Shown here in pieces: positions 1-64,000 of a stretch of 64,000 nt of DNA (position 1 is the first letter of the stretch; every line of letters begins with the position of its first letter). Under the pieces are notes generated by a model, which was not told where the DNA came from, did no database searches, and worked only from the letters and a program-made list of their open reading frames with translations. Both the position numbers and the translations under genes were made by a program. Origin of the DNA: Accumulibacter sp. (GTDB lineage: Bacteria > Pseudomonadota > Gammaproteobacteria > Burkholderiales > Rhodocyclaceae); the NCBI RefSeq assembly GCF_029255285.1, contig NZ_JAPUVI010000073.1, positions 30,503 to 94,502 of the forward strand, written 5' to 3'.

Positions 1-3000
1 GAGCAGTTTGCCCGCATCGCTGGCGTGCAGCGCGAAATCGAGCTGCGTGCGGTTGCCGTTGGCGAGCTGCCACTGTCCACTCCCGGACAGCCGGCCGAAG
101 GGGTTGAGAATGTCGATCTTGTCAAGCCGCCAAATACCGGCTTCGTTGTGCGCCTGCACCTCGAGGCGCCCGAAACGTCGCACGCCGACGACGAAGTCGT
201 CCACCACGATGTCGAGCGCCGGCAGCTCCTTGAGGACCTCGGCCGGCTGGCTGTTCACGCTTTCCTTGTCGGGGCGGCGCCATCTCTTGAAGTGTGCCGC
301 CAGTTTGCCCGCCCCGGCCCCGTCCCACTGAAAGCTGCCGACCGCCTCGCGCGACTGCAGCGTTCCGCGCCACAGCGGCGCGGCACTGCTGACCGTCGCC
401 GTAACCTCGTTGTAATACTTGCCGAGAATCACCAGTTCGTCGGCCTTGAGGTCGACGCTGATCGGCCAGCTCGGCGGCGAAGCCGAAGCGCCTGCCTTGG
501 TAGCGCTGCGCAGCATGCGCTGCCAATAGTCCAGGTCGAGACTGCGCGCACTGACGCCGATCTGGATGCCGCGCTCGGGCAAGGGCGGCAGCGGCCGGCC
601 GACGGTGACGGCGCCCCGTTCGGGCAGACTGTCGTCGCCCTGCTTGCGCCGGATCAACTGCATGTTCAAGAGGTTGCCGAGGGTCAGCCGGATCTGGTCG
701 CGCGCCACCGGCTGGCCGCCGCGCGACGGTACCGGCGGCAGCATGCTGCTTTCGAAGTGCATCGGCAGCGCCTCGCTGGCGCTCTTGGCAAAGGGTGGCG
801 ACAAGCTCGAAGCAACGCCGACCAGGTTCGAATCGACCACCAGTTCGACATTGCGCTTCCGGCTGCCGACTTCGAGACGATAGGCGGCGGTGCCGCTCAG
901 CGCATCGAGCAGCGGCCATTCCAGGCGGCGGCGCAATTCGTCCATGCCCAGCGAACCGTTGGCGACGACCATCACCTTGCCGCCCTGCGCGCCGCCCTTG
1001 ATGCGCACCGGACCACCAAACAGCACGGCGCTGATCTCCGGTATCCGCAAATCTTTCTCCGAAAACGCCAGACTGCCATTGACCTGCCGCAAGGGAGGCA
1101 GAGCCGGGTCGACGGTCACCTCGTTGGCGACGAAGACGTAGTTGCCCTCGATCTTCGATTCGCCGAGGCGGGCTTCCTCGAGCGGAATCGAGAGCCCGAT
1201 GTCGAGCCGCCCCTTGCCGCTGGCGCTCATGTTTTCGGTGAAATGGTCGATCTGTGCGGCGACCGGACTCTGTGCCACGTACTTCAGGAATTCCGCCGTC
1301 TCGCCTTCGACGCGGCCCTTGACCTTGAGCATCGACACCGGCGCGTCGAAATCCGGAATCTCGGCCCGCGTCTGCGACAGATTGGCGCCGAGAATCGCAC
1401 CACGCCTGGCCTCGACGACCATGCCCGCACCGACGAACTTGAGGTCGGCATCGATGCCGGTGATCATCGGCCAGCCGGTCCCGTAGTCGAGAGTCACGTC
1501 GTTCGCCTTGACGGTGACCAGGAACTGCCCCTGGCGCGGGTCGAGAAACGGGAAGTGCGCCAAGTCGCCCTTGAGGATCAGCTTGGCCTCACTGGCAACG
1601 CCTTTCTTGAGCGCATCGCGAACCCAGTGGCGAGCCGCCGTGTTGATCGAACCCGGCAGGTAGCGCCACACGGCGCGCGCGTCGGCCCGGCTGAGCGCGG
1701 CGCTCAGGTCGATGCTGCCGGGCCCGTCGCCGGTATAGCGGAAAGTCCCCTGTGCCAACCCGGCGGCGTCCGGGCTGGCAAACTCGGCGCGCGCCAGTTC
1801 GGCGTCGACACGCCCCTGACTGATCTTCCATTTGCCCTGCGCGTTGAGCGTATCGAGCGCGATCGACGACTCGGGAAAAACGGTCGGCAGGTCGATATCG
1901 ACCTTTTCCGAGCGCAAGTTGACGCTGCCGCCGAGTTCGTTCGCCTCGAGCCAACCCGACAAACCGGAGACTCCCGGCAGACTGCCCTGCGGCCGCAAAG
2001 CGAGAGCGTCGAAACGCGTCTTCAGCGAATAGCTCAGCAAGCCGTCAGCCTTGCCATCCCAAGTGGCGCGCAGTTCGCTGATGCGGCCGCGCGGTGCGAA
2101 ATCGTCGAGCAACTGGCGCGATCCGGCGTCGAGCGGCAGATGCCCGGCCAATGCGGCAAAAGCCCCCAGTTCGAGAGCGTTGGCCGTTGCGCTGCCGCGT
2201 ACCGAAGCCCCGGGCTGGTGCTGCCAGTCCACGTGAAAGTCCGTCGGCGGGATACGGATTCCCGACGCCGCGCTGTTACGTCCGGCGGCCGGCGAACTGG
2301 TCACGAGTTCGACGCGACGTCCGTCGAGGCTCGCCCCGGTGGGCAGAAAACGGGCGCCGAGACGGCCGGACATGTGATCCAGTTCGAGCGCCGGCAAGTC
2401 CTTCGCCAGGCGCAGGCTGACCCCGCGCAGCGCCAGGTCGGCGGTCAGTTCGCGCAAGCTGCCCTCGGCGAAAGCGGCCCAAGCGCGCACGGCACCACGG
2501 CCGTGCGGCAAGGCCAGCGGATAATCGAGCCAGGCACGCCAGACCGCCAGATCGGCGTAGTCGATCTGGGCAAAGGCCTGCCCCTGCCAGGAGGCCAAAT
2601 CCTCGACCGCCTTGCCGCGGAAATCCCCCCTCAGATCGATGCGCGACGCCAGTTCGGCCGGTGGCAGCGCGGTGAGGCCGAAGCGGTGCTGCCGGCCGTG
2701 GTTGTCGAGCGCGAAGTTAACGTCCTCGAGAATCAGCGGCGGCGCATCGCGCCTGGCGTCTTCCCAGACCACGGTCGCCCCGTTCACGCGGATGCGTTGC
2801 TGCGCCAGAACCCAATCGGCGATCGCTCCGTCACCCGCCGCGTGGCTGACCGCGATGCCTGCCACGTACAGACTGCCGTCGGTGTCGCGCCGCAAGTGCA
2901 GCGTCGGCTCGTCGATCTGCAGGCGCCGCAGGCGCAACTGCCAGCGCGCGACCGACGACCACGAAAGGACGCCTTCGACGCGCGCGAAGGCCAGCGCCGG

Positions 3001-3321
3001 CTGCCCCCGCGCATCGGCGATACGCACGTCGGAGAGCGTCAGATCGGGGTTCAGGCCATCCCAGCTCGCCGCGATCCGGCCGATGGCGACCGACAGACCG
3101 AGCGCCTGACTGAGCTGACGTTCGATCGCCGGCCGATAGCTCTCGATGTTCGGCAGAACGAGATGGCGCAAGGCGAGGATCGTCAGGACGAAAGCGAAAT
3201 AGAGCAGCCACAGGCTGCGTCCGACGAGCCGCCCGATAGTCCGTGCCGCCGGATGCGAGACGACAGGCAACAGCCAGTGCAGGCGATGATAGAGCGCCGG
3301 GCGCAACTCTTCCTGGCGCAT
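1..3321 (-). CDS. yhdP: YhdP/TIGR02099-family AsmA-like envelope protein (partial, C-terminus outside window)
   Basis: The minus-strand frame stays open from an ATG at 3321 to the left edge (1107 codons, no stop), so the 3' end is missing. Residues about 35-55 form one hydrophobic membrane segment (LWLLYFAFVLTILALRHLVL). It is followed by IESYRPAIERQLSQALG and an AASWDGLNPDLTLSDVRI stretch, typical of the N-terminus of YhdP/TIGR02099 proteins. The family is an inner-membrane-anchored, mostly beta-structured periplasmic protein of about 1300 residues, implicated in lipid transport to the outer membrane. It diverges from glnE, a pairing I recall as common in betaproteobacteria. The frame is open further upstream (a TTG exists), so the exact start is inferred. 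Confidence 0.85.
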   Translation of the reverse strand, partial: MRQEELRPALYHRLHWLLPVVSHPAARTIGRLVGRSLWLLYFAFVLTILALRHLVLPNIESYRPAIERQLSQALGLSVAIGRIAASWDGLNPDLTLSDVRIADARGQPALAFARVEGVLSWSSVARWQLRLRRLQIDEPTLHLRRDTDGSLYVAGIAVSHAAGDGAIADWVLAQQRIRVNGATVVWEDARRDAPPLILEDVNFALDNHGRQHRFGLTALPPAELASRIDLRGDFRGKAVEDLASWQGQAFAQIDYADLAVWRAWLDYPLALPHGRGAVRAWAAFAEGSLRELTADLALRGVSLRLAKDLPALELDHMSGRLGARFLPTGASLDGRRVELVTSSPAAGRNSAASGIRIPPTDFHVDWQHQPGASVRGSATANALELGAFAALAGHLPLDAGSRQLLDDFAPRGRISELRATWDGKADGLLSYSLKTRFDALALRPQGSLPGVSGLSGWLEANELGGSVNLRSEKVDIDLPTVFPESSIALDTLNAQGKWKISQGRVDAELARAEFASPDAAGLAQGTFRYTGDGPGSIDLSAALSRADARAVWRYLPGSINTAARHWVRDALKKGVASEAKLILKGDLAHFPFLDPRQGQFLVTVKANDVTLDYGTGWPMITGIDADLKFVGAGMVVEARRGAILGANLSQTRAEIPDFDAPVSMLKVKGRVEGETAEFLKYVAQSPVAAQIDHFTENMSASGKGRLDIGLSIPLEEARLGESKIEGNYVFVANEVTVDPALPPLRQVNGSLAFSEKDLRIPEISAVLFGGPVRIKGGAQGGKVMVVANGSLGMDELRRRLEWPLLDALSGTAAYRLEVGSRKRNVELVVDSNLVGVASSLSPPFAKSASEALPMHFESSMLPPVPSRGGQPVARDQIRLTLGNLLNMQLIRRKQGDDSLPERGAVTVGRPLPPLPERGIQIGVSARSLDLDYWQRMLRSATKAGASASPPSWPISVDLKADELVILGKYYNEVTATVSSAAPLWRGTLQSREAVGSFQWDGAGAGKLAAHFKRWRRPDKESVNSQPAEVLKELPALDIVVDDFVVGVRRFGRLEVQAHNEAGIWRLDKIDILNPFGRLSGSGQWQLANGNRTQLDFALHASDAGKLL

Positions 3322-3347
3322 CAGCGGGAGCCAATGCGCAGAGACTT

Positions 3348-3377
3348 TTGCCAATAGTCGGTCGGCGTCACTAGAAT
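3348..3377 (+). promoter_or_regulatory. Predicted sigma70 promoter of glnE
   Basis: TTGCCA (3348-3353) and TAGAAT (3372-3377) are separated by 18 bp and point towards glnE. Transcription would start near 3384 and give a leader of about 105 nt. This rests on consensus match only. Confidence 0.45.
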
Positions 3378-3491
3378 GTCGGGATATCTGAACGGGCGGT
3401 CGAAGCGCCCATTGTAGCGGCTTTGCCCCGCCCCATCAGTGCCCACGACGCGACGGCGGCGAACGTCCACGGAAAAGCGAGAGAAAGAAGT

Positions 3492-6236
3492 ATGGAAACC
3501 CCCGTCGAACCCCAAGCCACCGCTGCGCCAACGCCCGGTCCCCCCTGGCCGCAGGCGCAAGCGCACAGTCGCTACCTGCGCGATCTGCTCGCCGCGCGGC
3601 CCGAACTCGCCGCCTGGCTCGGCGAACATGGCGCGCGGCCGCTCAGCGCCGTCGAGATGTACGATTTCCTGACCGTCACCGCGCCGGCCGGCGACGACGA
3701 CCTCAAGCGCGCGCTGCGCCAGCTTCGTCAGCGCGTCATGGCGAACGTCATCGTGCGCGACCTCGGCGCCGCCGCGCCGCTCGCCGAGATCGTCGAAAGC
3801 ATGACCAGCCTGGCCGACGTGACGACCAACTTCGCGCTCGACTTCCTGCACCGGCAGCTTGCCGAGCAGTTCGGCGAACCGCTCGATAGCCGCGGCCGGC
3901 CACAGCGCCTGCTGGTGGTCGGCATGGGCAAGCTCGGCGGACGCGAGCTGAACGTCTCGTCGGACGTCGACTACATCTTCGTCTACCCCGAGGAAGGACA
4001 GACCGCCGGCGCCAGCCGCCGGATAGACAACTACGATTTTTTCCTGCGCCTCGGCAAGCGCCTGATCGGCGCGCTCGGCGACCTGACCGGCGACGGGCGG
4101 GTCTTCCGTGTCGACATGCGGCTGCGGCCGAACGGCGACTCCGGACCGCTGGTCGGCTCGCTCGGCTCGCTGGAAAACTACTTCATCGCGCAAGGCCGCG
4201 AATGGGAGCGCTACGCGTGGATCAAGGCGCGCGTGATGAACGAAGGCGCCAACCTGCAGCCGGAATGGGTCGCGGCGCTGCAGAACATCGGCCGCCCCTT
4301 CGTCTTCCGCAAGTACCTCGATTTCGGTGCCATCAACGCCATGCGCGCCCTGCACGCGCAAATCCGTCGCGAAGTGGCACGCAAGGAAATGGCCGAGCAC
4401 ATCAAGCTCGGTCCGGGCGGCATCCGCGAGATCGAATTCATCGCCCAGGTCTTCCAGTTGATTCGCGGCGGCCGCGATGCCGCGCTGCAGGCACGGCCGA
4501 CGCTGCACGTTCTCGAACTGCTCGTCGAACGCCGTCTGTTGCCGGTCGAGCACGCGCGCGAGCTGGCTGTGGCCTACGACTTCCTGCGTCGCCTCGAACA
4601 CCGACTGCAATACGTCGACGACGCGCAAACCCACCGCCTGCCGGCCGGCGACGACGAACGCCGGTTGATCGCCGTCTCGCTCGGCTTCGACGGTTGGGAG
4701 TCCTTTGTCGCTGCTCTCGACGTTCAGCGGGCCAACGTCGCGCGCCACTTCGAGCAGGTCTTCTCCGAACCCGAGGAGGGAACACATCCGCTGGCCGGGC
4801 TGTGGGACGCACCGATGATCGGCGACGAGGCGTTCGAGTCACTGGCGACGCTCGGCTTCCGACAACCCAAAGCGATGCTCGAACGTCTGCAAAGCTTCCG
4901 CCAAAGCAGCCGTTACCAGCAACTGCCGGCCAGCAACCGCGAGCGCATCGACGCGCTCGGTCCGCGCTTGATCGACGCCGCAGCGGCCACCGACGCGCCC
5001 GACGCCACCTGGCAGCGCGGTCTCGATTTTCTCGAAACGATCAGCCGGCGCGGCGCCTACCTGGCATTGCTGCAGCAATATCCACAAGCACTGAACAAAC
5101 TCGCCGAGCTGATCGGCAGCTCGTCATGGGCCGCCGACTACCTGACGCGGCACCCGATTCTGCTCGACGAGCTGCTCGATCCGCGCATGTTCGACGTCAG
5201 CACCGACTGGAACGGGTTCCGCACCAACCTGCAGGGACGTCTGGCGCAGCACGCCGGCGACACCGAACGCGAAATGGACATCCTGCGCGAAGCCCACCAC
5301 GCCCAGGTTTTCCACTTTCTGGCGCAGGACATCGCCGGGCTGCACACCGTCGAGCACCTCGCCGACCGGCTCAGCGAACTGGCCGACATCCTGCTGCAGA
5401 CGACCCTCGATCTCTGCTGGCAAAAGCTCAAGCAGCGCCATCCGCATCCCGAGCGGCCGCCGCGCTTCGCCGTCGTCGGCTACGGCAAGCTTGGCGGCAA
5501 GGAACTCGGCTTCGCGTCCGACCTCGACCTGGTCTACCTGCACGACGACCCCGAGCCCGACGCCGGCGAACTCTACGCCCGCCTCGGCCAGCGCATGAGC
5601 ACCTGGATGTCGACCCAGACTTCGGCCGGCATGCTCTTCGAGGTGGACCTGCGGCTGCGGCCGAACGGCGATTCGGGAATGCTCGTCTGCCCGGTCGCCG
5701 CGTTTCGCGACTATCAGCTCAAGCACGCCTGGGTGTGGGAGCACCAGGCGCTGACGCGGGCGCGTTTCTGCGCCGGTGACCCGGCGGTCGGCGAGCAGTT
5801 CGAGGCGATTCGCGTCGACATCCTGCGCCAGCCGCGCGACCTGGCGACGCTGCGCCAGGAAGTGCTGTCGATGCGCCAGCGCATGCTCGACCAGCACGCC
5901 TCGCGCAACGCCGAGAGCTTCGACATCAAGCACGATCGGGGCGGCATCATCGACGTCGAGTTCATCGTCCAGTATCTGATCCTCGGCTACGCGCACCGCC
6001 ACGCCCGGCTGTGCGGCAACCTCGGCAACATCGCCCTGCTCGGCATCGCGGCCGAACTCGGCCTGATCCCGACCCGGCTGGCCGAACCGGTGCGCAGCGC
6101 CTACCGCGAGTTTCGCCGCCTCCAGCACGTGCAGCGACTCAACGCCGGCCGCCGGGCGCGCGTCGAACGCGCCGCCGTCGGGCGCCGCATCGACGCCGTC
6201 AACGCGCTGTGGCAGGCGGTGTTCGGAACGCCTTGA
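3492..6236 (+). CDS. glnE: Bifunctional glutamine synthetase adenylyltransferase / adenylyl-removing enzyme
   Basis: The 914-residue protein has the duplicated nucleotidyltransferase layout of GlnE. The first half carries GMGKLGGRELNVSSDVDY (about residue 143), the deadenylylating unit. The second half carries GYGKLGGKELGFASDLDL (about residue 662), the adenylylating unit. Both contain the G-K-L-G-G and S-D-x-D nucleotidyltransferase signatures and later RLRPNGDSG motifs. GlnE adds or removes AMP on glutamine synthetase in response to PII and glutamine. The ATG at 3492 was chosen because a purine-rich GAGAAAGAAG lies just upstream; an in-frame TTG at 3423 would add 23 weakly conserved residues. 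A stem with complementary GTCGCCGC/GCGGCGAC arms follows the stop but has no T-tract. Confidence 0.96.
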   Translation: METPVEPQATAAPTPGPPWPQAQAHSRYLRDLLAARPELAAWLGEHGARPLSAVEMYDFLTVTAPAGDDDLKRALRQLRQRVMANVIVRDLGAAAPLAEIVESMTSLADVTTNFALDFLHRQLAEQFGEPLDSRGRPQRLLVVGMGKLGGRELNVSSDVDYIFVYPEEGQTAGASRRIDNYDFFLRLGKRLIGALGDLTGDGRVFRVDMRLRPNGDSGPLVGSLGSLENYFIAQGREWERYAWIKARVMNEGANLQPEWVAALQNIGRPFVFRKYLDFGAINAMRALHAQIRREVARKEMAEHIKLGPGGIREIEFIAQVFQLIRGGRDAALQARPTLHVLELLVERRLLPVEHARELAVAYDFLRRLEHRLQYVDDAQTHRLPAGDDERRLIAVSLGFDGWESFVAALDVQRANVARHFEQVFSEPEEGTHPLAGLWDAPMIGDEAFESLATLGFRQPKAMLERLQSFRQSSRYQQLPASNRERIDALGPRLIDAAAATDAPDATWQRGLDFLETISRRGAYLALLQQYPQALNKLAELIGSSSWAADYLTRHPILLDELLDPRMFDVSTDWNGFRTNLQGRLAQHAGDTEREMDILREAHHAQVFHFLAQDIAGLHTVEHLADRLSELADILLQTTLDLCWQKLKQRHPHPERPPRFAVVGYGKLGGKELGFASDLDLVYLHDDPEPDAGELYARLGQRMSTWMSTQTSAGMLFEVDLRLRPNGDSGMLVCPVAAFRDYQLKHAWVWEHQALTRARFCAGDPAVGEQFEAIRVDILRQPRDLATLRQEVLSMRQRMLDQHASRNAESFDIKHDRGGIIDVEFIVQYLILGYAHRHARLCGNLGNIALLGIAAELGLIPTRLAEPVRSAYREFRRLQHVQRLNAGRRARVERAAVGRRIDAVNALWQAVFGTP

Positions 6237-6283
6237 GCCGACTCGTCGCCGCCGCCGGACCCGATGCGGCGACACCGATTCGC

Positions 6284-8293
6284 TCAAGCGCCGTCCGGCA
6301 GGTTCTGCTGCGCCTGGCGGCGTGTGGCGAAGATATTCGGGTCGGCGACCTGCTTCCTGAAGGCTTCGCCGAGCTTGGCGCGCAGGAAGGTGCTCGAGGT
6401 GTAGCGCGTCACCGCGCTGTAGTAGCGCTCCATGAGGCTTTTGACCATCCCGGTGTAGTCGTCGATCAGTTCCGGCGTGATGCTGAAACGATCGTAGTTG
6501 ACGATCGCGGCAACCTGGTGGCCGATCGGCGCCAGCCTCCACTCGACGGCCTGACGGATGCGCTCGATATCCTGCGCACTACGCACCGACAAGGCATCGA
6601 AGTTGACGAAGAAGAGGTTTTGCCGGGCATCGTAGCTCAGTCGGTCGGCAATCGGAATTTCCAGCATTTGCGGCCGCAGACCCATGGGTGGCGAGGCGAA
6701 GATCCGCTCGTCCATGAGCGCCGGTGCCTGCCGCATGATGGGAACGAAGTCCATGCGATCGAGAATGTCGCGCTGCAGATCGACGCCGCGGGCAATCTCG
6801 ATCAGTTCGAGCCCGTCGGCGCAAAGGCGGAAGACGCAGCGTTCGGTGATGTAGAGCACCGTCTTGCCGTCCTTCGCCGCCACCGGACCACTGAAGCTGC
6901 GGTGTTCGACTTCGTGTACGAACTTTCTCGCCTGGCCGTCAGCCAGAATCCTGATGCCGCCGGCTGCCAGCGCGATCTTTAGTCCGCCGGCGCTGAAGGT
7001 GCCGACGAACACCACCTTCTTGGCATTCTGGCTGATGTTGATGAAGCCGCCGGCGCCGGCCAGCCTGGGGCCGAACTTCGATACGTTCAGATTTCCTTCG
7101 CGATCGGCCTGGGCCAGCCCCAGGAAGGCGAGATCCAGCCCACCCCCATCGTAGAAATCGAACTGGCTCGGTTGGTCGACGATGGCCTGCGTATTGGTCG
7201 CCGCGCCGAAACTCAGGCCGCCGGCCGGCACGCCGCCGATCACCCCCGGTTCGGCGGTGAGAGTGATCAGGTCGATGATTTGCTCCTCGGCAGCGACCGA
7301 GGCGATTCCCTCCGGCATGCCGATGCCAAGATTCACCACGTCGTTGGCCGACAGCTCCATTGCGGCGCGACGCGCGATGATCTTGCGCTCGTCCATCGCC
7401 ATCGCCGGGATGGCCGACATCGGCACGCGTATTTCGCCGGAGTACGCGGGGTTGTAGGTCTCGACGAAGGTCTGCATGTGGTACTCGGGCTTTTCGGCCA
7501 CCACCACGCAGTCCACCACGACGCCGGGTATCTTGACTTGGCGCGAGTTGAGCGTGTGGCGTTCGGCGATCCGCTCGACCTGGGCAATGACGATGCCGCC
7601 CGAATTGTGCGCCGCCATCGCGATGGCCTGCGCTTCGAGCGTCAAAGCCTCCTTCTCCATCGTGATGTTGCCGTCCGGATCGGCGGTCGTGCCGCGGACG
7701 ATGCCGACGTTGATCGGGAAGGCCCGGTAGAACAGATAGTCCTTGCCGTCGACCGGCATCAGACGAACGAGATCGACACCGCTGTCGACGGTCCGCTTGT
7801 TCAACTTGCCGCCACCGTGCCGCGGATCGACGAAAGTTCCCAGACCGACCCGGGTCAGCGTTCCCGGTTTGCCGGCCGCGATGTCGCGGAAAAGGTGGCA
7901 GATCACGCCTTGCGGCAGGTTCCAGGCCTCGATGCGATTGGCCACCGCCAGTCGCTGCAGCTTGGGTACCAGGCCCCAGTGACCGCCGATGACGCGCTTG
8001 AGCAGCCCGTCGTGGCCGAGGTGGTTGAGGCCGCGCTCCTTGCCGTCGCCCTGGCCGGCGGCATAGACCAGTGTCAGGTTGCGCGGCCGGCCGAGACCCT
8101 GCCGGTCGGTTTTCCTGCTGTCAAGAAACAGCGCCTCGATGGCGACGGCAATGTTCTCGGCGAAGCCGATGCCGACGAAGCCGGCCGTGGCCAGCGTGTC
8201 GCCGTCGCGGATGAGCTGCACCGCCTGGCGCGCGCTCATCACTTTGCCGGTATCGCTGCCGCGCAGTGAGGCAAGCATGGGGTGTTGGGACAT
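6284..8293 (-). CDS. Class I CoA-transferase, acetate/3-oxoacid (YdiF-type)
   Basis: This 669-residue protein fuses alpha and beta CoA-transferase domains in one chain, as in YdiF/acetate CoA-transferases. The alpha half has [16 protein letters not shown] near the N-terminus. The beta half has [14 protein letters not shown] followed by [11 protein letters not shown], whose glutamate fits the catalytic residue that forms the glutamyl-CoA thioester. The chain is over 100 residues longer than E. coli YdiF, mainly a C-terminal extension beyond the usual fold. It should move CoA between short-chain acyl groups in the cytoplasm; the substrate cannot be read from sequence. The start at 8293 follows GAGAGGAGT; the frame extends 31 codons upstream with no such site. 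It lies 105 bp downstream of the glycerate kinase gene on the same strand. Confidence 0.85.
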
Positions 8294-8398
8294 TCGATAC
8301 TCCTCTCGTTCGGGTGAGTCGCTTCCGCGATCTCCGGCGGCTGGCGGACGGTCATCGCCGTCGCCGGCTTGATCTCGCCGCGACACGTCGGAGAACGA

Positions 8399-9679
8399 TC
8401 AGGCAGGCCGGTCGTCAACCAGGATCGCCCGGAAGTCATTGACGTTGGTCAGCGTCGGGCCAGTGACCAGAGAGTCGCCCAAGGCGCCGAAAAACGTGTG
8501 GCCGTCGTTGTCGTCGAGGCTGGCGAGCGGCGCGATGCCCTTGGCCCAGGCACGGCTCAGGCTGTCCGGCGCCAACCAGGCGCCGGCGATTTCGGCCAGG
8601 CCGTCCACCCCGTCGGTGTCGCCGGCGATGGCGTGGATGCGGCGATGGCCGTTGAGCGCCAGGCCGAGGGCGAGCAGAAACTCGACATTGCGCCCGCCGC
8701 ACCCGCTGCCGCGTACGGTGACCGTCGTCTCGCCGCCGGACAGCAGGACGCAGGGCGCGGCGAAGGGCTGGCCGCGGTCAGCCACCTGCAAGGCAATCCC
8801 GGCCATGACCTTGGCCACATCACGCGCTTCGCCTTCGATGGCGTCACCCAGAACGTGCGCCGCCACACCGGCCCGGCGCGCCACCGCGGCGGCCGCTTCG
8901 AGTGCCATCTGCGGCGTCGCGATCAGGCGCGTCTCCACCCTGGCCAGGCGCGCGTCGCCCGGCTTGATCGACTCGCCGCGACCACTTTCGAGGAGTTCGA
9001 TCACCTCCGGCGGGACGACGATACCGTAGCGGCGGACGATCGCCAGCGCCTCGTCGCAATGCGTCGGGTCAGCGACCGTCGGACCGGAGGCGATGTCGAT
9101 CGGGTTGTCGCCCGGCACGTCAGAGATCAGGAGGTTCAGCACACGCGCCGGATGACAGGCTGCGGCCAGGCGCCCGCCCTTGATCGCCGACAGGTGACGA
9201 CGGACGCAGTTGATCTCCGAGATCGAAGCCCCGGACTTGAGCAAGGCTTTGCTGAGCGCCTGCTTGTCGGTCAGGCTCAGCCCGTCGAGCGGCCGCACAA
9301 GCAGCGAAGAGCCGCCGCCCGAGATCAGGCACAGCACGGTATCGTCGGCGCCGAGCCCGCGCACCAGGGCTTCGATGCGTCGCGTGGCGGCGACTCCGGC
9401 GGCATCCGGAAGCGGGTGCGCCGCCTCGACGATCTCGATGCGCCGGCAAGGAAGAGCGTAGCCGTAACGGGTCACCACCAGTCCGCACAAGTCGCCCGGC
9501 CAGTGGTCCTCCAAGGTTTTGGCCATCGCGGCCGAAGCCTTGCCGGCACCAATCACGATCAGCCGGCCGCGCGGCGGCGCAGCGGGCAGGTGCGGCGGCA
9601 CGCAGTGTGCCGGCTGGGCGGCGGCGATCGCCGCCGCGAACATGTCGCGCAGCAGTCGGCGTGCTTGCTTGCTCTCCAT
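8399..9679 (-). CDS. ttuD: Glycerate 2-kinase (MOFRL/TtuD family)
   Basis: The 426-residue protein has the N-terminal glycerate kinase domain (VIGAGKASAAMAK, CLISGGGSSLLVRP, NCVRRHLSAIKGG) and a C-terminal MOFRL domain (LSGGETTVTVRGSG, GGRNVEFLLALGL, AIAGDTDGVDG). The family phosphorylates D-glycerate to 2-phosphoglycerate, feeding glyoxylate or tartronate carbon into glycolysis. Older annotations call it hydroxypyruvate reductase. The start at 9679 follows GAGGAGATCAAGG; the frame stays open to 9802 but without a better site. It is probably co-transcribed with the CoA-transferase downstream. Confidence 0.9.
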   Translation of the reverse strand: MESKQARRLLRDMFAAAIAAAQPAHCVPPHLPAAPPRGRLIVIGAGKASAAMAKTLEDHWPGDLCGLVVTRYGYALPCRRIEIVEAAHPLPDAAGVAATRRIEALVRGLGADDTVLCLISGGGSSLLVRPLDGLSLTDKQALSKALLKSGASISEINCVRRHLSAIKGGRLAAACHPARVLNLLISDVPGDNPIDIASGPTVADPTHCDEALAIVRRYGIVVPPEVIELLESGRGESIKPGDARLARVETRLIATPQMALEAAAAVARRAGVAAHVLGDAIEGEARDVAKVMAGIALQVADRGQPFAAPCVLLSGGETTVTVRGSGCGGRNVEFLLALGLALNGHRRIHAIAGDTDGVDGLAEIAGAWLAPDSLSRAWAKGIAPLASLDDNDGHTFFGALGDSLVTGPTLTNVNDFRAILVDDRPA

Positions 9680-10140
9680 CCTTGATCTCCTCGGCAGGCG
9701 GCCGCCGATCGCTCGGGCTTGGGACATCCAGCGGTCGACGTCGAGCCGCTGCAGCATACCGGCAAGGCGCCTCCTCCGACAAGCTGACCTCTCCGGCGAC
9801 ACGGATTCCGCCAGGCGGCGCTCACCCGATCACTCGGCGCGGGCACACCGAAGACCCGCGACACATTCAACACGCACAGGCGGCTCGGGGCGATGAACGG
9901 CGCCGCGGGTCATCCGGAACGTCGCCCAACCCTCGTCGGCACGACCGAACTCCGGCAGGACACCATGGACAGACAAGCTCCCCGTCCTGCTTCCCGGCCG
10001 ACGGCGCTGTCTCGACATCCGGTTCACCACTCGCCACAAACCTGCGTCGGCGCGCCGGCGGGCCATTTCAAATTGCAGAGTGCCGGGCGATGTGTTACAA
10101 GACGAATTTTTCGCCAACCTCTCCGCAGGCCTTCCCGCCC
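9680..10140. other. Intergenic region between divergent genes
   Basis: About 460 bp separate the glycerate kinase start (minus) from the STAS protein start (plus). Several short frames cross it but none looks like a known protein. A weak promoter-like pair, TTGCAG (10073-10078) and TACAAG (10096-10101) with 17 bp spacing, could serve the STAS gene. Nothing else recognisable is seen. Confidence 0.4.
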
Positions 10141-11388
10141 ATGGTTTTCTCGTTTTTCAAGAAGCCTGAAAAGAAAATGGTTGCCCGACCGGCGGCTGTT
10201 CCGCGTCCGCGCGAGGAACGGGCGGCGGTGTCTGGCACGGAGGCGGAAGATAAGCACAAGAACGCGACACCGCCTCCGGCCGCTGGACTGGCGCGGGGAG
10301 ATCTTCCCTTTGCCACGCCGGTGGTGCAACCGGAGACTCCGCCGCTGGATCTCAGCGAGTTCGTTTTCAGTGAGGTATCGACCGAGTACCAGGTCGAGGC
10401 CGAAGTCGATCCGATCGACGCCGACGCCGAAGAGGCAGCGATGCTGTATGCCAACGGCCAGGATCGGGCGGTACGCGCGCTGCTCGAGAAGTCCACGCGC
10501 CTTTACCGATCCGGTGCTGGCGAGCGCTTGTGGCTGATGTTGTTTGACTTTTTCCGGCTGACCGGTCAGAAAGCAGCTTTCGAAGCGCTCGAGATCGAGT
10601 ACGCCGAGTGTTTCGAAAAATCACCGCCGGGTTGGCGGGAGGCGGTGGCCGCCGTGCCGACCCGTGCCAAGGCAACGGGAACCGTGTTGTTCAAGGGCGA
10701 GTTGACCGGTGACAACGCAGCGGGCTTCGATACGCTTCGCCAGGCTGTGGACAAGAACTTGCACCTTCGTCTCGATTTGTCCAAGGTGCGCCGCTTGGAC
10801 GCCGCCGGCTGCGAGCAACTCCTCGCCCTGCTGCTGCAGGCCCGCCGGAAGCGTCACGAGGTCGAGTTGCTGGGCCGCGATCAAATCGCCGCGTTGCTCG
10901 ACGGCCGGGTCATCCCCGGCCGTGCGGAGGATCGTGGCTGCTGGCTGCTGAAACTCGAGTTCTGCCAGTTGCGCGGCCAGCTCGAAGCCTTCGAGGAAGT
11001 GGCGATCGACTATGCGGTGACCTTCGAGATTTCCCCGCCTTCTTGGGAACCCAATCGCGTTCAGGAGACCGAACCGGCGGCGCTCGACCTGACGCTGGCG
11101 GTAGTCGGCGACCTGGAAACCGAGGCGTATGTGATCAAAGGCGACGTCAAGTCGTCGCGCTTTGGCGATCTACTGGCCTACGCGGCGGCCAACGATCCGG
11201 TACTCATCGACTGCTCGGCAGTGACGCGCATGGATTTTCTCAGCGCCGGCACCTTGCTCAACGTGCTCGCGACAGTCAAGCGGACGGGCCGGCAGATCGT
11301 CTTTCGGCACCCCAATCACCTGCTGGCCGAGTTGTTCCGCGTCGTTGGCCTGAAGAACGTCGCCGAAATCGTCCTCGCGAGAAATTGA
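10141..11388 (+). CDS. Protein with two duplicated STAS-like units
   Basis: This 415-residue protein has a lysine-rich start ([12 protein letters not shown]), a low-complexity linker to about residue 110, then a tandem duplication. Unit 1 has a helical segment ending FEKSPPGW (about residues 128-165) and a STAS-like domain (about 181-256; [20 protein letters not shown]). Unit 2 repeats this with FEISPPSW (about 266-302) and a second STAS-like domain (about 330-415; [19 protein letters not shown]). STAS domains are regulatory protein-binding modules of the anti-sigma-antagonist type. Both copies keep the D/S-x-x-x-x-D turn but lack an obvious phosphorylatable D-S pair. It lies 25 bp upstream of hslV. 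The start at 10141 is chosen because similarity begins there; an in-frame ATG at 10090 is possible. The cellular role is not known to me. Confidence 0.75.
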
Positions 11389-11413
11389 CCAGGACAAGCA
11401 TCGGGAGTCTTGC

Positions 11414-11950
11414 ATGGAGCAGTATCACGGTACGACGATCCTTTCGGTTCGTCGCGGCAATCGCGTTGCCATGGGCGGCGACGGGCAGGTAACGCTCGGC
11501 AATCTGGTGATCAAAGCCAGCGCACGCAAGGTTCGGCGCATTCACAAAGGGCAGATCCTGGCCGGTTTCGCCGGAGGGACGGCTGACGCTTTTACGCTCT
11601 TCGAGCGTTTCGAGGCCAAACTCGACATGTACCAGGGAAATCTTCTGCGCTCGGCGGTTGAACTGGCCAAGGATTGGCGAAGCGATCGCGCTTTGCGTCG
11701 GCTCGAGGCGATGCTGGCCGTCGCCGACCGGGACAACTCGCTGATCATTACCGGCAACGGTGACGTCGTCGACCCCGAGTACGGCATCGTGGCCATCGGC
11801 TCGGGAGGCGCTTTCGCCCACTCGGCGGCACGCGCACTGGTCGAGAACAGCGAGCTCGATCCGGCGGTGGTCGTCCGCAAATCGCTGCAGATCGCCAGCG
11901 AGCTGTGCATCTACACCAATCAGAACTTCACCATCGAGGTGCTGGAATAA
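11414..11950 (+). CDS. hslV: ATP-dependent protease peptidase subunit HslV
   Basis: The 178-residue protein begins [15 protein letters not shown]. Removal of the propeptide exposes the catalytic N-terminal threonine of [26 protein letters not shown] and [14 protein letters not shown] are family signatures. HslV forms a double hexamer that degrades proteins unfolded by HslU. It is two bases upstream of hslU, so the pair is an operon. Confidence 0.97.
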
Positions 11951-11952
11951 TC

Positions 11953-13284
11953 ATGTCGGCCATGACCCCGCAGGAAATTGTCTACGAACTCGATAAACAC
12001 ATTGTCGGTCAGGGCAAGGCAAAGAAAGCCGTCGCCATCGCACTGCGCAACCGCTGGCGGCGGGGGCAGGTGGCCGAACCTTTGCGCCAGGAAATCACAC
12101 CGAAAAATATCCTGATGATCGGCCCGACCGGCGTCGGCAAGACCGAGATCGCGCGTCGCCTGGCGCGACTGGCCAACGCACCCTTCATCAAGGTCGAGGC
12201 GAGCAAATTCACCGAGGTGGGCTACGTTGGGCGCGACGTCGAAACGATCGTTCGCGATCTGGTCGAGATCGCCGTCAAGAGCGGTCGTGAGCAAGCCATG
12301 AAAGGGGTGCGAACGCGCGCCGAGGATGCGGCCGAAGATCGCATCCTCGACGCTCTGTTGCCGCCGGCGCGCGGAAATTTCTTCAACGACGCGCAGTCGA
12401 CCGAAGACAATGCGACACGACAGAAATTCCGCAAGCGACTGCGCGAGGGCGAACTCGACGACAAGGAGATCGAGGTAGACATCGCGGCGCCGTCGATGCA
12501 GGCCGAGATCTTCGCGCCGCCGGGAATGGAGGAACTGACCGCACAGATCCAGGGCATGTTCCAGAACATCGGGGGTGGTCGCAAGAAATCGCGCAAGCTG
12601 AAGATCTCCGAAGCGCGTCGCTTGCTGATCGACGAGGAAGCGGCGAAACAGGTCAACGACGAGGAAGTCAAGCTGGAGGCCGTCAGGAACGTCGAGCAGA
12701 ACGGTATCGTGTTTCTCGATGAGATCGACAAGATTGCCTCGCGCAGTGACACGCATGGCGTCGATGTCTCGCGTCAGGGCGTGCAGCGCGACCTGTTACC
12801 ACTTGTCGAAGGCACCACCGTGTCGACCAAGTACGGGATGATTCGTACCGACCACGTACTTTTCATCGCCAGCGGCGCGTTTCACCTCGCCAAACCTTCG
12901 GACCTGATTCCCGAATTGCAGGGGCGCTTTCCGATTCGCGTCGAGCTCGACTCGCTGTCGGTGGCCGACTTCGAGTGCATTCTGACGCAAACCGACGCCT
13001 GCCTGACCAAACAGTACCAAGCCTTACTGGCGACGGAAGGAGTGACGCTCGATTTTTCCGCCGACGGAGTCAAGCGCCTGGCGGAAATCGCCTGGTCGGT
13101 CAACGAGCGGACCGAGAACATCGGCGCGCGCCGCCTGTACACCGTCATGGAACGGCTACTCGAAGACGTGTCGTTTTCGGCCGGCAAAGGCTCGGGCGGG
13201 ACAGTGGCCATCGATGCCACCTACGTCGACGGCCGCCTGGCAGAACTGGCACAGAACGAGGATCTTTCGCGCTACGTCCTGTAG
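11953..13284 (+). CDS. hslU: ATP-dependent protease ATPase subunit HslU
   Basis: The 443-residue AAA+ unfoldase starts [20 protein letters not shown], with Walker [16 protein letters not shown], Walker [13 protein letters not shown], the GYVGRDVE pore loop and sensor-type [13 protein letters not shown] near the end. The insertion (I) domain lies roughly between residues 110 and 230. It recognises and unfolds substrates and passes them to HslV. The ATG at 11953 is two bases after the hslV stop and matches the family N-terminus; a start inside hslV is less likely. Confidence 0.97.
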
Positions 13285-13317
13285 CCGCCGCCGGCCGCTA
13301 CGGCACCTTCGTCGCTC

Positions 13318-13746
13318 CTATTTGACGACCAGAACCGGCAGGTCGGTGAGGTGGACGACGCGGTTGGTGACCGAACCGAGCAATACCCCGGCGACCGAAC
13401 CGAGGCCGCGCGCTCCCATGACGATCTGCGTGCAGTGCTGCCGGCTGGCGAAATCGACGATCGTCTGGGCGGTCTCGCCGACCACAATGTGCGCCGAGCA
13501 GGACAGCCCGGCGGCCTCCAGTTTGGCGCGCGCACTGGCCAGAGCGACCTCTCCCGCGTCACGGTGGTAATCATGGACGACTGTGCTGTCCACGAAGCGG
13601 GTGACGTCGGAAGGTAAGGGCGCCTGTACGTTCAGCAGAATGATTACCGGCGCAACCGCATCCCTGGCCGCTTCGCGAACGACGTACTCGACGGCGCGCA
13701 GCGCATGCGGCGAACCATCGACCGGAACCAACCACAGAGCACTCAT
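13318..13746 (-). CDS. Universal stress protein, UspA family
   Basis: The 142-residue protein has the Usp fold: an N-terminal strand WLVPVDGSPHALRAVEY and a C-terminal nucleotide-binding motif IVMGARGLGSVAGVLLGSVTNRVVH, matching G-x2-G-x9-G-(S/T). This predicts ATP binding. Its ATG overlaps the stop of the terC gene by a few bases, so the two are translationally coupled. It converges with hslU, with only 33 bp between the stops. Confidence 0.92.
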   Translation of the reverse strand: MSALWLVPVDGSPHALRAVEYVVREAARDAVAPVIILLNVQAPLPSDVTRFVDSTVVHDYHRDAGEVALASARAKLEAAGLSCSAHIVVGETAQTIVDFASRQHCTQIVMGARGLGSVAGVLLGSVTNRVVHLTDLPVLVVK

Positions 13747-14486
13747 TGCGCATCTCCTGTCTGGCGAGTCTGGGCAGCCGTCGTGGCCAGTTCGGCCTTG
13801 CGCTGTGCCGCGTACTGCCGGTTGGCCAGCCACTTGCCGACGACGACGACGAGCAGCGCGCCGGTGGCCGAGGCCAGCGTGCTGGCGTGGGGAATGAGAT
13901 CTCGCCAGGTCGCGGGCAGCGCCGGGTCGGTGACCAGCATACCGCCACCGATCCAGCCGAGGAGCGCACCACCGGCCGTGATCACGACCGGGAAGCGGTC
14001 CATCAGCGCAAGCACCAGTTTGCTGCCCCAGACGACTATCGGAATCGAGACGGTAATGCCGAAAACGACGAGAACGATCGAACCATGTGCCGCGCCGGCC
14101 ACCGCGATGACGTTGTCGATGCTCATCACGGCGTCGGCGACAATGATCGTCTTGATCGCTCCGATGAGCGTGCTGCTGCCCTGAACGGCGCCGTGCGCGT
14201 CCTCGTGTTCGGGGAGTACCAGCTTGATACCGATCCAGAACAACAGTAACCCGCCGACGATCTTCAAGTAAGAAATCGCCAGCAGTTGCAGCGCGAAATA
14301 GATCAAGGCGATCCGCAGGCCGATGGCGCCGAAAACGCCCCAAAAAATTCCCTTGTTGCGCTGCGCTTGGGGCAACTTCCGGCAGGCAAGCGCAATGACC
14401 ACGGCGTTGTCGCCACCGAGCAGGATGTCGATGGCGATGATCTGGAGTACGGACACCCAGAAAACCGGCGAAGCGAGATCGTGCAT
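13743..14486 (-). CDS. TerC-family integral membrane protein (YjbE-like)
   Basis: The 247-residue protein has about seven hydrophobic segments and the TerC signature: an acidic residue-rich first helix (IDILLGGDNAVVIALACR) and its internal repeat (IIVADAVMSIDNVIAVAG). The G-D-N and S-I-D-N motifs lie in membrane helices. Family members are linked to manganese export or loading of exported metalloenzymes. The start at 14486 has a GAGGAAG-type site. I looked for a yybP-ykoY manganese riboswitch upstream and did not see its conserved bases. Confidence 0.88.
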   Translation of the reverse strand: MHDLASPVFWVSVLQIIAIDILLGGDNAVVIALACRKLPQAQRNKGIFWGVFGAIGLRIALIYFALQLLAISYLKIVGGLLLFWIGIKLVLPEHEDAHGAVQGSSTLIGAIKTIIVADAVMSIDNVIAVAGAAHGSIVLVVFGITVSIPIVVWGSKLVLALMDRFPVVITAGGALLGWIGGGMLVTDPALPATWRDLIPHASTLASATGALLVVVVGKWLANRQYAAQRKAELATTAAQTRQTGDAQ

Positions 14487-14829
14487 TTATCTTCCTCATC
14501 CTTCCGTCAGTTTGGCGGCTTTCCTTCACGCAGGTCGGAAGCGGATAAGCGACTCTGGCAAAAGGCGACTGGACATAAAGAGTCGCGCATTGTCTCACAC
14601 TTGGCCGATGAACAAACTCGGAGAGCCTTGCCCAACAGGACAAGGCCTGGTTCATACGCCGTCGTCTGATATCAACCCGCTTTCAAGCTGGCGCCTGAGT
14701 AGAAGAGACGACAATCGTCGCCTGTCGACAGACGGAGCGACGACCGGCGCGTTTGCTGTCGACAGGCCATTGTTTCGCCACTGGCGAGCCACTGCTAGAA
14801 TGCACCGACTGTTTTCTCGGTGTTGTGCC
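14487..14829. promoter_or_regulatory. Divergent intergenic region with two identical palindromes
   Basis: This 343-bp region lies between terC (minus) and the diguanylate cyclase gene (plus). It contains two copies of the perfect palindrome CTGTCGACAG, at 14722-14731 and 14756-14765, with centres 34 bp apart. Downstream is an extended -10, TGCTAGAAT (14793-14801), with only a weak -35. Transcription would start near 14808, just before the ATG at 14830. The palindromes would sit near -81 and -47, where an activator might bind. The protein involved is unknown. Confidence 0.5.
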
Positions 14830-16620
14830 ATGCCCAGCCTGTCAAACCCATCCGAAATTGCGCGTGAAGCCTTGCGCCTGTTGGCGGTAAGGCGGATGTC
14901 CCCATCCCCCGAGAACTACCGGGCGCTCTACCACGAGATCGCCGGCATCGCTGACGTTTCTGGCGAGCCCTTTCCGGAGCGCGAATTGAACGCGCTCCTT
15001 GCCTCGCTGCCACGTGAGACGCCGGTTCAGCAAAAACTGGCCAAACGATTTGGACTGGCACTCAAAGGCGGGAGCTGGGAGAAAATCCAGCAGGGCATCG
15101 GCGAACTCGTAAGGGAGATCGGCAAGGAATACGAACTACCGTGGAGCGAGTTGTTGGCCGACTTCCTGCGCCAGTGGGAAGGCAAGCAAGCGGGCCTTAC
15201 CGTCGCTCGCAAGCGGGAGTCGCTGGAACGTGTTCTGGCCGGTGGTTCGACGAACCGCGAGCTGTTTTTCGGACGCTTGCAGGGCTTGGTCAGATCGTGG
15301 GCGAGCAATGCTCCGGTAGCCGACGAGATGCCTCTCGTCGCCGCCGAGACGGCAGCCGCACAGACGGCGGCACCGCCAGCCGACGCCAGCGACACACCGG
15401 CAATTACGGATGGTGTCAGCGAGCTGTCGACCGAGTTGCGTGATCTGTTCGCGTACACACTCGAAGTCGTCGTCGCCACCCAACTCGACGACGAGCCGGA
15501 CTTGGCGGCCAACGCGCGGGATCTGGCGCACAAGGTACGCACCGCGACCTCGCGCGCGGCGATCGACGGATTGCTGGCAGGCGTCAAACGCTTCACCTTC
15601 CGCTTGGAAATTCTGGCCGAAGACCGCGCCGAACTGCGTGCCGGCCTGCTCAAGCTGCTGCAGTTGCTGATCGAGAACGTTGGCGAGCTGGTCGTCGAGG
15701 ACCACTGGCTGAAAGGGCAGATCGACATCGTGCGTGATATCGTCGCGCAACCTTTGAGCATTCGCTCTATCGGCGACGCCGAAAGCCGACTCAAGGAAGT
15801 CATTTTCAAGCAGAGCCAGCTCAAGCAAAGCCTCAACGAGGCCAAGGAAGCGCTCAAGCAGATGCTGGCCGGCTTTGTCGATCATCTGGCCGAATTCGCC
15901 GACACGACATCGGACTATCACGACAAGATCGAGGTCTGCGCCGCCCGGATCAGCAAGGCCGAAGACATCTCCGAACTCCAGGGTGTTCTTGCGGAAGTGG
16001 TGCGCGAGACACGCATCATTCAGTTGAATGCTCAACGCTCCCGTGACGAGCTCCGTGCGGCCAGGCTGCGCGTCGAAGAAGCCGAGCAGCGGATCAGCGA
16101 ACTACAGGCGGAACTCGACAAGGCCAGCACGCTGGTGCGCCACGACCAGCTCACCGGTACGCTCAACCGCCGTGGTCTCGAAGAAGCCTTTGGCAAGGAA
16201 GCGGCCCGCTCCCAGCGCCGCCAGTCCAGCCTCTGCGTCGCTTTGCTGGACATCGACAACTTCAAGAAGCTTAACGATTCTCTCGGCCACGACGCGGGCG
16301 ATGCGGCGCTGATTCATCTCGCGACGGTGATTCGGGAAACCATGCGGCCGCACGATACGATCGCACGCTTCGGTGGCGAGGAATTCATCATCCTGCTGCC
16401 CGATACGTCGATCGACGACGCGCAGACGGCCGTCGTCCGCCTGCAGCGCGAGCTGACGCGTCGCTTTTTTCTGCACAACAACAACCGGCAACTGATCACC
16501 TTCAGCGCTGGCGTAACCGATTTCCGTTCGGACGATACGCAGGCCTCGGTCACCAAGCGCGCCGACGAAGCCATGTATGCCGCCAAGCAGGCCGGAAAGA
16601 ATCGCGTGTTGATCGGCTAA
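14830..16620 (+). CDS. Diguanylate cyclase (GGDEF) with long helical N-terminus
   Basis: The 596-residue cytosolic protein has no membrane segments. Its first 420 residues are helical, and a coiled coil (LRAARLRVEEAEQRISELQA) leads into a C-terminal GGDEF domain (HDQLTGTLNRRGLEEAF; D-x-D in LLDIDNFKKLND). The active site is GGEEF, about residue 515, consistent with cyclase activity making c-di-GMP. Five residues earlier is RPHD, matching the RxxD product-inhibition site. The N-terminal part (SPENYRALYHEIAG) is a recurring accessory region in proteobacterial GGDEF proteins whose signal I cannot name. The start at 14830 matches where the conserved region begins; an in-frame ATG lies 30 bases earlier. 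Confidence 0.9.
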   Translation: MPSLSNPSEIAREALRLLAVRRMSPSPENYRALYHEIAGIADVSGEPFPERELNALLASLPRETPVQQKLAKRFGLALKGGSWEKIQQGIGELVREIGKEYELPWSELLADFLRQWEGKQAGLTVARKRESLERVLAGGSTNRELFFGRLQGLVRSWASNAPVADEMPLVAAETAAAQTAAPPADASDTPAITDGVSELSTELRDLFAYTLEVVVATQLDDEPDLAANARDLAHKVRTATSRAAIDGLLAGVKRFTFRLEILAEDRAELRAGLLKLLQLLIENVGELVVEDHWLKGQIDIVRDIVAQPLSIRSIGDAESRLKEVIFKQSQLKQSLNEAKEALKQMLAGFVDHLAEFADTTSDYHDKIEVCAARISKAEDISELQGVLAEVVRETRIIQLNAQRSRDELRAARLRVEEAEQRISELQAELDKASTLVRHDQLTGTLNRRGLEEAFGKEAARSQRRQSSLCVALLDIDNFKKLNDSLGHDAGDAALIHLATVIRETMRPHDTIARFGGEEFIILLPDTSIDDAQTAVVRLQRELTRRFFLHNNNRQLITFSAGVTDFRSDDTQASVTKRADEAMYAAKQAGKNRVLIG

Positions 16621-16680
16621 AGCGAGGCCCTGGCGAGCGTCGCGCGGAACGCTGGCGAGTACCCGGAGGCCGCTCTCGCT

Positions 16681-17478
16681 TCACCTCTCGTCGCCGGCCT
16701 GATCGCGTCGGCCGGCCAGTGACCTGAGCACTTCGCCGGCCGCCAGCAACCCGAAAACCGCAGTGACGCAGACCGACGAACCGAAGCCGGCACAGTTCAG
16801 ACCGCCCGGGCGACGCGCCGGCTCGCACGCGGTGGCGCGCTCCGGATAGCGTAAGGGCTCGCCGGAAAAGACGGCGGGAATTCCGAACGTCTTCTTCGCT
16901 TCGCGGGTGAAATGGTAGTCCTTCCGCAGCAGCGATCGTACCCTGGCCAGCAGGGGGTCCTGGATGGTCAGCGCGAGGTCGGCAATCCGAATCCGTGTCG
17001 GGTCGGCCTGCCCGCCCGCGCCACCGGCGGTGATGAGCGGGACCGCGTGACGCTTCGACCAGGCGATCATCGCCGCCTTGGCGCGTACTTGATCGATGGC
17101 GTCGATGACGTAGTCGAAACGGCCATCGAGAATCGTCTCGACGTTCTCCGGGGCCACGAAATCCTCGACTTCGGTGATCACGCAATCCGGGTTGATCGCC
17201 TTGATGCGCTGCGCCATCGCGCTGACCTTGGCCAGGCCGAAGGCGCCGTCGAGCGCGTGAACCTGGCGGTTGACGTTGGATTCGGCAACCATGTCCAGAT
17301 CGATCAGTGTGATTCCACCGACGGCCGAACGTGCCAGCGCCTCTGCCGCCCACGATCCGACACCGCCGATGCCGACCACCGCGACTCGAGCGCTGGTGAA
17401 ACGTTGCCAGGCGGCCGGTCCGTAAAGGCGGGCGATGCCGCCGAAACGCCGGGCCGGATCGGCCGTCGCTTCGCTCAT
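16681..17478 (-). CDS. tcdA: tRNA threonylcarbamoyladenosine dehydratase TcdA (CsdL)
   Basis: The 265-residue E1-like enzyme has the nucleotide-binding loop VVGIGGVGSWAAEALARS, then ITLIDLDMVAESNVNRQ and DYVIDAIDQVRAKAAMI. The family uses ATP to cyclise t6A37 of tRNA to ct6A. It also interacts with the CsdA/CsdE sulfur system. The start at 17478 (MSEATADPARR) matches the family length; an in-frame ATG 12 codons upstream is less likely. GLNCAGFGSSVCVTAVFG near the C-terminus is also typical. Confidence 0.93.
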   Translation of the reverse strand: MSEATADPARRFGGIARLYGPAAWQRFTSARVAVVGIGGVGSWAAEALARSAVGGITLIDLDMVAESNVNRQVHALDGAFGLAKVSAMAQRIKAINPDCVITEVEDFVAPENVETILDGRFDYVIDAIDQVRAKAAMIAWSKRHAVPLITAGGAGGQADPTRIRIADLALTIQDPLLARVRSLLRKDYHFTREAKKTFGIPAVFSGEPLRYPERATACEPARRPGGLNCAGFGSSVCVTAVFGLLAAGEVLRSLAGRRDQAGDER

Positions 17479-17806
17479 CGTGGCGTGACGCAGTGGCAGA
17501 AGACGCCGCCGCAAGGCGCATCGCGCGGAATTCCGCGGAAGTCCACGCCTGCCGAACGCCGGGCGCCCGAGTTTGGCGGTGCCGCCTGGAGTTCCGTCGG
17601 GAGGAGCTTACGGCAACGCATTTCGGCCAGCTCGACAGTCGTCAACCGGCCGCTCATCGGCACCGACAATCGCCGACGCGGCAAACATCTACCATCCATC
17701 ACGTCTCCCCGCTGGCTCGTGTACTGCGAGTTTAGCGGAAACCCGCAGCAGTCGTCGGCCAACTGTGGCCAACAGCGGGCACCCGGAGAAGACGATTCGG
17801 CAACGC
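17479..17806. other. Intergenic region without recognised genes
   Basis: This 328-bp gap lies between the tcdA start and the exonuclease stop, both on the minus strand. A 95-codon minus-strand frame (17475-17762) crosses it. It is cysteine- and arginine-rich in a way typical of random GC-rich translation and resembles nothing I know. No hairpin with a T-tract was found. Confidence 0.4.
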
Positions 17807-20014
17807 TCAGTATTTCACGCGGGCGAAGTAGGTCTTCTCCGAAGCCTCCAGGGCCTGCCTCAGCGTGGTGATTCCCGTTTGGGCGAGCAGCGGCAGCATC
17901 TTCAGGAAAACTTCGGCGGTCGCGCAGGCGTCGCCTCGCGCGCTGTGTCGACCTTCGATCGCGACCCCGAGCCGCTCGGCGATGTCGTCCAGTTGGTGGG
18001 ACTCCTGATTGGAGTGCAGTACCCCTGACAGGAGCAGCGTATCGAGGACCGGCTGCGTGAACACCACGCCGGTTCGCTCTTCCTTGAGTTGCAAAAAGCG
18101 CATGTCGAAGGCGGCGTTGTGCGCCACGAGCACCGTTTCGCTACAGAAGTCGTGAAAAGCGGGGAGAACGATGTCAATCGTCGGCTGGCCGCGCAGCATG
18201 TCGGCGGTGATGCCGTGGATGCGGACGCCCGCCGGGCGCAGGAAACGTTCGGGATCGACCAGTTGATCGAAGCTTTCGTTGCGCAGCAGGCGGCCGTTGA
18301 CGATGCGTACCGCGCCGATCTGGATGATCTCGTCGCCGGCGGCGGGCTCAAGCCCGGTGGTTTCGGTATCGAAGACCGTATAAGCCAGATCCGACAGCGG
18401 GCGATCGAGGTCGATGCTCTGGTCCCGAAAATGAAACAAGTCGAAGTCGTAATACTCGGGACGTACACCGCTGTCGTCGATCGCTTCTCCGGCGATCTGA
18501 TGATCCGGCGAAGCGACCGGGAGAACAAAGCGGAAAAAGGCACGATGCGCGGCCTTCTCCCGCTCGTACCAGATTTCGCCTCCGTGACGATCAACCACGT
18601 CGCGCAGCGACAATGGCGACACCTCCCTGCCCAATTGCATGGTCTCGGTTTCCCAGGTGTAGGAGGCTTCCGACGACATCGCGTGACCAGCCCAGATGAG
18701 ATCCAGGTAGGCCAGTTTTCCGAAAGGTAGAAGCCGGAAGCGAAGCTCCTTGATCTGATAGTGCTCGATCAGGCGGGAGGTGAGAAAACAGATCGAGAAG
18801 ACCAGCGAAAAGCTCTCCGCCCGCAGCCACAGAGTTTCGTCGATCTCCTCGTTCTTGGTCGGCAGACCCAACTGCTGCTCGATGCGGCGTCGCGCAGCGG
18901 CCAGAATGTCGGCTCCCAGCACGTCCTCGAGTGGCCAGCGAGTCTTCAGCGAATCGGCAAACTCACTCATGGTGCGATCGAGCCGCTGACTCATACGCAC
19001 GACCTCGTCGCTGATGATGCCGACGAAGCGCTCGCGAATCTCCGGCCCCATGTCGGGATAGTCGGTCAGGTTGCCAACGGCGACGCGGATGTTCGCCAGG
19101 CTGCCCCGGCTGCCATCGGTCAGCGATTGCAGAACCTGGTCGCGGCGCGACTCCTGCTCGAGGCTGCGTGTGATGTTCTCTACGGTGAGCACATAACCGG
19201 TCATTGCGCTGTGTCCCGCATCATCGCTGGTCGCCAGCACGGGAACCAGTTGAACGCGCAGCAGTTGTCCGCCGCGCGCCGTCGTGATGAAGTTGGCGAT
19301 CGCTGTCGCGGCGCTTCTGCCCAGCCGCTGGCGAACCACTTCCAGCGCGTGGTCGATCTGATTGCGTTCGAGAATCGAAAAGATCGAGCGGCCGAGACCA
19401 ATCAGGGCGCCGCTCGCGAGCGCCGTGCCCCCTTGCGCCAAGGCTCTGAACTGCAAGCGCGCACGGCTGTTGTAGAGCAGGATGCGGCCGTCCAGGTTGC
19501 ACACCACAACCGCTTGCGCCAGCTCGGACATCAGGGCGGCGAGCCGGTTCTTTTCCTCCTCCACCGAGGCCTTGGCGGCGATAATCTGAGCGTTTACGTC
19601 GTCCATCAGGCCATCCCGCTGCTCCGCCAGCGCGTTGGCCGCCTGCGCCAGCAGGCGGACTTCTGGCGGCCCTTCCGGCGTCACCCTGAAATCGCGGTTG
19701 GCCGACAGCATCAGGCGCAGATTCTCGACCATCCTGAGCAGGCCGTGAACGTATTGGCCAAACAAATGGCGCATCACCAGAAGGCCCAGAACGAAACCGA
19801 AAGCGGTCATCATTACGCCGAGCGACAGGTGCGGTGCGATCAACTCGGCAAGCCGCGCCTGTTCGTCAGGCTGTGCGCCTGCCCAGATCAGGCCAGCCGT
19901 GATGACGAAAGGTCCGGTCATCAGCAGGCCGAGAATGATCACGGCAGCAATGAAACGAGCGCGCGCGTTCATCGCAGAGAGCCGCTCAACAACCGCAAGG
20001 TTTGTGGCATTCAT
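17807..20014 (-). CDS. Membrane PAS/degenerate histidine kinase fused to DEDDh 3'-5' exonuclease
   Basis: The 735-residue protein joins a sensor-kinase-like front to a DnaQ-type exonuclease. There are two membrane helices (about 21-46 and 63-86), a HAMP-like linker, and a PAS-like segment ([20 protein letters not shown]). The HisKA-like region ([18 protein letters not shown]) has no phospho-accepting histidine. The ATPase-like region has a degenerate N box, with only a trace such as [12 protein letters not shown]. The last 190 residues form a complete DEDDh exonuclease: FDTETTGLE (Exo I), [13 protein letters not shown] (Exo II) and HSARGD (Exo III, H-x4-D). The catalytic residues look intact, so the kinase is probably a non-catalytic sensor. 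The start at 20014 follows GGAAAGGAA. The gene diverges from gltX. Confidence 0.82.
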
Positions 20015-20147
20015 CGCGTTCCTTTCCGTGCACCGCCCATTTTACCGGCTTAACGCCTGTCGCTCGCGTCGGCGGTCGCGGCCGAGCCGCGCGGCAACCC
20101 GGCGGCGGTCTAAAATAGGCGCTTTCCTGAGACAGCGACCGACGATC

Positions 20148-21566
20148 ATGATCCGTACCCGTTTTGCCCCTTCCCCGACCGGCTTCCTGCACATCGGCGG
20201 CGCGCGTACGGCTCTATTTTCCTGGGCGTACGCCCGCCGCCACGGCGGCCGCTTCATCCTGCGCGTCGAGGACACCGATCTCGCCCGTTCGACGCCAGAA
20301 GCCGTACAGGCGATTCTCGACGGCATGCATTGGCTCGGCCTCGACTACGACGAGGGCCCGTTCTATCAGACTCAACGGATGGATCGCTACCGCGCCGTGA
20401 TCGCGGAAATGCTCGCTACCGGCAGTGCCTATCACTGCTACATGGCGCCGGAGGAACTCGAGCGCCTGCGCGATACCCAGCGCGCGCGAGGCGAGAAGCC
20501 GCGCTACAACGGCTTCTGGCGTCCGGAACCCGGCAAGACGTTGCCGACACCGCCGATCGGGGTTCAGCCGGTGGTCCGTTTCAGGAACCCGGACAAAGGA
20601 ACGGTTGCTTGGGACGACCTCGTCAAAGGCCGCATCGAAATCGCCAATAGCGAACTCGACGATCTGGTCATCGCACGCGCCGACGGTACGCCGACCTATA
20701 ATTTCTGTGTCGTCGTCGATGATCGGGACATGGGTATCACGCACGTCATCCGCGGCGACGATCACGTCAACAATACCCCACGCCAGATCAACATCCTGCG
20801 CGCGCTTGCCGCGCCGGTACCGCTTTACGCACACTTGTCGATGATCCTCGGGGACGATGGGCAGAAACTGTCCAAGCGGCACGGAGCGGTCAGCGTCATG
20901 CAATACGAAGAGGACGGTTACCTGCCGGAAGCCGTGCTCAACTATCTCGCGCGCTTAGGCTGGTCGCACGGTGACGACGAAGTATTCTCGATGCAGCAGT
21001 TCTGCGAATGGTTCGACCTCGACCATATCACGCCGTCGGCGGCACAGTTCAACAGTGAAAAGCTGAACTGGCTGAACGCTCATTACCTTAGGCGTACCGA
21101 TCCGGACCGGCTGGCCAGCCTGGTACGCCAGCGCCTCGAGGCACGCGGGGTGACACTGGGGAACGCGCCGTCGCTCGAAGGCATCGTCGGACTCTACCGG
21201 GAACGCGTCGTCAGTCTCAACGGCTTGGCCGACGCGGCCGAGTTGTTCTACGTCGAGCCGCACCCCAGGGCCGAGTTGCTGGCCAAACATCTGACGCCGG
21301 AAGTGTTGCCGCCATTGTCCGACTTCCTTGCCCGCTTGCCCGACGTCGCTTGGGAAGCCAAGGCGATAGCCGCTCTGATCAAGGAATCCGCCGCCCGGTA
21401 CGGGCTGAAGATGGCGAAACTAGCGATGCCGATCCGCGTGCTGCTGACCGGCCAGGAACAGACGCCTTCGGTCGATGCTTTGGTCGTGTCATTCACACGT
21501 CAAACGGTGCTCGCGCGGCTGGCGGCACGCTGCAGCGCAGAGCTTCCGGCGGCCGAGCAGCCGTGA
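20148..21566 (+). CDS. gltX: Glutamyl-tRNA synthetase
   Basis: The 472-residue class I synthetase begins [20 protein letters not shown], containing the HIGH-type motif HIGG, and has [11 protein letters not shown] as the KMSKS loop. It charges tRNA-Glu with glutamate, and a tRNA-Glu gene lies about 210 bp downstream. The ATG at 20148 matches the family N-terminus; the long in-frame extension upstream is a shadow. A TAAAAT hexamer (20111-20116) could be its -10 box, without a clear -35. Confidence 0.97.
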
Positions 21567-21634
21567 GGCGCGTTTTGGTTCCTGCTCGCCAGCCGATCTG
21601 GCGCCCGCCGCAGCTGAACTTGCTGCGACAGCGC

Positions 21635-21663
21635 TTTACAGCGCCGAGCAGCTTCCTTATAAT
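21635..21663 (+). promoter_or_regulatory. Strong sigma70 promoter of the tRNA operon
   Basis: TTTACA (21635-21640) and a perfect TATAAT (21658-21663) are separated by 17 bp. Transcription would start near 21670, about 12 bp before tRNA-Ala. This is the best -10 match in the window and fits a stable-RNA promoter. Confidence 0.8.
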
Positions 21664-21681
21664 CGCGCCTTCTTTCGGGAC

Positions 21682-21757
<76 letters not shown>

Positions 21758-21778
21758 GAACACCGAAAGAAGGTCCGG

Positions 21779-21854
21779 GTCCCCATCGTCTAGAGGCCTA
21801 GGACACTACCCTTTCACGGTAGGTACCGGGGTTCGAATCCCCGTGGGGACGCCA
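21779..21854 (+). tRNA. tRNA-Glu (anticodon TTC)
   Basis: A 76-nt cloverleaf has acceptor GTCCCCA/TGGGGAC and anticodon stem CTACC/GGTAG around loop CTTTCAC, giving TTC. The T arm is CGGGG/CCCCG, with discriminator G and an encoded CCA. It lies 21 bp after tRNA-Ala, in the same transcript. A minus-strand reading frame runs antisense into its 3' half, marking it as the likely attachment site of an old element. Confidence 0.97.
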
Positions 21855-22113
21855 CTCTATCCCCGGCGCTGAGCCGGTAGGATATCCGGAATGTCGACGC
21901 GTCAAGGTCGATTTCCACCTTCTCGAGCAGGCCGCGGACGAAATCCTTCAGCCGATCGCGATCGATGGTCTCTACGTCCTCGGCCAGCGCGCGAAGGATT
22001 CTCGTTACCTGCGCCTCGGTCAGCCCGCGCACTTTTTCTGCCTCTGCCTCGATCTGTGAGCGGCGCGTGACTTCTTCTTCCAGGGCGACGCGCCTTACCT
22101 CGTGAGTCTCGAT
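21814..22113 (-). pseudogene. Recombinase-like C-terminal remnant reading antisense into tRNA-Glu
   Basis: About 100 codons continue in frame from the truncated dtd. They encode a helical segment (QIEAEAEKVRGLTEAQVTRI) and RLKDFVRGLLEKVEIDLD. These resemble the C-terminal part of large serine-recombinase-type proteins, which often end in such a K-D-x-x-R-G-L-L-E-x-V stretch. The last 13 or so residues (ASPRGFEPRYLP) are simply the reverse complement of the tRNA-Glu 3' half. The stop lies opposite the anticodon loop. The catalytic domain is absent. I read it as the end of an integrated element left after deletion of the rest; the family assignment is from memory of such C-termini. Confidence 0.55.
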
Positions 22114-22311
22114 GAGGCTGTGATTCATCCGACCCGTCGGGTCGGAGAAGATCCTGAGCCTGGCAAGCTTGGCCGACATCCACGCGAGATCGGCATCGGC
22201 GTCGTTCGCTTCGAATCCGACCAGAACCAGTAAGCCAGACCCGATGACAGCGGTGATCAAGCCGTCAACTTCGACTCGCGCCGAGGCGACGCGCTGCACC
22301 ACAACCCGCAT
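22114..22311 (-). pseudogene. dtd: Truncated D-aminoacyl-tRNA deacylase (5' part only)
   Basis: The first 66 codons match the N-terminus of Dtd: MRVVVQRVASARVEVDG, then IGSGLLVLVGFE and RIFSDPTGRMN. At about position 22114 similarity stops and an unrelated reading frame continues. A full Dtd has about 145 residues. The missing part holds the conserved SQFT segment and the C-terminal Gly-cis-Pro (NxGPVT) motif needed to hydrolyse D-aminoacyl-tRNA. The fragment is therefore very unlikely to be active. A second intact copy elsewhere cannot be excluded. Confidence 0.75.
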
Positions 22312-22476
22312 GGTATCGAGTGTGCTAGCCGCTCGCGCCAGCGAGGCTCGCCGGCACCCGGTTTGCCCGCCGATCCCACGCCGAGCATCGACAGTTCTGC
22401 CCGGCAACGGCCCTAGAAGGGCATACACAAGACCCGCCCGCGCCGTGATCCTTGCTCGATACCTCGCTGGCCTGCT

Positions 22477-23436
22477 TCACTTCAAGTCGCGGCGGCGGTC
22501 GTCCGGATACGGCAGCCAGTGAACGTTGTTGGTCAAGGGCTCCGGCTGCAGTGTCACGTGCGTGATTCGCCGCTCGGCGAGCGCGTGTCGACTGGCAGCA
22601 AGCACCGCCGGCCAAGCTTGCAGCGAGTCGACGACGAGATGAGCTGAGAGCGCCACCCGGTTCGACGACAGGGTCCAGATATGCAGATCGTGCACCGAAG
22701 CGACGCCTGGAATGCTCGCCAGCAGTCGACCGACCTGCTCGCTCGACAGGCTGATCGGGACACCCTCCATCAGCGCCTGCAGAACCTCACGCAGAAGGCG
22801 CAAGCTGGAAGCCAGCATCAGTACGCAGATGAGGAGCGAAAGCAGGGGGTCTACCGTCATCCAACCGGTCCACATGACCACCGCGCCGGAGACGAGTGCC
22901 GCCACCGAACCGAGGAGGTCGCCCAGAACGTGAAGCAGGGCGCCGCGTGTATTCATCGATTGCTCGCCGTGCATCAGCAACCAGGCGACACCGATGTTGA
23001 GGAGCAGCCCAAGAGCGGCGACTAAGGTGACCGCCTCGCCATTGACCGTTGCCGGCTCGAAAATGCGAAGCACCGCGGCGACCGAAATGCCGACCACGAC
23101 TACCACCATGAACAAGACGTTGGCCAGGGCGGCCAGCGTTTCGACACGGCCATAGCCATAAGTGTGACGCTCTGTCGGCGGGCGCCGCGCAAGCCAGGCA
23201 GCGAACGCGGCGAGGGCGAGAGAAGCGCTGTCGGTCACCATGTGCCCGGCATCTCCGAGGAGTGCCAGCGAGCCCGACAAGATACCCGTGGCCGCCTCGA
23301 CGGCGGCAAAACCGAGCGTCAGCAACAACGCCCAGACGAGGCGAGGCCCCGAATCCGCAGGGTGATGGTGGGCGTGGCCGCCATGCGGCCCATGCTCGTG
23401 GCGGGGGTGGTCGCCGTGATCGTGATCAGCGTTCAT
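22477..23436 (-). CDS. Cation diffusion facilitator, zinc-type (ZitB/CzcD-like)
   Basis: The 319-residue protein has a histidine-rich N-terminus (HDHGDHPRHEHGPHGGHAHHH) and six predicted membrane helices. It has the two metal-site motifs HxxxD (HMVTD in helix 2, HVLGD in helix 5) and a cytoplasmic C-terminal domain (VHDLHIWTLSSNRVALSAHL). The family exports Zn2+, and sometimes Cd2+ or Co2+, in exchange for protons. The HxxxD pairs favour zinc. It diverges from the zapB-like/zapA genes. Confidence 0.92.
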   Translation of the reverse strand: MNADHDHGDHPRHEHGPHGGHAHHHPADSGPRLVWALLLTLGFAAVEAATGILSGSLALLGDAGHMVTDSASLALAAFAAWLARRPPTERHTYGYGRVETLAALANVLFMVVVVVGISVAAVLRIFEPATVNGEAVTLVAALGLLLNIGVAWLLMHGEQSMNTRGALLHVLGDLLGSVAALVSGAVVMWTGWMTVDPLLSLLICVLMLASSLRLLREVLQALMEGVPISLSSEQVGRLLASIPGVASVHDLHIWTLSSNRVALSAHLVVDSLQAWPAVLAASRHALAERRITHVTLQPEPLTNNVHWLPYPDDRRRDLK

Positions 23437-23553
23437 CGTCCTGAAATTTTAACCCAGATCGCGACGCCCTCGCTTCAAGTGGCCTCGACAACGAACGGTT
23501 CGCTTGCGGAGAGCCGGACGCTCCGTCCGTTGCCAACAAGCCCCGCTTACGCC

Positions 23554-23583
23554 TTGACCGAACAAGCTTCTTGAATCTATAGT
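23554..23583 (+). promoter_or_regulatory. Predicted promoter abutting the zapB-like start codon
   Basis: TTGACC (23554-23559) and TATAGT (23578-23583) are 18 bp apart. The expected transcription start, about 23590, coincides with the ATG at 23591, so the message may be leaderless. Confidence 0.5.
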
Positions 23584-23590
23584 CCGCCCC

Positions 23591-23794
23591 ATGCTTACTA
23601 ATGAACTCGACGCGCTCGAGAGTCGGATCGCGCAAGTCGTTTCGCTCTGCCACACTCTGCGCACCGAGAATGACGCACTGCGAGCGCAACTCGCGACCGC
23701 CGAGGCCGACCGGGCGCGCCTCGCCGAACGCATGGCCGCCGCTTCCGCCCGACTCGAAGAACTTGCCCAGCAACTGCCCGAAGCCAGGGCCTGA
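23591..23794 (+). CDS. Small coiled-coil protein, TIGR02449/ZapB-like
   Basis: The 67-residue protein is almost entirely a coiled coil (LTNELDALESRIAQVVSLC; ENDALRAQLATAEADRARLA) with a heptad pattern. A small gene of this type sits directly before zapA in many beta- and gammaproteobacteria. The family is thought to act at the division ring, but that is weakly established. No Shine-Dalgarno site is visible, which fits the leaderless promoter noted upstream. Confidence 0.75.
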   Translation: MLTNELDALESRIAQVVSLCHTLRTENDALRAQLATAEADRARLAERMAAASARLEELAQQLPEARA

Positions 23795-23807
23795 AGACGC
23801 TCACCCG

Positions 23808-24164
23808 ATGCCCAATGAAGCCCGTTTTCTCGACATCACCTTGCTTGGCAAGGGATACCGTGTCGCTTGCCCGCCTGAGGAACGAGCCGCGCTGCTCGAC
23901 GCGGCAGCCTACGTAGATGGCAAGATGCGCGACATTGCCGAGAAGACTAAGAGCAATCTCAACGAGCGGATTGCCGTCATGGCAGCCCTGAACATCGCCC
24001 ACGAGCACCTCCACCAGCATCAGGAAATTCCCGCACCGCATCAGAAAATTGAATCTGAAATAGCCCTGGACATCGACGGCGTTCGGCGTAGAATTTCTTC
24101 CATGGAGGCAGAGTTGGAGGCGGCCTTGGGGCCGCAGCCGGGCAGTGAGGACGGTGAATCATAG
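23808..24164 (+). CDS. zapA: Cell division protein ZapA
   Basis: The 118-residue protein starts MPNEARFLDITLLGKGYRVA and has PPEERAALLDAAAYVDGKM followed by a long helix. This is the ZapA fold: a small N-terminal domain and a C-terminal coiled coil. ZapA cross-links FtsZ filaments at the Z-ring. It is 13 bp after the ZapB-like gene. A 6S RNA gene follows, the usual order in beta- and gammaproteobacteria. Confidence 0.92.
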   Translation: MPNEARFLDITLLGKGYRVACPPEERAALLDAAAYVDGKMRDIAEKTKSNLNERIAVMAALNIAHEHLHQHQEIPAPHQKIESEIALDIDGVRRRISSMEAELEAALGPQPGSEDGES

Positions 24165-24183
24165 TAGCAAGCTTGTCCTTTCC

Positions 24184-24378
24184 CTGTCTCCGAGAGAGTT
24201 CCCTGCGGTGTTTGTTAAGGTCATAGATTCCTTGGACCAATGCTAATTGGCATCGGTCGCCGACCATCGAAACTGCTGTTGTGTGTGCCCCTAATGTCGG
24301 GTATACCTGATGCGGAAGGAGAGTGACCCAACTGAATCGAGGTTCAGGATGCCGGCCTGACGGCACTCGCGGGGACAA
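24184..24378 (+). ncRNA. ssrS: 6S RNA
   Basis: The zapA-downstream position is the conserved site of ssrS. The closing stem can be drawn between GTCTCCGAG (24186-24194) and CTCGCGGGGAC (24366-24376) with a small bulge. Between them lie stretches characteristic of betaproteobacterial 6S RNA, such as TTCCCTGCGGTG and GATTCCTTGGACC. The length, about 195 nt, fits. 6S RNA mimics an open promoter and binds sigma70 RNA polymerase in stationary phase. Ends are approximate. Confidence 0.8.
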
Positions 24379-24392
24379 GATGCAAGAAATGG

Positions 24393-24422
24393 CGCGGAAC
24401 TTCGGTTCCGCGTTTTTTTTTT
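24393..24422 (+). terminator. Rho-independent terminator after 6S RNA
   Basis: A perfect 8-bp stem (CGCGGAAC/GTTCCGCG) closed by a TTCG tetraloop is followed by ten T's. It lies just after the 6S RNA and separates it from the nap promoter. Confidence 0.92.
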
Positions 24423-24566
24423 GCCTGGATGGACCCGCAACTGGCCATCCGAAACAGCGGCGCTCGTCGCAACGGCCGCTTAGTCGAGCCGACAACGTCT
24501 TTACGCTGCCTGCGCTTTGCCGCCAGGGGCGCTTGCCGAGAATCCCCGTAGCGCATTGGTTTTGGC

Positions 24567-24608
24567 TTGATTTGTATCAAGAAAAAGCACCTCCAAGAGG
24601 CATAGAGT
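24567..24608 (+). promoter_or_regulatory. FNR/ANR box and class II-type promoter of the nap operon
   Basis: TTGATTTGTATCAA (24567-24580) is a perfect match to the FNR consensus TTGAT-N4-ATCAA. A TAGAGT hexamer (24603-24608) lies where a -10 box belongs if the FNR site is centred at about -41.5, giving a start near 24615. The leader would be about 80 nt. This predicts induction of nap under oxygen limitation. The preceding stretch 24423-24566 shows nothing else recognisable. Confidence 0.85.
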
Positions 24609-24694
24609 AAGCGTCTGATAGAGGCCCGCCATGGTTGCAGCGGATGGTCGCGGCACGCTGGTCGATTGGCCTTTGCGCAGGAGCATCTCGGTTC

Positions 24695-24943
24695 ATGAAT
24701 CTGTCCAGCGTATTGGTCAATGCGCGGCCCGCGGCGCTGCCGCAGGTTCTCGCGGCCCTCGCATGCTTCGGCGGCGTCGAAGTTCACGCCACAACCGAGG
24801 ATGGCCGGATGATCGTGACCATCGAGGCCGACTCGGCTCAAGCCGTGGCGGACATCTTCGCTCAGATCAACCAGCAGCCGGGCGTCCTCTCGGCGTCCAT
24901 GGTGTACCACCAGTTCGAACCCGATCCTGATGAGGAAGCATGA
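24695..24943 (+). CDS. napD: NapD, NapA-specific Tat chaperone
   Basis: The 82-residue protein begins [20 protein letters not shown] and contains [17 protein letters not shown] and [13 protein letters not shown], typical of NapD. NapD binds the Tat signal of NapA in the cytoplasm and holds it until the molybdenum cofactor is inserted. The start at 24695 has AGGAG upstream; a longer in-frame start at 24635 lacks family similarity. The stop lies one base before the chosen napA start codon. Confidence 0.92.
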
Positions 24944-24944
24944 G

Positions 24945-27470
24945 ATGAAATTGGCCTTGACACGTCGTGACTTTATCAAGAGCAACGCGCTTGCCGCGGC
25001 GGCCAGTGTCGCCGGCATCAGTCTCCCCGTTCTCGCCCAGACCGTCCCGGGCAAGGGCGACGGCGTGCGCTGGGACAAGGGCGCCTGCCGCTACTGCGGC
25101 ACGGGCTGCGGGGTGCTGGTCGGCACCAAGGATGGTCGCATCGTAGCCACGCAGGGAGACCCCGACGCGCCGGTCAATCGGGGCCTCAACTGTATCAAGG
25201 GCTACTTCCTGTCGAAGATTCAGTATGGCAAAGATCGCCTGACAACGCCTCTGCTGCGCATGAAGGACGGTCGCTTCGACAAGAACGGCGAGTTCGCACC
25301 GATCTCTTGGGAGCAGGCTTTCGACATCATGGCCGACAAGTGCAAGGCGGCGCTCAAGAAGGGGGGGCCGCGCAACGTCGCCATGTTCGGATCGGGTCAA
25401 TGGACGATCTGGGAAGGCTACGCGGCCGCCAAACTGATGAAGGCCGGGCTGCTGACCAACAACCTCGACCCGAATGCCCGTCACTGCATGGCTTCTGCCG
25501 TCGCTGGATTCATGCGGACTTTCGGCATCGATGAGCCGATGGGGTGCTACGACGACATCGAACACGCCGACGCTTTCGTGTTGTGGGGGTCGAACATGGC
25601 CGAAATGCATCCCATCCTGTGGTCGCGAATCACCGACCGTCGCCTGACCGGCAAGAACGTCAAGATCCATGTTCTCTCGACCTTCAGCCACCGGTCGACC
25701 GAACTCGCCGACAGCGAGTTGATCTTCAAGCCACAGAGCGATCTGGCGATCCTCAACTACCTTTGCAACTACATCATCCAGAACAACGCAGTGAATCAGG
25801 AGTTCGTTGCCCGTAACGTCAGCTTCAAGAAGGGAGTCACCGACATCGGCTACGGCCTGCGGGCCGATCATCCGCTGGAAAAAGTGGCGATGAACAACGG
25901 CTATCCTGGCGAAGACGGCAAGACAAAGGGCAATCCGGCGGCCGCGAGCGCGATGACTTTCGACGAGTTCAAGGCGTTCGTTGCGGAATACACGCTCGAC
26001 AAGGCGCACGAAATTTCCGGCGTGCCGAAAGACCGGCTCGAAGCGCTGGCCAAGGCCTACGCCGACCCGAAGATCAAGGTCACGTCGTTCTGGACCATGG
26101 GCTTCAACCAGCACACGCGCGGTACGTGGGTCAATAACATGATCTACAACGTGCATCTTCTGGTCGGCAAGATATCGGAACCCGGCAACAGCCCGTTTTC
26201 GTTGACCGGCCAGCCCTCGGCCTGCGGCACGGCGCGCGAAGTCGGCACCTTCGCGCACCGCCTGCCGGCCGACATGCTGGTGACCAATCCCAAGCACCGT
26301 GAAGTGACCGAGAAGTTGTGGAAACTGCCCGCCGGCACACTGCCCGATTGGATCGGTGCGCACGCGGTGGCGCAAAGCCGCCTGCTCAAGGACGGCAAAA
26401 TCAATTTCTACTGGACGACGACGACCAACAACATGCAAGCCGGACCGAACGTCAATGGCGAGATCTTCCCCGGCTGGCGTAACCCCGACAATTTCATCGT
26501 GGTTTCCGACGCCTATCCGACGGTTTCGGCGATGTCGGCGGACCTGATCCTGCCGTCGGCGATGTGGATGGAGAAAGAAGGCGCTTTCGGCAATGCCGAG
26601 CGACGCACCCAGTTCTGGCGCCAACAGGTCCGGGCGCCGGGACAGGCGAAATCCGACCTCTGGCAGTACGTCGAGTTTTCGAAGCGTTTCAAGACCGACG
26701 AGGTGTGGCCGGCGGCCCTGCTTGACAAGAATCCGGAGTACAAAGGCAAGACCTTGTACGACGTGCTCTACGCCAATGGCCAGGTCAACAAGTTCCCGCT
26801 CAGCCAGACCTACAAGGGTTTCGACAATGACGAGTCGAAGGCGGTCGGCTTCTATCTGCAAAAGGGCCTGTTCGAGGAGTACGCCGCTTTCGGTCGAGGC
26901 CATGCCCACGATCTGGCGGATTTCGACACCTATCACAAGGCACGCGGCTTGCGCTGGCCGGTCGTCGACGGCAAGGAAACCTTGTGGCGCTTTCGCGAGG
27001 GCTACGATCCCTACGTCAAGAAAGGGGAAGGAGTCAGGTTCTATGGTCATCCCGACGGCAAGGCGGTGGTCTTTGCCCTGCCCTACCAGCCGGCCGCCGA
27101 AATGCCCGACAAGGAGTATGACCTCTGGTTGTGCACCGGGCGCGTTCTCGAGCACTGGCATACCGGCTCGATGACACGACGAGTCCCAGAACTGTACAAG
27201 GCGATGCCCGATTCGTGGATCTACATACACCCCGAAGACGCCAAGAAACGTGGAGTGCAGCGCGGTGATGTGGTCAAGGTCATCAGCCGGCGTGGGGAGA
27301 TCCAACTGCGCGCCGAAACACGCGGCCGCAACAAGCCGCCGGTCGGCTTGGTTTTCGTTCCCTTCTTCGACGAACACCGCCTGGTCAACAAACTGACGCT
27401 TGACGCCACCTGCCCGATCTCCAAAGAGACCGACTTCAAGAAGTGTTCCTGCAAGGTGGTAAAGGCCTGA
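24945..27470 (+). CDS. napA: Periplasmic nitrate reductase catalytic subunit NapA
   Basis: The 841-residue molybdoenzyme has a Tat signal ([19 protein letters not shown]). Next is a [4Fe-4S] site, [10 protein letters not shown] followed by the fourth cysteine in GLNCIKGYF. The likely molybdenum-ligating cysteine is in [13 protein letters not shown]. It ends in the usual NapA C-terminus ([16 protein letters not shown]). It reduces nitrate to nitrite in the periplasm. The ATG at 24945 follows GAGGAAG; an in-frame ATG 15 bases earlier inside napD is the alternative. Confidence 0.97.
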
Positions 27471-27565
27471 CGAGTCAGGGAAAGCGGTCAGTCTAGGGCC
27501 GTACCTACCCGAGGGGCGGTCAAGCGGCCGCCCGGACTGAACAATCCCGTGCCGACCACTTCACG

Positions 27566-28522
27566 ATGCCCAGCGAGAACAGCAAAGCCAGCCAAGCACC
27601 TGCCCGCGCCGCGAGGGCACCGGCACGCCGGCAGTTTTTCGTGGATTCGGCACGCTTGATTTGTGGTGTCAGTATCGTCGGACTTGGGCTGGCGGCGTAC
27701 GCCAAGCAGTCGAAGGCTCGACCGCCAATGGCGATCCGTCCGCCGGGCGCGCGTCGCGAAGACGAATTTCTTGGCGCCTGCATTCGCTGCGGCATGTGTG
27801 TGCGCGATTGTCCGTATCAGATCCTCGCACTGGCCAGACCCGAGTCGCTGGTGGCCACTGGCACACCCTACTTCACGGCGCGTGGGGGACCTTGCGAAAT
27901 GTGCGAGGATCTCCCTTGCGTCCGGGCTTGCCCGACCGGTGCGCTCGACCACGGCCTGACCGACATCAACGACGCCAGGATGGGCTTGGCGGTACTTTCC
28001 GACCAGGAAACCTGCCTTAACTTTCTCGGCCTTCGTTGCGACGTCTGCTACCGGGTCTGCCCGGCAATCGACCAGGCCATCACGCTTGAACTGCGGCCCA
28101 ACACGCGCACCGGGCGCCATACCATGTTCATCCCGACTGTGCACTCCGAACACTGCACCGGTTGTGGCAAATGCGAGAGTGCCTGTGTCACGGACGAGGC
28201 TTCGATCCGCGTACTCCCGGCGAAGCTCGTGAGGGGCTCGCTGGGCGAACACTACCGTCTCGGTTGGGAGGAGAAGGCGAGAGCCGGCGGCCATTCGTTG
28301 GTCGAGGACAGGGGGCTGGTCGATCTGCCCGACCGCTTGCCGGAAGGCATGAAACTAGAGGGCCATTTCGATCCGGGCGGCGACAAGCAGCCGGCAGCCG
28401 CAGCCGGTCCGGCCATGCCGAGTCTGCCACCGGGCTTGGGTGGGCCGTCCATGTCAGGCAACAGCCTGTCGTTACCGCCGGATCGATCGATCCGTCGCCT
28501 ACCTGGCGAGGCCGCACGATGA
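27566..28522 (+). CDS. napG: NapG, periplasmic polyferredoxin of the quinol-oxidising NapGH module
   Basis: The 318-residue protein has a Tat-like leader (ARRQFFVDSARLICG). Four [4Fe-4S]-type cysteine clusters follow: CIRCGMCVRDCP, CEMCEDLPCVRACP, CDVCYRVCP and CTGCGKCESAC. With NapH it carries electrons from quinol towards NapAB. The C-terminal 70 residues are proline- and glycine-rich and look disordered. It lies 95 bp after napA; its stop overlaps the napH start (ATGA). Confidence 0.94.
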   Translation: MPSENSKASQAPARAARAPARRQFFVDSARLICGVSIVGLGLAAYAKQSKARPPMAIRPPGARREDEFLGACIRCGMCVRDCPYQILALARPESLVATGTPYFTARGGPCEMCEDLPCVRACPTGALDHGLTDINDARMGLAVLSDQETCLNFLGLRCDVCYRVCPAIDQAITLELRPNTRTGRHTMFIPTVHSEHCTGCGKCESACVTDEASIRVLPAKLVRGSLGEHYRLGWEEKARAGGHSLVEDRGLVDLPDRLPEGMKLEGHFDPGGDKQPAAAAGPAMPSLPPGLGGPSMSGNSLSLPPDRSIRRLPGEAAR

Positions 28523-29448
28523 GTCTCCGCCAACGCGCGGGCGCCGACGCCGTTGCCACCAAGGGCTGGTTGGCGGCGCACAAGTGGTTGCTGGCCAGAC
28601 GCTGCAGCCAACTCAGCATTCTCGCGCTCTTTCTGCTGGGTCCGCTGGCTTCCGTCTGGGTTGTCAAGGGTAACCTCGCCTACAGTCTGACACTCGACAC
28701 TCTACCCCTGACCGACCCGTACGTGCTGCTGCAGTCGCTTCTCGCCGGGCATTTACCCGAAGCGCAGGGTTTGTTGGGCGCGCTGGTCGTCTTCGTTTTC
28801 TATCTACTCGTCGGCGGTCGTGTCTATTGCGCGTGGGTCTGTCCGGTCAACCCGATCACCGACCTCGCCGGCTGGCTGCGGGAACGGCTCGCCATCCGGG
28901 GCAGTGCCCACATCTCGCGCGCCAGTCGTTACGGGGTGTTGGCCATGACACTGCTGCTGGCAGGTCTGACTGGGACGATCGCCTGGGAACTGGTCAACCC
29001 GGTCTCCATGTTGCAGCGCGGACTCCTCTTCGGTTTCGGCGCCGCGTGGACCGTCGTGCTGGCCGTCTTTGTTTTCGACCTGGTAGTCATGAGCCGTGGC
29101 TGGTGCGGCCATCTCTGCCCGGTTGGCGCCTTCTACAGCCTGCTCGGTCGCTGGAGCCCGCTACGTATCACCGCTTCCGGGCGCGCCGCTTGCAACGATT
29201 GCCTGGACTGCTTCGCGATCTGTCCGGAACCGCAGGTCATTCGCCCGGCCTTGAAGGGAGCGATCGAGGGTATCGGCCCGGTCATTCTGGCGGCCAACTG
29301 CACCAACTGTGGGCGCTGCATCGATATCTGTTCGAAAGACGTTTTCACTTTCGGGCTGCGCTTCGACAATCCACCGGAAAACGGTGCGCAGGCCGATCCG
29401 CGAGCTTCGCCACACGCCCACGGAAATCCCCGAGAACCATTGCAATGA
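28519..29448 (+). CDS. napH: NapH, membrane ferredoxin-type quinol dehydrogenase
   Basis: The 309-residue protein has about four membrane helices and two conserved Cys-Pro loops (YCAWVCPVNP and WCGHLCPVGAF). It ends with two [4Fe-4S] motifs on the cytoplasmic side (CNDCLDCFAICP and CTNCGRCIDIC). NapH is proposed to oxidise quinol and pass electrons to NapG. The ATG at 28519 overlaps the napG stop, so translation is coupled. Confidence 0.94.
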   Translation: MSLRQRAGADAVATKGWLAAHKWLLARRCSQLSILALFLLGPLASVWVVKGNLAYSLTLDTLPLTDPYVLLQSLLAGHLPEAQGLLGALVVFVFYLLVGGRVYCAWVCPVNPITDLAGWLRERLAIRGSAHISRASRYGVLAMTLLLAGLTGTIAWELVNPVSMLQRGLLFGFGAAWTVVLAVFVFDLVVMSRGWCGHLCPVGAFYSLLGRWSPLRITASGRAACNDCLDCFAICPEPQVIRPALKGAIEGIGPVILAANCTNCGRCIDICSKDVFTFGLRFDNPPENGAQADPRASPHAHGNPREPLQ

Positions 29449-29474
29449 CCTTTGACGCGGAGGGAGCGCCAATC

Positions 29475-29942
29475 ATGAGAATTTCACTGAGAGTTAGCGT
29501 CGCCGTCGTGGCGGCCTTTCTGACGTCGCTGGCCATGGCTGCCGATGGGACCAGTTCGATGCGCGGCAGCGATGTCGCGGCGCCGGACCAAGCGCCCGAA
29601 GTCAAGTCCTACGCCGGCCGACGCCCCGGCACCGAGGCGCCGGTAGCACGCACCTTCAGCACCCAGCCGCCGATCATCCCACATGCCGTGGAAAACTTCG
29701 ACGAGATCAACCTCGAGGGCAATCAGTGCATGGATTGCCACTCGGCGGCCACCTATCAAAAGAAAAAAGCGCCACAAGTGGGCGTCAGTCACTTCGTCGA
29801 TCGCGACGGCAAGAAGCATGCCGAGGTCGCCGGCGGCCGCTACAACTGTGTTCAGTGTCACGTGCCGCAGATCGACGCGCCGCCGCTGGTGGACAATACC
29901 TTCAAGGGTGACGCGGTCAAGAAGCCGGTCAGAAAGAACTGA
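29475..29942 (+). CDS. napB: NapB, dihaem cytochrome c subunit of nitrate reductase
   Basis: The 155-residue protein has a Sec signal peptide (ISLRVSVAVVAAFLTSLAMA) and two haem c motifs, CMDCH and CVQCH, the NapB pattern. It passes electrons to NapA in the periplasm. The ATG at 29475 places the signal peptide at the N-terminus. Another in-frame ATG at 29445 overlaps the napH stop and would add ten residues. It ends the visible nap operon. Confidence 0.94.
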   Translation: MRISLRVSVAVVAAFLTSLAMAADGTSSMRGSDVAAPDQAPEVKSYAGRRPGTEAPVARTFSTQPPIIPHAVENFDEINLEGNQCMDCHSAATYQKKKAPQVGVSHFVDRDGKKHAEVAGGRYNCVQCHVPQIDAPPLVDNTFKGDAVKKPVRKN

Positions 29943-30123
29943 AGCGGGTGGTCTTGTCGGCAACGCCGAGCGGCCAGCCGCCGCATCCGCACCGCCGGGT
30001 TCTGGCATCGCTTGGCGATGCGCCGGCCGGCCGTATTTCTGACGCGCAAAAACGTCCCCTCGGTCGGCGGCAGCTGGCGCTCGGCGATTGTTCCGCCGCC
30101 GCCGGGATATTGCCTGGGACGAC

Positions 30124-31041
30124 ATGAGGACCCGGCCAGCAATGCCCATCGGCAGCGTCGAGCGCGATACGGGTCTCCGTAAAGACACTCTGCGCGTCTG
30201 GGAACGTCGCTACGGCTTCCCCCGACCCGATCGGGACGACCATGGCGAGCGAATCTATCCTGCCGAACAGGTCGAGCGACTGCGCCTGGTGAAGCAGCTG
30301 ATCGATCGCGGCCACCGCCCCGGGCGGCTGTTTGCCGCCAGCGAGCAAGAGCTTGCCGCCCTGTGCCGCTCCGCCTCGGCCGGCGTGACGGGCGAACCGC
30401 ATCCTGGAGAAAGTCTGATCCGGCGCACGATCGATCTGGTGAAAGCCAACGACATCGGAGCGCTGCGCCAGACACTCAACCACGCCATGATGCGACAGGG
30501 CTTGCAAAGCTTCGTCATCGACCTCGTCGTGCCACTCAACCAGGCAGTTGGCGAAGCATGGATGAACGGCGAATTTGCCGTCTTCGAGGAGCATCTCTAT
30601 ACGGAGCAGTTGACCTCACTCTTGCGCCAAGCCATCGGCAACCTGCCGCCGGGGGGCGGCAGGCCGCGCATCCTGCTGACTACCGTGCCGGACGAGCAAC
30701 ATGCGCTGGGACTTTTGACGGCCGAGGTCGTGCTGGCCCTTGAGGGCGCCGACTGCATTTCCCTGGGCACCCAAACGCCGCTGTTCGACATACAGATGGC
30801 GGCCAGGGCCTATCAGGCGGACATCGTCGCACTGTCGTTTTCGGCGGCTTTTCCCGCGCGACGGGTGGGGCCGCTGATCAAGCGGCTCCGCCAGTTCCTG
30901 CCCGCCACGGTCGAATTGTGGGCCGGTGGGGCGGGTGCCCAGCGTGCCACCCAAGCCACCGGAGCCATCCTGCTGGCCAGTTTGCCGGCCGCACTCGCCG
31001 CGTTGGCTACCTGGCGAGGCAGGCGTCCAGCCGACCACTGA
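30124..31041 (+). CDS. MerR-family regulator with B12-binding domain (CarH/LitR-type photoreceptor candidate)
   Basis: The 305-residue protein has an N-terminal MerR helix-turn-helix (MPIGSVERDTGLRKDTLRVW, ERRYGFPRPDRD). A four-helix cap follows, with W-M-N-G-E-F-A-V-F-E-E-H matching the W-x9-EH signature of CarH. Then comes a Rossmann-like cobalamin domain with DEQHALG, matching the E-x-H-x2-G lower-ligand motif. In CarH and LitR, adenosylcobalamin holds a DNA-bound tetramer that falls apart in light. The residues needed for this are visible. No carotenoid or photolyase genes are nearby, so targets are unknown. The ATG at 30124 was preferred to 30088 because similarity starts shortly after it; 30142 is also possible. 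Confidence 0.8.
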   Translation: MRTRPAMPIGSVERDTGLRKDTLRVWERRYGFPRPDRDDHGERIYPAEQVERLRLVKQLIDRGHRPGRLFAASEQELAALCRSASAGVTGEPHPGESLIRRTIDLVKANDIGALRQTLNHAMMRQGLQSFVIDLVVPLNQAVGEAWMNGEFAVFEEHLYTEQLTSLLRQAIGNLPPGGGRPRILLTTVPDEQHALGLLTAEVVLALEGADCISLGTQTPLFDIQMAARAYQADIVALSFSAAFPARRVGPLIKRLRQFLPATVELWAGGAGAQRATQATGAILLASLPAALAALATWRGRRPADH

Positions 31042-31055
31042 CGAGTGACCGGATT

Positions 31056-33140
31056 TCAATAGAAGGTCTTGCCGCTCGCCACCAGTTCGCAAAGCCGTGG
31101 TGCCGGCGCCCAGAAATCGGCGCCAAAGTGGTCGGCATACTGGCGGATGGTGTCGAGCACCTTGGCCAGTCCGATTTGATCGGCGTAATACAGGGGTCCG
31201 CCGCGCCAGGCGGGAAAGCCATAGCCGTGCAACCACACCATGTCGACGTCTATCGGCCGGGCGGCAACACCTTCGGCCAGGATTTTCGCCCCTTCGTTGA
31301 TCATCGAGTAAACGCAGCGCTCGACAATCTCCTGCTCGCTGATGACGCGACGCGCAATACCACGAGCGCGCGAATGGGCCGTGATCAACTCTTCGATCGC
31401 CGGATCCGGAAGTGGGGCGCGACTACCCGGCGCATAGCGGTACCATCCGGCTCCCGTCTTCTGTCCCAATCGTCCCAGTTCGCAGACTTGATCGAGCAGA
31501 TCGCAATCCCGCACGCCGGCTTTCCGCAGATGGGCGCGCGACTTGCGATTGCGCCAGCCGATGTCGAGACCCGCCAGGTCCGAGACGGCGAAGGGTCCCA
31601 TCGGAAAACCGAAGTTGACCAGTGCGGCGTCGACCTGCTGCGGCAGCGCCCCCTCTTCCAGCAAGAACCAAGCCTCTCGCGTGCGCTGCGCGAGCATGCG
31701 ATTGCCGACGAAACCATCACAACCACCGACCAGGACGGCGACCTTGCCGAGCGTCTTGCCGAGTTTCATGACCGTCGCGATGACGTCGTCGGCCGTCTTG
31801 CCGGTGCGCACGTTCTCGAGCAAGCGCATGACGTTCGCCGGACTGAAGAAGTGCATTCCGACCACATCTTCGGGTCGGCGCGTGAATTCGGCGATTTCGG
31901 CCACGTCGAGATACGACGTGTTGCTGGCCAGAATGGCGCCCTTCTTGGCGATGGCGTCGAGTTTTTCGAACACTTGCCGCTTGACTTCGCGGTCTTCGAA
32001 AACCGCCTCGACGACCAGGTCAGCGTTGGCGAGATCCGGCCATTGCAAGGTCGGGCGAATGCGGCTCAGGCGACTCCGCATTTCGTCCGCCGCCAAGCCG
32101 CCGCGCGCGACGCTGCTTTCATAGTTCTTGCGGATGGTCGCCACGCCGCGCTCGAGAGCCTGCGCGTCGGCTTCGAACAGGTTGACGTCGAAGCCCGCGT
32201 TGGCAAAACACATGGCAATGCCACCCCCCATCGTCCCGGCGCCGAGCACGGCCACCTGGTGGATCGGGCGTGTCGGCGTGCCCGGCGCCAAACCGGGAAC
32301 TCTGGCCACTTCGCGCTCGCCAAGAAAAGCGTTGCGCAAGGCCGCCGCTTGCGGTGAGGCGCGACGCTCGAGAAACAGCTCGCGCTCGCGCCGCAGACCC
32401 GGCCCCAGAGGCATCGTGGCCGCCGCCCGCAGCGCTTCGATGACGGCCAGCGGAGCTTCCAGATGGCGCTGCTGCGTACTCGCCTGACGCAGGGCTTCGT
32501 CGAAAACCGCCGGGTCGGTGCTGGCCACCGGCAGTAAACCCGTTCGCCGGAGTACGGAGCCCGGCCCGGCGAGGCGAATCGCCGCGTCTACAGCGGCCGC
32601 CGTGAGTCCGGTCGGCACGATTTCATCGATGGCGCCCATCGACAGCGCCTGCTCGGCCGTGATGGACTCACCAGTCCGGATCAGCCGGAGGGCTTCCGGC
32701 AAGCCGATCAGGCGCGGCAGTCGCTGGGTTCCGCCGGCACCGGGGATGACCCCGAGTCGGACTTCGGGCAAGCCCACTTTGGTGGCCGGCAGGGCTATTC
32801 TGTAATGACTGGCCAGCGCAATCTCGAACCCCCCACCCAGGGCGGTGCCGTGCAGCGCGCTCACCACCGGTTTGCTGGCATTCTCGATCGCCAGGGTCAG
32901 CTCGGGTAGATGCGGTTCCTGCGGCGGCCGCTCGAATTCGCTGACATCGGCGCCGGCGATGAAGGTACGGCCGGCGCAGACGATGAGCGTCGCGACAACT
33001 TCGTCATCGTCTTCGGCGCGCGCCAAGGCGGCAAGCAATCCCGCCCGCACTTCCCGGCTGAGGGCGTTGACCGGTGGGTTATCGACGGTGAGCAACGCGA
33101 CTGGCCCCTCCCGACTGTATTTCACAACGGCTGATGACAT
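31056..33140 (-). CDS. Multifunctional enoyl-CoA hydratase / 3-hydroxyacyl-CoA dehydrogenase (hydratase first)
   Basis: The 694-residue protein has an N-terminal crotonase domain with the oxyanion-hole loop ALGGGFEIALAS and both catalytic glutamates (GGGFE and GLPEVRLGVIPGAGG). It then has a 3-hydroxyacyl-CoA dehydrogenase domain with the NAD loop AVLGAGTMGGGIAMCFANAG (about residue 297) and HFFSPANVM. This is the order of FadJ/FadB and peroxisomal MFE. It should hydrate trans-enoyl-CoA and oxidise the (S)-3-hydroxyacyl-CoA. It lies 219 bp downstream of the thiolase gene on the same strand, and converges with the MerR gene. Confidence 0.9.
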   Translation of the reverse strand: MSSAVVKYSREGPVALLTVDNPPVNALSREVRAGLLAALARAEDDDEVVATLIVCAGRTFIAGADVSEFERPPQEPHLPELTLAIENASKPVVSALHGTALGGGFEIALASHYRIALPATKVGLPEVRLGVIPGAGGTQRLPRLIGLPEALRLIRTGESITAEQALSMGAIDEIVPTGLTAAAVDAAIRLAGPGSVLRRTGLLPVASTDPAVFDEALRQASTQQRHLEAPLAVIEALRAAATMPLGPGLRRERELFLERRASPQAAALRNAFLGEREVARVPGLAPGTPTRPIHQVAVLGAGTMGGGIAMCFANAGFDVNLFEADAQALERGVATIRKNYESSVARGGLAADEMRSRLSRIRPTLQWPDLANADLVVEAVFEDREVKRQVFEKLDAIAKKGAILASNTSYLDVAEIAEFTRRPEDVVGMHFFSPANVMRLLENVRTGKTADDVIATVMKLGKTLGKVAVLVGGCDGFVGNRMLAQRTREAWFLLEEGALPQQVDAALVNFGFPMGPFAVSDLAGLDIGWRNRKSRAHLRKAGVRDCDLLDQVCELGRLGQKTGAGWYRYAPGSRAPLPDPAIEELITAHSRARGIARRVISEQEIVERCVYSMINEGAKILAEGVAARPIDVDMVWLHGYGFPAWRGGPLYYADQIGLAKVLDTIRQYADHFGADFWAPAPRLCELVASGKTFY

Positions 33141-33188
33141 GTCTGAGACTCCGTTGGGGCGCGCGGACGCCCCGTGACTTCATGAAAA

Positions 33189-33222
33189 GAAGACGGGCGC
33201 TTGTCTTGCCAGGCAAGCGCCC
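33189..33222 (-). terminator. Possible terminator after the thiolase gene
   Basis: A 9-bp stem (GGGCGCTTG at 33195-33203 with CAAGCGCCC at 33214-33222) is followed on the minus strand by a T/C-rich run (GTCTTCTTTTC). It is weaker than a classical terminator and lies about 140 nt after the thiolase stop. Confidence 0.45.
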
Positions 33223-33359
33223 GCCGTAATCGGTTCCCTGGCGCGCTGGCGGCGACACCGCGATGTCGATGCCCCGCTCTTTCGGCGCCGTCCCCGAGGG
33301 ACTCGATCCTCCCTCGGGAAAGCCCTACCGGCGCGCCGACGGCGAAATAAGCGACACGA

Positions 33360-34556
33360 CTACAGGGCTTCGAAAATTCCCGCGGCGCCCATGCCGTGCC
33401 CGATGCACATCGTCACCATACCGTAGCGCATCTTCTCGCGGCGCAGGGCATGCACCAGCGTCGCCGTCTTGATCGCGCCGGTCGCGCCGAGCGGATGGCC
33501 GAGGGCGATCGCCCCGCCCAACGGGTTGACGCGTGCCGGGTCGAGCTCGCAAGTCCGCATCACGGCCAGCGATTGCGCCGCGAAGGCCTCGTTGAGCTCG
33601 ATCCATTCGAGGTCGGACTGCTGCAGACCGGCTTTCTTGAGCGCATCCGGAATGGCTTCGATCGGGCCGATACCCATCACTTCTGGCTGCACGCCGCGTA
33701 CCGAATAGCTGACGAAGCGAGCCAGTGGCGTCAGGTTGAACTGCTTCAGGATCTTTTCCGACACCATCAGAACGGCACCTGCGCCATCCGACATCTGGGA
33801 GCTGTTGCCGGCCGTCACCGATCCCTTGGCGGCAAATACCGGCTTCAGCAGCGCCAGTTTCTCGGCCGTTGCGTCGGCTCGCGGCCCTTCGTCATCGACG
33901 ACGACACGTTCGACGACCTTGACCGTGCCGGTCGCTGGATCGGGGACGCGCGTCTTCACGGTGAACGGCGTCGTCTCGTCCTTGAATTTTCCGGCACGGA
34001 TCGCCTCGACGGCCTTCTTGTTCGAGGCTGCGGCGAAAGCGTCCTGGTCTTCCCGCGACACCTGCCAGCGCTCGGCCACCTTCTCGGCGGTGATGCCCAT
34101 GCCGAAAGCGATCCCAAGGTTGTCCTGGCCGTCGAAGATGCCGGGGTTGAGAACGATCTTGTTGCCGAGCATGGTGACCATGCTCATCGTCTCCGTCCCG
34201 GCGCCGATCATCACGTCGGCGTCGCCCAGCCGGATACGGTCGGCCGCCATGGCGACCGCCTGCAGTCCGGACGAGCAGAAGCGGTTGACCTGCACACCCG
34301 GCACGCTGCGCGGCAGGCCGGCCATCATCACCGCCATACGGGCGACGTTGAGACCCTGCTCCGCTTCGGGCAGAGCACAGCCGGCGACGACGTCGTCGAT
34401 CAGTGCCGGATCGAGTCCCTCGGCCTGACCGAGGACGGCCTTGATCGCGTGGACCAGCATGTCGTCCGGACGCGTCGTCTTGTAGTAACCATTGCGCCTC
34501 CCGATCGGCAGGCGCGCCGCGGCAACGATGTAGGCGTCTTGAATCTGTTTGCTCAT
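33360..34556 (-). CDS. fadA: Acetyl-CoA acyltransferase (3-ketoacyl-CoA thiolase)
   Basis: The 398-residue thiolase has the nucleophilic cysteine in NRFCSSGLQAVAMAA, the histidine motif GGAIALGHPLGATGA, and the second catalytic cysteine in MVTMCIGHGMGAAG. It cleaves 3-ketoacyl-CoA to acetyl-CoA and a shortened acyl-CoA. The ATG at 34556 follows GGAGAG; a second in-frame ATG five codons upstream is possible. The gene lies 38 bp after the large hydroxyacyl-CoA dehydrogenase gene, the fadN-fadA order of an operon. Confidence 0.92.
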   Translation of the reverse strand: MSKQIQDAYIVAAARLPIGRRNGYYKTTRPDDMLVHAIKAVLGQAEGLDPALIDDVVAGCALPEAEQGLNVARMAVMMAGLPRSVPGVQVNRFCSSGLQAVAMAADRIRLGDADVMIGAGTETMSMVTMLGNKIVLNPGIFDGQDNLGIAFGMGITAEKVAERWQVSREDQDAFAAASNKKAVEAIRAGKFKDETTPFTVKTRVPDPATGTVKVVERVVVDDEGPRADATAEKLALLKPVFAAKGSVTAGNSSQMSDGAGAVLMVSEKILKQFNLTPLARFVSYSVRGVQPEVMGIGPIEAIPDALKKAGLQQSDLEWIELNEAFAAQSLAVMRTCELDPARVNPLGGAIALGHPLGATGAIKTATLVHALRREKMRYGMVTMCIGHGMGAAGIFEAL

Positions 34557-34594
34557 CTTCAAACTCTCCAAATATCCAGATTGAACAGTGCCGC

Positions 34595-36979
34595 TCAGTT
34601 GCGCAAGGGCTTGCCGCTCTCGAGCATGTAGGTCATCCGCTGCTGCGTCTTCTCGGTCTTCAGCAGCTCGACGAACTGACGGCGCTCGATATCGAGCAGC
34701 CAGTCTTCGTCCACCAGCGTACCCGGCTCGACGTCACCGCCGCAAAGAACCAGGGCCGAAGCCTCGGAGACGATGTAGTCGTGCTCGCTCATGAAACCGC
34801 CTTCGCGCAGGTTGACCAGATCCATGTGCAGCGTCGCATTGCCGGGACGACCGATGACCTTGATCGCTTTCGCCGGCAGCGGCGGCCGATAAGCTCCTTC
34901 GAACATGGCGCGAGCCTGGCGGATCGCGGCGTAGGGAAGCTCGCGGGCATTGAACAGGACGGTGTCGCTCTCCGCAGCAAATCCCATTGCTTTGGCATCG
35001 ATGGCGTTCTTTGAAGTCATGCCGCGAATGATGAAGCCGAAAGCCTTCTGGATTTCCTCCCAGGGATCCTGTCGACCACGCCGCATCGCCGCTTCCGAAG
35101 CGCGACGGGCCAGTTCCTTGCAGCCACCGCCGGCCGGAATCAGGCCGACGCCAGCCTCGACGAGACCGATATAGGTCTCCAGAGCCATCACCCGATGCGC
35201 GCAGTGCATCGCCACTTCGGCACCACCGCCGAAAGCCATGCCATCCACCGCGGCAACGGTCGGCACCTGGGCGAAACGAAGCGCTTTGGTGGCCCCCTGG
35301 AAATGCGCGACGACTTTGTCCAGCTCGTCCCATTGCCCGGCCTTGACCAGTTGCATCACTTCGACCAGATTGGCACCGACGGCAAATGGCGCTTCATGCG
35401 CAATGACCAGACCGTCGAAGTCGGCTTCGGCCAGCGCCACGGCACGGTAAATCCCTTCGACGACACCTTTGCCCAGCGAGTGCATCTTGCTCTTGAACGA
35501 CAGAATGGCAATCCGCGAGTCCAGCTTAGGCATGCGCCAAATGCGGACGCTGTCATCCTCCTCGAGCGTCTCGCCACGGTCGTGGCGCTCGCCGACGATC
35601 AGGTCGGGGAAAAGCTGGCGCGCATAAACGGGCAGCGTCGACCGCGGCTTGAGCGCGTCCTCGGCCGCCGAATAGGAACCCTCGGCCCGGTGCACGTCGT
35701 CACGCGCCGCAACCCAGGCCGGCAAGGGAACCTTGGACATCGCCTTACCGGCGGCAATGTCCTCGGCGATGTACTCGGCGATGGCCTTCCAGCCCGCCGT
35801 CTGCCAGATTTCGAAGGGGCCTTGCGCCCAGCCGTACCCCCAGCGCATCGCGAAATCGACGTCGCGGGCATTGTCCGCAATGCCCGCCAGGTGATAGGCG
35901 CAATAGTGGAAGACGTCGCGGAACATGGCCCACAGGAACTGCGCCTGCGGATGACTGCTGGCACGCAGTGCGGCGAATCGCTCGGCCGCATTTCTGTTCT
36001 TGAGAATCTGGTCGACCTCAGGCGCCACACCGCCGGTAGACGCGCGGTAGTCGCCGGAGCCCAGGTCGAGCACCTGAATCTCGCGACCGGCCTTGCGGAA
36101 GATCCCGCCGCCCGCCTTCTGTCCTAGAGCTCCCTTGGCCATCAGCGCCGTCAGCCAGGCAGGCGCCTTGAAGTACTCGCGCCAGGGGTCATCCGGCAGG
36201 GTTTCCTGCTGTGAATCGGTGACGTGCGCCAGCGTGTCGAGCCCGATCACATCGGCTGTGCGATAGGTAGCGCTCTTCGGGCGGCCGATCCGCGGCCCGG
36301 TCAGCGCATCGACTTCGTCGAATCCGAGCTTGAACTGCTCGGTGTGGTGCATTACGGCAAGAATGGAGAACAAGCCGACCCGATTGGCGACAAAACTCGG
36401 GGTGTCCTTGGCGCGCACGACGCCCTTGCCCATCCGCTTGACCAGCCAGGACTCGAGCGCGTCGAGCATCGCCGCATCGGTGGTGGCCGAGGGAATGACC
36501 TCGACCAACTGCATGTAGCGCGGCGGGTTGAAGAAGTGCACGCCGCAGAACAAGGGCCGGCGCGCCGCCGGAAAAGCTTCCGACAACTGATTGATGGAGA
36601 TGCCTGAGGTATTCGAGGCAACGATCGCCCGATCTTTCAGATAGGGAATGATCTTCGCATAGAGGTCAACTTTCCATTCGATCTTCTCCGAAATCGCCTC
36701 GATCACGAGGTCGCAATCCCGCAGACGGTCGAGATGCTGGTCGTAGTTGCCGACATCGATCGCTGCCAAACGATCCCTGGTGACCAGCGGGGCGGGCTGC
36801 AACTTCTTCAGCCCCTCAACCGCTTTTCTGACGATGCCATTCGGGTCGCCTTCCTTGGCTGCCAGATCGAACAGAATCACCGGAATATCGGCATTGGCCA
36901 AATGCGCCGCGATCTGCGCGCCCATGACGCCCGATCCGAGAACCGCTGCCCGGCGAATAACAAGACTCTGAGAACTCAT
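34595..36979 (-). CDS. 3-Hydroxyacyl-CoA dehydrogenase / enoyl-CoA hydratase (dehydrogenase first, FadN-type)
   Basis: The 794-residue protein has the reverse domain order to its neighbour at 31056. It starts with the NAD loop AAVLGSGVMGAQIAAHLANA and HFFNPPRYMQLVE, then a C-terminal crotonase domain (GMAFGGGAEVAMHC, GLVEAGVGLIPAGGG; about residues 540-720). This is the FadN arrangement. It should carry out hydration and oxidation steps of beta-oxidation, with the thiolase just downstream. The start at 36979 follows GGAGGAGAAGC; an open frame of 70 codons upstream lacks similarity and crosses a terminator. Confidence 0.92.
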   Translation of the reverse strand: MSSQSLVIRRAAVLGSGVMGAQIAAHLANADIPVILFDLAAKEGDPNGIVRKAVEGLKKLQPAPLVTRDRLAAIDVGNYDQHLDRLRDCDLVIEAISEKIEWKVDLYAKIIPYLKDRAIVASNTSGISINQLSEAFPAARRPLFCGVHFFNPPRYMQLVEVIPSATTDAAMLDALESWLVKRMGKGVVRAKDTPSFVANRVGLFSILAVMHHTEQFKLGFDEVDALTGPRIGRPKSATYRTADVIGLDTLAHVTDSQQETLPDDPWREYFKAPAWLTALMAKGALGQKAGGGIFRKAGREIQVLDLGSGDYRASTGGVAPEVDQILKNRNAAERFAALRASSHPQAQFLWAMFRDVFHYCAYHLAGIADNARDVDFAMRWGYGWAQGPFEIWQTAGWKAIAEYIAEDIAAGKAMSKVPLPAWVAARDDVHRAEGSYSAAEDALKPRSTLPVYARQLFPDLIVGERHDRGETLEEDDSVRIWRMPKLDSRIAILSFKSKMHSLGKGVVEGIYRAVALAEADFDGLVIAHEAPFAVGANLVEVMQLVKAGQWDELDKVVAHFQGATKALRFAQVPTVAAVDGMAFGGGAEVAMHCAHRVMALETYIGLVEAGVGLIPAGGGCKELARRASEAAMRRGRQDPWEEIQKAFGFIIRGMTSKNAIDAKAMGFAAESDTVLFNARELPYAAIRQARAMFEGAYRPPLPAKAIKVIGRPGNATLHMDLVNLREGGFMSEHDYIVSEASALVLCGGDVEPGTLVDEDWLLDIERRQFVELLKTEKTQQRMTYMLESGKPLRN

Positions 36980-37034
36980 GCTTCTCCTCCAAAAAAACGG
37001 CGTATCGCGCCGCTTCGACAAAAAGAGACTCACC

Positions 37035-37073
37035 AAAAAAAGCGTCGGCCGGCGTCCGCACCCGGCCAACGCT
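37035..37073 (-). terminator. Rho-independent terminator of the PHA depolymerase gene
   Basis: On the minus strand a stem of AGCGT plus GGCCGG pairs (one mismatch; plus-strand arms 37041-37052 and 37062-37073) is followed by seven T's (plus 37035-37041). It lies 25 bp after the depolymerase stop and upstream of the dehydrogenase/thiolase operon. Confidence 0.8.
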
Positions 37074-37097
37074 GCCAAAACTACGGAAAATCGCGCC

Positions 37098-37949
37098 TCA
37101 CCTGAAGCGCGGACGCGGTTCGGAGCATAGCGCCGGAAGCGCGGCAACGGGGCGTTGCCGTTCGAGAAATCCGCGCACGATTGGCGCAACCAGCTCGCTT
37201 TGCGTGACCAAAAAGAGGTGGCCGCAATCCAGCACCACCAGTTCGGCGCTGGGCCGCAACAGCTTCATGATCCGGCCATTGATCGCCGGCACCAGCGGGT
37301 CGTCGCTGCCGACCATGATCAGCGTCGGCTGCTTCAAGCGCGAAAACCAGTGGACGCTGGTCCAGCCCGAAATGGCAAACATCTGGCCGAGATAACCGGC
37401 GGTACGCGGCGGAACGATCTCGCTCATGTGCTGCCGGGCATAGCCGGGGTTCTTGCGGAAGATTCCGCCGTAAATCGTATCCGCATTCTTGACGATCGAC
37501 TCCATGTCGTCGAACCGCCTCGGCCACATGAGCTTGATCAAGGCTCGCGGGTCGCCCGGCACGGCGAACATGCCGATCGATGTTCCGGCGAGAATCAGTC
37601 GCCGACAACGCTGCGGGAAGTCGCGCGCGAATTGCTGGGCCAGGGCACCGCCCCACGAAACGCCCAGCACATCGACCTGCCGGTAACCCAATCGGGACAA
37701 CACCTCGGCCAGCAGTTTAGCCAGCCCGGACATCCGGGAGGGCAGCACCGGTGTGCTCGAGCCGCCCGTCCCGGGGGCATCGAAAGCGATCACCTCGGTC
37801 GGCGCCAACTGCTCGGCGAAAGGTCGCAGCAACTCGATGTTGCCGCCAATACCGTTGATCAGCAGCAACGGCGTTCCGCCGCTTCTGTCCGAGGGCCAGA
37901 CGGCAACACGTATCCGCTGTCTTCCCACATCGATCATCTGGAATTTCAT
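37098..37949 (-). CDS. phaZ: Intracellular polyhydroxyalkanoate depolymerase (PhaZ-type alpha/beta hydrolase)
   Basis: The 283-residue alpha/beta hydrolase matches the medium-chain PHA depolymerase pattern. It has LLINGIGGNIELLRPF, FDAPGTGGSSTP, nucleophile elbow GVSWGGALAQQFARDFP, acid GSDDPLVP and histidine DCGHLFLV, plus IYGGIFRKNP and WTSVHW in the lid. It would release 3-hydroxyacids from stored granules. The synthase gene lies 135 bp upstream on the same strand. Such a phaC-phaZ pair is best known from pseudomonads making medium-chain PHA. Confidence 0.85.
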   Translation of the reverse strand: MKFQMIDVGRQRIRVAVWPSDRSGGTPLLLINGIGGNIELLRPFAEQLAPTEVIAFDAPGTGGSSTPVLPSRMSGLAKLLAEVLSRLGYRQVDVLGVSWGGALAQQFARDFPQRCRRLILAGTSIGMFAVPGDPRALIKLMWPRRFDDMESIVKNADTIYGGIFRKNPGYARQHMSEIVPPRTAGYLGQMFAISGWTSVHWFSRLKQPTLIMVGSDDPLVPAINGRIMKLLRPSAELVVLDCGHLFLVTQSELVAPIVRGFLERQRPVAALPALCSEPRPRFR

Positions 37950-38036
37950 ATTATGCCTCTTGCATAGGTGCTGCGTAGTGTCGTCTCCGCATCGTCGCGC
38001 TGGCTCGACGCTTTTCGAAGCGCGCGGCGTCGACCT

Positions 38037-38072
38037 GGGCGCCCGCCGACCGTGTTGCCACGGCGGGCGCCC
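38037..38072 (-). repeat. Perfect 12-bp hairpin after phaC
   Basis: GGGCGCCCGCCG (38037-38048) and CGGCGGGCGCCC (38061-38072) form a perfect stem with a 12-nt loop, starting 13 bases past the phaC stop. No T-tract follows on the minus strand, so it may stabilise mRNA or act as a Rho-related or attenuating structure between phaC and phaZ. Confidence 0.6.
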
Positions 38073-38084
38073 CCTGTCCGACGA

Positions 38085-39767
38085 TCAGGGCTCTAAGACA
38101 TAGGTGCCCGGCGCCGGATCCATCGGGCGGTGAGCCGCGCTGCCGAGAGCCTTCGGTGCCTCCACGAGGTTACCCGAGCGGTCGTTCAGCCAGACGATCC
38201 ATCTTTCCCACCAGCTACCGGAATTCCGGGTCGCGCCGGCCAGCCATGTGTCGGCATCGGCGACGCGTGCCGGGTTGGTGAAGTACACCGACCGTTTGTT
38301 GCCCGGCGGATTGATCATGGCCTGAATGTGACCACTGTTGCTGAGCACGAACTCGCACTTGCCGCCGAAGAACATCGACGATTCGTAGCAGCTCTTCCAA
38401 GGCGTGATGTGATCCGTGTCGCCAGCCAGCGCGAAGAGGTCGCAATCGACCTTCTTGAGATCGACGGGAATGCCGCCGGCCTGGAACTCGCCCGGATGAG
38501 CGAGCCACTTGTTGGCCACGATGTCCATCAACTCCGTGTGGAAGCGTGAGGTCAAGCGGGTGTTGTCGCAGTTCCAGTAGAGAAGATCGAAGGCTGGCGG
38601 CTTGTTGCCCATCAGATAGTTATTGACCCAGTAGTTCCACACCAGATCGTTGGGGCGCAACCAGGCGAACATGCGCGACATTTCCTTGCCGTCCAGGACA
38701 CCCTTCTTGGCCGTATGCTTGCGCGCCTTCTTGAGCAGCCCCTCGGTGGCCATCATACCCATCACCGAATCGCTCGGCATGTAAAGAATGGTCACGTTCA
38801 AGGTGAACGAATTGACCAGGCGCTCCCCGCGGGCCGCCATCTGCGCCAGCATCACGGAACCGATGATGCCGCCGGCGCAGCCACCCCAGAGATTGCAGTC
38901 TTTGGCACCCGTGATCTCGAGGGCAGCCAGCAGCGCTTCGCGAGCCGAGCCGGCATAGGTGTCGAATCCCCAGTCGGCGTGCTCCGGCCTGGGATTGCGC
39001 CAGCTGATGATGAACACTTGTTTGCCCTGTTGAAGCAGGTAACGCACCATGCTTTTCTCGGGATTGATGTCCATGATGTAGTACTTGTTGATCGGAGGCG
39101 GAATCATGAAGAACGGGCGCTCGTGCACCTGCGCGGCCAGTGGCTTGTATTGAATCAACTCCACCAGATCGTTGCGGAACACCACCACACCCTCGGTCGT
39201 GGCCAGATTCTCGCCCACCTTGAAAGCCGTCTTGTCGACCATGCTCGGCATGCCGCCCTCATTGACGAGATCGTGCAGCATGTTGGTCATGCCCTTCTTG
39301 ATGCTCCCGCCACCGGTCTCCAGCATGCGCTTCATGGCGGCCGGATTGGCCAAGCTATTGGTCGGGGAAAAGGCATCGACGAACAGCGAGACGAAGAAAC
39401 GGGCCCGTTCGCGGTCCATCTCGTCGACCTTGAGGTCGTCGACCACGGATTGCCAGTATTTGCTATTGGCCAGATAAGCCTGCATCATCCGCCGATGGAT
39501 TGGATTCTCGGTCCAACTGGGATCGGCGAAACGACGGTCGGATTTATCGGGTGCCAACGTCGACTTGCCCGTGAAAACCTTGAACATCTCGCCCATCAAC
39601 GACGCCTGATGCTTGAACAGCGTGATCGGATCACGAATCGGTGCACCCAGCACCGCCTTCAGCGTTTCCTTGAAATCCCGACTTTCGAAGCCGAGTACCG
39701 GTGGCACCCAGCCGATGTCTTCCATTTGCGCTTCCATGACCTTTTCCGACCTGGCAACCTTACTCAT
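38085..39767 (-). CDS. phaC: Polyhydroxyalkanoate synthase
   Basis: The 560-residue synthase has the lipase-like box GGCAGG (in NLWGGCAGGIIG) with the catalytic cysteine. Its aspartate is in LAGDTDHITPW and its histidine in NSGHIQAMINPP. Other conserved stretches are MIPPPINKYYIMD and FIISWRNP. It polymerises (R)-3-hydroxyacyl-CoA on the granule surface. Size and the neighbouring phaZ suggest a single-subunit class I or II enzyme; chain-length preference cannot be read here. The start at 39767 has GAAGGGAAA upstream. It lies 24 bp after the acyl-CoA ligase gene. Confidence 0.93.
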   Translation of the reverse strand: MSKVARSEKVMEAQMEDIGWVPPVLGFESRDFKETLKAVLGAPIRDPITLFKHQASLMGEMFKVFTGKSTLAPDKSDRRFADPSWTENPIHRRMMQAYLANSKYWQSVVDDLKVDEMDRERARFFVSLFVDAFSPTNSLANPAAMKRMLETGGGSIKKGMTNMLHDLVNEGGMPSMVDKTAFKVGENLATTEGVVVFRNDLVELIQYKPLAAQVHERPFFMIPPPINKYYIMDINPEKSMVRYLLQQGKQVFIISWRNPRPEHADWGFDTYAGSAREALLAALEITGAKDCNLWGGCAGGIIGSVMLAQMAARGERLVNSFTLNVTILYMPSDSVMGMMATEGLLKKARKHTAKKGVLDGKEMSRMFAWLRPNDLVWNYWVNNYLMGNKPPAFDLLYWNCDNTRLTSRFHTELMDIVANKWLAHPGEFQAGGIPVDLKKVDCDLFALAGDTDHITPWKSCYESSMFFGGKCEFVLSNSGHIQAMINPPGNKRSVYFTNPARVADADTWLAGATRNSGSWWERWIVWLNDRSGNLVEAPKALGSAAHRPMDPAPGTYVLEP

Positions 39768-39791
39768 GGTATTTCCCTTCCCGTAAAGTTT

Positions 39792-41483
39792 CTAATTACC
39801 ACCTGGAGTCCGACCCGTCCGAGCGTGCCCTGAGGCAAGACCCAATCCGTTGCGGTGCGTTTCGCCCTGCGCGGGCAATTGATAATCCTGATACCGTTGC
39901 CTGAGAGTGACTTTCGACAGCTTGCCGGTGGCCGTCAGCGGCAAACTGTCGACGAATTGCACATCGTCCGGCACCCACCACCTGGCCACTTTGCCCTCGA
40001 ACCAGGCGAGAAGCTCTTCCTTGTCCACACTCTTTCCGGCGCGCCGTACGGCGAGCAGCAGCGGCCGCTCACCCCACTTGGCACTGGCCACTCCGATGAC
40101 GGCCGCCATCGCCACCGCTGGATGAAGCGTCGCGATGTTCTCCAGTTCGATCGAACTGATCCACTCGCCACCGCTCTTGATCATGTCCTTCGACCGATCG
40201 GTGATCTTTAGATAACCGTCGCCGTCGATCGTTGCGATGTCACCGGTCGGGAACCAGCCGTCGACCAGGGCCGACGTGTCGCCCCGGAAGTAGGTATCGA
40301 CAACCGCCAGTCCACGCACCTGCAGTTCGCCGACCGATTTTCCATCGCAAGCCAGTTCCTCGCCGTGCTGGCCGATCAGGCGCAGGTCGATACCAAACAG
40401 CGGCCGGCCATGATTGGTCCTGAAAGCCAGACGCTCTTCCTCGCTCAAAGTCGCGTGCTTGCGCTTGAACGTGGTCAGCGTCCCGACCGGGCTCAGCTCG
40501 GTCATTCCCCAGCCAGGCAGCGCTTCGACACCGTAGTCCTGCGACAGGGTACGGATGATGGAGAAGGGGCAAGCCGAACCGCCGACCAGAAAACGCCGCA
40601 AGCTGCTCAAACGTAACCCACCCGCCTGCATGTAGTCGATCAGTCCTTGCCAGACCGTGGGCACAGCGCCGGCAAAGGTCACTCCCTCGGCCTCGAAGAG
40701 CCGGTACAGACTCTCGCCGTCCGTATTCATGCCGGCCAGCACCAGCTTGGCGCCGACCATCGGGCAGGTATACGGAAGACCCCAGCCGTTGGCGTGGAAC
40801 ATGGGAACGATCGGGCACACGACTTCGCTCGTCGAAATCGACAGCGCGTCCGGCAATGCCGTGGTCAGGCTATGCAGCAGGGTCGTGCGGTGCGAGAACA
40901 GTACTCCCTTGGGGTGGCCGGTCGTACCCGACGTGTAACACAACTGGCTGGCGGTGTTTTCGTCGAAAGAAGGCCATGCGAAGACGCCTGGGCGACTCTC
41001 GAGCAGGGCCTCATAGGAACGCGCAAACGGCGTCTGCTCGGGAATCCGGTCGGCTTCGACGAGCGCGATCCAGTGTTTCACCGTCGGGCAGCGCGGCCGA
41101 AGCTCAGCCACCAAAGGTGCGAAGGTGGCGTCGAAGAACAGCGCCACATCCTCGGCATGATTGATGATGAAGACGATCTGCTCGTGAAACAGACGTGGGT
41201 TGATGGTGTGACAGACCGAGCCGACGCCGGGGATGGCGTAGTAAAGCTCCAGATGCCGATAGGTATTCCAGGCGAGTGTGGCGACACAGGCGCCGCCACC
41301 CAGCTTCATGGTAACCAATGCCTCGGCCGCCTGCCGCGCACGCCGAGCGAGATCGCGGTAAGTGTAACGATGAACCGGACCTTCCACTGTCCGCGTAACG
41401 ACTTCTTCGTCGCCGTGGTACTTCTCCGCGTGCATCAGCAGGCGGGAAATCATCAGCGGCTGTTTCATCATCTGTGCAAGCAC
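39792..41483 (-). CDS. alkK: AlkK-like medium/long-chain fatty-acid-CoA ligase
   Basis: The 563-residue AMP-forming synthetase has the P-loop YTSGTTGHPKGVLFSHR, GWGMTELSPVGT, WFPTGDIATID and the C-terminal lysine motif LPLTATGKLSK. Its N-terminus, LAQMMKQPLMISRLLMHAEKYHG, aligns with AlkK from alkane degraders, which supports the GTG start at 41483. No clear ribosome site is seen there; an ATG four codons later is an alternative. It activates free fatty acids to CoA esters. Its place next to phaC suggests it supplies or recycles PHA monomers. Confidence 0.9.
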   Translation of the reverse strand: MLAQMMKQPLMISRLLMHAEKYHGDEEVVTRTVEGPVHRYTYRDLARRARQAAEALVTMKLGGGACVATLAWNTYRHLELYYAIPGVGSVCHTINPRLFHEQIVFIINHAEDVALFFDATFAPLVAELRPRCPTVKHWIALVEADRIPEQTPFARSYEALLESRPGVFAWPSFDENTASQLCYTSGTTGHPKGVLFSHRTTLLHSLTTALPDALSISTSEVVCPIVPMFHANGWGLPYTCPMVGAKLVLAGMNTDGESLYRLFEAEGVTFAGAVPTVWQGLIDYMQAGGLRLSSLRRFLVGGSACPFSIIRTLSQDYGVEALPGWGMTELSPVGTLTTFKRKHATLSEEERLAFRTNHGRPLFGIDLRLIGQHGEELACDGKSVGELQVRGLAVVDTYFRGDTSALVDGWFPTGDIATIDGDGYLKITDRSKDMIKSGGEWISSIELENIATLHPAVAMAAVIGVASAKWGERPLLLAVRRAGKSVDKEELLAWFEGKVARWWVPDDVQFVDSLPLTATGKLSKVTLRQRYQDYQLPAQGETHRNGLGLASGHARTGRTPGGN

Positions 41484-41540
41484 GTCAGTGTCGTCCGGTT
41501 CGATTGTCGCGTCACGAAATATCGAGTTCTGTCTGAACAG

Positions 41541-41954
41541 TCAGGACAGGCTCACCACCGCGTCGCCAGCGATCCTGACTTCGCCGTCCTGATTGGCGGT
41601 CTGGATCTCCAGCTTGGCACGGCGCTCGCCGTCCTGCTCAAACACTTCCACCACCCGTCCGCTGCAGGTGATTCGATCGCCGAGGTTGGTGATGCCGAGG
41701 AAGCGCACGGACCACTGGCGCAACTGCGATTGCGGCAGCCAGTTGGTCAGCAGTCTGCCCAGCCAGGCCATGCCCAGCATGCCATGCGCGAAGACGTCGG
41801 GCATCCCCGCCTTGCGGGCGAAATCGATGTCGATGTGAATCGGGTTGTGGTCGCCGGACGCTCCGGCAAACAGGGCCAGCGTGGTGCGGTTGACCGGCGG
41901 CAGTTTGACTTCTGGCAGTACATCGCCAACATTGATCGCTTTTTGTTCGGGCAT
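41541..41954 (-). CDS. MaoC-like (R)-specific hydratase, catalytic hot-dog subunit
   Basis: The 137-residue hot-dog protein has the hydratase 2 motif in ASGDHNPIHIDIDFA: aspartate and histidine four residues apart, the catalytic pair of (R)-specific enoyl-CoA hydratases. The conserved AHGMLGMAWLG follows. It is 12 bp downstream of a second hot-dog gene that lacks these residues, so the two probably form a HadAB-like heterodimer. It could interconvert enoyl-CoA and (R)-3-hydroxyacyl-CoA, the monomer used by PhaC. The start at 41954 follows GAGGAGAT. Confidence 0.82.
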   Translation of the reverse strand: MPEQKAINVGDVLPEVKLPPVNRTTLALFAGASGDHNPIHIDIDFARKAGMPDVFAHGMLGMAWLGRLLTNWLPQSQLRQWSVRFLGITNLGDRITCSGRVVEVFEQDGERRAKLEIQTANQDGEVRIAGDAVVSLS

Positions 41955-41966
41955 TTCAGTATCTCC

Positions 41967-42407
41967 TCAATTGCGCACAACGATTACGCTGCGGAACTCG
42001 GCTGCCAACTCGCCACTGGCATCGGTAACCGTCGAGTCGCGAACGATGAACTCGAGGGCACCGTTCTTCTTGTCGTAAATGTCGGAGATCGTCGCACGCA
42101 CGGTCACCGAGTCGCCGGCGCAGACCGGCTTGTAGTAGGTGTATCCCTGCTCACCGTGCAGAATTCGTCCGAGCGGCACGCCCATTTTGGCCAGCGTGCT
42201 GAACAACTCGTTCGAATCGAGGTCGGCCGCCAGCAGGAAGGTCGGCGGCACGGGCAGGTCGCGGTAGCCTGCCGCTTGCGCGGCTGCCTGATCAAGGTAG
42301 ATCGGATTGCTTTCCCCGATCGCCTGTGCAAAGAACTTCAACCGTCCGCGTTCGATATCGAAGCGTACTTCCGGTCCCGTGTAGCCAATCCACTTCTTGT
42401 CAATCAT
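41967..42407 (-). CDS. FAS1-like dehydratase, non-catalytic hot-dog subunit (HadA-like)
   Basis: The 146-residue protein begins MIDKKWIGYTGPEVRFDIERG and contains HGEQGYTYYKPVCAGDSVTV, typical of the MaoC N-terminal/FAS1-like dehydratase family. Where the catalytic motif should be it reads GESNPIYLD, so Asp and His are replaced by Glu and Tyr, as in HadA-type partner subunits. It is therefore likely to bind substrate and pair with the catalytic protein encoded 12 bp downstream. The start at 42407 follows GGGAGG; nine further codons upstream are open. Confidence 0.8.
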   Translation of the reverse strand: MIDKKWIGYTGPEVRFDIERGRLKFFAQAIGESNPIYLDQAAAQAAGYRDLPVPPTFLLAADLDSNELFSTLAKMGVPLGRILHGEQGYTYYKPVCAGDSVTVRATISDIYDKKNGALEFIVRDSTVTDASGELAAEFRSVIVVRN

Positions 42408-42587
42408 CGTGCCTCCCAAGTTCGACGTCATCATGAGACGAGATGTGCGGCGTCAGTTGCCTGAACTCACCGCGACGCATTTGTTACCGCCAACGCTGCG
42501 CATGCTAGACAAAACACTACTTTCACACCATTGCGCTGCACGCCTAAAAATTGCAGAATCTGCCAAACAACTCGAGGGGTATTCGTC

Positions 42588-43610
42588 GTGGTAAACAGCC
42601 ACCCGGTTTCTGTCCACGTTGGGTTCGTGCGTGAGACGCTGAGCGGCCTCGCACGTCTCGAGCGCGACCCGGCGCCTTTCCTGGAGCGTGCCAACATACC
42701 GCCGGAGTTGCTCGAATTGCCATTCGCGCGGGTCTCCCGGACACAATTCCAGACGCTTGTCCACTTGCTGATGGACGAACTGGACGACGAAATGATGGGC
42801 CACCTGGCGCGCCCGATGCGCCGCGGCAGCTTCGTTTTCCTGTGCCGCGCGTCGCTCTTCGGCGCGCTCTCGCTGCATGTCGTTTTGGCACGCTGGGTCA
42901 AAGTGCAGCGCCTCCTCACCGACGAGATCCAGTTGTCGTTCCGCCGCGAAGGCAACGTTGGCTGGCTCCGGCTGACCGGCCCGTCGGGCGCCGGACACGA
43001 CACGCTCACCTTCCTGCCCATGGTGCATTTCAAGAGCCTGCACATCCTCGCTTCGTGGTTGGTAGGCGAAAGAATCCGCCTGTCCGGCGTCGCCTTCTCG
43101 GGCCCCCGTCCCGCGCACGGCGACGAATACGCCCGGCTGTTTCCCGGCGAGGTCTGTTTCGGCGCCCCGGTTTCGGCGATGGGCATTCCCGTTCAGTACC
43201 TGGAACGCGGTGTCAGCCAGGACGTCGATAACCTCAACCAGTTTCTGCGCGCCGCGCCCGGGAATCTCCTGTGGCAGTATCGCTCGATCGATCTGCTCAG
43301 CGACAAGGTCCGTGTTCTGCTGAGGGACGCCTTGCCGCGCCATCTGGACATCGTTCAGGCTGCCGACGCGCTCGGCTTCTCGCAGCGGACCCTGCATCGC
43401 AAGCTGATCAGCGAAGGGACCAACTTCCAGGAGATCAAGGATGGTCTGCGGCGCGACATCGCCATCGATTGCCTGGACCACTCGCGACTGTCAATCGAGG
43501 AAATCGCCGAGCAGATTGGATTTTCCGACGCGGCTACCTTCTATCGGGCGTTCAAGACCTGGACCGGCGTCGCGCCCGGAATGTACCGCCGGCGAACCCT
43601 GAAGACCTGA
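42588..43610 (+). CDS. AraC-family transcriptional regulator (OruR/ArgR-like architecture)
   Basis: The 340-residue protein has an N-terminal Arabinose_bd-type domain and a C-terminal double helix-turn-helix (DIVQAADALGFSQRTLHRKL and SIEEIAEQIGFSDAATFYRA, ending FKTWTGVAPGMYRR). A GTG start at 42588 is preferred because GAGGGG lies eight bases upstream; the longer ATG form at 42531 has no site. It diverges from the hot-dog/AlkK/PHA genes and converges with paaJ. Control of the lipid/PHA genes is the most natural guess, by analogy with AraC regulators beside fatty-acid genes. Confidence 0.85.
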   Translation: MVNSHPVSVHVGFVRETLSGLARLERDPAPFLERANIPPELLELPFARVSRTQFQTLVHLLMDELDDEMMGHLARPMRRGSFVFLCRASLFGALSLHVVLARWVKVQRLLTDEIQLSFRREGNVGWLRLTGPSGAGHDTLTFLPMVHFKSLHILASWLVGERIRLSGVAFSGPRPAHGDEYARLFPGEVCFGAPVSAMGIPVQYLERGVSQDVDNLNQFLRAAPGNLLWQYRSIDLLSDKVRVLLRDALPRHLDIVQAADALGFSQRTLHRKLISEGTNFQEIKDGLRRDIAIDCLDHSRLSIEEIAEQIGFSDAATFYRAFKTWTGVAPGMYRRRTLKT

Positions 43611-43619
43611 AACGCGGTC

Positions 43620-43649
43620 GGGACTGGACGACGTCTGTCGCCCAGTCCC
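43620..43649. terminator. Hairpin between convergent araC-type gene and paaJ
   Basis: GGGACTGG (43620-43627) pairs with CCAGTCCC (43642-43649). It lies 9 bases after the AraC stop and 13 after the paaJ stop, so it may end both transcripts. There is no T-tract on either side. Confidence 0.4.
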
Positions 43650-43662
43650 GGGAGTCCGCGCG

Positions 43663-44868
43663 TCAGACTCGCTCGAGCAGCATGGCGATCCCCTGTCCGA
43701 CACCGATGCACATCGTACACAGCGCATAGCGACCGCCACGCCGCTGCAGTTCACAGGTTGCCGTCGTCGCCAGTCGCGCACCGCTCATCCCCAAGGGGTG
43801 GCCCATGGCGATCGCACCGCCGTTCGGGTTGACGTGCGCCGCGTCGTCAGGCAAACCCAACTGCCGCAAGACGGCCAGCGCCTGAGCGGCGAACGCCTCG
43901 TTCAACTCGATCAGATCGACGTCTGCCAGGTCGATCGCCAAGCGCTGCAACAGCTTGCGCGTCGCCGGTGCCGGGCCGATACCCATGATGCGCGGCGCCA
44001 CGCCGGCGACCGCCGTGCCGACGATACGCGCCCGGGGTACCAGGCCATGGCGGGCCGCCGCGGCCTCACTGGCGATGATCAAGGCACAGGCTCCGTCGTT
44101 GACGCCGGACGCGTTGCCGGCGGTTACCGCACCACCCTTCCTGACCACTCCCTGCAGGGCGGCCAGCGCCTCCAGCGTGACGTCCGGGCGCGCATGCTCG
44201 TCACGCAGGAAACGCTTGGGCTCTCCCTTTGGCTGGGGAAGATCTACCGCTATGAGTTCGTCGGCGAATCGTCCGGCGGCATCGGCCGCCGCCCAGCGCT
44301 GTTGGCTACGCCAAGCGAAGGCGTCCTGGTCCGCCCGCTCGATGGCGAACTCGGCAGCCACGTTCTCAGCCGTTTCCGGCATCGAATCGATACCGTAGGC
44401 GGCCTTCATCTTCGGGTTGACGAATCGCCAGCCGATGGTCGTGTCGAACACCTCGACACTGCGCTGAAACGGCGTGCTCGCTTTGCCCATGACGAAGGGT
44501 GCGCGCGACATGCTCTCGACGCCACCGGCAATCATCAGCTCGGCCTCCGCACTGCGAATGGCCCGCGCGGCCTGGGCAATCGCGTCGAGCCCCGAGCCAC
44601 AGAGGCGGTTGATCGTCGTTCCCCCGACCTCGACCGGCAGCCCGGCAAGCAGCGCCGCCATGCGAGCGACGTTGCGGTTGTCCTCTCCCGCCTGGTTGGC
44701 ACAGCCGTAGATCACGTCGTCGATCTGACCCCAGGCAACCCCCGGGTTTCGCTCGATGAGCGCCTTGATCGGCAGCGCCGCCAGGTCGTCTGGGCGAAGG
44801 GCAGCCAGGCTTCCCCCGTAGCGACCGATAGGCGTGCGCAGCGCATCGCAAATGAAGGCCTCAGCCAT
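43663..44868 (-). CDS. paaJ: 3-Oxoadipyl-CoA / 3-oxo-5,6-dehydrosuberyl-CoA thiolase
   Basis: The 401-residue thiolase has the cysteine motif [34 protein letters not shown] and [28 protein letters not shown] at the N-terminus is typical of PaaJ/PcaF thiolases. In phenylacetate breakdown it cleaves both the C8 and C6 3-oxo intermediates to acetyl-CoA and succinyl-CoA. The ATG at 44868 overlaps the end of paaK by eight bases, so the two are coupled. Confidence 0.9.
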
Positions 44869-46186
44869 CGATCCGCCTGTTGTCGATGACCCGCTTCGCC
44901 TTGCCAACGAGGGTGCGCGGAATGGAGTTTGGCTGCAGTACGCTGACCTTGGCCGAGACGCCGATGAGGGACTTGATCGTCGTCTGCAAGCGTCGCGCCG
45001 TGGCCTGGACTTCGGCCGCCGGCACCGCCGCCGCAACGTTCGCCTGCAACTCGCACATCACTTCGATCTGATCCAGGATTCCCTCACGCGACACGACGAT
45101 CTGATACTGACCGGACAGCTTGTCGTCGCGCAGGATCAGTTCCTCGATCTGGGTCGGGAAAACGTTGACGCCGCGAATGATCAGCATGTCGTCCGAGCGA
45201 CCGACGATTTTGGCCAATCGGCGGAAGGAGCGTGCCGTCGGCGGCAGCAGACGGGTCAGGTCGCGCGTCCGGTAACGGATGACCGGGAAGGCTTCCTTGG
45301 TCAGCGAAGTGAATACCAGCTCGCCTTCCTCACCGTCGGCACAGACTTCCCCGGTCTCCGGATTGATGATTTCGGGGTAGAAGTGGTCTTCCCAGATGAC
45401 CGGGCCGTCCTTCGTTTCGATGCACTCGTTGGCGACACCGGGACCCATGACCTCCGACAGACCGTAAATGTCGACCGCGTCGATTCCCATCTTGGCTTCG
45501 ATCTCGCGACGCATTTCATTGGTCCACGGCTCGGCACCGAAAATGCCCACCTTGAGCGAGCAGTCGCGGGCGTCCAGGCCCTGATTGGCAAATTCCTCGG
45601 CAATCACCAGCATGTACGAGGGCGTCACCATGATGATGTCCGGCTTGAAATCCTGGATGATCTGGACCTGCTTTTCGGTGTTGCCGCCCGACATCGGGAT
45701 CACCGTGCAGCCCAGGCGCTCGGCGCCGTAATGGGCGCCCAAACCGCCCGTAAACAGTCCGTAGCCGTAGGTCACCTGGACGATGTCGCCCGCGCGCCCG
45801 CCCGAGGCACGAATCGAACGTGCGACGATGTCGGCCCAGGTGTCGATGTCGCGGCGCGTGTAACCCACGACAACCGGCTTGCCCGTCGTACCCGACGACG
45901 CATGGACGCGTACCACCTGCTCGCGCGGCACCGCAAACAGGCCGAAGGGGTAGTTGTCGCGCAAGTCGGTCTTGGTGGTGAAAGGAAACTTCGCCAGATC
46001 CTCGAGCTGATGCAGGTCGTCCGGATGAACGCCGGCGGCGGCAAACGTCCGCTGGTAATGGGGAACGTTGTCGTAGGCGTGTTTCAGCGACCATTTCAAA
46101 CGCTGCAACTGCAGTGCGGCAATCTCATCGCGGCTGGCGCGCTCGATAGGCTCCAGTTCACCTGGCTGGGGAAACCTCACGGGCAT
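44861..46186 (-). CDS. paaK: Phenylacetate-CoA ligase
   Basis: The 441-residue AMP-forming ligase has the P-loop [33 protein letters not shown], and [11 protein letters not shown], all typical of PaaK. It makes phenylacetyl-CoA from phenylacetate, ATP and CoA, the first step of the hybrid aerobic pathway. A strong AAAAGGAGG ribosome site precedes the ATG at 46186. It sits between paaG and paaJ on the minus strand. Confidence 0.95.
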
Positions 46187-46323
46187 AAACTCCTCCTTTT
46201 TCTATAACGTGGTCGTGAAAATTGCTGACCCGCGGGCGCCGCGGTCAGTTGGCCATACTCCCTGATCGCTGCCGGCAGGCACAGCAAGCCGGCAGCGGGC
46301 TGTTCTACGCAGCCTTGCATGAA

Positions 46324-47115
46324 TCATTCGCCAGTGTAGCGTGGCGCGCGCTTTTCCATGAAAGCGTTGACACCCTCTCGGTAATCGCGGCTGTGCCCCA
46401 ATTCGCGCATGTAGTCGCGTTCCAGGTCCAACTGCTGTTCGAGCGTATTCGTGTGACTGGCACGAATCGCTTGCCGCGTACGTACCAGAGCCTTGGTCGG
46501 CGCGAGCGCCAGTTGTGCGGCCAGCCGGTCGACCGACGCCGCAAACTCGGCATCGTCGACACAAGCCCAGATCAGGCCCCAGGCGGCTGCCTGCTCGGCG
46601 CTCAGCTTGTCGCCGAGCAGCGCCAGTCCCATGGCCCGGGCAACACCGACGCGCTGCGGCAGAACAAAGCTGCCGCCGGTGTCCGGAATCAGGCCAATCT
46701 TGCTGAACGACTGGATGAAACTGGCCGAGCGACTGGCGATGACGAGATCGCAGGCCAGCGCCAGATTCGCTCCGGCACCGGCGGCAACGCCGTTGACCGC
46801 GCAGATGGTCGGCATTTCCAGGTTCTGAAGCGCCAGAACCAAGGGCTTGTAATTGTTTTCGACACTGGCGCCCAAATCGACCGGCTCCGCGCCAGGCAGG
46901 ACGGAACGATCGGCCAGATCCTGGCCGGCGCAGAAGCCTCGCCCGGCGCCACCGAGCACCAGAACGCGGGCGGTCGGGTCGCTACGCAGTTGTTCCAGCG
47001 CTACCCGCACTTCCGCGTGCATCTGTTCGGTAAAGCTGTTGAGGCGGTCCGGCCGATTCAGGGTGAGGCGTGCCACCCCGTCTACTACCGAAAAGAGAAT
47101 GGTCTCGAAAGCCAT
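46324..47115 (-). CDS. paaG: 1,2-Epoxyphenylacetyl-CoA isomerase, crotonase family
   Basis: The 263-residue crotonase-fold protein has RGFCAGQDLADR, the oxyanion-hole segment NGVAAGAGANLALACD, and GLIPDTGGSFVLPQRVG. In the last stretch an aspartate takes the position of the second hydratase glutamate, as in PaaG isomerases. It converts the ring-epoxide of phenylacetyl-CoA to the oxepin. It is 262 bp downstream of paaN and 137 bp upstream of paaK, so it may be in the same transcript. Confidence 0.92.
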   Translation of the reverse strand: MAFETILFSVVDGVARLTLNRPDRLNSFTEQMHAEVRVALEQLRSDPTARVLVLGGAGRGFCAGQDLADRSVLPGAEPVDLGASVENNYKPLVLALQNLEMPTICAVNGVAAGAGANLALACDLVIASRSASFIQSFSKIGLIPDTGGSFVLPQRVGVARAMGLALLGDKLSAEQAAAWGLIWACVDDAEFAASVDRLAAQLALAPTKALVRTRQAIRASHTNTLEQQLDLERDYMRELGHSRDYREGVNAFMEKRAPRYTGE

Positions 47116-47334
47116 GATTACCCCCTGAAGTCAATAATTGCGAGCCACAAACGGTATTGTCGGGCAGCTTGCTGCCCATCTGGAAGGCGCAGCGGCAACG
47201 CGCTTCGCCACGCGTCAGCGCCGTGGCTGTCGGGCAACGTGTCCCGAATCAGCCTCCCGGGTCGTCACCGAAGCGATCGAATTCTGTTCGCCGAAGCCGG
47301 AAAGCCATCCTCGGAGGGCGCCGCATCACTGGTT

Positions 47335-47369
47335 CCGGGTGCTCGCCAGAGAGCTTGGCGAGCACCCGG
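47335..47369 (-). repeat. Perfect 14-bp hairpin immediately after paaN
   Basis: CCGGGTGCTCGCCA (47335-47348) and TGGCGAGCACCCGG (47356-47369) form a perfect stem with a 7-nt loop, starting 9 bases after the paaN stop. No T-tract follows on the minus strand. It could uncouple paaN expression from paaG or protect the mRNA 3' end. Confidence 0.6.
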
Positions 47370-47377
47370 GCATCGGA

Positions 47378-49042
47378 TCAAACGTGATAGCGCCGCTGGA
47401 CGACGCGGAAGCGGTTGGCGACGAAAGCCGAGTCGGCATAGCACGTCGTAGCGGCAGGATTGCCGCCCGTCGCATGGTAGTCCGAATAAGCCGCCGATTG
47501 GTTGACGTATACGCCACCGCTCAGATTGATCGACAGCGCCACCTGTGAGCGCCAAGTCGCGGCAGTCATCGCCTCGACGATCTCCGGCCTGGTCGAATAA
47601 AGGCCCACGGTCAGGGCGCCGTGCTCGCTCACCAGGCGCTCCGAAAGAGCGATGGCGCTGGCACTGTCGGCCACCCGCACGACGAAACTGATGGGCCCGA
47701 AACGTTCCTCCATGTACGACGCTTCGTTCGCCGCGTCGCATTTGAGAAGGACGGGCGTACGCACCTCAGCGGCCGGGAACTCTGCGTGCTCGATCTTGCG
47801 CGATGCCAGGACAACCTCGCCGAGCGCCGCCGCGCCCTCGATCCTGGCCAGCGTATCGGACGACTGGATCGCCCCGAGAACCGCCGTGGCGATCTCGGGT
47901 TTGGCCAACAATCCATCGATCGCCGCCCCCAGGTCGCTAGCCACCTGATCGAAGGTCTTGTGGCCCTGGTCGGTTTCGATGCCGCCGGCGGGAACGATGA
48001 TCGCTTGCGTCGTGGTACACATCTGGCCCGAGTAAAGCGCCAAGGTGAAAGCGAGATTCTTCAGCATTGCCTGATAGGCATCGGTGGACTCGATGACCAC
48101 GTTATTGACACCCGCCAGTTCGGCATAGACCTGCGCCTGCCGACAGTTGTCGATCAACCAGCGGCCAAAGCTGTTGCCGCCGGTGAAATCGACCAGCTTG
48201 ACAGCCGGGTGGGTCGCCAGCCGCTGCGTGCTGGCCCGTCCCGAGGTCACCGCGAGAGTGACCAGATTGGGATCGATGCCGTTCTCGGCCAGTACCTCGC
48301 GGATGATCGCCACCGTGATCGCGGCTGGCAGAATGGCATTGCTGTGCGGTTTGACGATCACCGCGTTGCCGGTGACCAGCGAAGCGAAAAGGCCAGGATA
48401 GGTGTTCCAGGTCGGAAAAGTACCGCAGCCGATGACCAGTGCGACGCCGCGCCCAACCACTTCGAAGTGCTTGCGCATCACCAGCGGCGGGTTCTTGCCC
48501 TGCGGTTTTTCCCAGACCGCCTCCTGCGGCACGAACGACATCTCCCGCCAGCCGTAGGCCACCGCTTCGAGGCCGCGATCCTGAGCGTGCGGTCCACCGG
48601 CCTGGAAGGCCATCATCCAGCCTTGCCCGGTGGTCAGCATGACCGCGTGGGCGATCTCGAAGCTACGTTGATTGAGCCGCTGCAAAGCTTCGAGGCAAAC
48701 GCCGGTGCGCCCGTCGGCGCCGATGCGCTGCCAGGCCGGCATCGCCGCGAGACCGGCGTCGAGCAAGGCTTGGGGATCGCATTCCGGATAGCTGATCGAC
48801 AGATCGACGCCGTAGGGCGAGTGCTCCGAAGCGACCGTCCCGGTTCGCCCAGGCTGACCCGTCAGCGGAAACTCGCCGCCACGCAGGGCGTCGATGGCTG
48901 CCTTGCCGTCCTGGAAAGCGGTCTCCCCATAGGCCTTCGGGCTCGGCATCTCGTTGTAGGGGGACCAGTACCCGCGCCTACCAATCGCTTCAAGTGCGGC
49001 ATTCAGGGTGTCGCGGTGCTTATCGAACAACGGGTGGGGCAT
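47378..49042 (-). CDS. paaN: Phenylacetate degradation aldehyde dehydrogenase PaaN
   Basis: The 554-residue aldehyde-dehydrogenase-fold protein matches PaaN: PHPLFDKHRDTLNAALEAI, GYWSPYNEMPSP, and the probable catalytic cysteine in YSGQMCTTTQAIIVP. PaaN-type proteins replace or accompany the dehydrogenase part of PaaZ, oxidising the ring-cleavage semialdehyde. The separate hydrolase domain of PaaZ is not present. The start at 49042 follows GGAGGAAGTT; the longer frame to 49231 lacks similarity and spans the promoter. It diverges from the diiron protein gene. Confidence 0.92.
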   Translation of the reverse strand: MPHPLFDKHRDTLNAALEAIGRRGYWSPYNEMPSPKAYGETAFQDGKAAIDALRGGEFPLTGQPGRTGTVASEHSPYGVDLSISYPECDPQALLDAGLAAMPAWQRIGADGRTGVCLEALQRLNQRSFEIAHAVMLTTGQGWMMAFQAGGPHAQDRGLEAVAYGWREMSFVPQEAVWEKPQGKNPPLVMRKHFEVVGRGVALVIGCGTFPTWNTYPGLFASLVTGNAVIVKPHSNAILPAAITVAIIREVLAENGIDPNLVTLAVTSGRASTQRLATHPAVKLVDFTGGNSFGRWLIDNCRQAQVYAELAGVNNVVIESTDAYQAMLKNLAFTLALYSGQMCTTTQAIIVPAGGIETDQGHKTFDQVASDLGAAIDGLLAKPEIATAVLGAIQSSDTLARIEGAAALGEVVLASRKIEHAEFPAAEVRTPVLLKCDAANEASYMEERFGPISFVVRVADSASAIALSERLVSEHGALTVGLYSTRPEIVEAMTAATWRSQVALSINLSGGVYVNQSAAYSDYHATGGNPAATTCYADSAFVANRFRVVQRRYHV

Positions 49043-49130
49043 AACTTCCTCCGCATGATTAGGACAGTACTTCTGTTCGGGCAAGACTTCCCGACCGGCG
49101 AAGCGGCCGAGCCATCCTGCTATGGTCGAG

Positions 49131-49170
49131 ACGATACAAACAACGTCGGAGACTGTCAACGCTATGTATC
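49131..49170 (-). promoter_or_regulatory. Predicted paaN promoter with flanking inverted repeat
   Basis: On the minus strand a consensus TTGACA (plus 49154-49159) and TATCGT (plus 49131-49136) are separated by 17 bp, with a start near 49125. GATACA (49133-49138) and TGTATC (49165-49170) form an inverted repeat across it, 32 bp centre to centre. A third GATACA is at 49337-49342 in the divergent promoter. A regulator may bind these, but none is identified. Confidence 0.6.
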
Positions 49171-49349
49171 CGGATTGGCCGGCGACCGCGGCCCGTCCCG
49201 AGGCCTCGCGACGACTTTCGAGAACGTCCAATTCCCCGACCTTATCAATACGATGGAGCCGCTGCTGGTGAGCGGAGAGAAGCCTGGCGGGTCGCCACAG
49301 GCGCTTCGTTCCCCGCGCCGCATTTGGCCGCTTTGCGATACAAGAAGGG

Positions 49350-49379
49350 TTGACAAACGCTCGACAGATGTAACATTAT
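49350..49379 (+). promoter_or_regulatory. Possible promoter of the diiron protein gene
   Basis: A perfect TTGACA (49350-49355) is followed by CATTAT (49374-49379) at 18 bp spacing, pointing right. The leader would be about 190 nt. The rest of this 531-bp divergent region shows no gene. Confidence 0.45.
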
Positions 49380-49573
49380 CTGCTCCAATCTGCGGTCCGG
49401 CAGACTGGCCATACGAGGTGTGACAACCTGCAGCGCCAGCTCTGGAGGCCGGTCCGGGTTTCCTGAAACCCCGACGCAGGAAGGCCTTGCTGCCGCCCGC
49501 ACGACCGACATACACCCGGCCTCACCACTACGGTGTGACGGGATCACGCAACCAACCTGAGAGGAAAGCATCG

Positions 49574-50599
49574 ATGTCGAGACACGAACGCCTGGCCGGG
49601 AAAATGGAACTCCCGACGGCCGCCGCGCAGCCCAACATTTTCCCATTGAGCTGGCACGCCCAAACCAAAAAAGTAGAGGACATCTGGGACGCGTCGCTGC
49701 GCGAAGCGTGGGATCCCAAGAAACTGCCTTGGAATACGCTCGACCTCTCCAAGTACTCGTGGGAACAGCGCGAGGCGATCGCCTACTGGTGGACCATTCT
49801 TTCCGTCTTCGACGCGTCGGCGCCACCCGTGTTTGCCGCCGCGCTGATCAAGACCTACGAGGCGCACGAGGAAGATGCGGTGCGGCGCTGTTTCTTCTCG
49901 GTGACGCGTGACGAACAGAACCATGAGCAGCTATGCGGCATGGCGATCACCAGATTGCTGGAGCATCCCGATCCGCTGACCTATGTGCCGAAAACGGAAA
50001 TCGGCCGAAAAGTCCAGAAGAACGCGCATTGGCTGTACTACAACGGCTCGCGTTACTGGGAGGGCTACAAGACGGCGGTACCCAAGTACAGCCTGGCGGT
50101 CCTCTTCAGCTCCTTCCTGATGGGCGAGATTGCGGCGGCGACGATCTTCCACCAAATGGCCGCCCAATGCACCGAACCGGTGTTCAAGGAAGCCTTCCGC
50201 AACGTCGGGCGCGACGAGGGCCGGCACATGGCGATCTGCATGTCGCTCATGGAACGTGACTATCCTAAGCTCGACGTGTCCGATCGGCCGCTCATCACCA
50301 AGCAGATCCGCGCCGGCTTCCTGTTCCTGTCCGGCGTTCTCTTCGAGCCGCCGGCAGATTTCTGGGATATTCCGGAAGACTTCATCGCCACGCAGCGCGA
50401 AGCCGAAGCCATCGCCCGTACGGCCGGTTTCCAGGTTCCCGAGTACGAAGCCAAGAAGGACAACTGGCGGAACGCGATGCTCAACCTCAAGGGCGTGCTC
50501 GACAAGTTCAACATTCCGTTCCCGGCGATTCCCGAGGTGGGGATCACCGGCGAGGAGATCCGGGACATCGACATGGAGGACATCATTCCCGTATTCTGA
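49574..50599 (+). CDS. R2-like ferritin-superfamily diiron protein, putative oxygenase component
   Basis: The 341-residue helical protein carries a diiron carboxylate ligand set in R2-like order. Aspartate 80 (VFDAS) or a nearby glutamate is first, then E114-x2-H117 (RDEQNHEQ), E185 (LMGEIAAAT) and E215-x2-H218 (RDEGRHMA). It is rich in tryptophan and tyrosine around the first helices. Its size and motif layout fit soluble diiron oxygenases and R2-type proteins, but I do not recognise it as PaaA, BoxB, a desaturase or true ribonucleotide reductase. The next gene encodes a ferredoxin-NAD(P)H reductase that could supply electrons. It diverges from paaN, suggesting a role on an aromatic or acyl-CoA substrate. 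The start at 49574 follows GAGAGGAAAG. Confidence 0.75.
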   Translation: MSRHERLAGKMELPTAAAQPNIFPLSWHAQTKKVEDIWDASLREAWDPKKLPWNTLDLSKYSWEQREAIAYWWTILSVFDASAPPVFAAALIKTYEAHEEDAVRRCFFSVTRDEQNHEQLCGMAITRLLEHPDPLTYVPKTEIGRKVQKNAHWLYYNGSRYWEGYKTAVPKYSLAVLFSSFLMGEIAAATIFHQMAAQCTEPVFKEAFRNVGRDEGRHMAICMSLMERDYPKLDVSDRPLITKQIRAGFLFLSGVLFEPPADFWDIPEDFIATQREAEAIARTAGFQVPEYEAKKDNWRNAMLNLKGVLDKFNIPFPAIPEVGITGEEIRDIDMEDIIPVF

Positions 50600-50677
50600 G
50601 GCCTCTCGGTGCCTCACTTAGCGTGGCGGCCAGGCGACTGGCCGCCACTCATGCATCCATGAAGCGCGGAACTTGAC

Positions 50678-51736
50678 ATGAAGCATATTCGTTTGCACCC
50701 GTCGGGACATGTTGTCGAATGCCAGGAGGGCAGCGCAGTCCTCGAAGCACTCGAGGCCGCCGGTTACGCCCTGCCCAATAACTGTCGTGCCGGCGCTTGC
50801 GGCGAATGCAAGGTCAAAGTGCTGAGCGGCACTTTCGACCAGGGCTTCGTCCTCGACATGGCGCTGTCGCAGCAGGAGCGCCACGAGGGCTTCGGGCTGA
50901 TGTGCATGGCCAAGCCCATTTCGGACGAAATCGTCATCGATTGGGGTACCGAGGATGCGCAGCCCAAGCTTTTTCCACCGCAGGAAAATCAGGCCTTCAT
51001 CGTCGTCGACCGGCAATGGCGCACGGCGCGTATTCTGGAACTGCGTTTTCGTCCGCTCGCCAAGCCGATGCGCTACTGGCCCGGGCAATACGTTCTGCTT
51101 GGCGACCCGGCAGCCGGCATTCCACCGCGCTCCTACTCGATAGCCAACGCGCCGCGCCCGGACGGTGAAATCTCGCTGCAGATCACGCGTGTCGACGCCG
51201 GTCTGACCAGCACCTGGGTACATGAGAATCTGACCGTCGGCCGCACGGTTTCACTGTCCGGGCCCTACGGTACCTTCATCGGCGACCCCTCGGTTGACGC
51301 GCCGGTGCTCTGCATCGCCGCCGGCTCGGGACTGGCGCCGGTACTCGCTTTGGCCGACGCGGCGTTGCGTCGCGGTTATAGCCAGCCCGTAACCCTGTTG
51401 TTTTCGGCGCGCACGACGGCCGATCTGTACGACTCGGGCTTGATGGCCTGGTGGCAGGCCAAGCACCCGGGTTTTCGCTATCTGTATACGCTTACCCGCG
51501 AAGCCCACGACGGTCTGTGTGGACGGATTCCAGAGATCCTCCCTAGCCTGTTCAAGGATCTGTCCGAGTTTTGCATATTCGTCGCCGGCAGCCCGGAATT
51601 CGTGGACGACTGCGTACGCGCCGTGAAGCTGCTTGGCGCTCGCGCCAAGATGATTCACAGCGAGGGCTACTTCCGGCAACAACGACCCCTCGTGCCACCC
51701 GCCAGCCAAATGATCTCACCGCCCGAACGCGGGTAG
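50678..51736 (+). CDS. Ferredoxin-NAD(P)H oxidoreductase, electron-transfer component
   Basis: The 352-residue protein has an N-terminal plant-type [2Fe-2S] domain (CRAGACGECKVKVLSG with a fourth cysteine in GLMCMAKP). An FAD-binding domain (RSYSIANAP) and an NAD-binding domain (CIAAGSGLAPVLALADAA, FVAGSPEFVDDC) follow. The ferredoxin-first order matches reductases of soluble methane, phenol and benzoate oxygenases; PaaE has ferredoxin last. It is 78 bp after the diiron gene on the same strand, so the pair probably works as a two-component system. The last 25 residues (FRQQRPLVPPASQM) are a short tail outside the reductase fold. Confidence 0.88.
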   Translation: MKHIRLHPSGHVVECQEGSAVLEALEAAGYALPNNCRAGACGECKVKVLSGTFDQGFVLDMALSQQERHEGFGLMCMAKPISDEIVIDWGTEDAQPKLFPPQENQAFIVVDRQWRTARILELRFRPLAKPMRYWPGQYVLLGDPAAGIPPRSYSIANAPRPDGEISLQITRVDAGLTSTWVHENLTVGRTVSLSGPYGTFIGDPSVDAPVLCIAAGSGLAPVLALADAALRRGYSQPVTLLFSARTTADLYDSGLMAWWQAKHPGFRYLYTLTREAHDGLCGRIPEILPSLFKDLSEFCIFVAGSPEFVDDCVRAVKLLGARAKMIHSEGYFRQQRPLVPPASQMISPPERG

Positions 51737-52046
51737 CGAGTGATCGACAGACGCCGTGTGCTAAGCCTGCCCCTGCCGTGGGACTCCCGGTGGGGTGGCA
51801 GGCGACCGACCAACCGGCCGGCCGCCCCTTGGTGCGCGCCTTTCTACGCCCTAGCCGGCGCCCCGTGGCGCTTGCGTCATCCCGCGCGGCAAGGCGATAC
51901 TCTCTTCGGCTAGCGAACACGCTGGCGGCAACCAGGAGGTGCCTATGTAAAGATCTTGTTTGCGTGCGTACCAAACGGCATCGCTGCGAGATGCCGATAA
52001 GTTGTAGATCAACACCTAAAAAATGCGAAGAGGAGATGAGGATTAA
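51737..52046. other. Intergenic leader of yjcH-actP with start-stop element and hairpin
   Basis: This 310-bp region has no gene. A near-perfect ribosome site AGGAGGT (51934-51940) sits in front of ATG-TAA (51945-51950), a minimal start-stop. Downstream, CGGCATC (51976-51982) and GATGCCG (51990-51996) form a 7-bp hairpin. The true yjcH start has its own site (GAGGAG). Whether the start-stop is transcribed is unknown. Confidence 0.4.
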
Positions 52047-52358
52047 ATGTCAACAGATTTTTCTCAGCGGGTTCGCAACCACCCCAAATACCCGGAACTG
52101 GTGAATCGGCGTAAACGTCTGGCCTGGACCCTGACCGGTAGCACTCTGGGAGTCTTTTTCACTTTCGTACTGGTGATCGCCTTCAGCCCCCAATGGTTGG
52201 CGATTCCGATTTCCAGTTCCGGCGTCACCACCGTCGCCGTTCCGATCGGCGTCGCGATGATCGTGTTCTTCTGGCTTTCGACGGGTCTGTATGTCCGCCG
52301 GGCGACACGCGACTTCGACGGTCTGACCGAAGAAATCCTACGGGAGGCGGCCAAATGA
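52047..52358 (+). CDS. yjcH: DUF485 small membrane protein YjcH
   Basis: The 103-residue protein has two membrane helices (LTGSTLGVFFTFVLVIAF and VAVPIGVAMIVFFWLSTGLYV) and the DUF485 start RVRNHPKYPELVNRRKRLAW. It is co-encoded with acetate permeases, and its stop overlaps the actP start (ATGA). It may assist assembly or activity of ActP; the mechanism is not established. Confidence 0.93.
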   Translation: MSTDFSQRVRNHPKYPELVNRRKRLAWTLTGSTLGVFFTFVLVIAFSPQWLAIPISSSGVTTVAVPIGVAMIVFFWLSTGLYVRRATRDFDGLTEEILREAAK

Positions 52359-53998
52359 ATTCCTTCATTCTGAAAATGCTTCTCGCGGCCACGGCCTTCG
52401 GTCTGCTCAACCCAGCCCTTGCCGCCGAGGTCAAGACTCAGGCCGCCAACTTGCCGGCGATCATGATGTTCGTCTTCTTTGTCCTGGTCACCCTGGGCAT
52501 TACCTATTGGGCGGCCAAACGGACCAAGACGGCGAGCGACTACTACGCGGCCGGCGGGGGCATCACCGGCACACAGAACGGGCTGGCGATTGCCGGCGAC
52601 CTGCTCTCGGCGGCGACCCTGCTCGGCATCAGCAGCCTCATCTTCGCCAAGGGCTACGACGGCTTCCTCTACTGTCTGTGCCTGATCGTCGCCTTTCCGA
52701 TGATTCTGTTCATCATGGCCGAACGCCTGCGCAACCTCGGGCGCTACACCGTCGCCGACGTCATGTCGTTCCGGCTTGCGCAGCGACCGGTGCGAACGAT
52801 GACCGCCATCAGCTCGCTGACCGTGGTCATCTTCTATCTCATCGCCCAGATGGTCGGCGCCGGGCAGGTCATCAAGCTGCTGTTCGGCATCGAGTACTGG
52901 GTCGCGGTCGTCGCGGTAGGCGTCCTGATGGTGATCTACGTCACTTTCGGCGGCATGATCGCCACCACTTGGGTGCAAATCGTCAAGGCGGTGCTCCTGG
53001 TGGCCGGCGGTACGCTGGTCGCGATGCTCGCTTTCGTCAAGTTCGGCCTGAGCTTCGAAGCGCTGGCCGCGAAAGCGGTCTCCGTGCACAAGGACGGAAT
53101 CAAGATTCTGGCGCCCGGCGTGATGTTCGCTGACCCCGTTTCGGCCGTTTCGCTAGCCTTGGGAATGGTTTTTGGCACCGCTGGTCTGCCGCACATCCTG
53201 ATGCGTTTCTTCACTGTTCCCAATTCGGTCGAGTCGCGCAAGAGCGTCTTCGTCGCCACCGGCGTCATGGGCTTCTTCTTCCTCATGATCGGCCTCATCG
53301 GGTTGTCGGCCGTCGTCCTCGTCGGTACGGATCCGCAGTACTTCGAGGGCGGAACGATCGGCGGCAAACTGCTCGGCGGCGGCAACATGCCGGCCATGCA
53401 CCTGGCGCACGCGGTGGGCGGCAACCTGCTGCTCGGCTTCATGGCCGCTGTGGCCTTCGCGACCATCCTGGCCGTCGTTTCGGGCCTCGCGCTGGCGGGA
53501 GCATCGGCGATCTCGCACGACATCTATGCCAACGCGATCAAGCGAGGGACGGCCACGGAAGCCGACGAGATCCGCGTCTCCAAGACGGCGTCTCTTGGCC
53601 TCGGCGTGTTGGCGGTTGCCCTCGGCATCATGTTCGAAAAGCACAACCTGGCCTTCCTTTCCGGCCTGACACTCGGCATCGCCGCTTCGGCCAGTTTCCC
53701 GATGCTGATCCTGTCGATGTACTGGCGAGGGCTGACGACGCGAGGCGCGGTGCTCGGTGGACTGATCGGGCTCGTCTCGGCGCTCGCCTTCGTGATCTTT
53801 TCGAAGGCCGTCTGGGTAACTGTCCTGGGCTACCCGAAGCCGCTCTTTCCGTATGAACAGCCGGCGCTCTTCTCGATGCCGCTGGCCTTCATCACCGCCT
53901 GGCTGGTTTCGATCATGGACAACAGCCCACAGGCGCAGCAGGACCGCGCCACGTTCGACGATCAGGACGTGATGGCGGAGACGGGCTACGCCAGATAG
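52355..53998 (+). CDS. actP: Cation/acetate symporter ActP
   Basis: The 547-residue sodium:solute symporter has about 13 membrane helices after a cleavable-looking N-terminus (MLLAATAFGLLNPALAAE). Family stretches include TASDYYAAGGGITGTQNGLAIAGD, GTAGLPHILMRFFTVP and GLALAGASAISHDIYAN. It takes up acetate and other short acids. Acetate uptake would feed PHA synthesis encoded elsewhere in the window. The start overlaps the yjcH stop. Confidence 0.93.
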   Translation: MNSFILKMLLAATAFGLLNPALAAEVKTQAANLPAIMMFVFFVLVTLGITYWAAKRTKTASDYYAAGGGITGTQNGLAIAGDLLSAATLLGISSLIFAKGYDGFLYCLCLIVAFPMILFIMAERLRNLGRYTVADVMSFRLAQRPVRTMTAISSLTVVIFYLIAQMVGAGQVIKLLFGIEYWVAVVAVGVLMVIYVTFGGMIATTWVQIVKAVLLVAGGTLVAMLAFVKFGLSFEALAAKAVSVHKDGIKILAPGVMFADPVSAVSLALGMVFGTAGLPHILMRFFTVPNSVESRKSVFVATGVMGFFFLMIGLIGLSAVVLVGTDPQYFEGGTIGGKLLGGGNMPAMHLAHAVGGNLLLGFMAAVAFATILAVVSGLALAGASAISHDIYANAIKRGTATEADEIRVSKTASLGLGVLAVALGIMFEKHNLAFLSGLTLGIAASASFPMLILSMYWRGLTTRGAVLGGLIGLVSALAFVIFSKAVWVTVLGYPKPLFPYEQPALFSMPLAFITAWLVSIMDNSPQAQQDRATFDDQDVMAETGYAR

Positions 53999-54019
53999 GC
54001 GTCACCGTTCGCCAGAAGA

Positions 54020-54053
54020 GGGCATGCCGGCCTGGCCGGCGTGCCCTTTTTTT
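54020..54053 (+). terminator. Rho-independent terminator of yjcH-actP
   Basis: GGGCATGCCGGC (54020-54031) and GCCGGCGTGCCC (54035-54046) form a 12-bp stem with one G-T pair and a 3-nt loop, followed by seven T's. It lies 21 bp after the actP stop. Confidence 0.93.
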
Positions 54054-54205
54054 GTCCTTCTCACCCAGCGCCTGAGCAAGCGGCGGCGGAGACGGAAAGC
54101 AGTCGACGAAAGCGTCGTCTAGGCTTCCCTTTCTCCCACCTGCCGACTACTATCGCCGCAGGGCCGCAGGCTTTGCGCCGATAGGCGATCGGGCGAGGCA
54201 AATCG

Positions 54206-54768
54206 GATCGTCGAGGTCGAACAAATGAAAACCCGCCGGCGGCCGCGGTGCAAGACGAGGCGCCTCGCCTCTTCGTCAGCCAGCGTGCCGCCAGTCTGCT
54301 GATCTTCGATGGCGTGCCGGTGCTGGCTCCAGTCGCCGGAACTTCGCTGAGCTATGCCGTCAACACCAACTGGAGCGTCTTCTTCGACGGTGACAGCGGC
54401 GGCTGGCTGCGCGCTTACGACGCCAACGGACCGTGGGCGCCTGCCGGAACCCTGCCGGCCCCTTCGCAGCATTTCCGTACGACGTAAACTTCGCCGATAT
54501 CCGCCGGACCGCTTTACCCGTACACTGACGTGCGAGTCTACGCTTCGACACCGGAAAACGTGACTTTCGGCTTCACGATAGCCTACGTCTGTGCCGGGGT
54601 GATCGTCTACGGCACCGGCTACGACTATCCGCCGGTAGTCTAACCGGGCGTCGTGCCGATCTACTACCCCTATCCGGCAAGCTGCGGCGGCGAGGGCGGT
54701 TTCGGCGGGGGGGCTTCGGTGGCGGCCGGTTCCGGCGCTGAGCGCCGGGCGGGTCGAGTGACGCGGCA
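54206..54768 (+). pseudogene. Decayed cell-surface/lipoprotein-type gene fragment
   Basis: One plus-strand frame encodes APRLFVSQRAASLLIFDGVP, LAPVAGTSLSYAVNTNW, then RVYASTPENVTFGFTIAYV, IVYGTGYDYPPVV and IYYPYP. These resemble a recurrent family of large exported proteins with V-F-V-S, G-T-x-L-x-x-x-x-N-T and V-Y-G-T-G-Y-Y-Y-P-P motifs. The frame is interrupted by TAA at 54485-54487 and TAA at 54641-54643. It has no proper start and lacks the large middle part of such proteins. It ends in a glycine-rich run (CGGEGGFGGGASV). I read it as a nonfunctional remnant. Family identity is from memory of these motifs; the function of the intact family is not known to me. Confidence 0.6.
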
Positions 54769-54789
54769 ATGGATTGGAGGTGGTACGTT

Positions 54790-55251
54790 GTGAAAACACT
54801 ATCGAACTTGCGCAACAGCTTCCTGCTCGGCAGCGTGCTGCTGGCGATGAGCGGCGTCGTCGAGGCGCAGGCGCTGTTTCTCACCCGCAAGGTCATCGGG
54901 CGCATCGAGCAGATGTCGCAGTCGGCGCCGAGCGGCGGCGTCTCCTACGACACCGCCGCAGTGATCGTCGAAGTCGCGCCGGACAAGGTGTTCGAAACCA
55001 TCAAGCGGCTCTTGGCGCAGAACTCCGAAGTCCGGGTAACGCGCAGCGATGAGGCCAGACGATTGGTCGAGTTCACCGACGGCACACGGATCGGCGGCAT
55101 CCAGGTCAATCCGCTCGACGAGCACATGTCGCAACTGTTGGTGTCGACCGCACATCCTGGCAACACGATGTCGAGCACGCCGACCATCGTGACGCGAATA
55201 CTCGCGGTGTGCCGCGAACTGAACGTCGTTTGCCAGCCCGGGCAGCCCTGA
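54790..55251 (+). CDS. Small exported protein of unknown function
   Basis: The 153-residue protein has a Sec-type signal (LRNSFLLGSVLLAMSGVVEAQA). A compact domain follows: VSYDTAAVIVEVAPDKVFETI, RVTRSDEARRLVEFTDGTRI, then VCRELNVVCQ with two cysteines that could form a disulfide. The pattern resembles periplasmic proteins often found in betaproteobacteria, but I cannot name a family. The GTG start at 54790 is favoured by GGAGGT eight bases upstream; an ATG at 54769 lacks such a site. It lies between a decayed surface gene and cusS, converging with the latter. Confidence 0.75.
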   Translation: MKTLSNLRNSFLLGSVLLAMSGVVEAQALFLTRKVIGRIEQMSQSAPSGGVSYDTAAVIVEVAPDKVFETIKRLLAQNSEVRVTRSDEARRLVEFTDGTRIGGIQVNPLDEHMSQLLVSTAHPGNTMSSTPTIVTRILAVCRELNVVCQPGQP

Positions 55252-55259
55252 GCGGACGC

Positions 55260-56657
55260 TCAGGGCCTGAACAGCAACTCGCAGACGGTGACGCCGTCGG
55301 CCGAACGGATGCAGGCGTCACCGCCATGCGCACGCAGGATGGAGCGCGTGATGGCCAGCCCGAGTCCTGTTCCGTCGCCCGCGCGCTGGCGCGAAGGGTC
55401 GGCGCGATAGAAGCGGTCGAACACACGCGGCAAATGTTCGGGCGCAATGGTTGGGCCGGAGTTTTCGACCGACAGCCTGACCCGGTCGGCGTCCGTGTCG
55501 TCGACCCGGACGGCAATGTGCCCGCCGGTGGGCGTATGACGTAGCGCATTCGACAGCAGATTGCTGATCGCCCGGCGCAGCATCAGCCGGTCGCCGGCGA
55601 CGCAACCGCTTCCCGAGCAGGTCAGAACGACGGACTTCTCGTCGGCCAGCGCCTCGTAAAATGCGAACAATCCCCGCACTTCGTCGACCAGGTCGATCGG
55701 CTGCCGTTCGGGAATGACCAGATCGTTGTCCGACCTGGCCAGCAAGAGCATGTCGGAGATCATGCGCGACAGGCTCTCCAGTTCCTCGGCGTTCGAGGCA
55801 AGCACCTCGCCGTACTCGGCGGCCGACCTTTCCTTGGCCAGCGTGACCTGGGTCTGGGTCAAGAGATTGGTGACCGGGGTGCGCAGTTCATGGGCAATGT
55901 CGGAAGAAAAATCGGTCAAGCGGCGAAACGAATCTTCCAGGCGGGCCAGCATCGCGTTCAGCGTTGCCACCAGTTCGGCCAGTTCGACCGGAGTGGCGTC
56001 GGTCGGCAGCCGGTAATGCAGTCGATGCGCGGTGATCCCCGCCGCTTCGCGCCGAATCGCCTGCAGCGGCGCGAGTCCGCGGCGGACGGCAAGCCAGCCG
56101 AGAATACCCGTCAGCAAAGCGGCCGAGGCGACGAAAGACCACAGCGTCCGCCTGAACGAACGCATGAAATGCTCGTGGTGCGAAATGTCGGTCGCGACGC
56201 CGACGAGCGCGGGCCGCGCGCCCTCGATTCCCGTTCGCGCGACGGCGGAAACGCCACGCATCGGGCGCTGGTCGCTTGTCCGCCAGACCCGTGGCCGAGT
56301 TGCTGACTCCACCGCCGCCTGGCTGTCGAGCAGCGCGCGTGGAAACTCGGCGTCGGCGCTGGCGAACAGCGTTTGACCGGACGGGCCGACGACGATGACA
56401 GCCAGGCCATGATGACCGACCAGCGAATCGGCCAGTTGCCGCGGCAAAACGGCAAGATCGTCTGGCGAACGCACCTTTTCCAGGGCGTGCCGCGCCAGTT
56501 CGAGCTTTCCCCCCAACAGCTCAGCATCCTGCTCCACGAAGTGCCGCTCGACCGCGGCGGCAATCAGGTAACCCAACAACAGCAGGACTACCGTCGACGA
56601 CAAGGAAAAGAGCATCGTCAGGCGGAAGCTCATCGAGCGGCGTCCGCTCAGTCGCAC
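55260..56657 (-). CDS. cusS: Heavy-metal sensor histidine kinase (CusS/CopS type)
   Basis: The 465-residue kinase has two membrane helices (about 10-35 and 170-190) flanking a periplasmic sensor domain, then HAMP. The phospho-acceptor is [12 protein letters not shown]. The N box is [17 protein letters not shown], and the G boxes end [20 protein letters not shown]. The family senses periplasmic copper or silver. Its start overlaps the end of cusR by ten bases. It is opposite in direction to the efflux genes it probably controls. Confidence 0.9.
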
Positions 56658-57331
56658 GTCGCCGCCTCGAGGACGTAGCCCATGCCGCGCACCGTGCGGA
56701 TGAGCTTGGGTTCGAAGTCATCGTCGATCTTTGCCCGCAGCCGGCGGATAGCAACTTCGATCACGTTGGTATCGCTGTCGAAATTCATGTCCCAGACCTG
56801 CGAAGCGATCAGAGAACGAGGCAGAACCTCGCCCTGACGGCGCAGCAGCAGTTCCAGAAGGGCGAATTCCTTGGCCGTCAGATCGATCCGCTTGCCCGAG
56901 CGGCTGACCCGGCGGCGCATCAGGTCCAGCTCGAGATTGGCGGCACGTAGGAGTTCCGACTCCGTAGCCTTGCCGCCGCGGCGCAGCAGGCTGCGCACGC
57001 GGGCCAGCAGTTCCGAAAAAGCGAAGGGTTTCACCAGATAATCGTCGGCCCCCGACTCCAGGCCGCGCACCCGATCGTCGACCTCATCGCGCGCAGTCAG
57101 GAATAACACCGGTGTTTCCCTGCCTGCCCGGCGAATGCCGCGCAGTACCTCCAGGCCGTCGATGCCGGGCAGCATGACGTCGAGAACGAGCAGATCGTAG
57201 GCCTCGGTCAGCGCACAGTGCAGGCCGTCCTCGCCGGTCCGTGCCAAGTCGACCACGAAGCCCGCCTCCGTCAGACCTTGCTTCAGGTAGTTCCCGGTCT
57301 TCGTCTGGTCCTCGACCACGAGAATTTTCAT
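56648..57331 (-). CDS. cusR: Copper/silver response regulator (CusR/CopR type, OmpR family)
   Basis: The 227-residue regulator has a receiver domain ([19 protein letters not shown], phospho-aspartate in [10 protein letters not shown], lysine in LVKPFAF). A C-terminal winged helix ([43 protein letters not shown]) follows. A TTACA-N4-TGTAA palindrome lies about 70 bp upstream in the shared region and is its likely site. It faces away from cusCBA. Confidence 0.92.
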
Positions 57332-57400
57332 CGCCGATATCCTTCGTCAGCCCCATGATTTCGCGCCAGTTTGCCCTGGCCCGAGTGGCTGCGGCGAAGA

Positions 57401-57459
57401 TTACAGCAATGTAACCGACACGACAGCCTCTTGTTAGCCGGGCGCCAGCATCATACGAT
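57401..57459 (+). promoter_or_regulatory. CusR/CopR-type operator and cusC promoter
   Basis: TTACAGCAATGTAA (57401-57414) is a perfect inverted repeat of the TTACA-N4-TGTAA type used by CopR/CzcR-like regulators. Downstream, TTGTTA (57431-57436) and TACGAT (57454-57459), 17 bp apart, could be the cusC promoter, putting the operator just upstream of -35. The box could also act on cusRS. Confidence 0.7.
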
Positions 57460-57584
57460 CCTTGCACCGCTGTCCCCGCGCCTCGCCGGATCGCCCATGG
57501 CTGGCGCGGGACGACCCAACGGCCATTTTCCGGACCTCGACACGCGGTCTGGAATCGACACTTTGCCTTACTCAGGGAGCATGT

Positions 57585-58856
57585 ATGCGAGGAGTCATCG
57601 CTGCCCGGGCGTCGGCCCTGTACGTGGCGCTCGTCATGGCGGCGCCAGCGCTTGCCCAGGACGGCGCTCTCGGCAGGAACGTCGAAGGTTTGCTCGTTTT
57701 CGCGCGGCAGACCAATCCCGACTACGCGGCGGCACGCTCGGAGGCCGACGCGGCAGGCGAGCGCGTCGGCCCGGCCGGCGCGCTCGCCGACCCCCGTTTC
57801 AGAATGGAACTGCGCGACATCACCCGCTCGGGAGAGCAGAATGCCACCCTGTCGCCGAGCCAGGTGGGCAGCACGCGCTACCTGCTGTCGCAGGACCTGC
57901 CCTGGTTTGGCAAGCGCGAGCTGAAGCGCGAGATTGCCGAACTCGAAGCGGATGCCGCCAGCGGCCGTGCGCAAAGCGCCTGGTCCGAACTGGCGGCGAG
58001 AATCAAGGTCGCGCACGCCCAGCGCTACTACCTGTACCGTAACGAAAGTTTGACGCGCGAAATCCTCGACCTCATCGCTCGCCTGGAGAAGGTCGCTCAG
58101 GCGCGCTACGCCGGAGGCCTCGCCGCCCAGCAGGACGTCATCCGCGCGCAGGTCGAGCAGACCGGCATGCGCAGCGAACTGCTGACCCTCGAAAGCGAGC
58201 GCCGCCAAGCCAACGCACGCCTCAACGCCCTGTTGGCGCGCCCGGCGACGGCGGCGCTCGCCGAACCCGAAAGGCTGCCGCCGCTGCCGCCGCCGGCGAA
58301 GCTCGACTATGCGGCGCTGGAGGAACGCGTCCGGTCGCGCAACCCCGTCCTGTCCACCGAGGAATCGCGCCTCAAGGCGGCGCAGAAAAGCCGCGAACTA
58401 GCGTACCGCAACCGCTACCCGGATTTCACCGTCGGCTTCGGGCCGATCCAGTACCAGAATGCCGTCAAGGAATGGGAAGTGATGGTCGAACTCAACATCC
58501 CTCTCCAGCAATCGACACGGCGCGCGCAGGAACGCGAATCGGAGGCCATGCTGGCCGCCGCCGGGTCGCGCAAGGAGGCCGCCGCCAACCAGGTGCTGGC
58601 TGAACTCTCGGAAAACCTGGTGGCTGTCGAAGCGGCACGGCGACTCGAAACACTGGCCACGACCAGTCTGCTGCCGCAGGCCGAACTCGGCTTTCGCGCC
58701 GCGCTGGCCGGTTACGAGACCGGCAAGGTAGACTTCGCTACTCTGCTCGAAGCGCAGCGCCGGATTCGGCAAGCGAAGCAAAGCCAGATCAAGGCGCAGA
58801 GCGAAGCGCAGATTCGTCTCGCGGCCATCGAAAAACTGTTGGGGGAAGAACCATGA
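57585..58856 (+). CDS. cusC: Outer-membrane efflux protein of the copper/silver system (CusC-like, TolC family)
   Basis: The 423-residue protein has a signal peptide (ARASALYVALVMAAPALAQ) and the two-fold repeated helical TolC pattern (LAAQQDVIRAQVEQTGMRSE; YETGKVDFATLLEAQRRI). It forms the outer-membrane channel of the RND pump. There is no lipoprotein cysteine at the cleavage site. The ATG at 57585 follows AGGGAGC; longer frames upstream would destroy the signal peptide. Its stop overlaps the cusB start (ATGA). Confidence 0.88.
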   Translation: MRGVIAARASALYVALVMAAPALAQDGALGRNVEGLLVFARQTNPDYAAARSEADAAGERVGPAGALADPRFRMELRDITRSGEQNATLSPSQVGSTRYLLSQDLPWFGKRELKREIAELEADAASGRAQSAWSELAARIKVAHAQRYYLYRNESLTREILDLIARLEKVAQARYAGGLAAQQDVIRAQVEQTGMRSELLTLESERRQANARLNALLARPATAALAEPERLPPLPPPAKLDYAALEERVRSRNPVLSTEESRLKAAQKSRELAYRNRYPDFTVGFGPIQYQNAVKEWEVMVELNIPLQQSTRRAQERESEAMLAAAGSRKEAAANQVLAELSENLVAVEAARRLETLATTSLLPQAELGFRAALAGYETGKVDFATLLEAQRRIRQAKQSQIKAQSEAQIRLAAIEKLLGEEP

Positions 58857-60445
58857 AGCAAGGCAGCGCACGCGTCATCGGCTTCGTCGCGCTGCTGGCG
58901 GTGGCCGCCGGCGCGGGCTACTGGCTGGGCGGCCGGGGTGCCGCGTCGTCACCCGACGCCAATCCGGCGGCCGGCGAGGCGGGCGAGCCGCGCAAGATCC
59001 TGTATTACCGGAACCCGATGGGCTTGCCCGACACCTCGCCGGTGCCGAAGAAGGACGCCATGGGAATGGATTACACGCCAGTCTATGCCGACGAACAGGA
59101 GACCGACCCCGCGGCGGCCGGACAGATCCGCATCAGTACCGAGAAGGTGCAGAAGCTGGGCGTGCGTAGCGAGGCCGCACAACAGCGCCGCCTGGACCGG
59201 ACGCTGCGCGCGGCCGGTCGTATCGTGCCCAACGAAGGTCGCCAGTTCACCATCACCGCCAAATTCGAGGGCTACGTCGAGCGACTGCACGTCAATGTCA
59301 ACGGCCAGCCGGTCGCCAAGGGGCAACCGCTGTTCGAGGTCTATAGCCCCGAGCTGGTTTCCGCGCAACGCGAATATGCTATTGCCGCGCAAGGCGTCGC
59401 GGCACTCGAGGAGGCCGGCGGCGAAGCCCAGGCGGGAATGCGGGAACTGGCGGCGGCGAGCTTGCAGCGGCTCAGGAACTGGGACATCTCGGCCGAACAG
59501 GTCAGAGAACTCGCCGCATCCGGCGCCAGCCGGCGGACGATGACCTTCCGCTCGCCAGTGGCTGGCATCGTGACCGAAAAGAAGGCCCAGCAAGGCATGC
59601 GCTTCACGCCTGGGGAAACACTGTACCAGGTGGCCGACCTGTCATCGGTATGGGTCATCGCCGAGGTCTTCGAACAGGACATCGGCCTGCTGCGCACCGG
59701 CAGTCACGCAAAAATCCGGGTCAACGCCTACCCGGAGAAGGTTTTCCACGGTGTCGTGAGCTACATCTATCCGACCCTCGAGGCCGCGACGCGAACCGTT
59801 GCGCTGCGCATCGAACTTGCCAATCCGGATCTGTTGCTCAAGCCGGCAATGTTCGCGCAGGTCGAACTGCCGGTCGCCGGCCGGTCGATGGGAGTCAGCG
59901 TTCCGCTTTCGGCGGTGATCGACAGCGGAAAGCGGCAGATCGTCTTGATCGAGCTTGGCGAAGGCCGCTTCGCGCCACGCGAGGTCAAGCTCGGTGCGCG
60001 CAGTGACGACTACGTCGAAGTTCTCGACGGCGTACGGGACGGCGAACGGGTGGTGGTGGCGGCCAACTTCCTGATCGACGCCGAAAGCAACCTCAAGGCG
60101 GCAATCGGCGGTCTCGCGCCGGCCTCGACTGCCGCTGCCGCCGTCGCCCCACCCGGCAAGGCAGCTGGCCCAGGGCACCGGGCCGAGGGAACGGTGATCC
60201 GCGTCGACGCCGGGACCGGCACCGTCGAGCTCGCACACGGCCCGGTCGACAGCCTCAAGTGGCCGGCCATGAGCATGCCGTTCAAGGTCGCCAACGACTC
60301 CCTGCTGACGGCGCTGGCGCCTGGCGGCCGGGTGGCCTTCGAATTCGTCGAACGTCAGCCGGGAGAGTGGGTGATCACGGCGGTCGAGCCGCTGGCCGGA
60401 GGCGCCACCCAGCCCAGGCCCGCCAACCCGCACGCCGGCCACTGA
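58853..60445 (+). CDS. cusB: CusB-like periplasmic adaptor with N-terminal metal-binding domain and fused C-terminal CusF domain
   Basis: The 530-residue adaptor has an N-terminal anchor (VIGFVALLAVAAGAGYWLGG) and a heavy-metal-binding domain (YYRNPMGLPDTSPVPKKDAM). The usual hairpin, lipoyl and barrel regions of membrane-fusion proteins follow (FEGYVERLHVNVNGQPV, GIVTEKKAQQGMRFTPGE). Residues about 440-510 form a CusF-like copper chaperone domain (GTVIRVDAGTGTVELAHGPV, LKWPAMSMPFKV), keeping the Trp and two Met ligands. In E. coli, CusF is a separate protein. It passes Cu(I) or Ag(I) to the pump. Its start overlaps the cusC stop. Confidence 0.92.
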   Translation: MKQGSARVIGFVALLAVAAGAGYWLGGRGAASSPDANPAAGEAGEPRKILYYRNPMGLPDTSPVPKKDAMGMDYTPVYADEQETDPAAAGQIRISTEKVQKLGVRSEAAQQRRLDRTLRAAGRIVPNEGRQFTITAKFEGYVERLHVNVNGQPVAKGQPLFEVYSPELVSAQREYAIAAQGVAALEEAGGEAQAGMRELAAASLQRLRNWDISAEQVRELAASGASRRTMTFRSPVAGIVTEKKAQQGMRFTPGETLYQVADLSSVWVIAEVFEQDIGLLRTGSHAKIRVNAYPEKVFHGVVSYIYPTLEAATRTVALRIELANPDLLLKPAMFAQVELPVAGRSMGVSVPLSAVIDSGKRQIVLIELGEGRFAPREVKLGARSDDYVEVLDGVRDGERVVVAANFLIDAESNLKAAIGGLAPASTAAAAVAPPGKAAGPGHRAEGTVIRVDAGTGTVELAHGPVDSLKWPAMSMPFKVANDSLLTALAPGGRVAFEFVERQPGEWVITAVEPLAGGATQPRPANPHAGH

Positions 60446-60469
60446 AGCGCCGCCAAGGAGATTCGCACG

Positions 60470-63400
60470 ATGCTGGCGAGCCTTATCGACTGGTCGGGCC
60501 GGAACCGTTTTCTGGTTCTGCTCGCCACCCTTTTTGTCACCCTGGGCGGCATTTACGCCGTACTGCGCACGCCAATCGACGCCCTGCCCGACCTCTCGGA
60601 CGTGCAGGTCATCGTCTACACCGAGTATCCCGGCCAAGCACCGCAAGTGGTCGAAGACCAGGTCACCTACCCGCTCACGACGGCCATGCTGTCGGTCCCC
60701 AGATCACGCGTCGTGCGCGGCTTTTCCTTCTTTGGCGCTTCCTTCGTGTACGTCATTTTCGACGACGGCACGGACATCTATTGGGCCCGTTCGCGCGTCC
60801 TCGAGTACCTGAACTCCGTTGCTGGCCGCTTGCCCCGGGGTGTCTCGCCATCGCTCGGTCCCGATGCTACCGGGGTCGGCTGGGTCTATCAGTACGCCCT
60901 GCTCGCCAAAGACAAAACGCTGGCCGAACTGCGCACCATCCAGGACTGGTACCTGCGCTATCAACTGAGTAAAGCGCAGGGAGTGGCCGAAGTGGCGTCG
61001 ATCGGCGGCTTCGTGCAGACCTATCAGGTCACCGTCGACCCGGCCAGACTGCGCGCCTACGGCATTCCGCTGATGAAGGTCGCGCAGGTGATCCGTGACT
61101 CCAACCGCGATGTCGGCGGGCGCGTGGTCGAAATGGCCGAGACCGAATACATGGTGCGTGGCAAAGGCTATCTACGCGGCCGGAACGACATCGAAAATCT
61201 GGTGGTCAAGAGCGATCGCGGAACGCCGGTCCTCGTCCGCGACATCGCGCGCGTCGAACTCGTGCCCGACGAAAGGCGCGGTCTGACCGAACTCAACGGA
61301 GAAGGCGAGGTGGTGTCGGGAATCGCCATGGCGCGTTATGGCCAGAACGCGCTCGAAGTCATCCACAATCTGAAGGCCAAGATCGCTGAAATAGGCCCCG
61401 GGCTGCCGGCGGGGGTGACGGTGGAAACCACTTACGACCGTTCCGAGCTGATTCACCGCGCCATCGAGACGCTCAAACGAACGCTCTTCGAGGAATCGCT
61501 CATCGTCGCGCTGGTCTGCATCGTCTTTCTGCTGCACGTACGCAGCGCGCTGGTCGCCATCCTGATGCTGCCGGTCGGCATCCTCATCGCCTTTATCGCC
61601 ATGCGCGCGCTGGGAATGAACTCCAACCTGATGAGTCTGGGCGGCATTGCCATCGCCATCGGCGCCATGATCGACGCCGCCATCGTGATGATCGAAAACG
61701 CGCACAAACACCTGGAACGTCTGCCTGAAGGCCACTCGACCAGCGAACGCGCCGCAGCCATGCTCACCGCATGCAAGGAAGTCGGACCGGCGCTTTTCTT
61801 TTCGCTGCTGATCATCACCGTCTCCTTCCTGCCGGTCTTCAGCCTCGAGGGGCAGGAAGGCCGGCTGTTCTCGCCGCTCGCCTACACCAAGACCTTCGCC
61901 ATGGCCGGCGCGGCGCTGCTGTCGATCACCTTGGTACCGGTGCTGATGCAGCTGTTTGTCCGCGGCAGGATCATGCCGGAGGCGAAAAATCCGGTCAATC
62001 GCTGCCTGGTCCGGATCTATCGACCGATCATCGCCGGCGTAATGCGCCGCCCGAAACTGACTATCGGACTCGCCGTACTCGCCCTGACGGTTTCGGTCTA
62101 TCCCGCCGCCAGGCTCGGTTCCGAGTTCATGCCGACGCTCAACGAGGGAACGCTGCTCTACATGCCGGCCTCGCTGCCCGGTATGTCGATCACCAAGGCG
62201 GCCGAACTGCTGCAGACGCAAGACAAGATCATCAAGAGCTTTCCCGAAGTGGCATCGGTCTATGGCAAGGCGGGGCGCGCCAACACGGCGACCGATCCGG
62301 CGCCGACCGAGATGTTCGAAACGGTGATCAACCTGAAACCGGAATCCGAATGGCGCGCCGGCCTGACAACCGACAAGCTGATTGCCGAGCTCGACCGCGC
62401 GTTGCAGTTTCCCGGTATCGCCAACGCCTGGACGATGCCGATCAAGGCGCGCATCGACATGCTGTCTACCGGCATTCGTACGCCGATCGGCATCAAGGTC
62501 TTCGGCAAGGAACTGGAGACGATGGAAAAGCTGGCCCGCGACATCGAGTCCGTCGTCAGGACCGTTCCCGGAACGACCAGCGTCTTCGCCGAGCGCCTCA
62601 CCGGCGGTTTCTACCTCAACATCGAGCCCGATCGCGCACAACTCGCGCGCTACGGTCTGGCGGTCGGCGATCTGCAGGACGTCATCGGCAGCGCGCTGGG
62701 CGGCGAGCTGGTGACGACCACGGTCGAGGGTCGCGAGCGCTTCGGCGTCACCGTCCGCTATCCGCGCGAACTGCGCTCCGACCCGCAGCAGATTGCCCGC
62801 GAAGTTCTGATCTCCACCATGGACGGCGCCATGATCCCGCTCGGGAACGTGGCCAGCGTCGTCGTCGCCAAGGGCGCGCCGAGCATCCGCACCGAGAATT
62901 CGCTGCTCTCGGCCTACATCTACGTCGACATCCGCGAGCGCGACATCGGCGGCTATGTCGCCGACGCGAAAAAGGCGGTTGCCGAACAGGTCAAGTTCCC
63001 GCCCGGCTATTACGTCACCTGGAGCGGCCAGTTCGAGTACATGGAGCGGGCGATAGAGAAAATGAAGATCGTCATCCCGGTGACCCTGCTGTCGATCTTC
63101 GTGCTGCTCTACCTCAACTTCAAGCGCCTCGGCGAAACACTGATCGTCATGCTCTCGGTGCCTTTCGCCCTGATCGGTGGCGTCTGGCTAATGTGGCTGC
63201 TCGACTACAACCTGTCGGTCGCCGTCGTCGTCGGTTTCATCGCACTCGCCGGGGTGGCGGCCGAAACCGGCGTCATCATGCTGATCTACCTCGACCACGC
63301 CTGGGAAGCGGTCAAGGCGAAGTGCCGCACGGCGGGGCGTTCGCCAGACGTCGCCGACCTTCACGGAGCGGTCATGGAAGGCGCCGTCGAGCGTGTGCGG

Positions 63401-63610
63401 CCGAAGATGATGACCGTCGTCGCAATCATCGCGGGTCTGTTGCCCATTCTGTGGAGCCGTGGCAGCGGATCGGAAGTGATGAGCCGCATCGCCGCGCCAA
63501 TGGTCGGCGGCATGCTTTCCTCGACTGTGCTGACGCTCATCGTGATTCCGGCGATTTACACGCTGGTCAAGCGATGGTCGATGCAACGGAGTAAGGCTCT
63601 ACCGCGCTAG
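60470..63610 (+). CDS. cusA: Copper/silver RND efflux pump CusA (HME family)
   Basis: The 1046-residue inner-membrane RND transporter has 12 predicted helices and two large periplasmic loops. HME signatures are present: GRNRFLVLLATLFVTLGGIY, LPDLSDVQVIVYTEYPGQAP and GAMIDAAIVMIENAHKHLE, with the proton-relay aspartate in the last. Methionines in EGTLLYMPASLPGMS and IKARIDMLSTGIRTPIG match the Cu/Ag-binding methionines of CusA. It pumps Cu(I)/Ag(I) out through CusC. It starts 25 bp after cusB. Confidence 0.94.
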   Translation: MLASLIDWSGRNRFLVLLATLFVTLGGIYAVLRTPIDALPDLSDVQVIVYTEYPGQAPQVVEDQVTYPLTTAMLSVPRSRVVRGFSFFGASFVYVIFDDGTDIYWARSRVLEYLNSVAGRLPRGVSPSLGPDATGVGWVYQYALLAKDKTLAELRTIQDWYLRYQLSKAQGVAEVASIGGFVQTYQVTVDPARLRAYGIPLMKVAQVIRDSNRDVGGRVVEMAETEYMVRGKGYLRGRNDIENLVVKSDRGTPVLVRDIARVELVPDERRGLTELNGEGEVVSGIAMARYGQNALEVIHNLKAKIAEIGPGLPAGVTVETTYDRSELIHRAIETLKRTLFEESLIVALVCIVFLLHVRSALVAILMLPVGILIAFIAMRALGMNSNLMSLGGIAIAIGAMIDAAIVMIENAHKHLERLPEGHSTSERAAAMLTACKEVGPALFFSLLIITVSFLPVFSLEGQEGRLFSPLAYTKTFAMAGAALLSITLVPVLMQLFVRGRIMPEAKNPVNRCLVRIYRPIIAGVMRRPKLTIGLAVLALTVSVYPAARLGSEFMPTLNEGTLLYMPASLPGMSITKAAELLQTQDKIIKSFPEVASVYGKAGRANTATDPAPTEMFETVINLKPESEWRAGLTTDKLIAELDRALQFPGIANAWTMPIKARIDMLSTGIRTPIGIKVFGKELETMEKLARDIESVVRTVPGTTSVFAERLTGGFYLNIEPDRAQLARYGLAVGDLQDVIGSALGGELVTTTVEGRERFGVTVRYPRELRSDPQQIAREVLISTMDGAMIPLGNVASVVVAKGAPSIRTENSLLSAYIYVDIRERDIGGYVADAKKAVAEQVKFPPGYYVTWSGQFEYMERAIEKMKIVIPVTLLSIFVLLYLNFKRLGETLIVMLSVPFALIGGVWLMWLLDYNLSVAVVVGFIALAGVAAETGVIMLIYLDHAWEAVKAKCRTAGRSPDVADLHGAVMEGAVERVRPKMMTVVAIIAGLLPILWSRGSGSEVMSRIAAPMVGGMLSSTVLTLIVIPAIYTLVKRWSMQRSKALPR

Positions 63611-63761
63611 GACCGAGTTCCGGCGATCCTTCCTCGGCGGCATCCCGTCGGGCGGCCAGCGTCCGAGACGTCAGGCGGCGCGTACGCCCGGTTAAGTGAA
63701 GGTCCTCCGACGCCTCGTGCCACCGCGCCACCTTGCGGCCGGTTCGCGCGCCGAAAGCAGG

Positions 63762-63796
63762 AAAAAAAAAAACGGAGGAGCCCAGAGGCTCCTCCG
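63762..63796 (-). terminator. Rho-independent terminator of the PEP-CTERM gene
   Basis: CGGAGGAGCC (63773-63782) and GGCTCCTCCG (63787-63796) form a perfect 10-bp stem with a 4-nt loop. On the minus strand it is followed by eleven T's (plus-strand A-run 63762-63772). It lies about 80 bp after the PEP-CTERM stop. The region 63611-63761 after cusA shows nothing else recognised. Confidence 0.93.
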
Positions 63797-63876
63797 CTAT
63801 CACCGCCTGGCGGCCGACAGATCCAGCGGCGCTTGCCGCCAGGACCAGAGCTTACGCTCTGGCCGCGTCCCCTAAC

Positions 63877-64000
63877 TTACTTGGCCGCCTTGCGTACCCG
63901 ACCGGCACCCAGCCCGAGCAGGGCGAGACCGACGAGAGCGATGGAACCCGGCTCCGGAGCGCGGTTCAGCGTGAAGTCGACATTGTCGAAGATGTCGTAC
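63877..64000 (-). CDS. PEP-CTERM sorting-signal protein (3' end only)
   Basis: The last 41 codons of a minus-strand gene run in from the right edge. They encode FDNVDFTLNRAPEPGSIALV followed by a hydrophobic helix (GLALLGLGAG) and a basic tail (RVRKAAK). This is a PEP-CTERM signal: a P-E-P motif, membrane span and arginine/lysine end. Such proteins are processed by an exosortase and linked to exopolysaccharide or floc formation. The rest of the protein is outside the window. Confidence 0.85.
   Translation of the reverse strand, partial: YDIFDNVDFTLNRAPEPGSIALVGLALLGLGAGRVRKAAK

Follow-up and report, generated by a model that had tools for sequence, protein, structure and literature searches.

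Among described systems, PaaABC(D)E, the 1,2-phenylacetyl-CoA epoxidase, is a diiron enzyme that would share with the gene pair analysed here, termed OX and RED, both the proposed reaction and the place in the pathway. Both systems have a separate FAD/2Fe-2S reductase, whereas OX differs from PaaABC(D)E in being a single polypeptide without constant PaaB, PaaC or PaaD partners. The BoxA/BoxB benzoyl-CoA epoxidase, in which a diiron oxygenase and one reductase epoxidise an aromatic CoA ester, is by analogy the nearest working counterpart of OX–RED. The domain order of RED is also that of BenC-type reductases and of those that serve soluble diiron monooxygenases; in the multi-subunit soluble diiron monooxygenases, a further hydroxylase subunit and a small effector protein are encoded alongside.

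OX and RED lie in a stretch of 64,000 nucleotides from an Accumulibacter sp. contig, hereafter the window (Table 1). From the letters of this stretch, the original prediction had described a two-component diiron oxygenase-like system, unassigned to a family, beside phenylacetate genes. The follow-up bears this description out, in that no Pfam or NCBIfam model was passed by OX and no convincing PDB homologue of it was found.

Table 1. Features of the OX–RED region (positions are those of the window)
Feature	Position	Strand	Description
OX	49574..50599	+	341 aa, ferritin-like/R2-like putative diiron protein, proposed arylacetyl-CoA epoxidase component
RED	50678..51736	+	352 aa, Fer2-FAD-NAD reductase that would donate electrons to OX
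Region between the divergent genes PaaN and OX	49037..49573	.	sigma-70-like site 49350-49379 (+)
PaaN (TIGR02288), ring-opening aldehyde dehydrogenase	47378..49036	-	926.8 bits, cut-off 578.75; start estimated from the profile match, ORF open to 49231
PaaG (TIGR02280), 1,2-epoxyphenylacetyl-CoA isomerase	46324..47115	-	401.2 bits, cut-off 345.15
PaaK (TIGR02155), phenylacetate-CoA ligase	44861..46186	-	729.9 bits, cut-off 646.3
PcaF/PaaJ-type 3-oxoadipyl-CoA thiolase	43663..45036	-	703.8 bits, cut-off 597; profile match begins ~56 residues inside the ORF
Two MaoC/FAS1-dehydratase-like proteins (41541-41954, 41967-42434)	41541..42434	-	PF01575 and PF13452 over cut-off; downstream of PcaF

Results

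OX and RED proteins

Both ORFs were found where they had been predicted, and the ligands named for OX (D80, E114, H117, E185, E215 and H218) are all present in the translation of the window ORF, including D80, which had been given as probable. Their pattern, D80, E114-x2-H117, E185 and E215-x2-H218, is invariant in 63 aligned relatives (74-93% identity), and the same six positions are unchanged in a 17-member set that includes relatives at 46-51% identity. The window OX scored above the cut-off of no Pfam and no NCBIfam model. Its top Pfam profile was that of AurF (PF11583), a p-aminobenzoate N-oxygenase, yet the score of 22.3 bits stayed under the gathering cut-off of 29.6; this profile matched all 17 members at E <=1, with a best E of 8.9e-6. 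Rubrerythrin (PF02915) gave 20.1 bits with the window OX (cut-off 22.8) and likewise matched 17 of 17 members at E <=1; since the best E was 4e-5, some OX member may exceed the cut-off. The R2 model matched six of the 17 at the same threshold. PF05138 (PaaA_PaaC) matched neither the window OX nor any of the 17 members at E <=1, and hhalign comparison with 7 PaaA sequences gave a probability of 0.6%. No BoxB model turned up when OX was compared with NCBIfam at E <=1, a library that presumably contains one. The PHROGs search returned no match, and phmmer and profile searches of the PDB gave no convincing sequence homologue.

An AlphaFold2 model of OX built from 63 sequences (mean pLDDT 82.5, pTM 0.82) had RNR R2 and R2-like ligand-binding oxidases as its best fold matches, but these were weak (best E 1.7e-3, none at E <=1e-3), with identities of 11-18% and TM of about 0.3-0.6 among the 50 matches listed. 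Two E-x2-H motifs, two further carboxylates and a helical bundle, the features of the diiron ferritin-like/R2-like superfamily, were found in the alignment and the model, and the ligand order is that of R2-type proteins. OX is thus assigned to the diiron ferritin-like/R2-like superfamily, and it could be placed in no named family. RNR R2 carries its radical Tyr at the fourth position past the first His ligand (His+4); the corresponding residue of OX, Cys121, is invariant in the 63 members. The view that OX does not look like a PaaA, BoxB, AurF or R2 protein agrees with these comparisons, and in the profile and fold searches that had been proposed OX did not strongly match any characterised family.

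RED is a ferredoxin-first FAD/NAD reductase, as anticipated, with its domains in the order Fer2 (residues 5-80), FAD (117-200) and NAD (213-312) and with Cys 36, 41, 44 and 76 present. Its closest PDB match is 5ogx (E 5e-45). It stays below the cut-off of every NCBIfam model that it matched, among them BenC (137.8 bits), MmoC (108.7 bits) and BoxA (19.2 bits, cut-off 459.2). The PaaE of one related locus reads FAD-NAD-Fer2, with the ferredoxin domain last instead of first, so that the two domain orders are opposite, just as had been claimed.

Gene neighbourhoods

PaaN, PaaG, PaaK and PcaF lie upstream of OX in the window and run divergently from OX–RED, all of them over their NCBIfam cut-offs, which upholds the predicted divergence from paaN. 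The two MaoC/FAS1-dehydratase-like proteins are possible partners of PaaN that may replace the hydratase half of PaaZ. Together with a PhaC-like synthase and an AMP-binding ligase they flank the paa genes (window 38085-42434).

A contig scan for OX relatives found 135, of which the best 80 (74-93% identity) were analysed. RED directly follows OX in all 80 of these loci, far beyond chance, so that the loss of linkage in relatives that would have spoken against the original prediction was not seen. RED was also the only constant one among 20 other proteins sought near OX with very small ORFs left out, the next being PaaX (28/80); PaaB and PaaC were each present in 11 loci and PaaD in 10. By identity thresholds, at least one paa gene was called in 44 of the 80 loci and none in 36, within flanks that extended no further than 8 kb on either side and were shorter in some loci. 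The gene orders differ between groups. PaaN is divergent from OX–RED in the window and in L002, L004, L093-L095 and L097. The order PaaK-OX-RED-PaaA-B-C-D-E is found in ten loci of Comamonas, Marinospirillum and Nitrincola types (L019, L022, L025, L027, L037, L048, L062, L063, L076 and L079), the Azospirillum loci have PaaX-OX-RED plus transporter, homogentisate and often PaaY-like genes, and in the Azoarcus/Thauera group OX–RED adjoins argG. The recurrence of the same partners in varied orders argues against an inherited neighbourhood alone. In three MAGs labelled Desulfovibrionaceae or Polyangiaceae (L014, L018 and L021), OX is 80-81% identical to that of the window, which could be due either to gene transfer or to mis-binning.

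Among more distant relatives, a Variovorax paradoxus plasmid (L086) encodes an OX of ~53% identity together with RED, a PaaN that passes its cut-off at 624.7 bits, a PaaK-like ligase (~35% identical to PaaK, below cut-off), a CoA transferase, a thiolase and a GlcD-like oxidase, and no PaaABCDE was found in its 19 kb. It also carries, beside OX–RED, an indolepyruvate ferredoxin oxidoreductase, and since this enzyme makes arylacetyl-CoA it provides an independent pointer to an arylacetyl-CoA substrate. PaaN, a ligase-like gene, OX and RED recur in the same order on a second Variovorax plasmid (L085), whose stretch likewise holds no PaaABCDE, and the two clusters perhaps represent an aryl-CoA route for indole or hydroxyphenyl compounds built on OX–RED and PaaN. 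A Nonomuraea relative (L087) had no RED match at E <=1e-8 in its stretch. When 398 genomes of the phylum were searched at E <=1e-15 with a profile that includes the distant OX members, two of them gave matches.

Occurrence of PaaG and PaaA/PaaC

The genome to which the window belongs is 100% complete and has no PF05138 protein over cut-off, the best being two stretches at ~13 bits. PaaG is kept while PaaA/PaaC are missing in this genome, in three Accumulibacter MAGs and in a one-contig genome that is 99% complete (G255, locus L094). In the latter, PaaN, PaaG, PaaH, PaaI, PaaK and PcaF are over cut-off and divergent from OX–RED, and no PF05138 match was obtained at 1e-7. Two genomes of one genus, G161 and G268, have a cluster of this type (PaaN-PaaG-PaaH-PaaI-PaaK-PcaF/OX-RED) in common; PaaABCDE follows it in G268, and G161 is without a PF05138 match.

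In the 80 OX genomes, many of which are MAGs and whose completeness is unstated, PF05138 gave a strong match in 57, a weak single match in 5 and none in 18 at the thresholds used. The 18 include two named isolates, Azospirillum halopraeferens DSM 3675 and Tepidiphilus margaritifer DSM 15129. A strict mutual exclusion of OX and PaaABC is ruled out by the 57. PaaG was over its cut-off in 15 of the 23 genomes without a strong PF05138 match, reached 332-338 bits (cut-off 345) in 5, was truncated by the end of a contig in 1 and was not found in 2. In a rapidly built tree with 91 OX rows, which cannot separate gain from loss of PF05138, the PF05138 status switches 7 or more times if only well supported branches are counted and 11 times on the best tree.

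OX was found in 6 genomes of an order sample of 300, and PaaG was over cut-off in all 6 vs 50 of the 294 others (p 3.4e-5, a value that, like the two that follow, ignores common descent). In four of these six, PF05138 gave no match under the thresholds applied. When only the 251 order genomes without strong PF05138 are considered, PaaG is over cut-off in 4/4 with OX vs 15/247 without (p 2.4e-5), and 6 of these 15 have a weak PF05138 protein. A search of 28 genomes of the window's own genus recovered OX in 8 and PaaG over cut-off in 10, that is, PaaG in 8/8 OX genomes vs 2/20 others (Fisher p 1.4e-5). In 7 of the 8 a single contig carries both genes, separated by no more than ~2.5 kb; in G768 they are on two contigs. 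Three genomes of the genus (G761, G764 and G771) have a different OX, 70-72% identical to that of the window, in a different cluster, where PcaF-PaaI-PaaH-PaaG-PaaN diverges from OX–RED, followed by PaaX and a PaaY-like gene; this stretch is without PaaABCDE and without PaaK. In G759, PcaF-PaaI-PaaH-PaaG-PaaN is followed directly by the PaaY-like gene at the contig end with no OX between, so that this genome is a genuine exception to the OX–PaaG association, and the contig break is not a likely cause. G772 has PaaG, PaaI and PcaF, with no OX in 39 kb.

Two divergent PF05138 proteins stand out, one of 72.6 bits, its match interrupted by one in-frame stop, beside PaaG (G237:C8:155958-156662), and one of 127.6 bits beside a PaaG-like hydratase (G730:C53:249159-249878). 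They are possibly yet another alternative epoxidase.

FNR/ANR-type boxes upstream of OX

Boxes of the FNR/ANR-type consensus were sought in 300 bp upstream of OX in 88 loci, comprising the 77 of the 80 with at least 150 bp upstream and 11 others. A perfect box was present in 22/88 loci, and a box with at most one mismatch in 35/88. Approximately dinucleotide-preserving shuffles (n=440) contained 0 perfect boxes and 1 with at most one mismatch, and of 19 other half-site-permuted palindromes sought in the same upstreams none had a perfect site and none had more than 4 sites with one mismatch. For the other genes called in these loci, a perfect box lay upstream in 21 of 1012 cases; counted by place outside OX upstreams, 1.21 Mb contained 15 perfect sites, of which 10 fall at a single place in Azospirillum loci. 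The flanks are distinct in 19 of the OX boxes. In the window, the 300 bp next to OX hold no box with 0-1 mismatch, the best having 4 mismatches. The box near OX was commoner in genomes with PaaA/PaaC (30/56 vs 4/21, p 0.009), but a tie between the two was dropped because independent pairs on the OX tree gave a median p of 1.

In two Marinospirillum loci (L063:10295 and L076:10291) an FNR-type box also lies between RED and PaaA, as if both oxygenases were oxygen-switched. At ten Azospirillum loci (e.g. L034:16335) another perfect FNR-type box is situated close to a PaaY-like hexapeptide gene and the gene divergent from it.

Discussion

We consider it probable that OX–RED is an arylacetyl-CoA epoxidase with phenylacetyl-CoA as its main substrate. 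The original guess of an oxygenase acting on phenylacetyl-CoA is thereby sharpened by the presence and absence of genes, with the activity itself something that we infer. RED would pass electrons from NAD(P)H via FAD and a 2Fe-2S cluster to the predicted diiron site of OX, and reduced OX would activate O2 and epoxidise the aromatic ring of phenylacetyl-CoA, or of a closely related arylacetyl-CoA, yielding an epoxide that would be the substrate of PaaG. OX–RED would then be the non-orthologous counterpart of PaaABC(D)E in the aerobic CoA-dependent phenylacetate pathway, and judging from gene content it is the only recognised epoxidation candidate in the Accumulibacter-type genome of the window and in several other lineages. 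Where PaaABCDE is kept, it would be an additional low-oxygen isoenzyme, often preceded by an FNR/ANR box. More tentatively, and with somewhat less than even confidence, we suggest a second, evolutionarily unrelated phenylacetyl-CoA epoxidase made of one diiron subunit and one reductase, which would serve as the low-oxygen isoenzyme of the pathway, induced through FNR/ANR-type regulators in bacteria with PaaABCDE, and which would have taken over fully in lineages such as Accumulibacter.

Against the epoxidase reading stand the 36 of 80 loci without a paa gene nearby, the position of the Azospirillum OX near homogentisate genes, the absence of an FNR box from the window, the 15 PaaG genomes of the order sample with neither OX nor strong PF05138, and the two genomes of the genus with PaaG and without OX (G759 and G772). 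Since 57 of the 80 OX genomes also have strong PaaA/PaaC matches, OX may act otherwise there. The closest rival, rather unlikely in our view, is that OX–RED oxygenates another arylacetyl-CoA, such as hydroxyphenylacetyl-CoA or indoleacetyl-CoA, and feeds the same PaaN/PaaG-type lower route, with PaaABC dealing with phenylacetyl-CoA where it is present. This would account for the coexistence of the two systems in those 57 genomes, sometimes in one gene row, and for the Variovorax cluster with its own ligase, CoA transferase and indolepyruvate ferredoxin oxidoreductase, whereas the occurrence of PaaG over or near its cut-off in 20 of the 23 OX genomes without strong PaaA/PaaC, and of PaaK and PaaI over cut-off at L094 in a genome without a PF05138 match, argues against it.

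It could also be that free phenylacetate or hydroxyphenylacetate is hydroxylated by OX–RED towards homogentisate and then handled by HgmA and fumarylacetoacetate hydrolase. The Azospirillum group would fit such a route, as it accounts for the 12 of the 80 loci with HgmA and the 14 with FAA hydrolase, but at the threshold used the remaining 68 loci had no HgmA in their flanks, and the window and its kin carry CoA-pathway genes instead, which makes the route improbable. Slightly less credible still is an acyl-CoA desaturase or other oxidase that is a mere neighbour of paa genes. R2-like folds, to which OX has its fold matches, serve many activities, and the loci lacking a nearby paa gene and the argG surroundings in the Azoarcus/Thauera group would be compatible with this, but the concentration of PaaG in the OX genomes of one genus (8/8 vs 2/20) and the linkage to paa genes, in differing orders, in 44 of the 80 loci speak against a chance neighbour. 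We give equally little weight to OX being a helper, for example in the removal of toxic epoxide, with some other unrecognised epoxidase at work in the genomes without PaaABC. A divergent single PF05138 protein is present in 5 of the 23 genomes, and in G237 and G730 such a protein stands next to PaaG or a PaaG-like gene, which together with G759 and G772 might suggest as much; however, PF05138 gave no match in 18 of the 23 under the thresholds applied, and the genome of the window has none over cut-off.

PMC9007349 describes an alternative oxepin-CoA hydrolase in the phenylacetate pathway, which is a precedent for non-orthologous replacement in it. Tables of PMC6515984 and PMC3759415 place PaaABC-type subunits among low-oxygen-responsive genes, with values that are positive in Bradyrhizobium and mostly negative in Burkholderia; PMC9765128 and PMC3916325 offer context only. 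According to PMC13186573, PaaA/PaaC occur in all 825 PAL proteomes, and their presence in the ligase context was also a criterion for choosing the PALs. Among the matches listed from the open-licence literature, no title or abstract start described an OX–RED pair.

PaaA and PaaC are genomic markers of phenylacetate breakdown. If the epoxidase reading is true, genomes in which OX–RED replaces PaaABC would be missed by these markers or called broken, and OX–RED would supply the missing step where the pathway otherwise seems to be interrupted. Phenylacetyl-CoA, like benzoyl-CoA with BoxAB, would then be epoxidised by one diiron protein and one reductase, and this might explain how microaerophiles run the phenylacetate oxygenase pathway at low O2.
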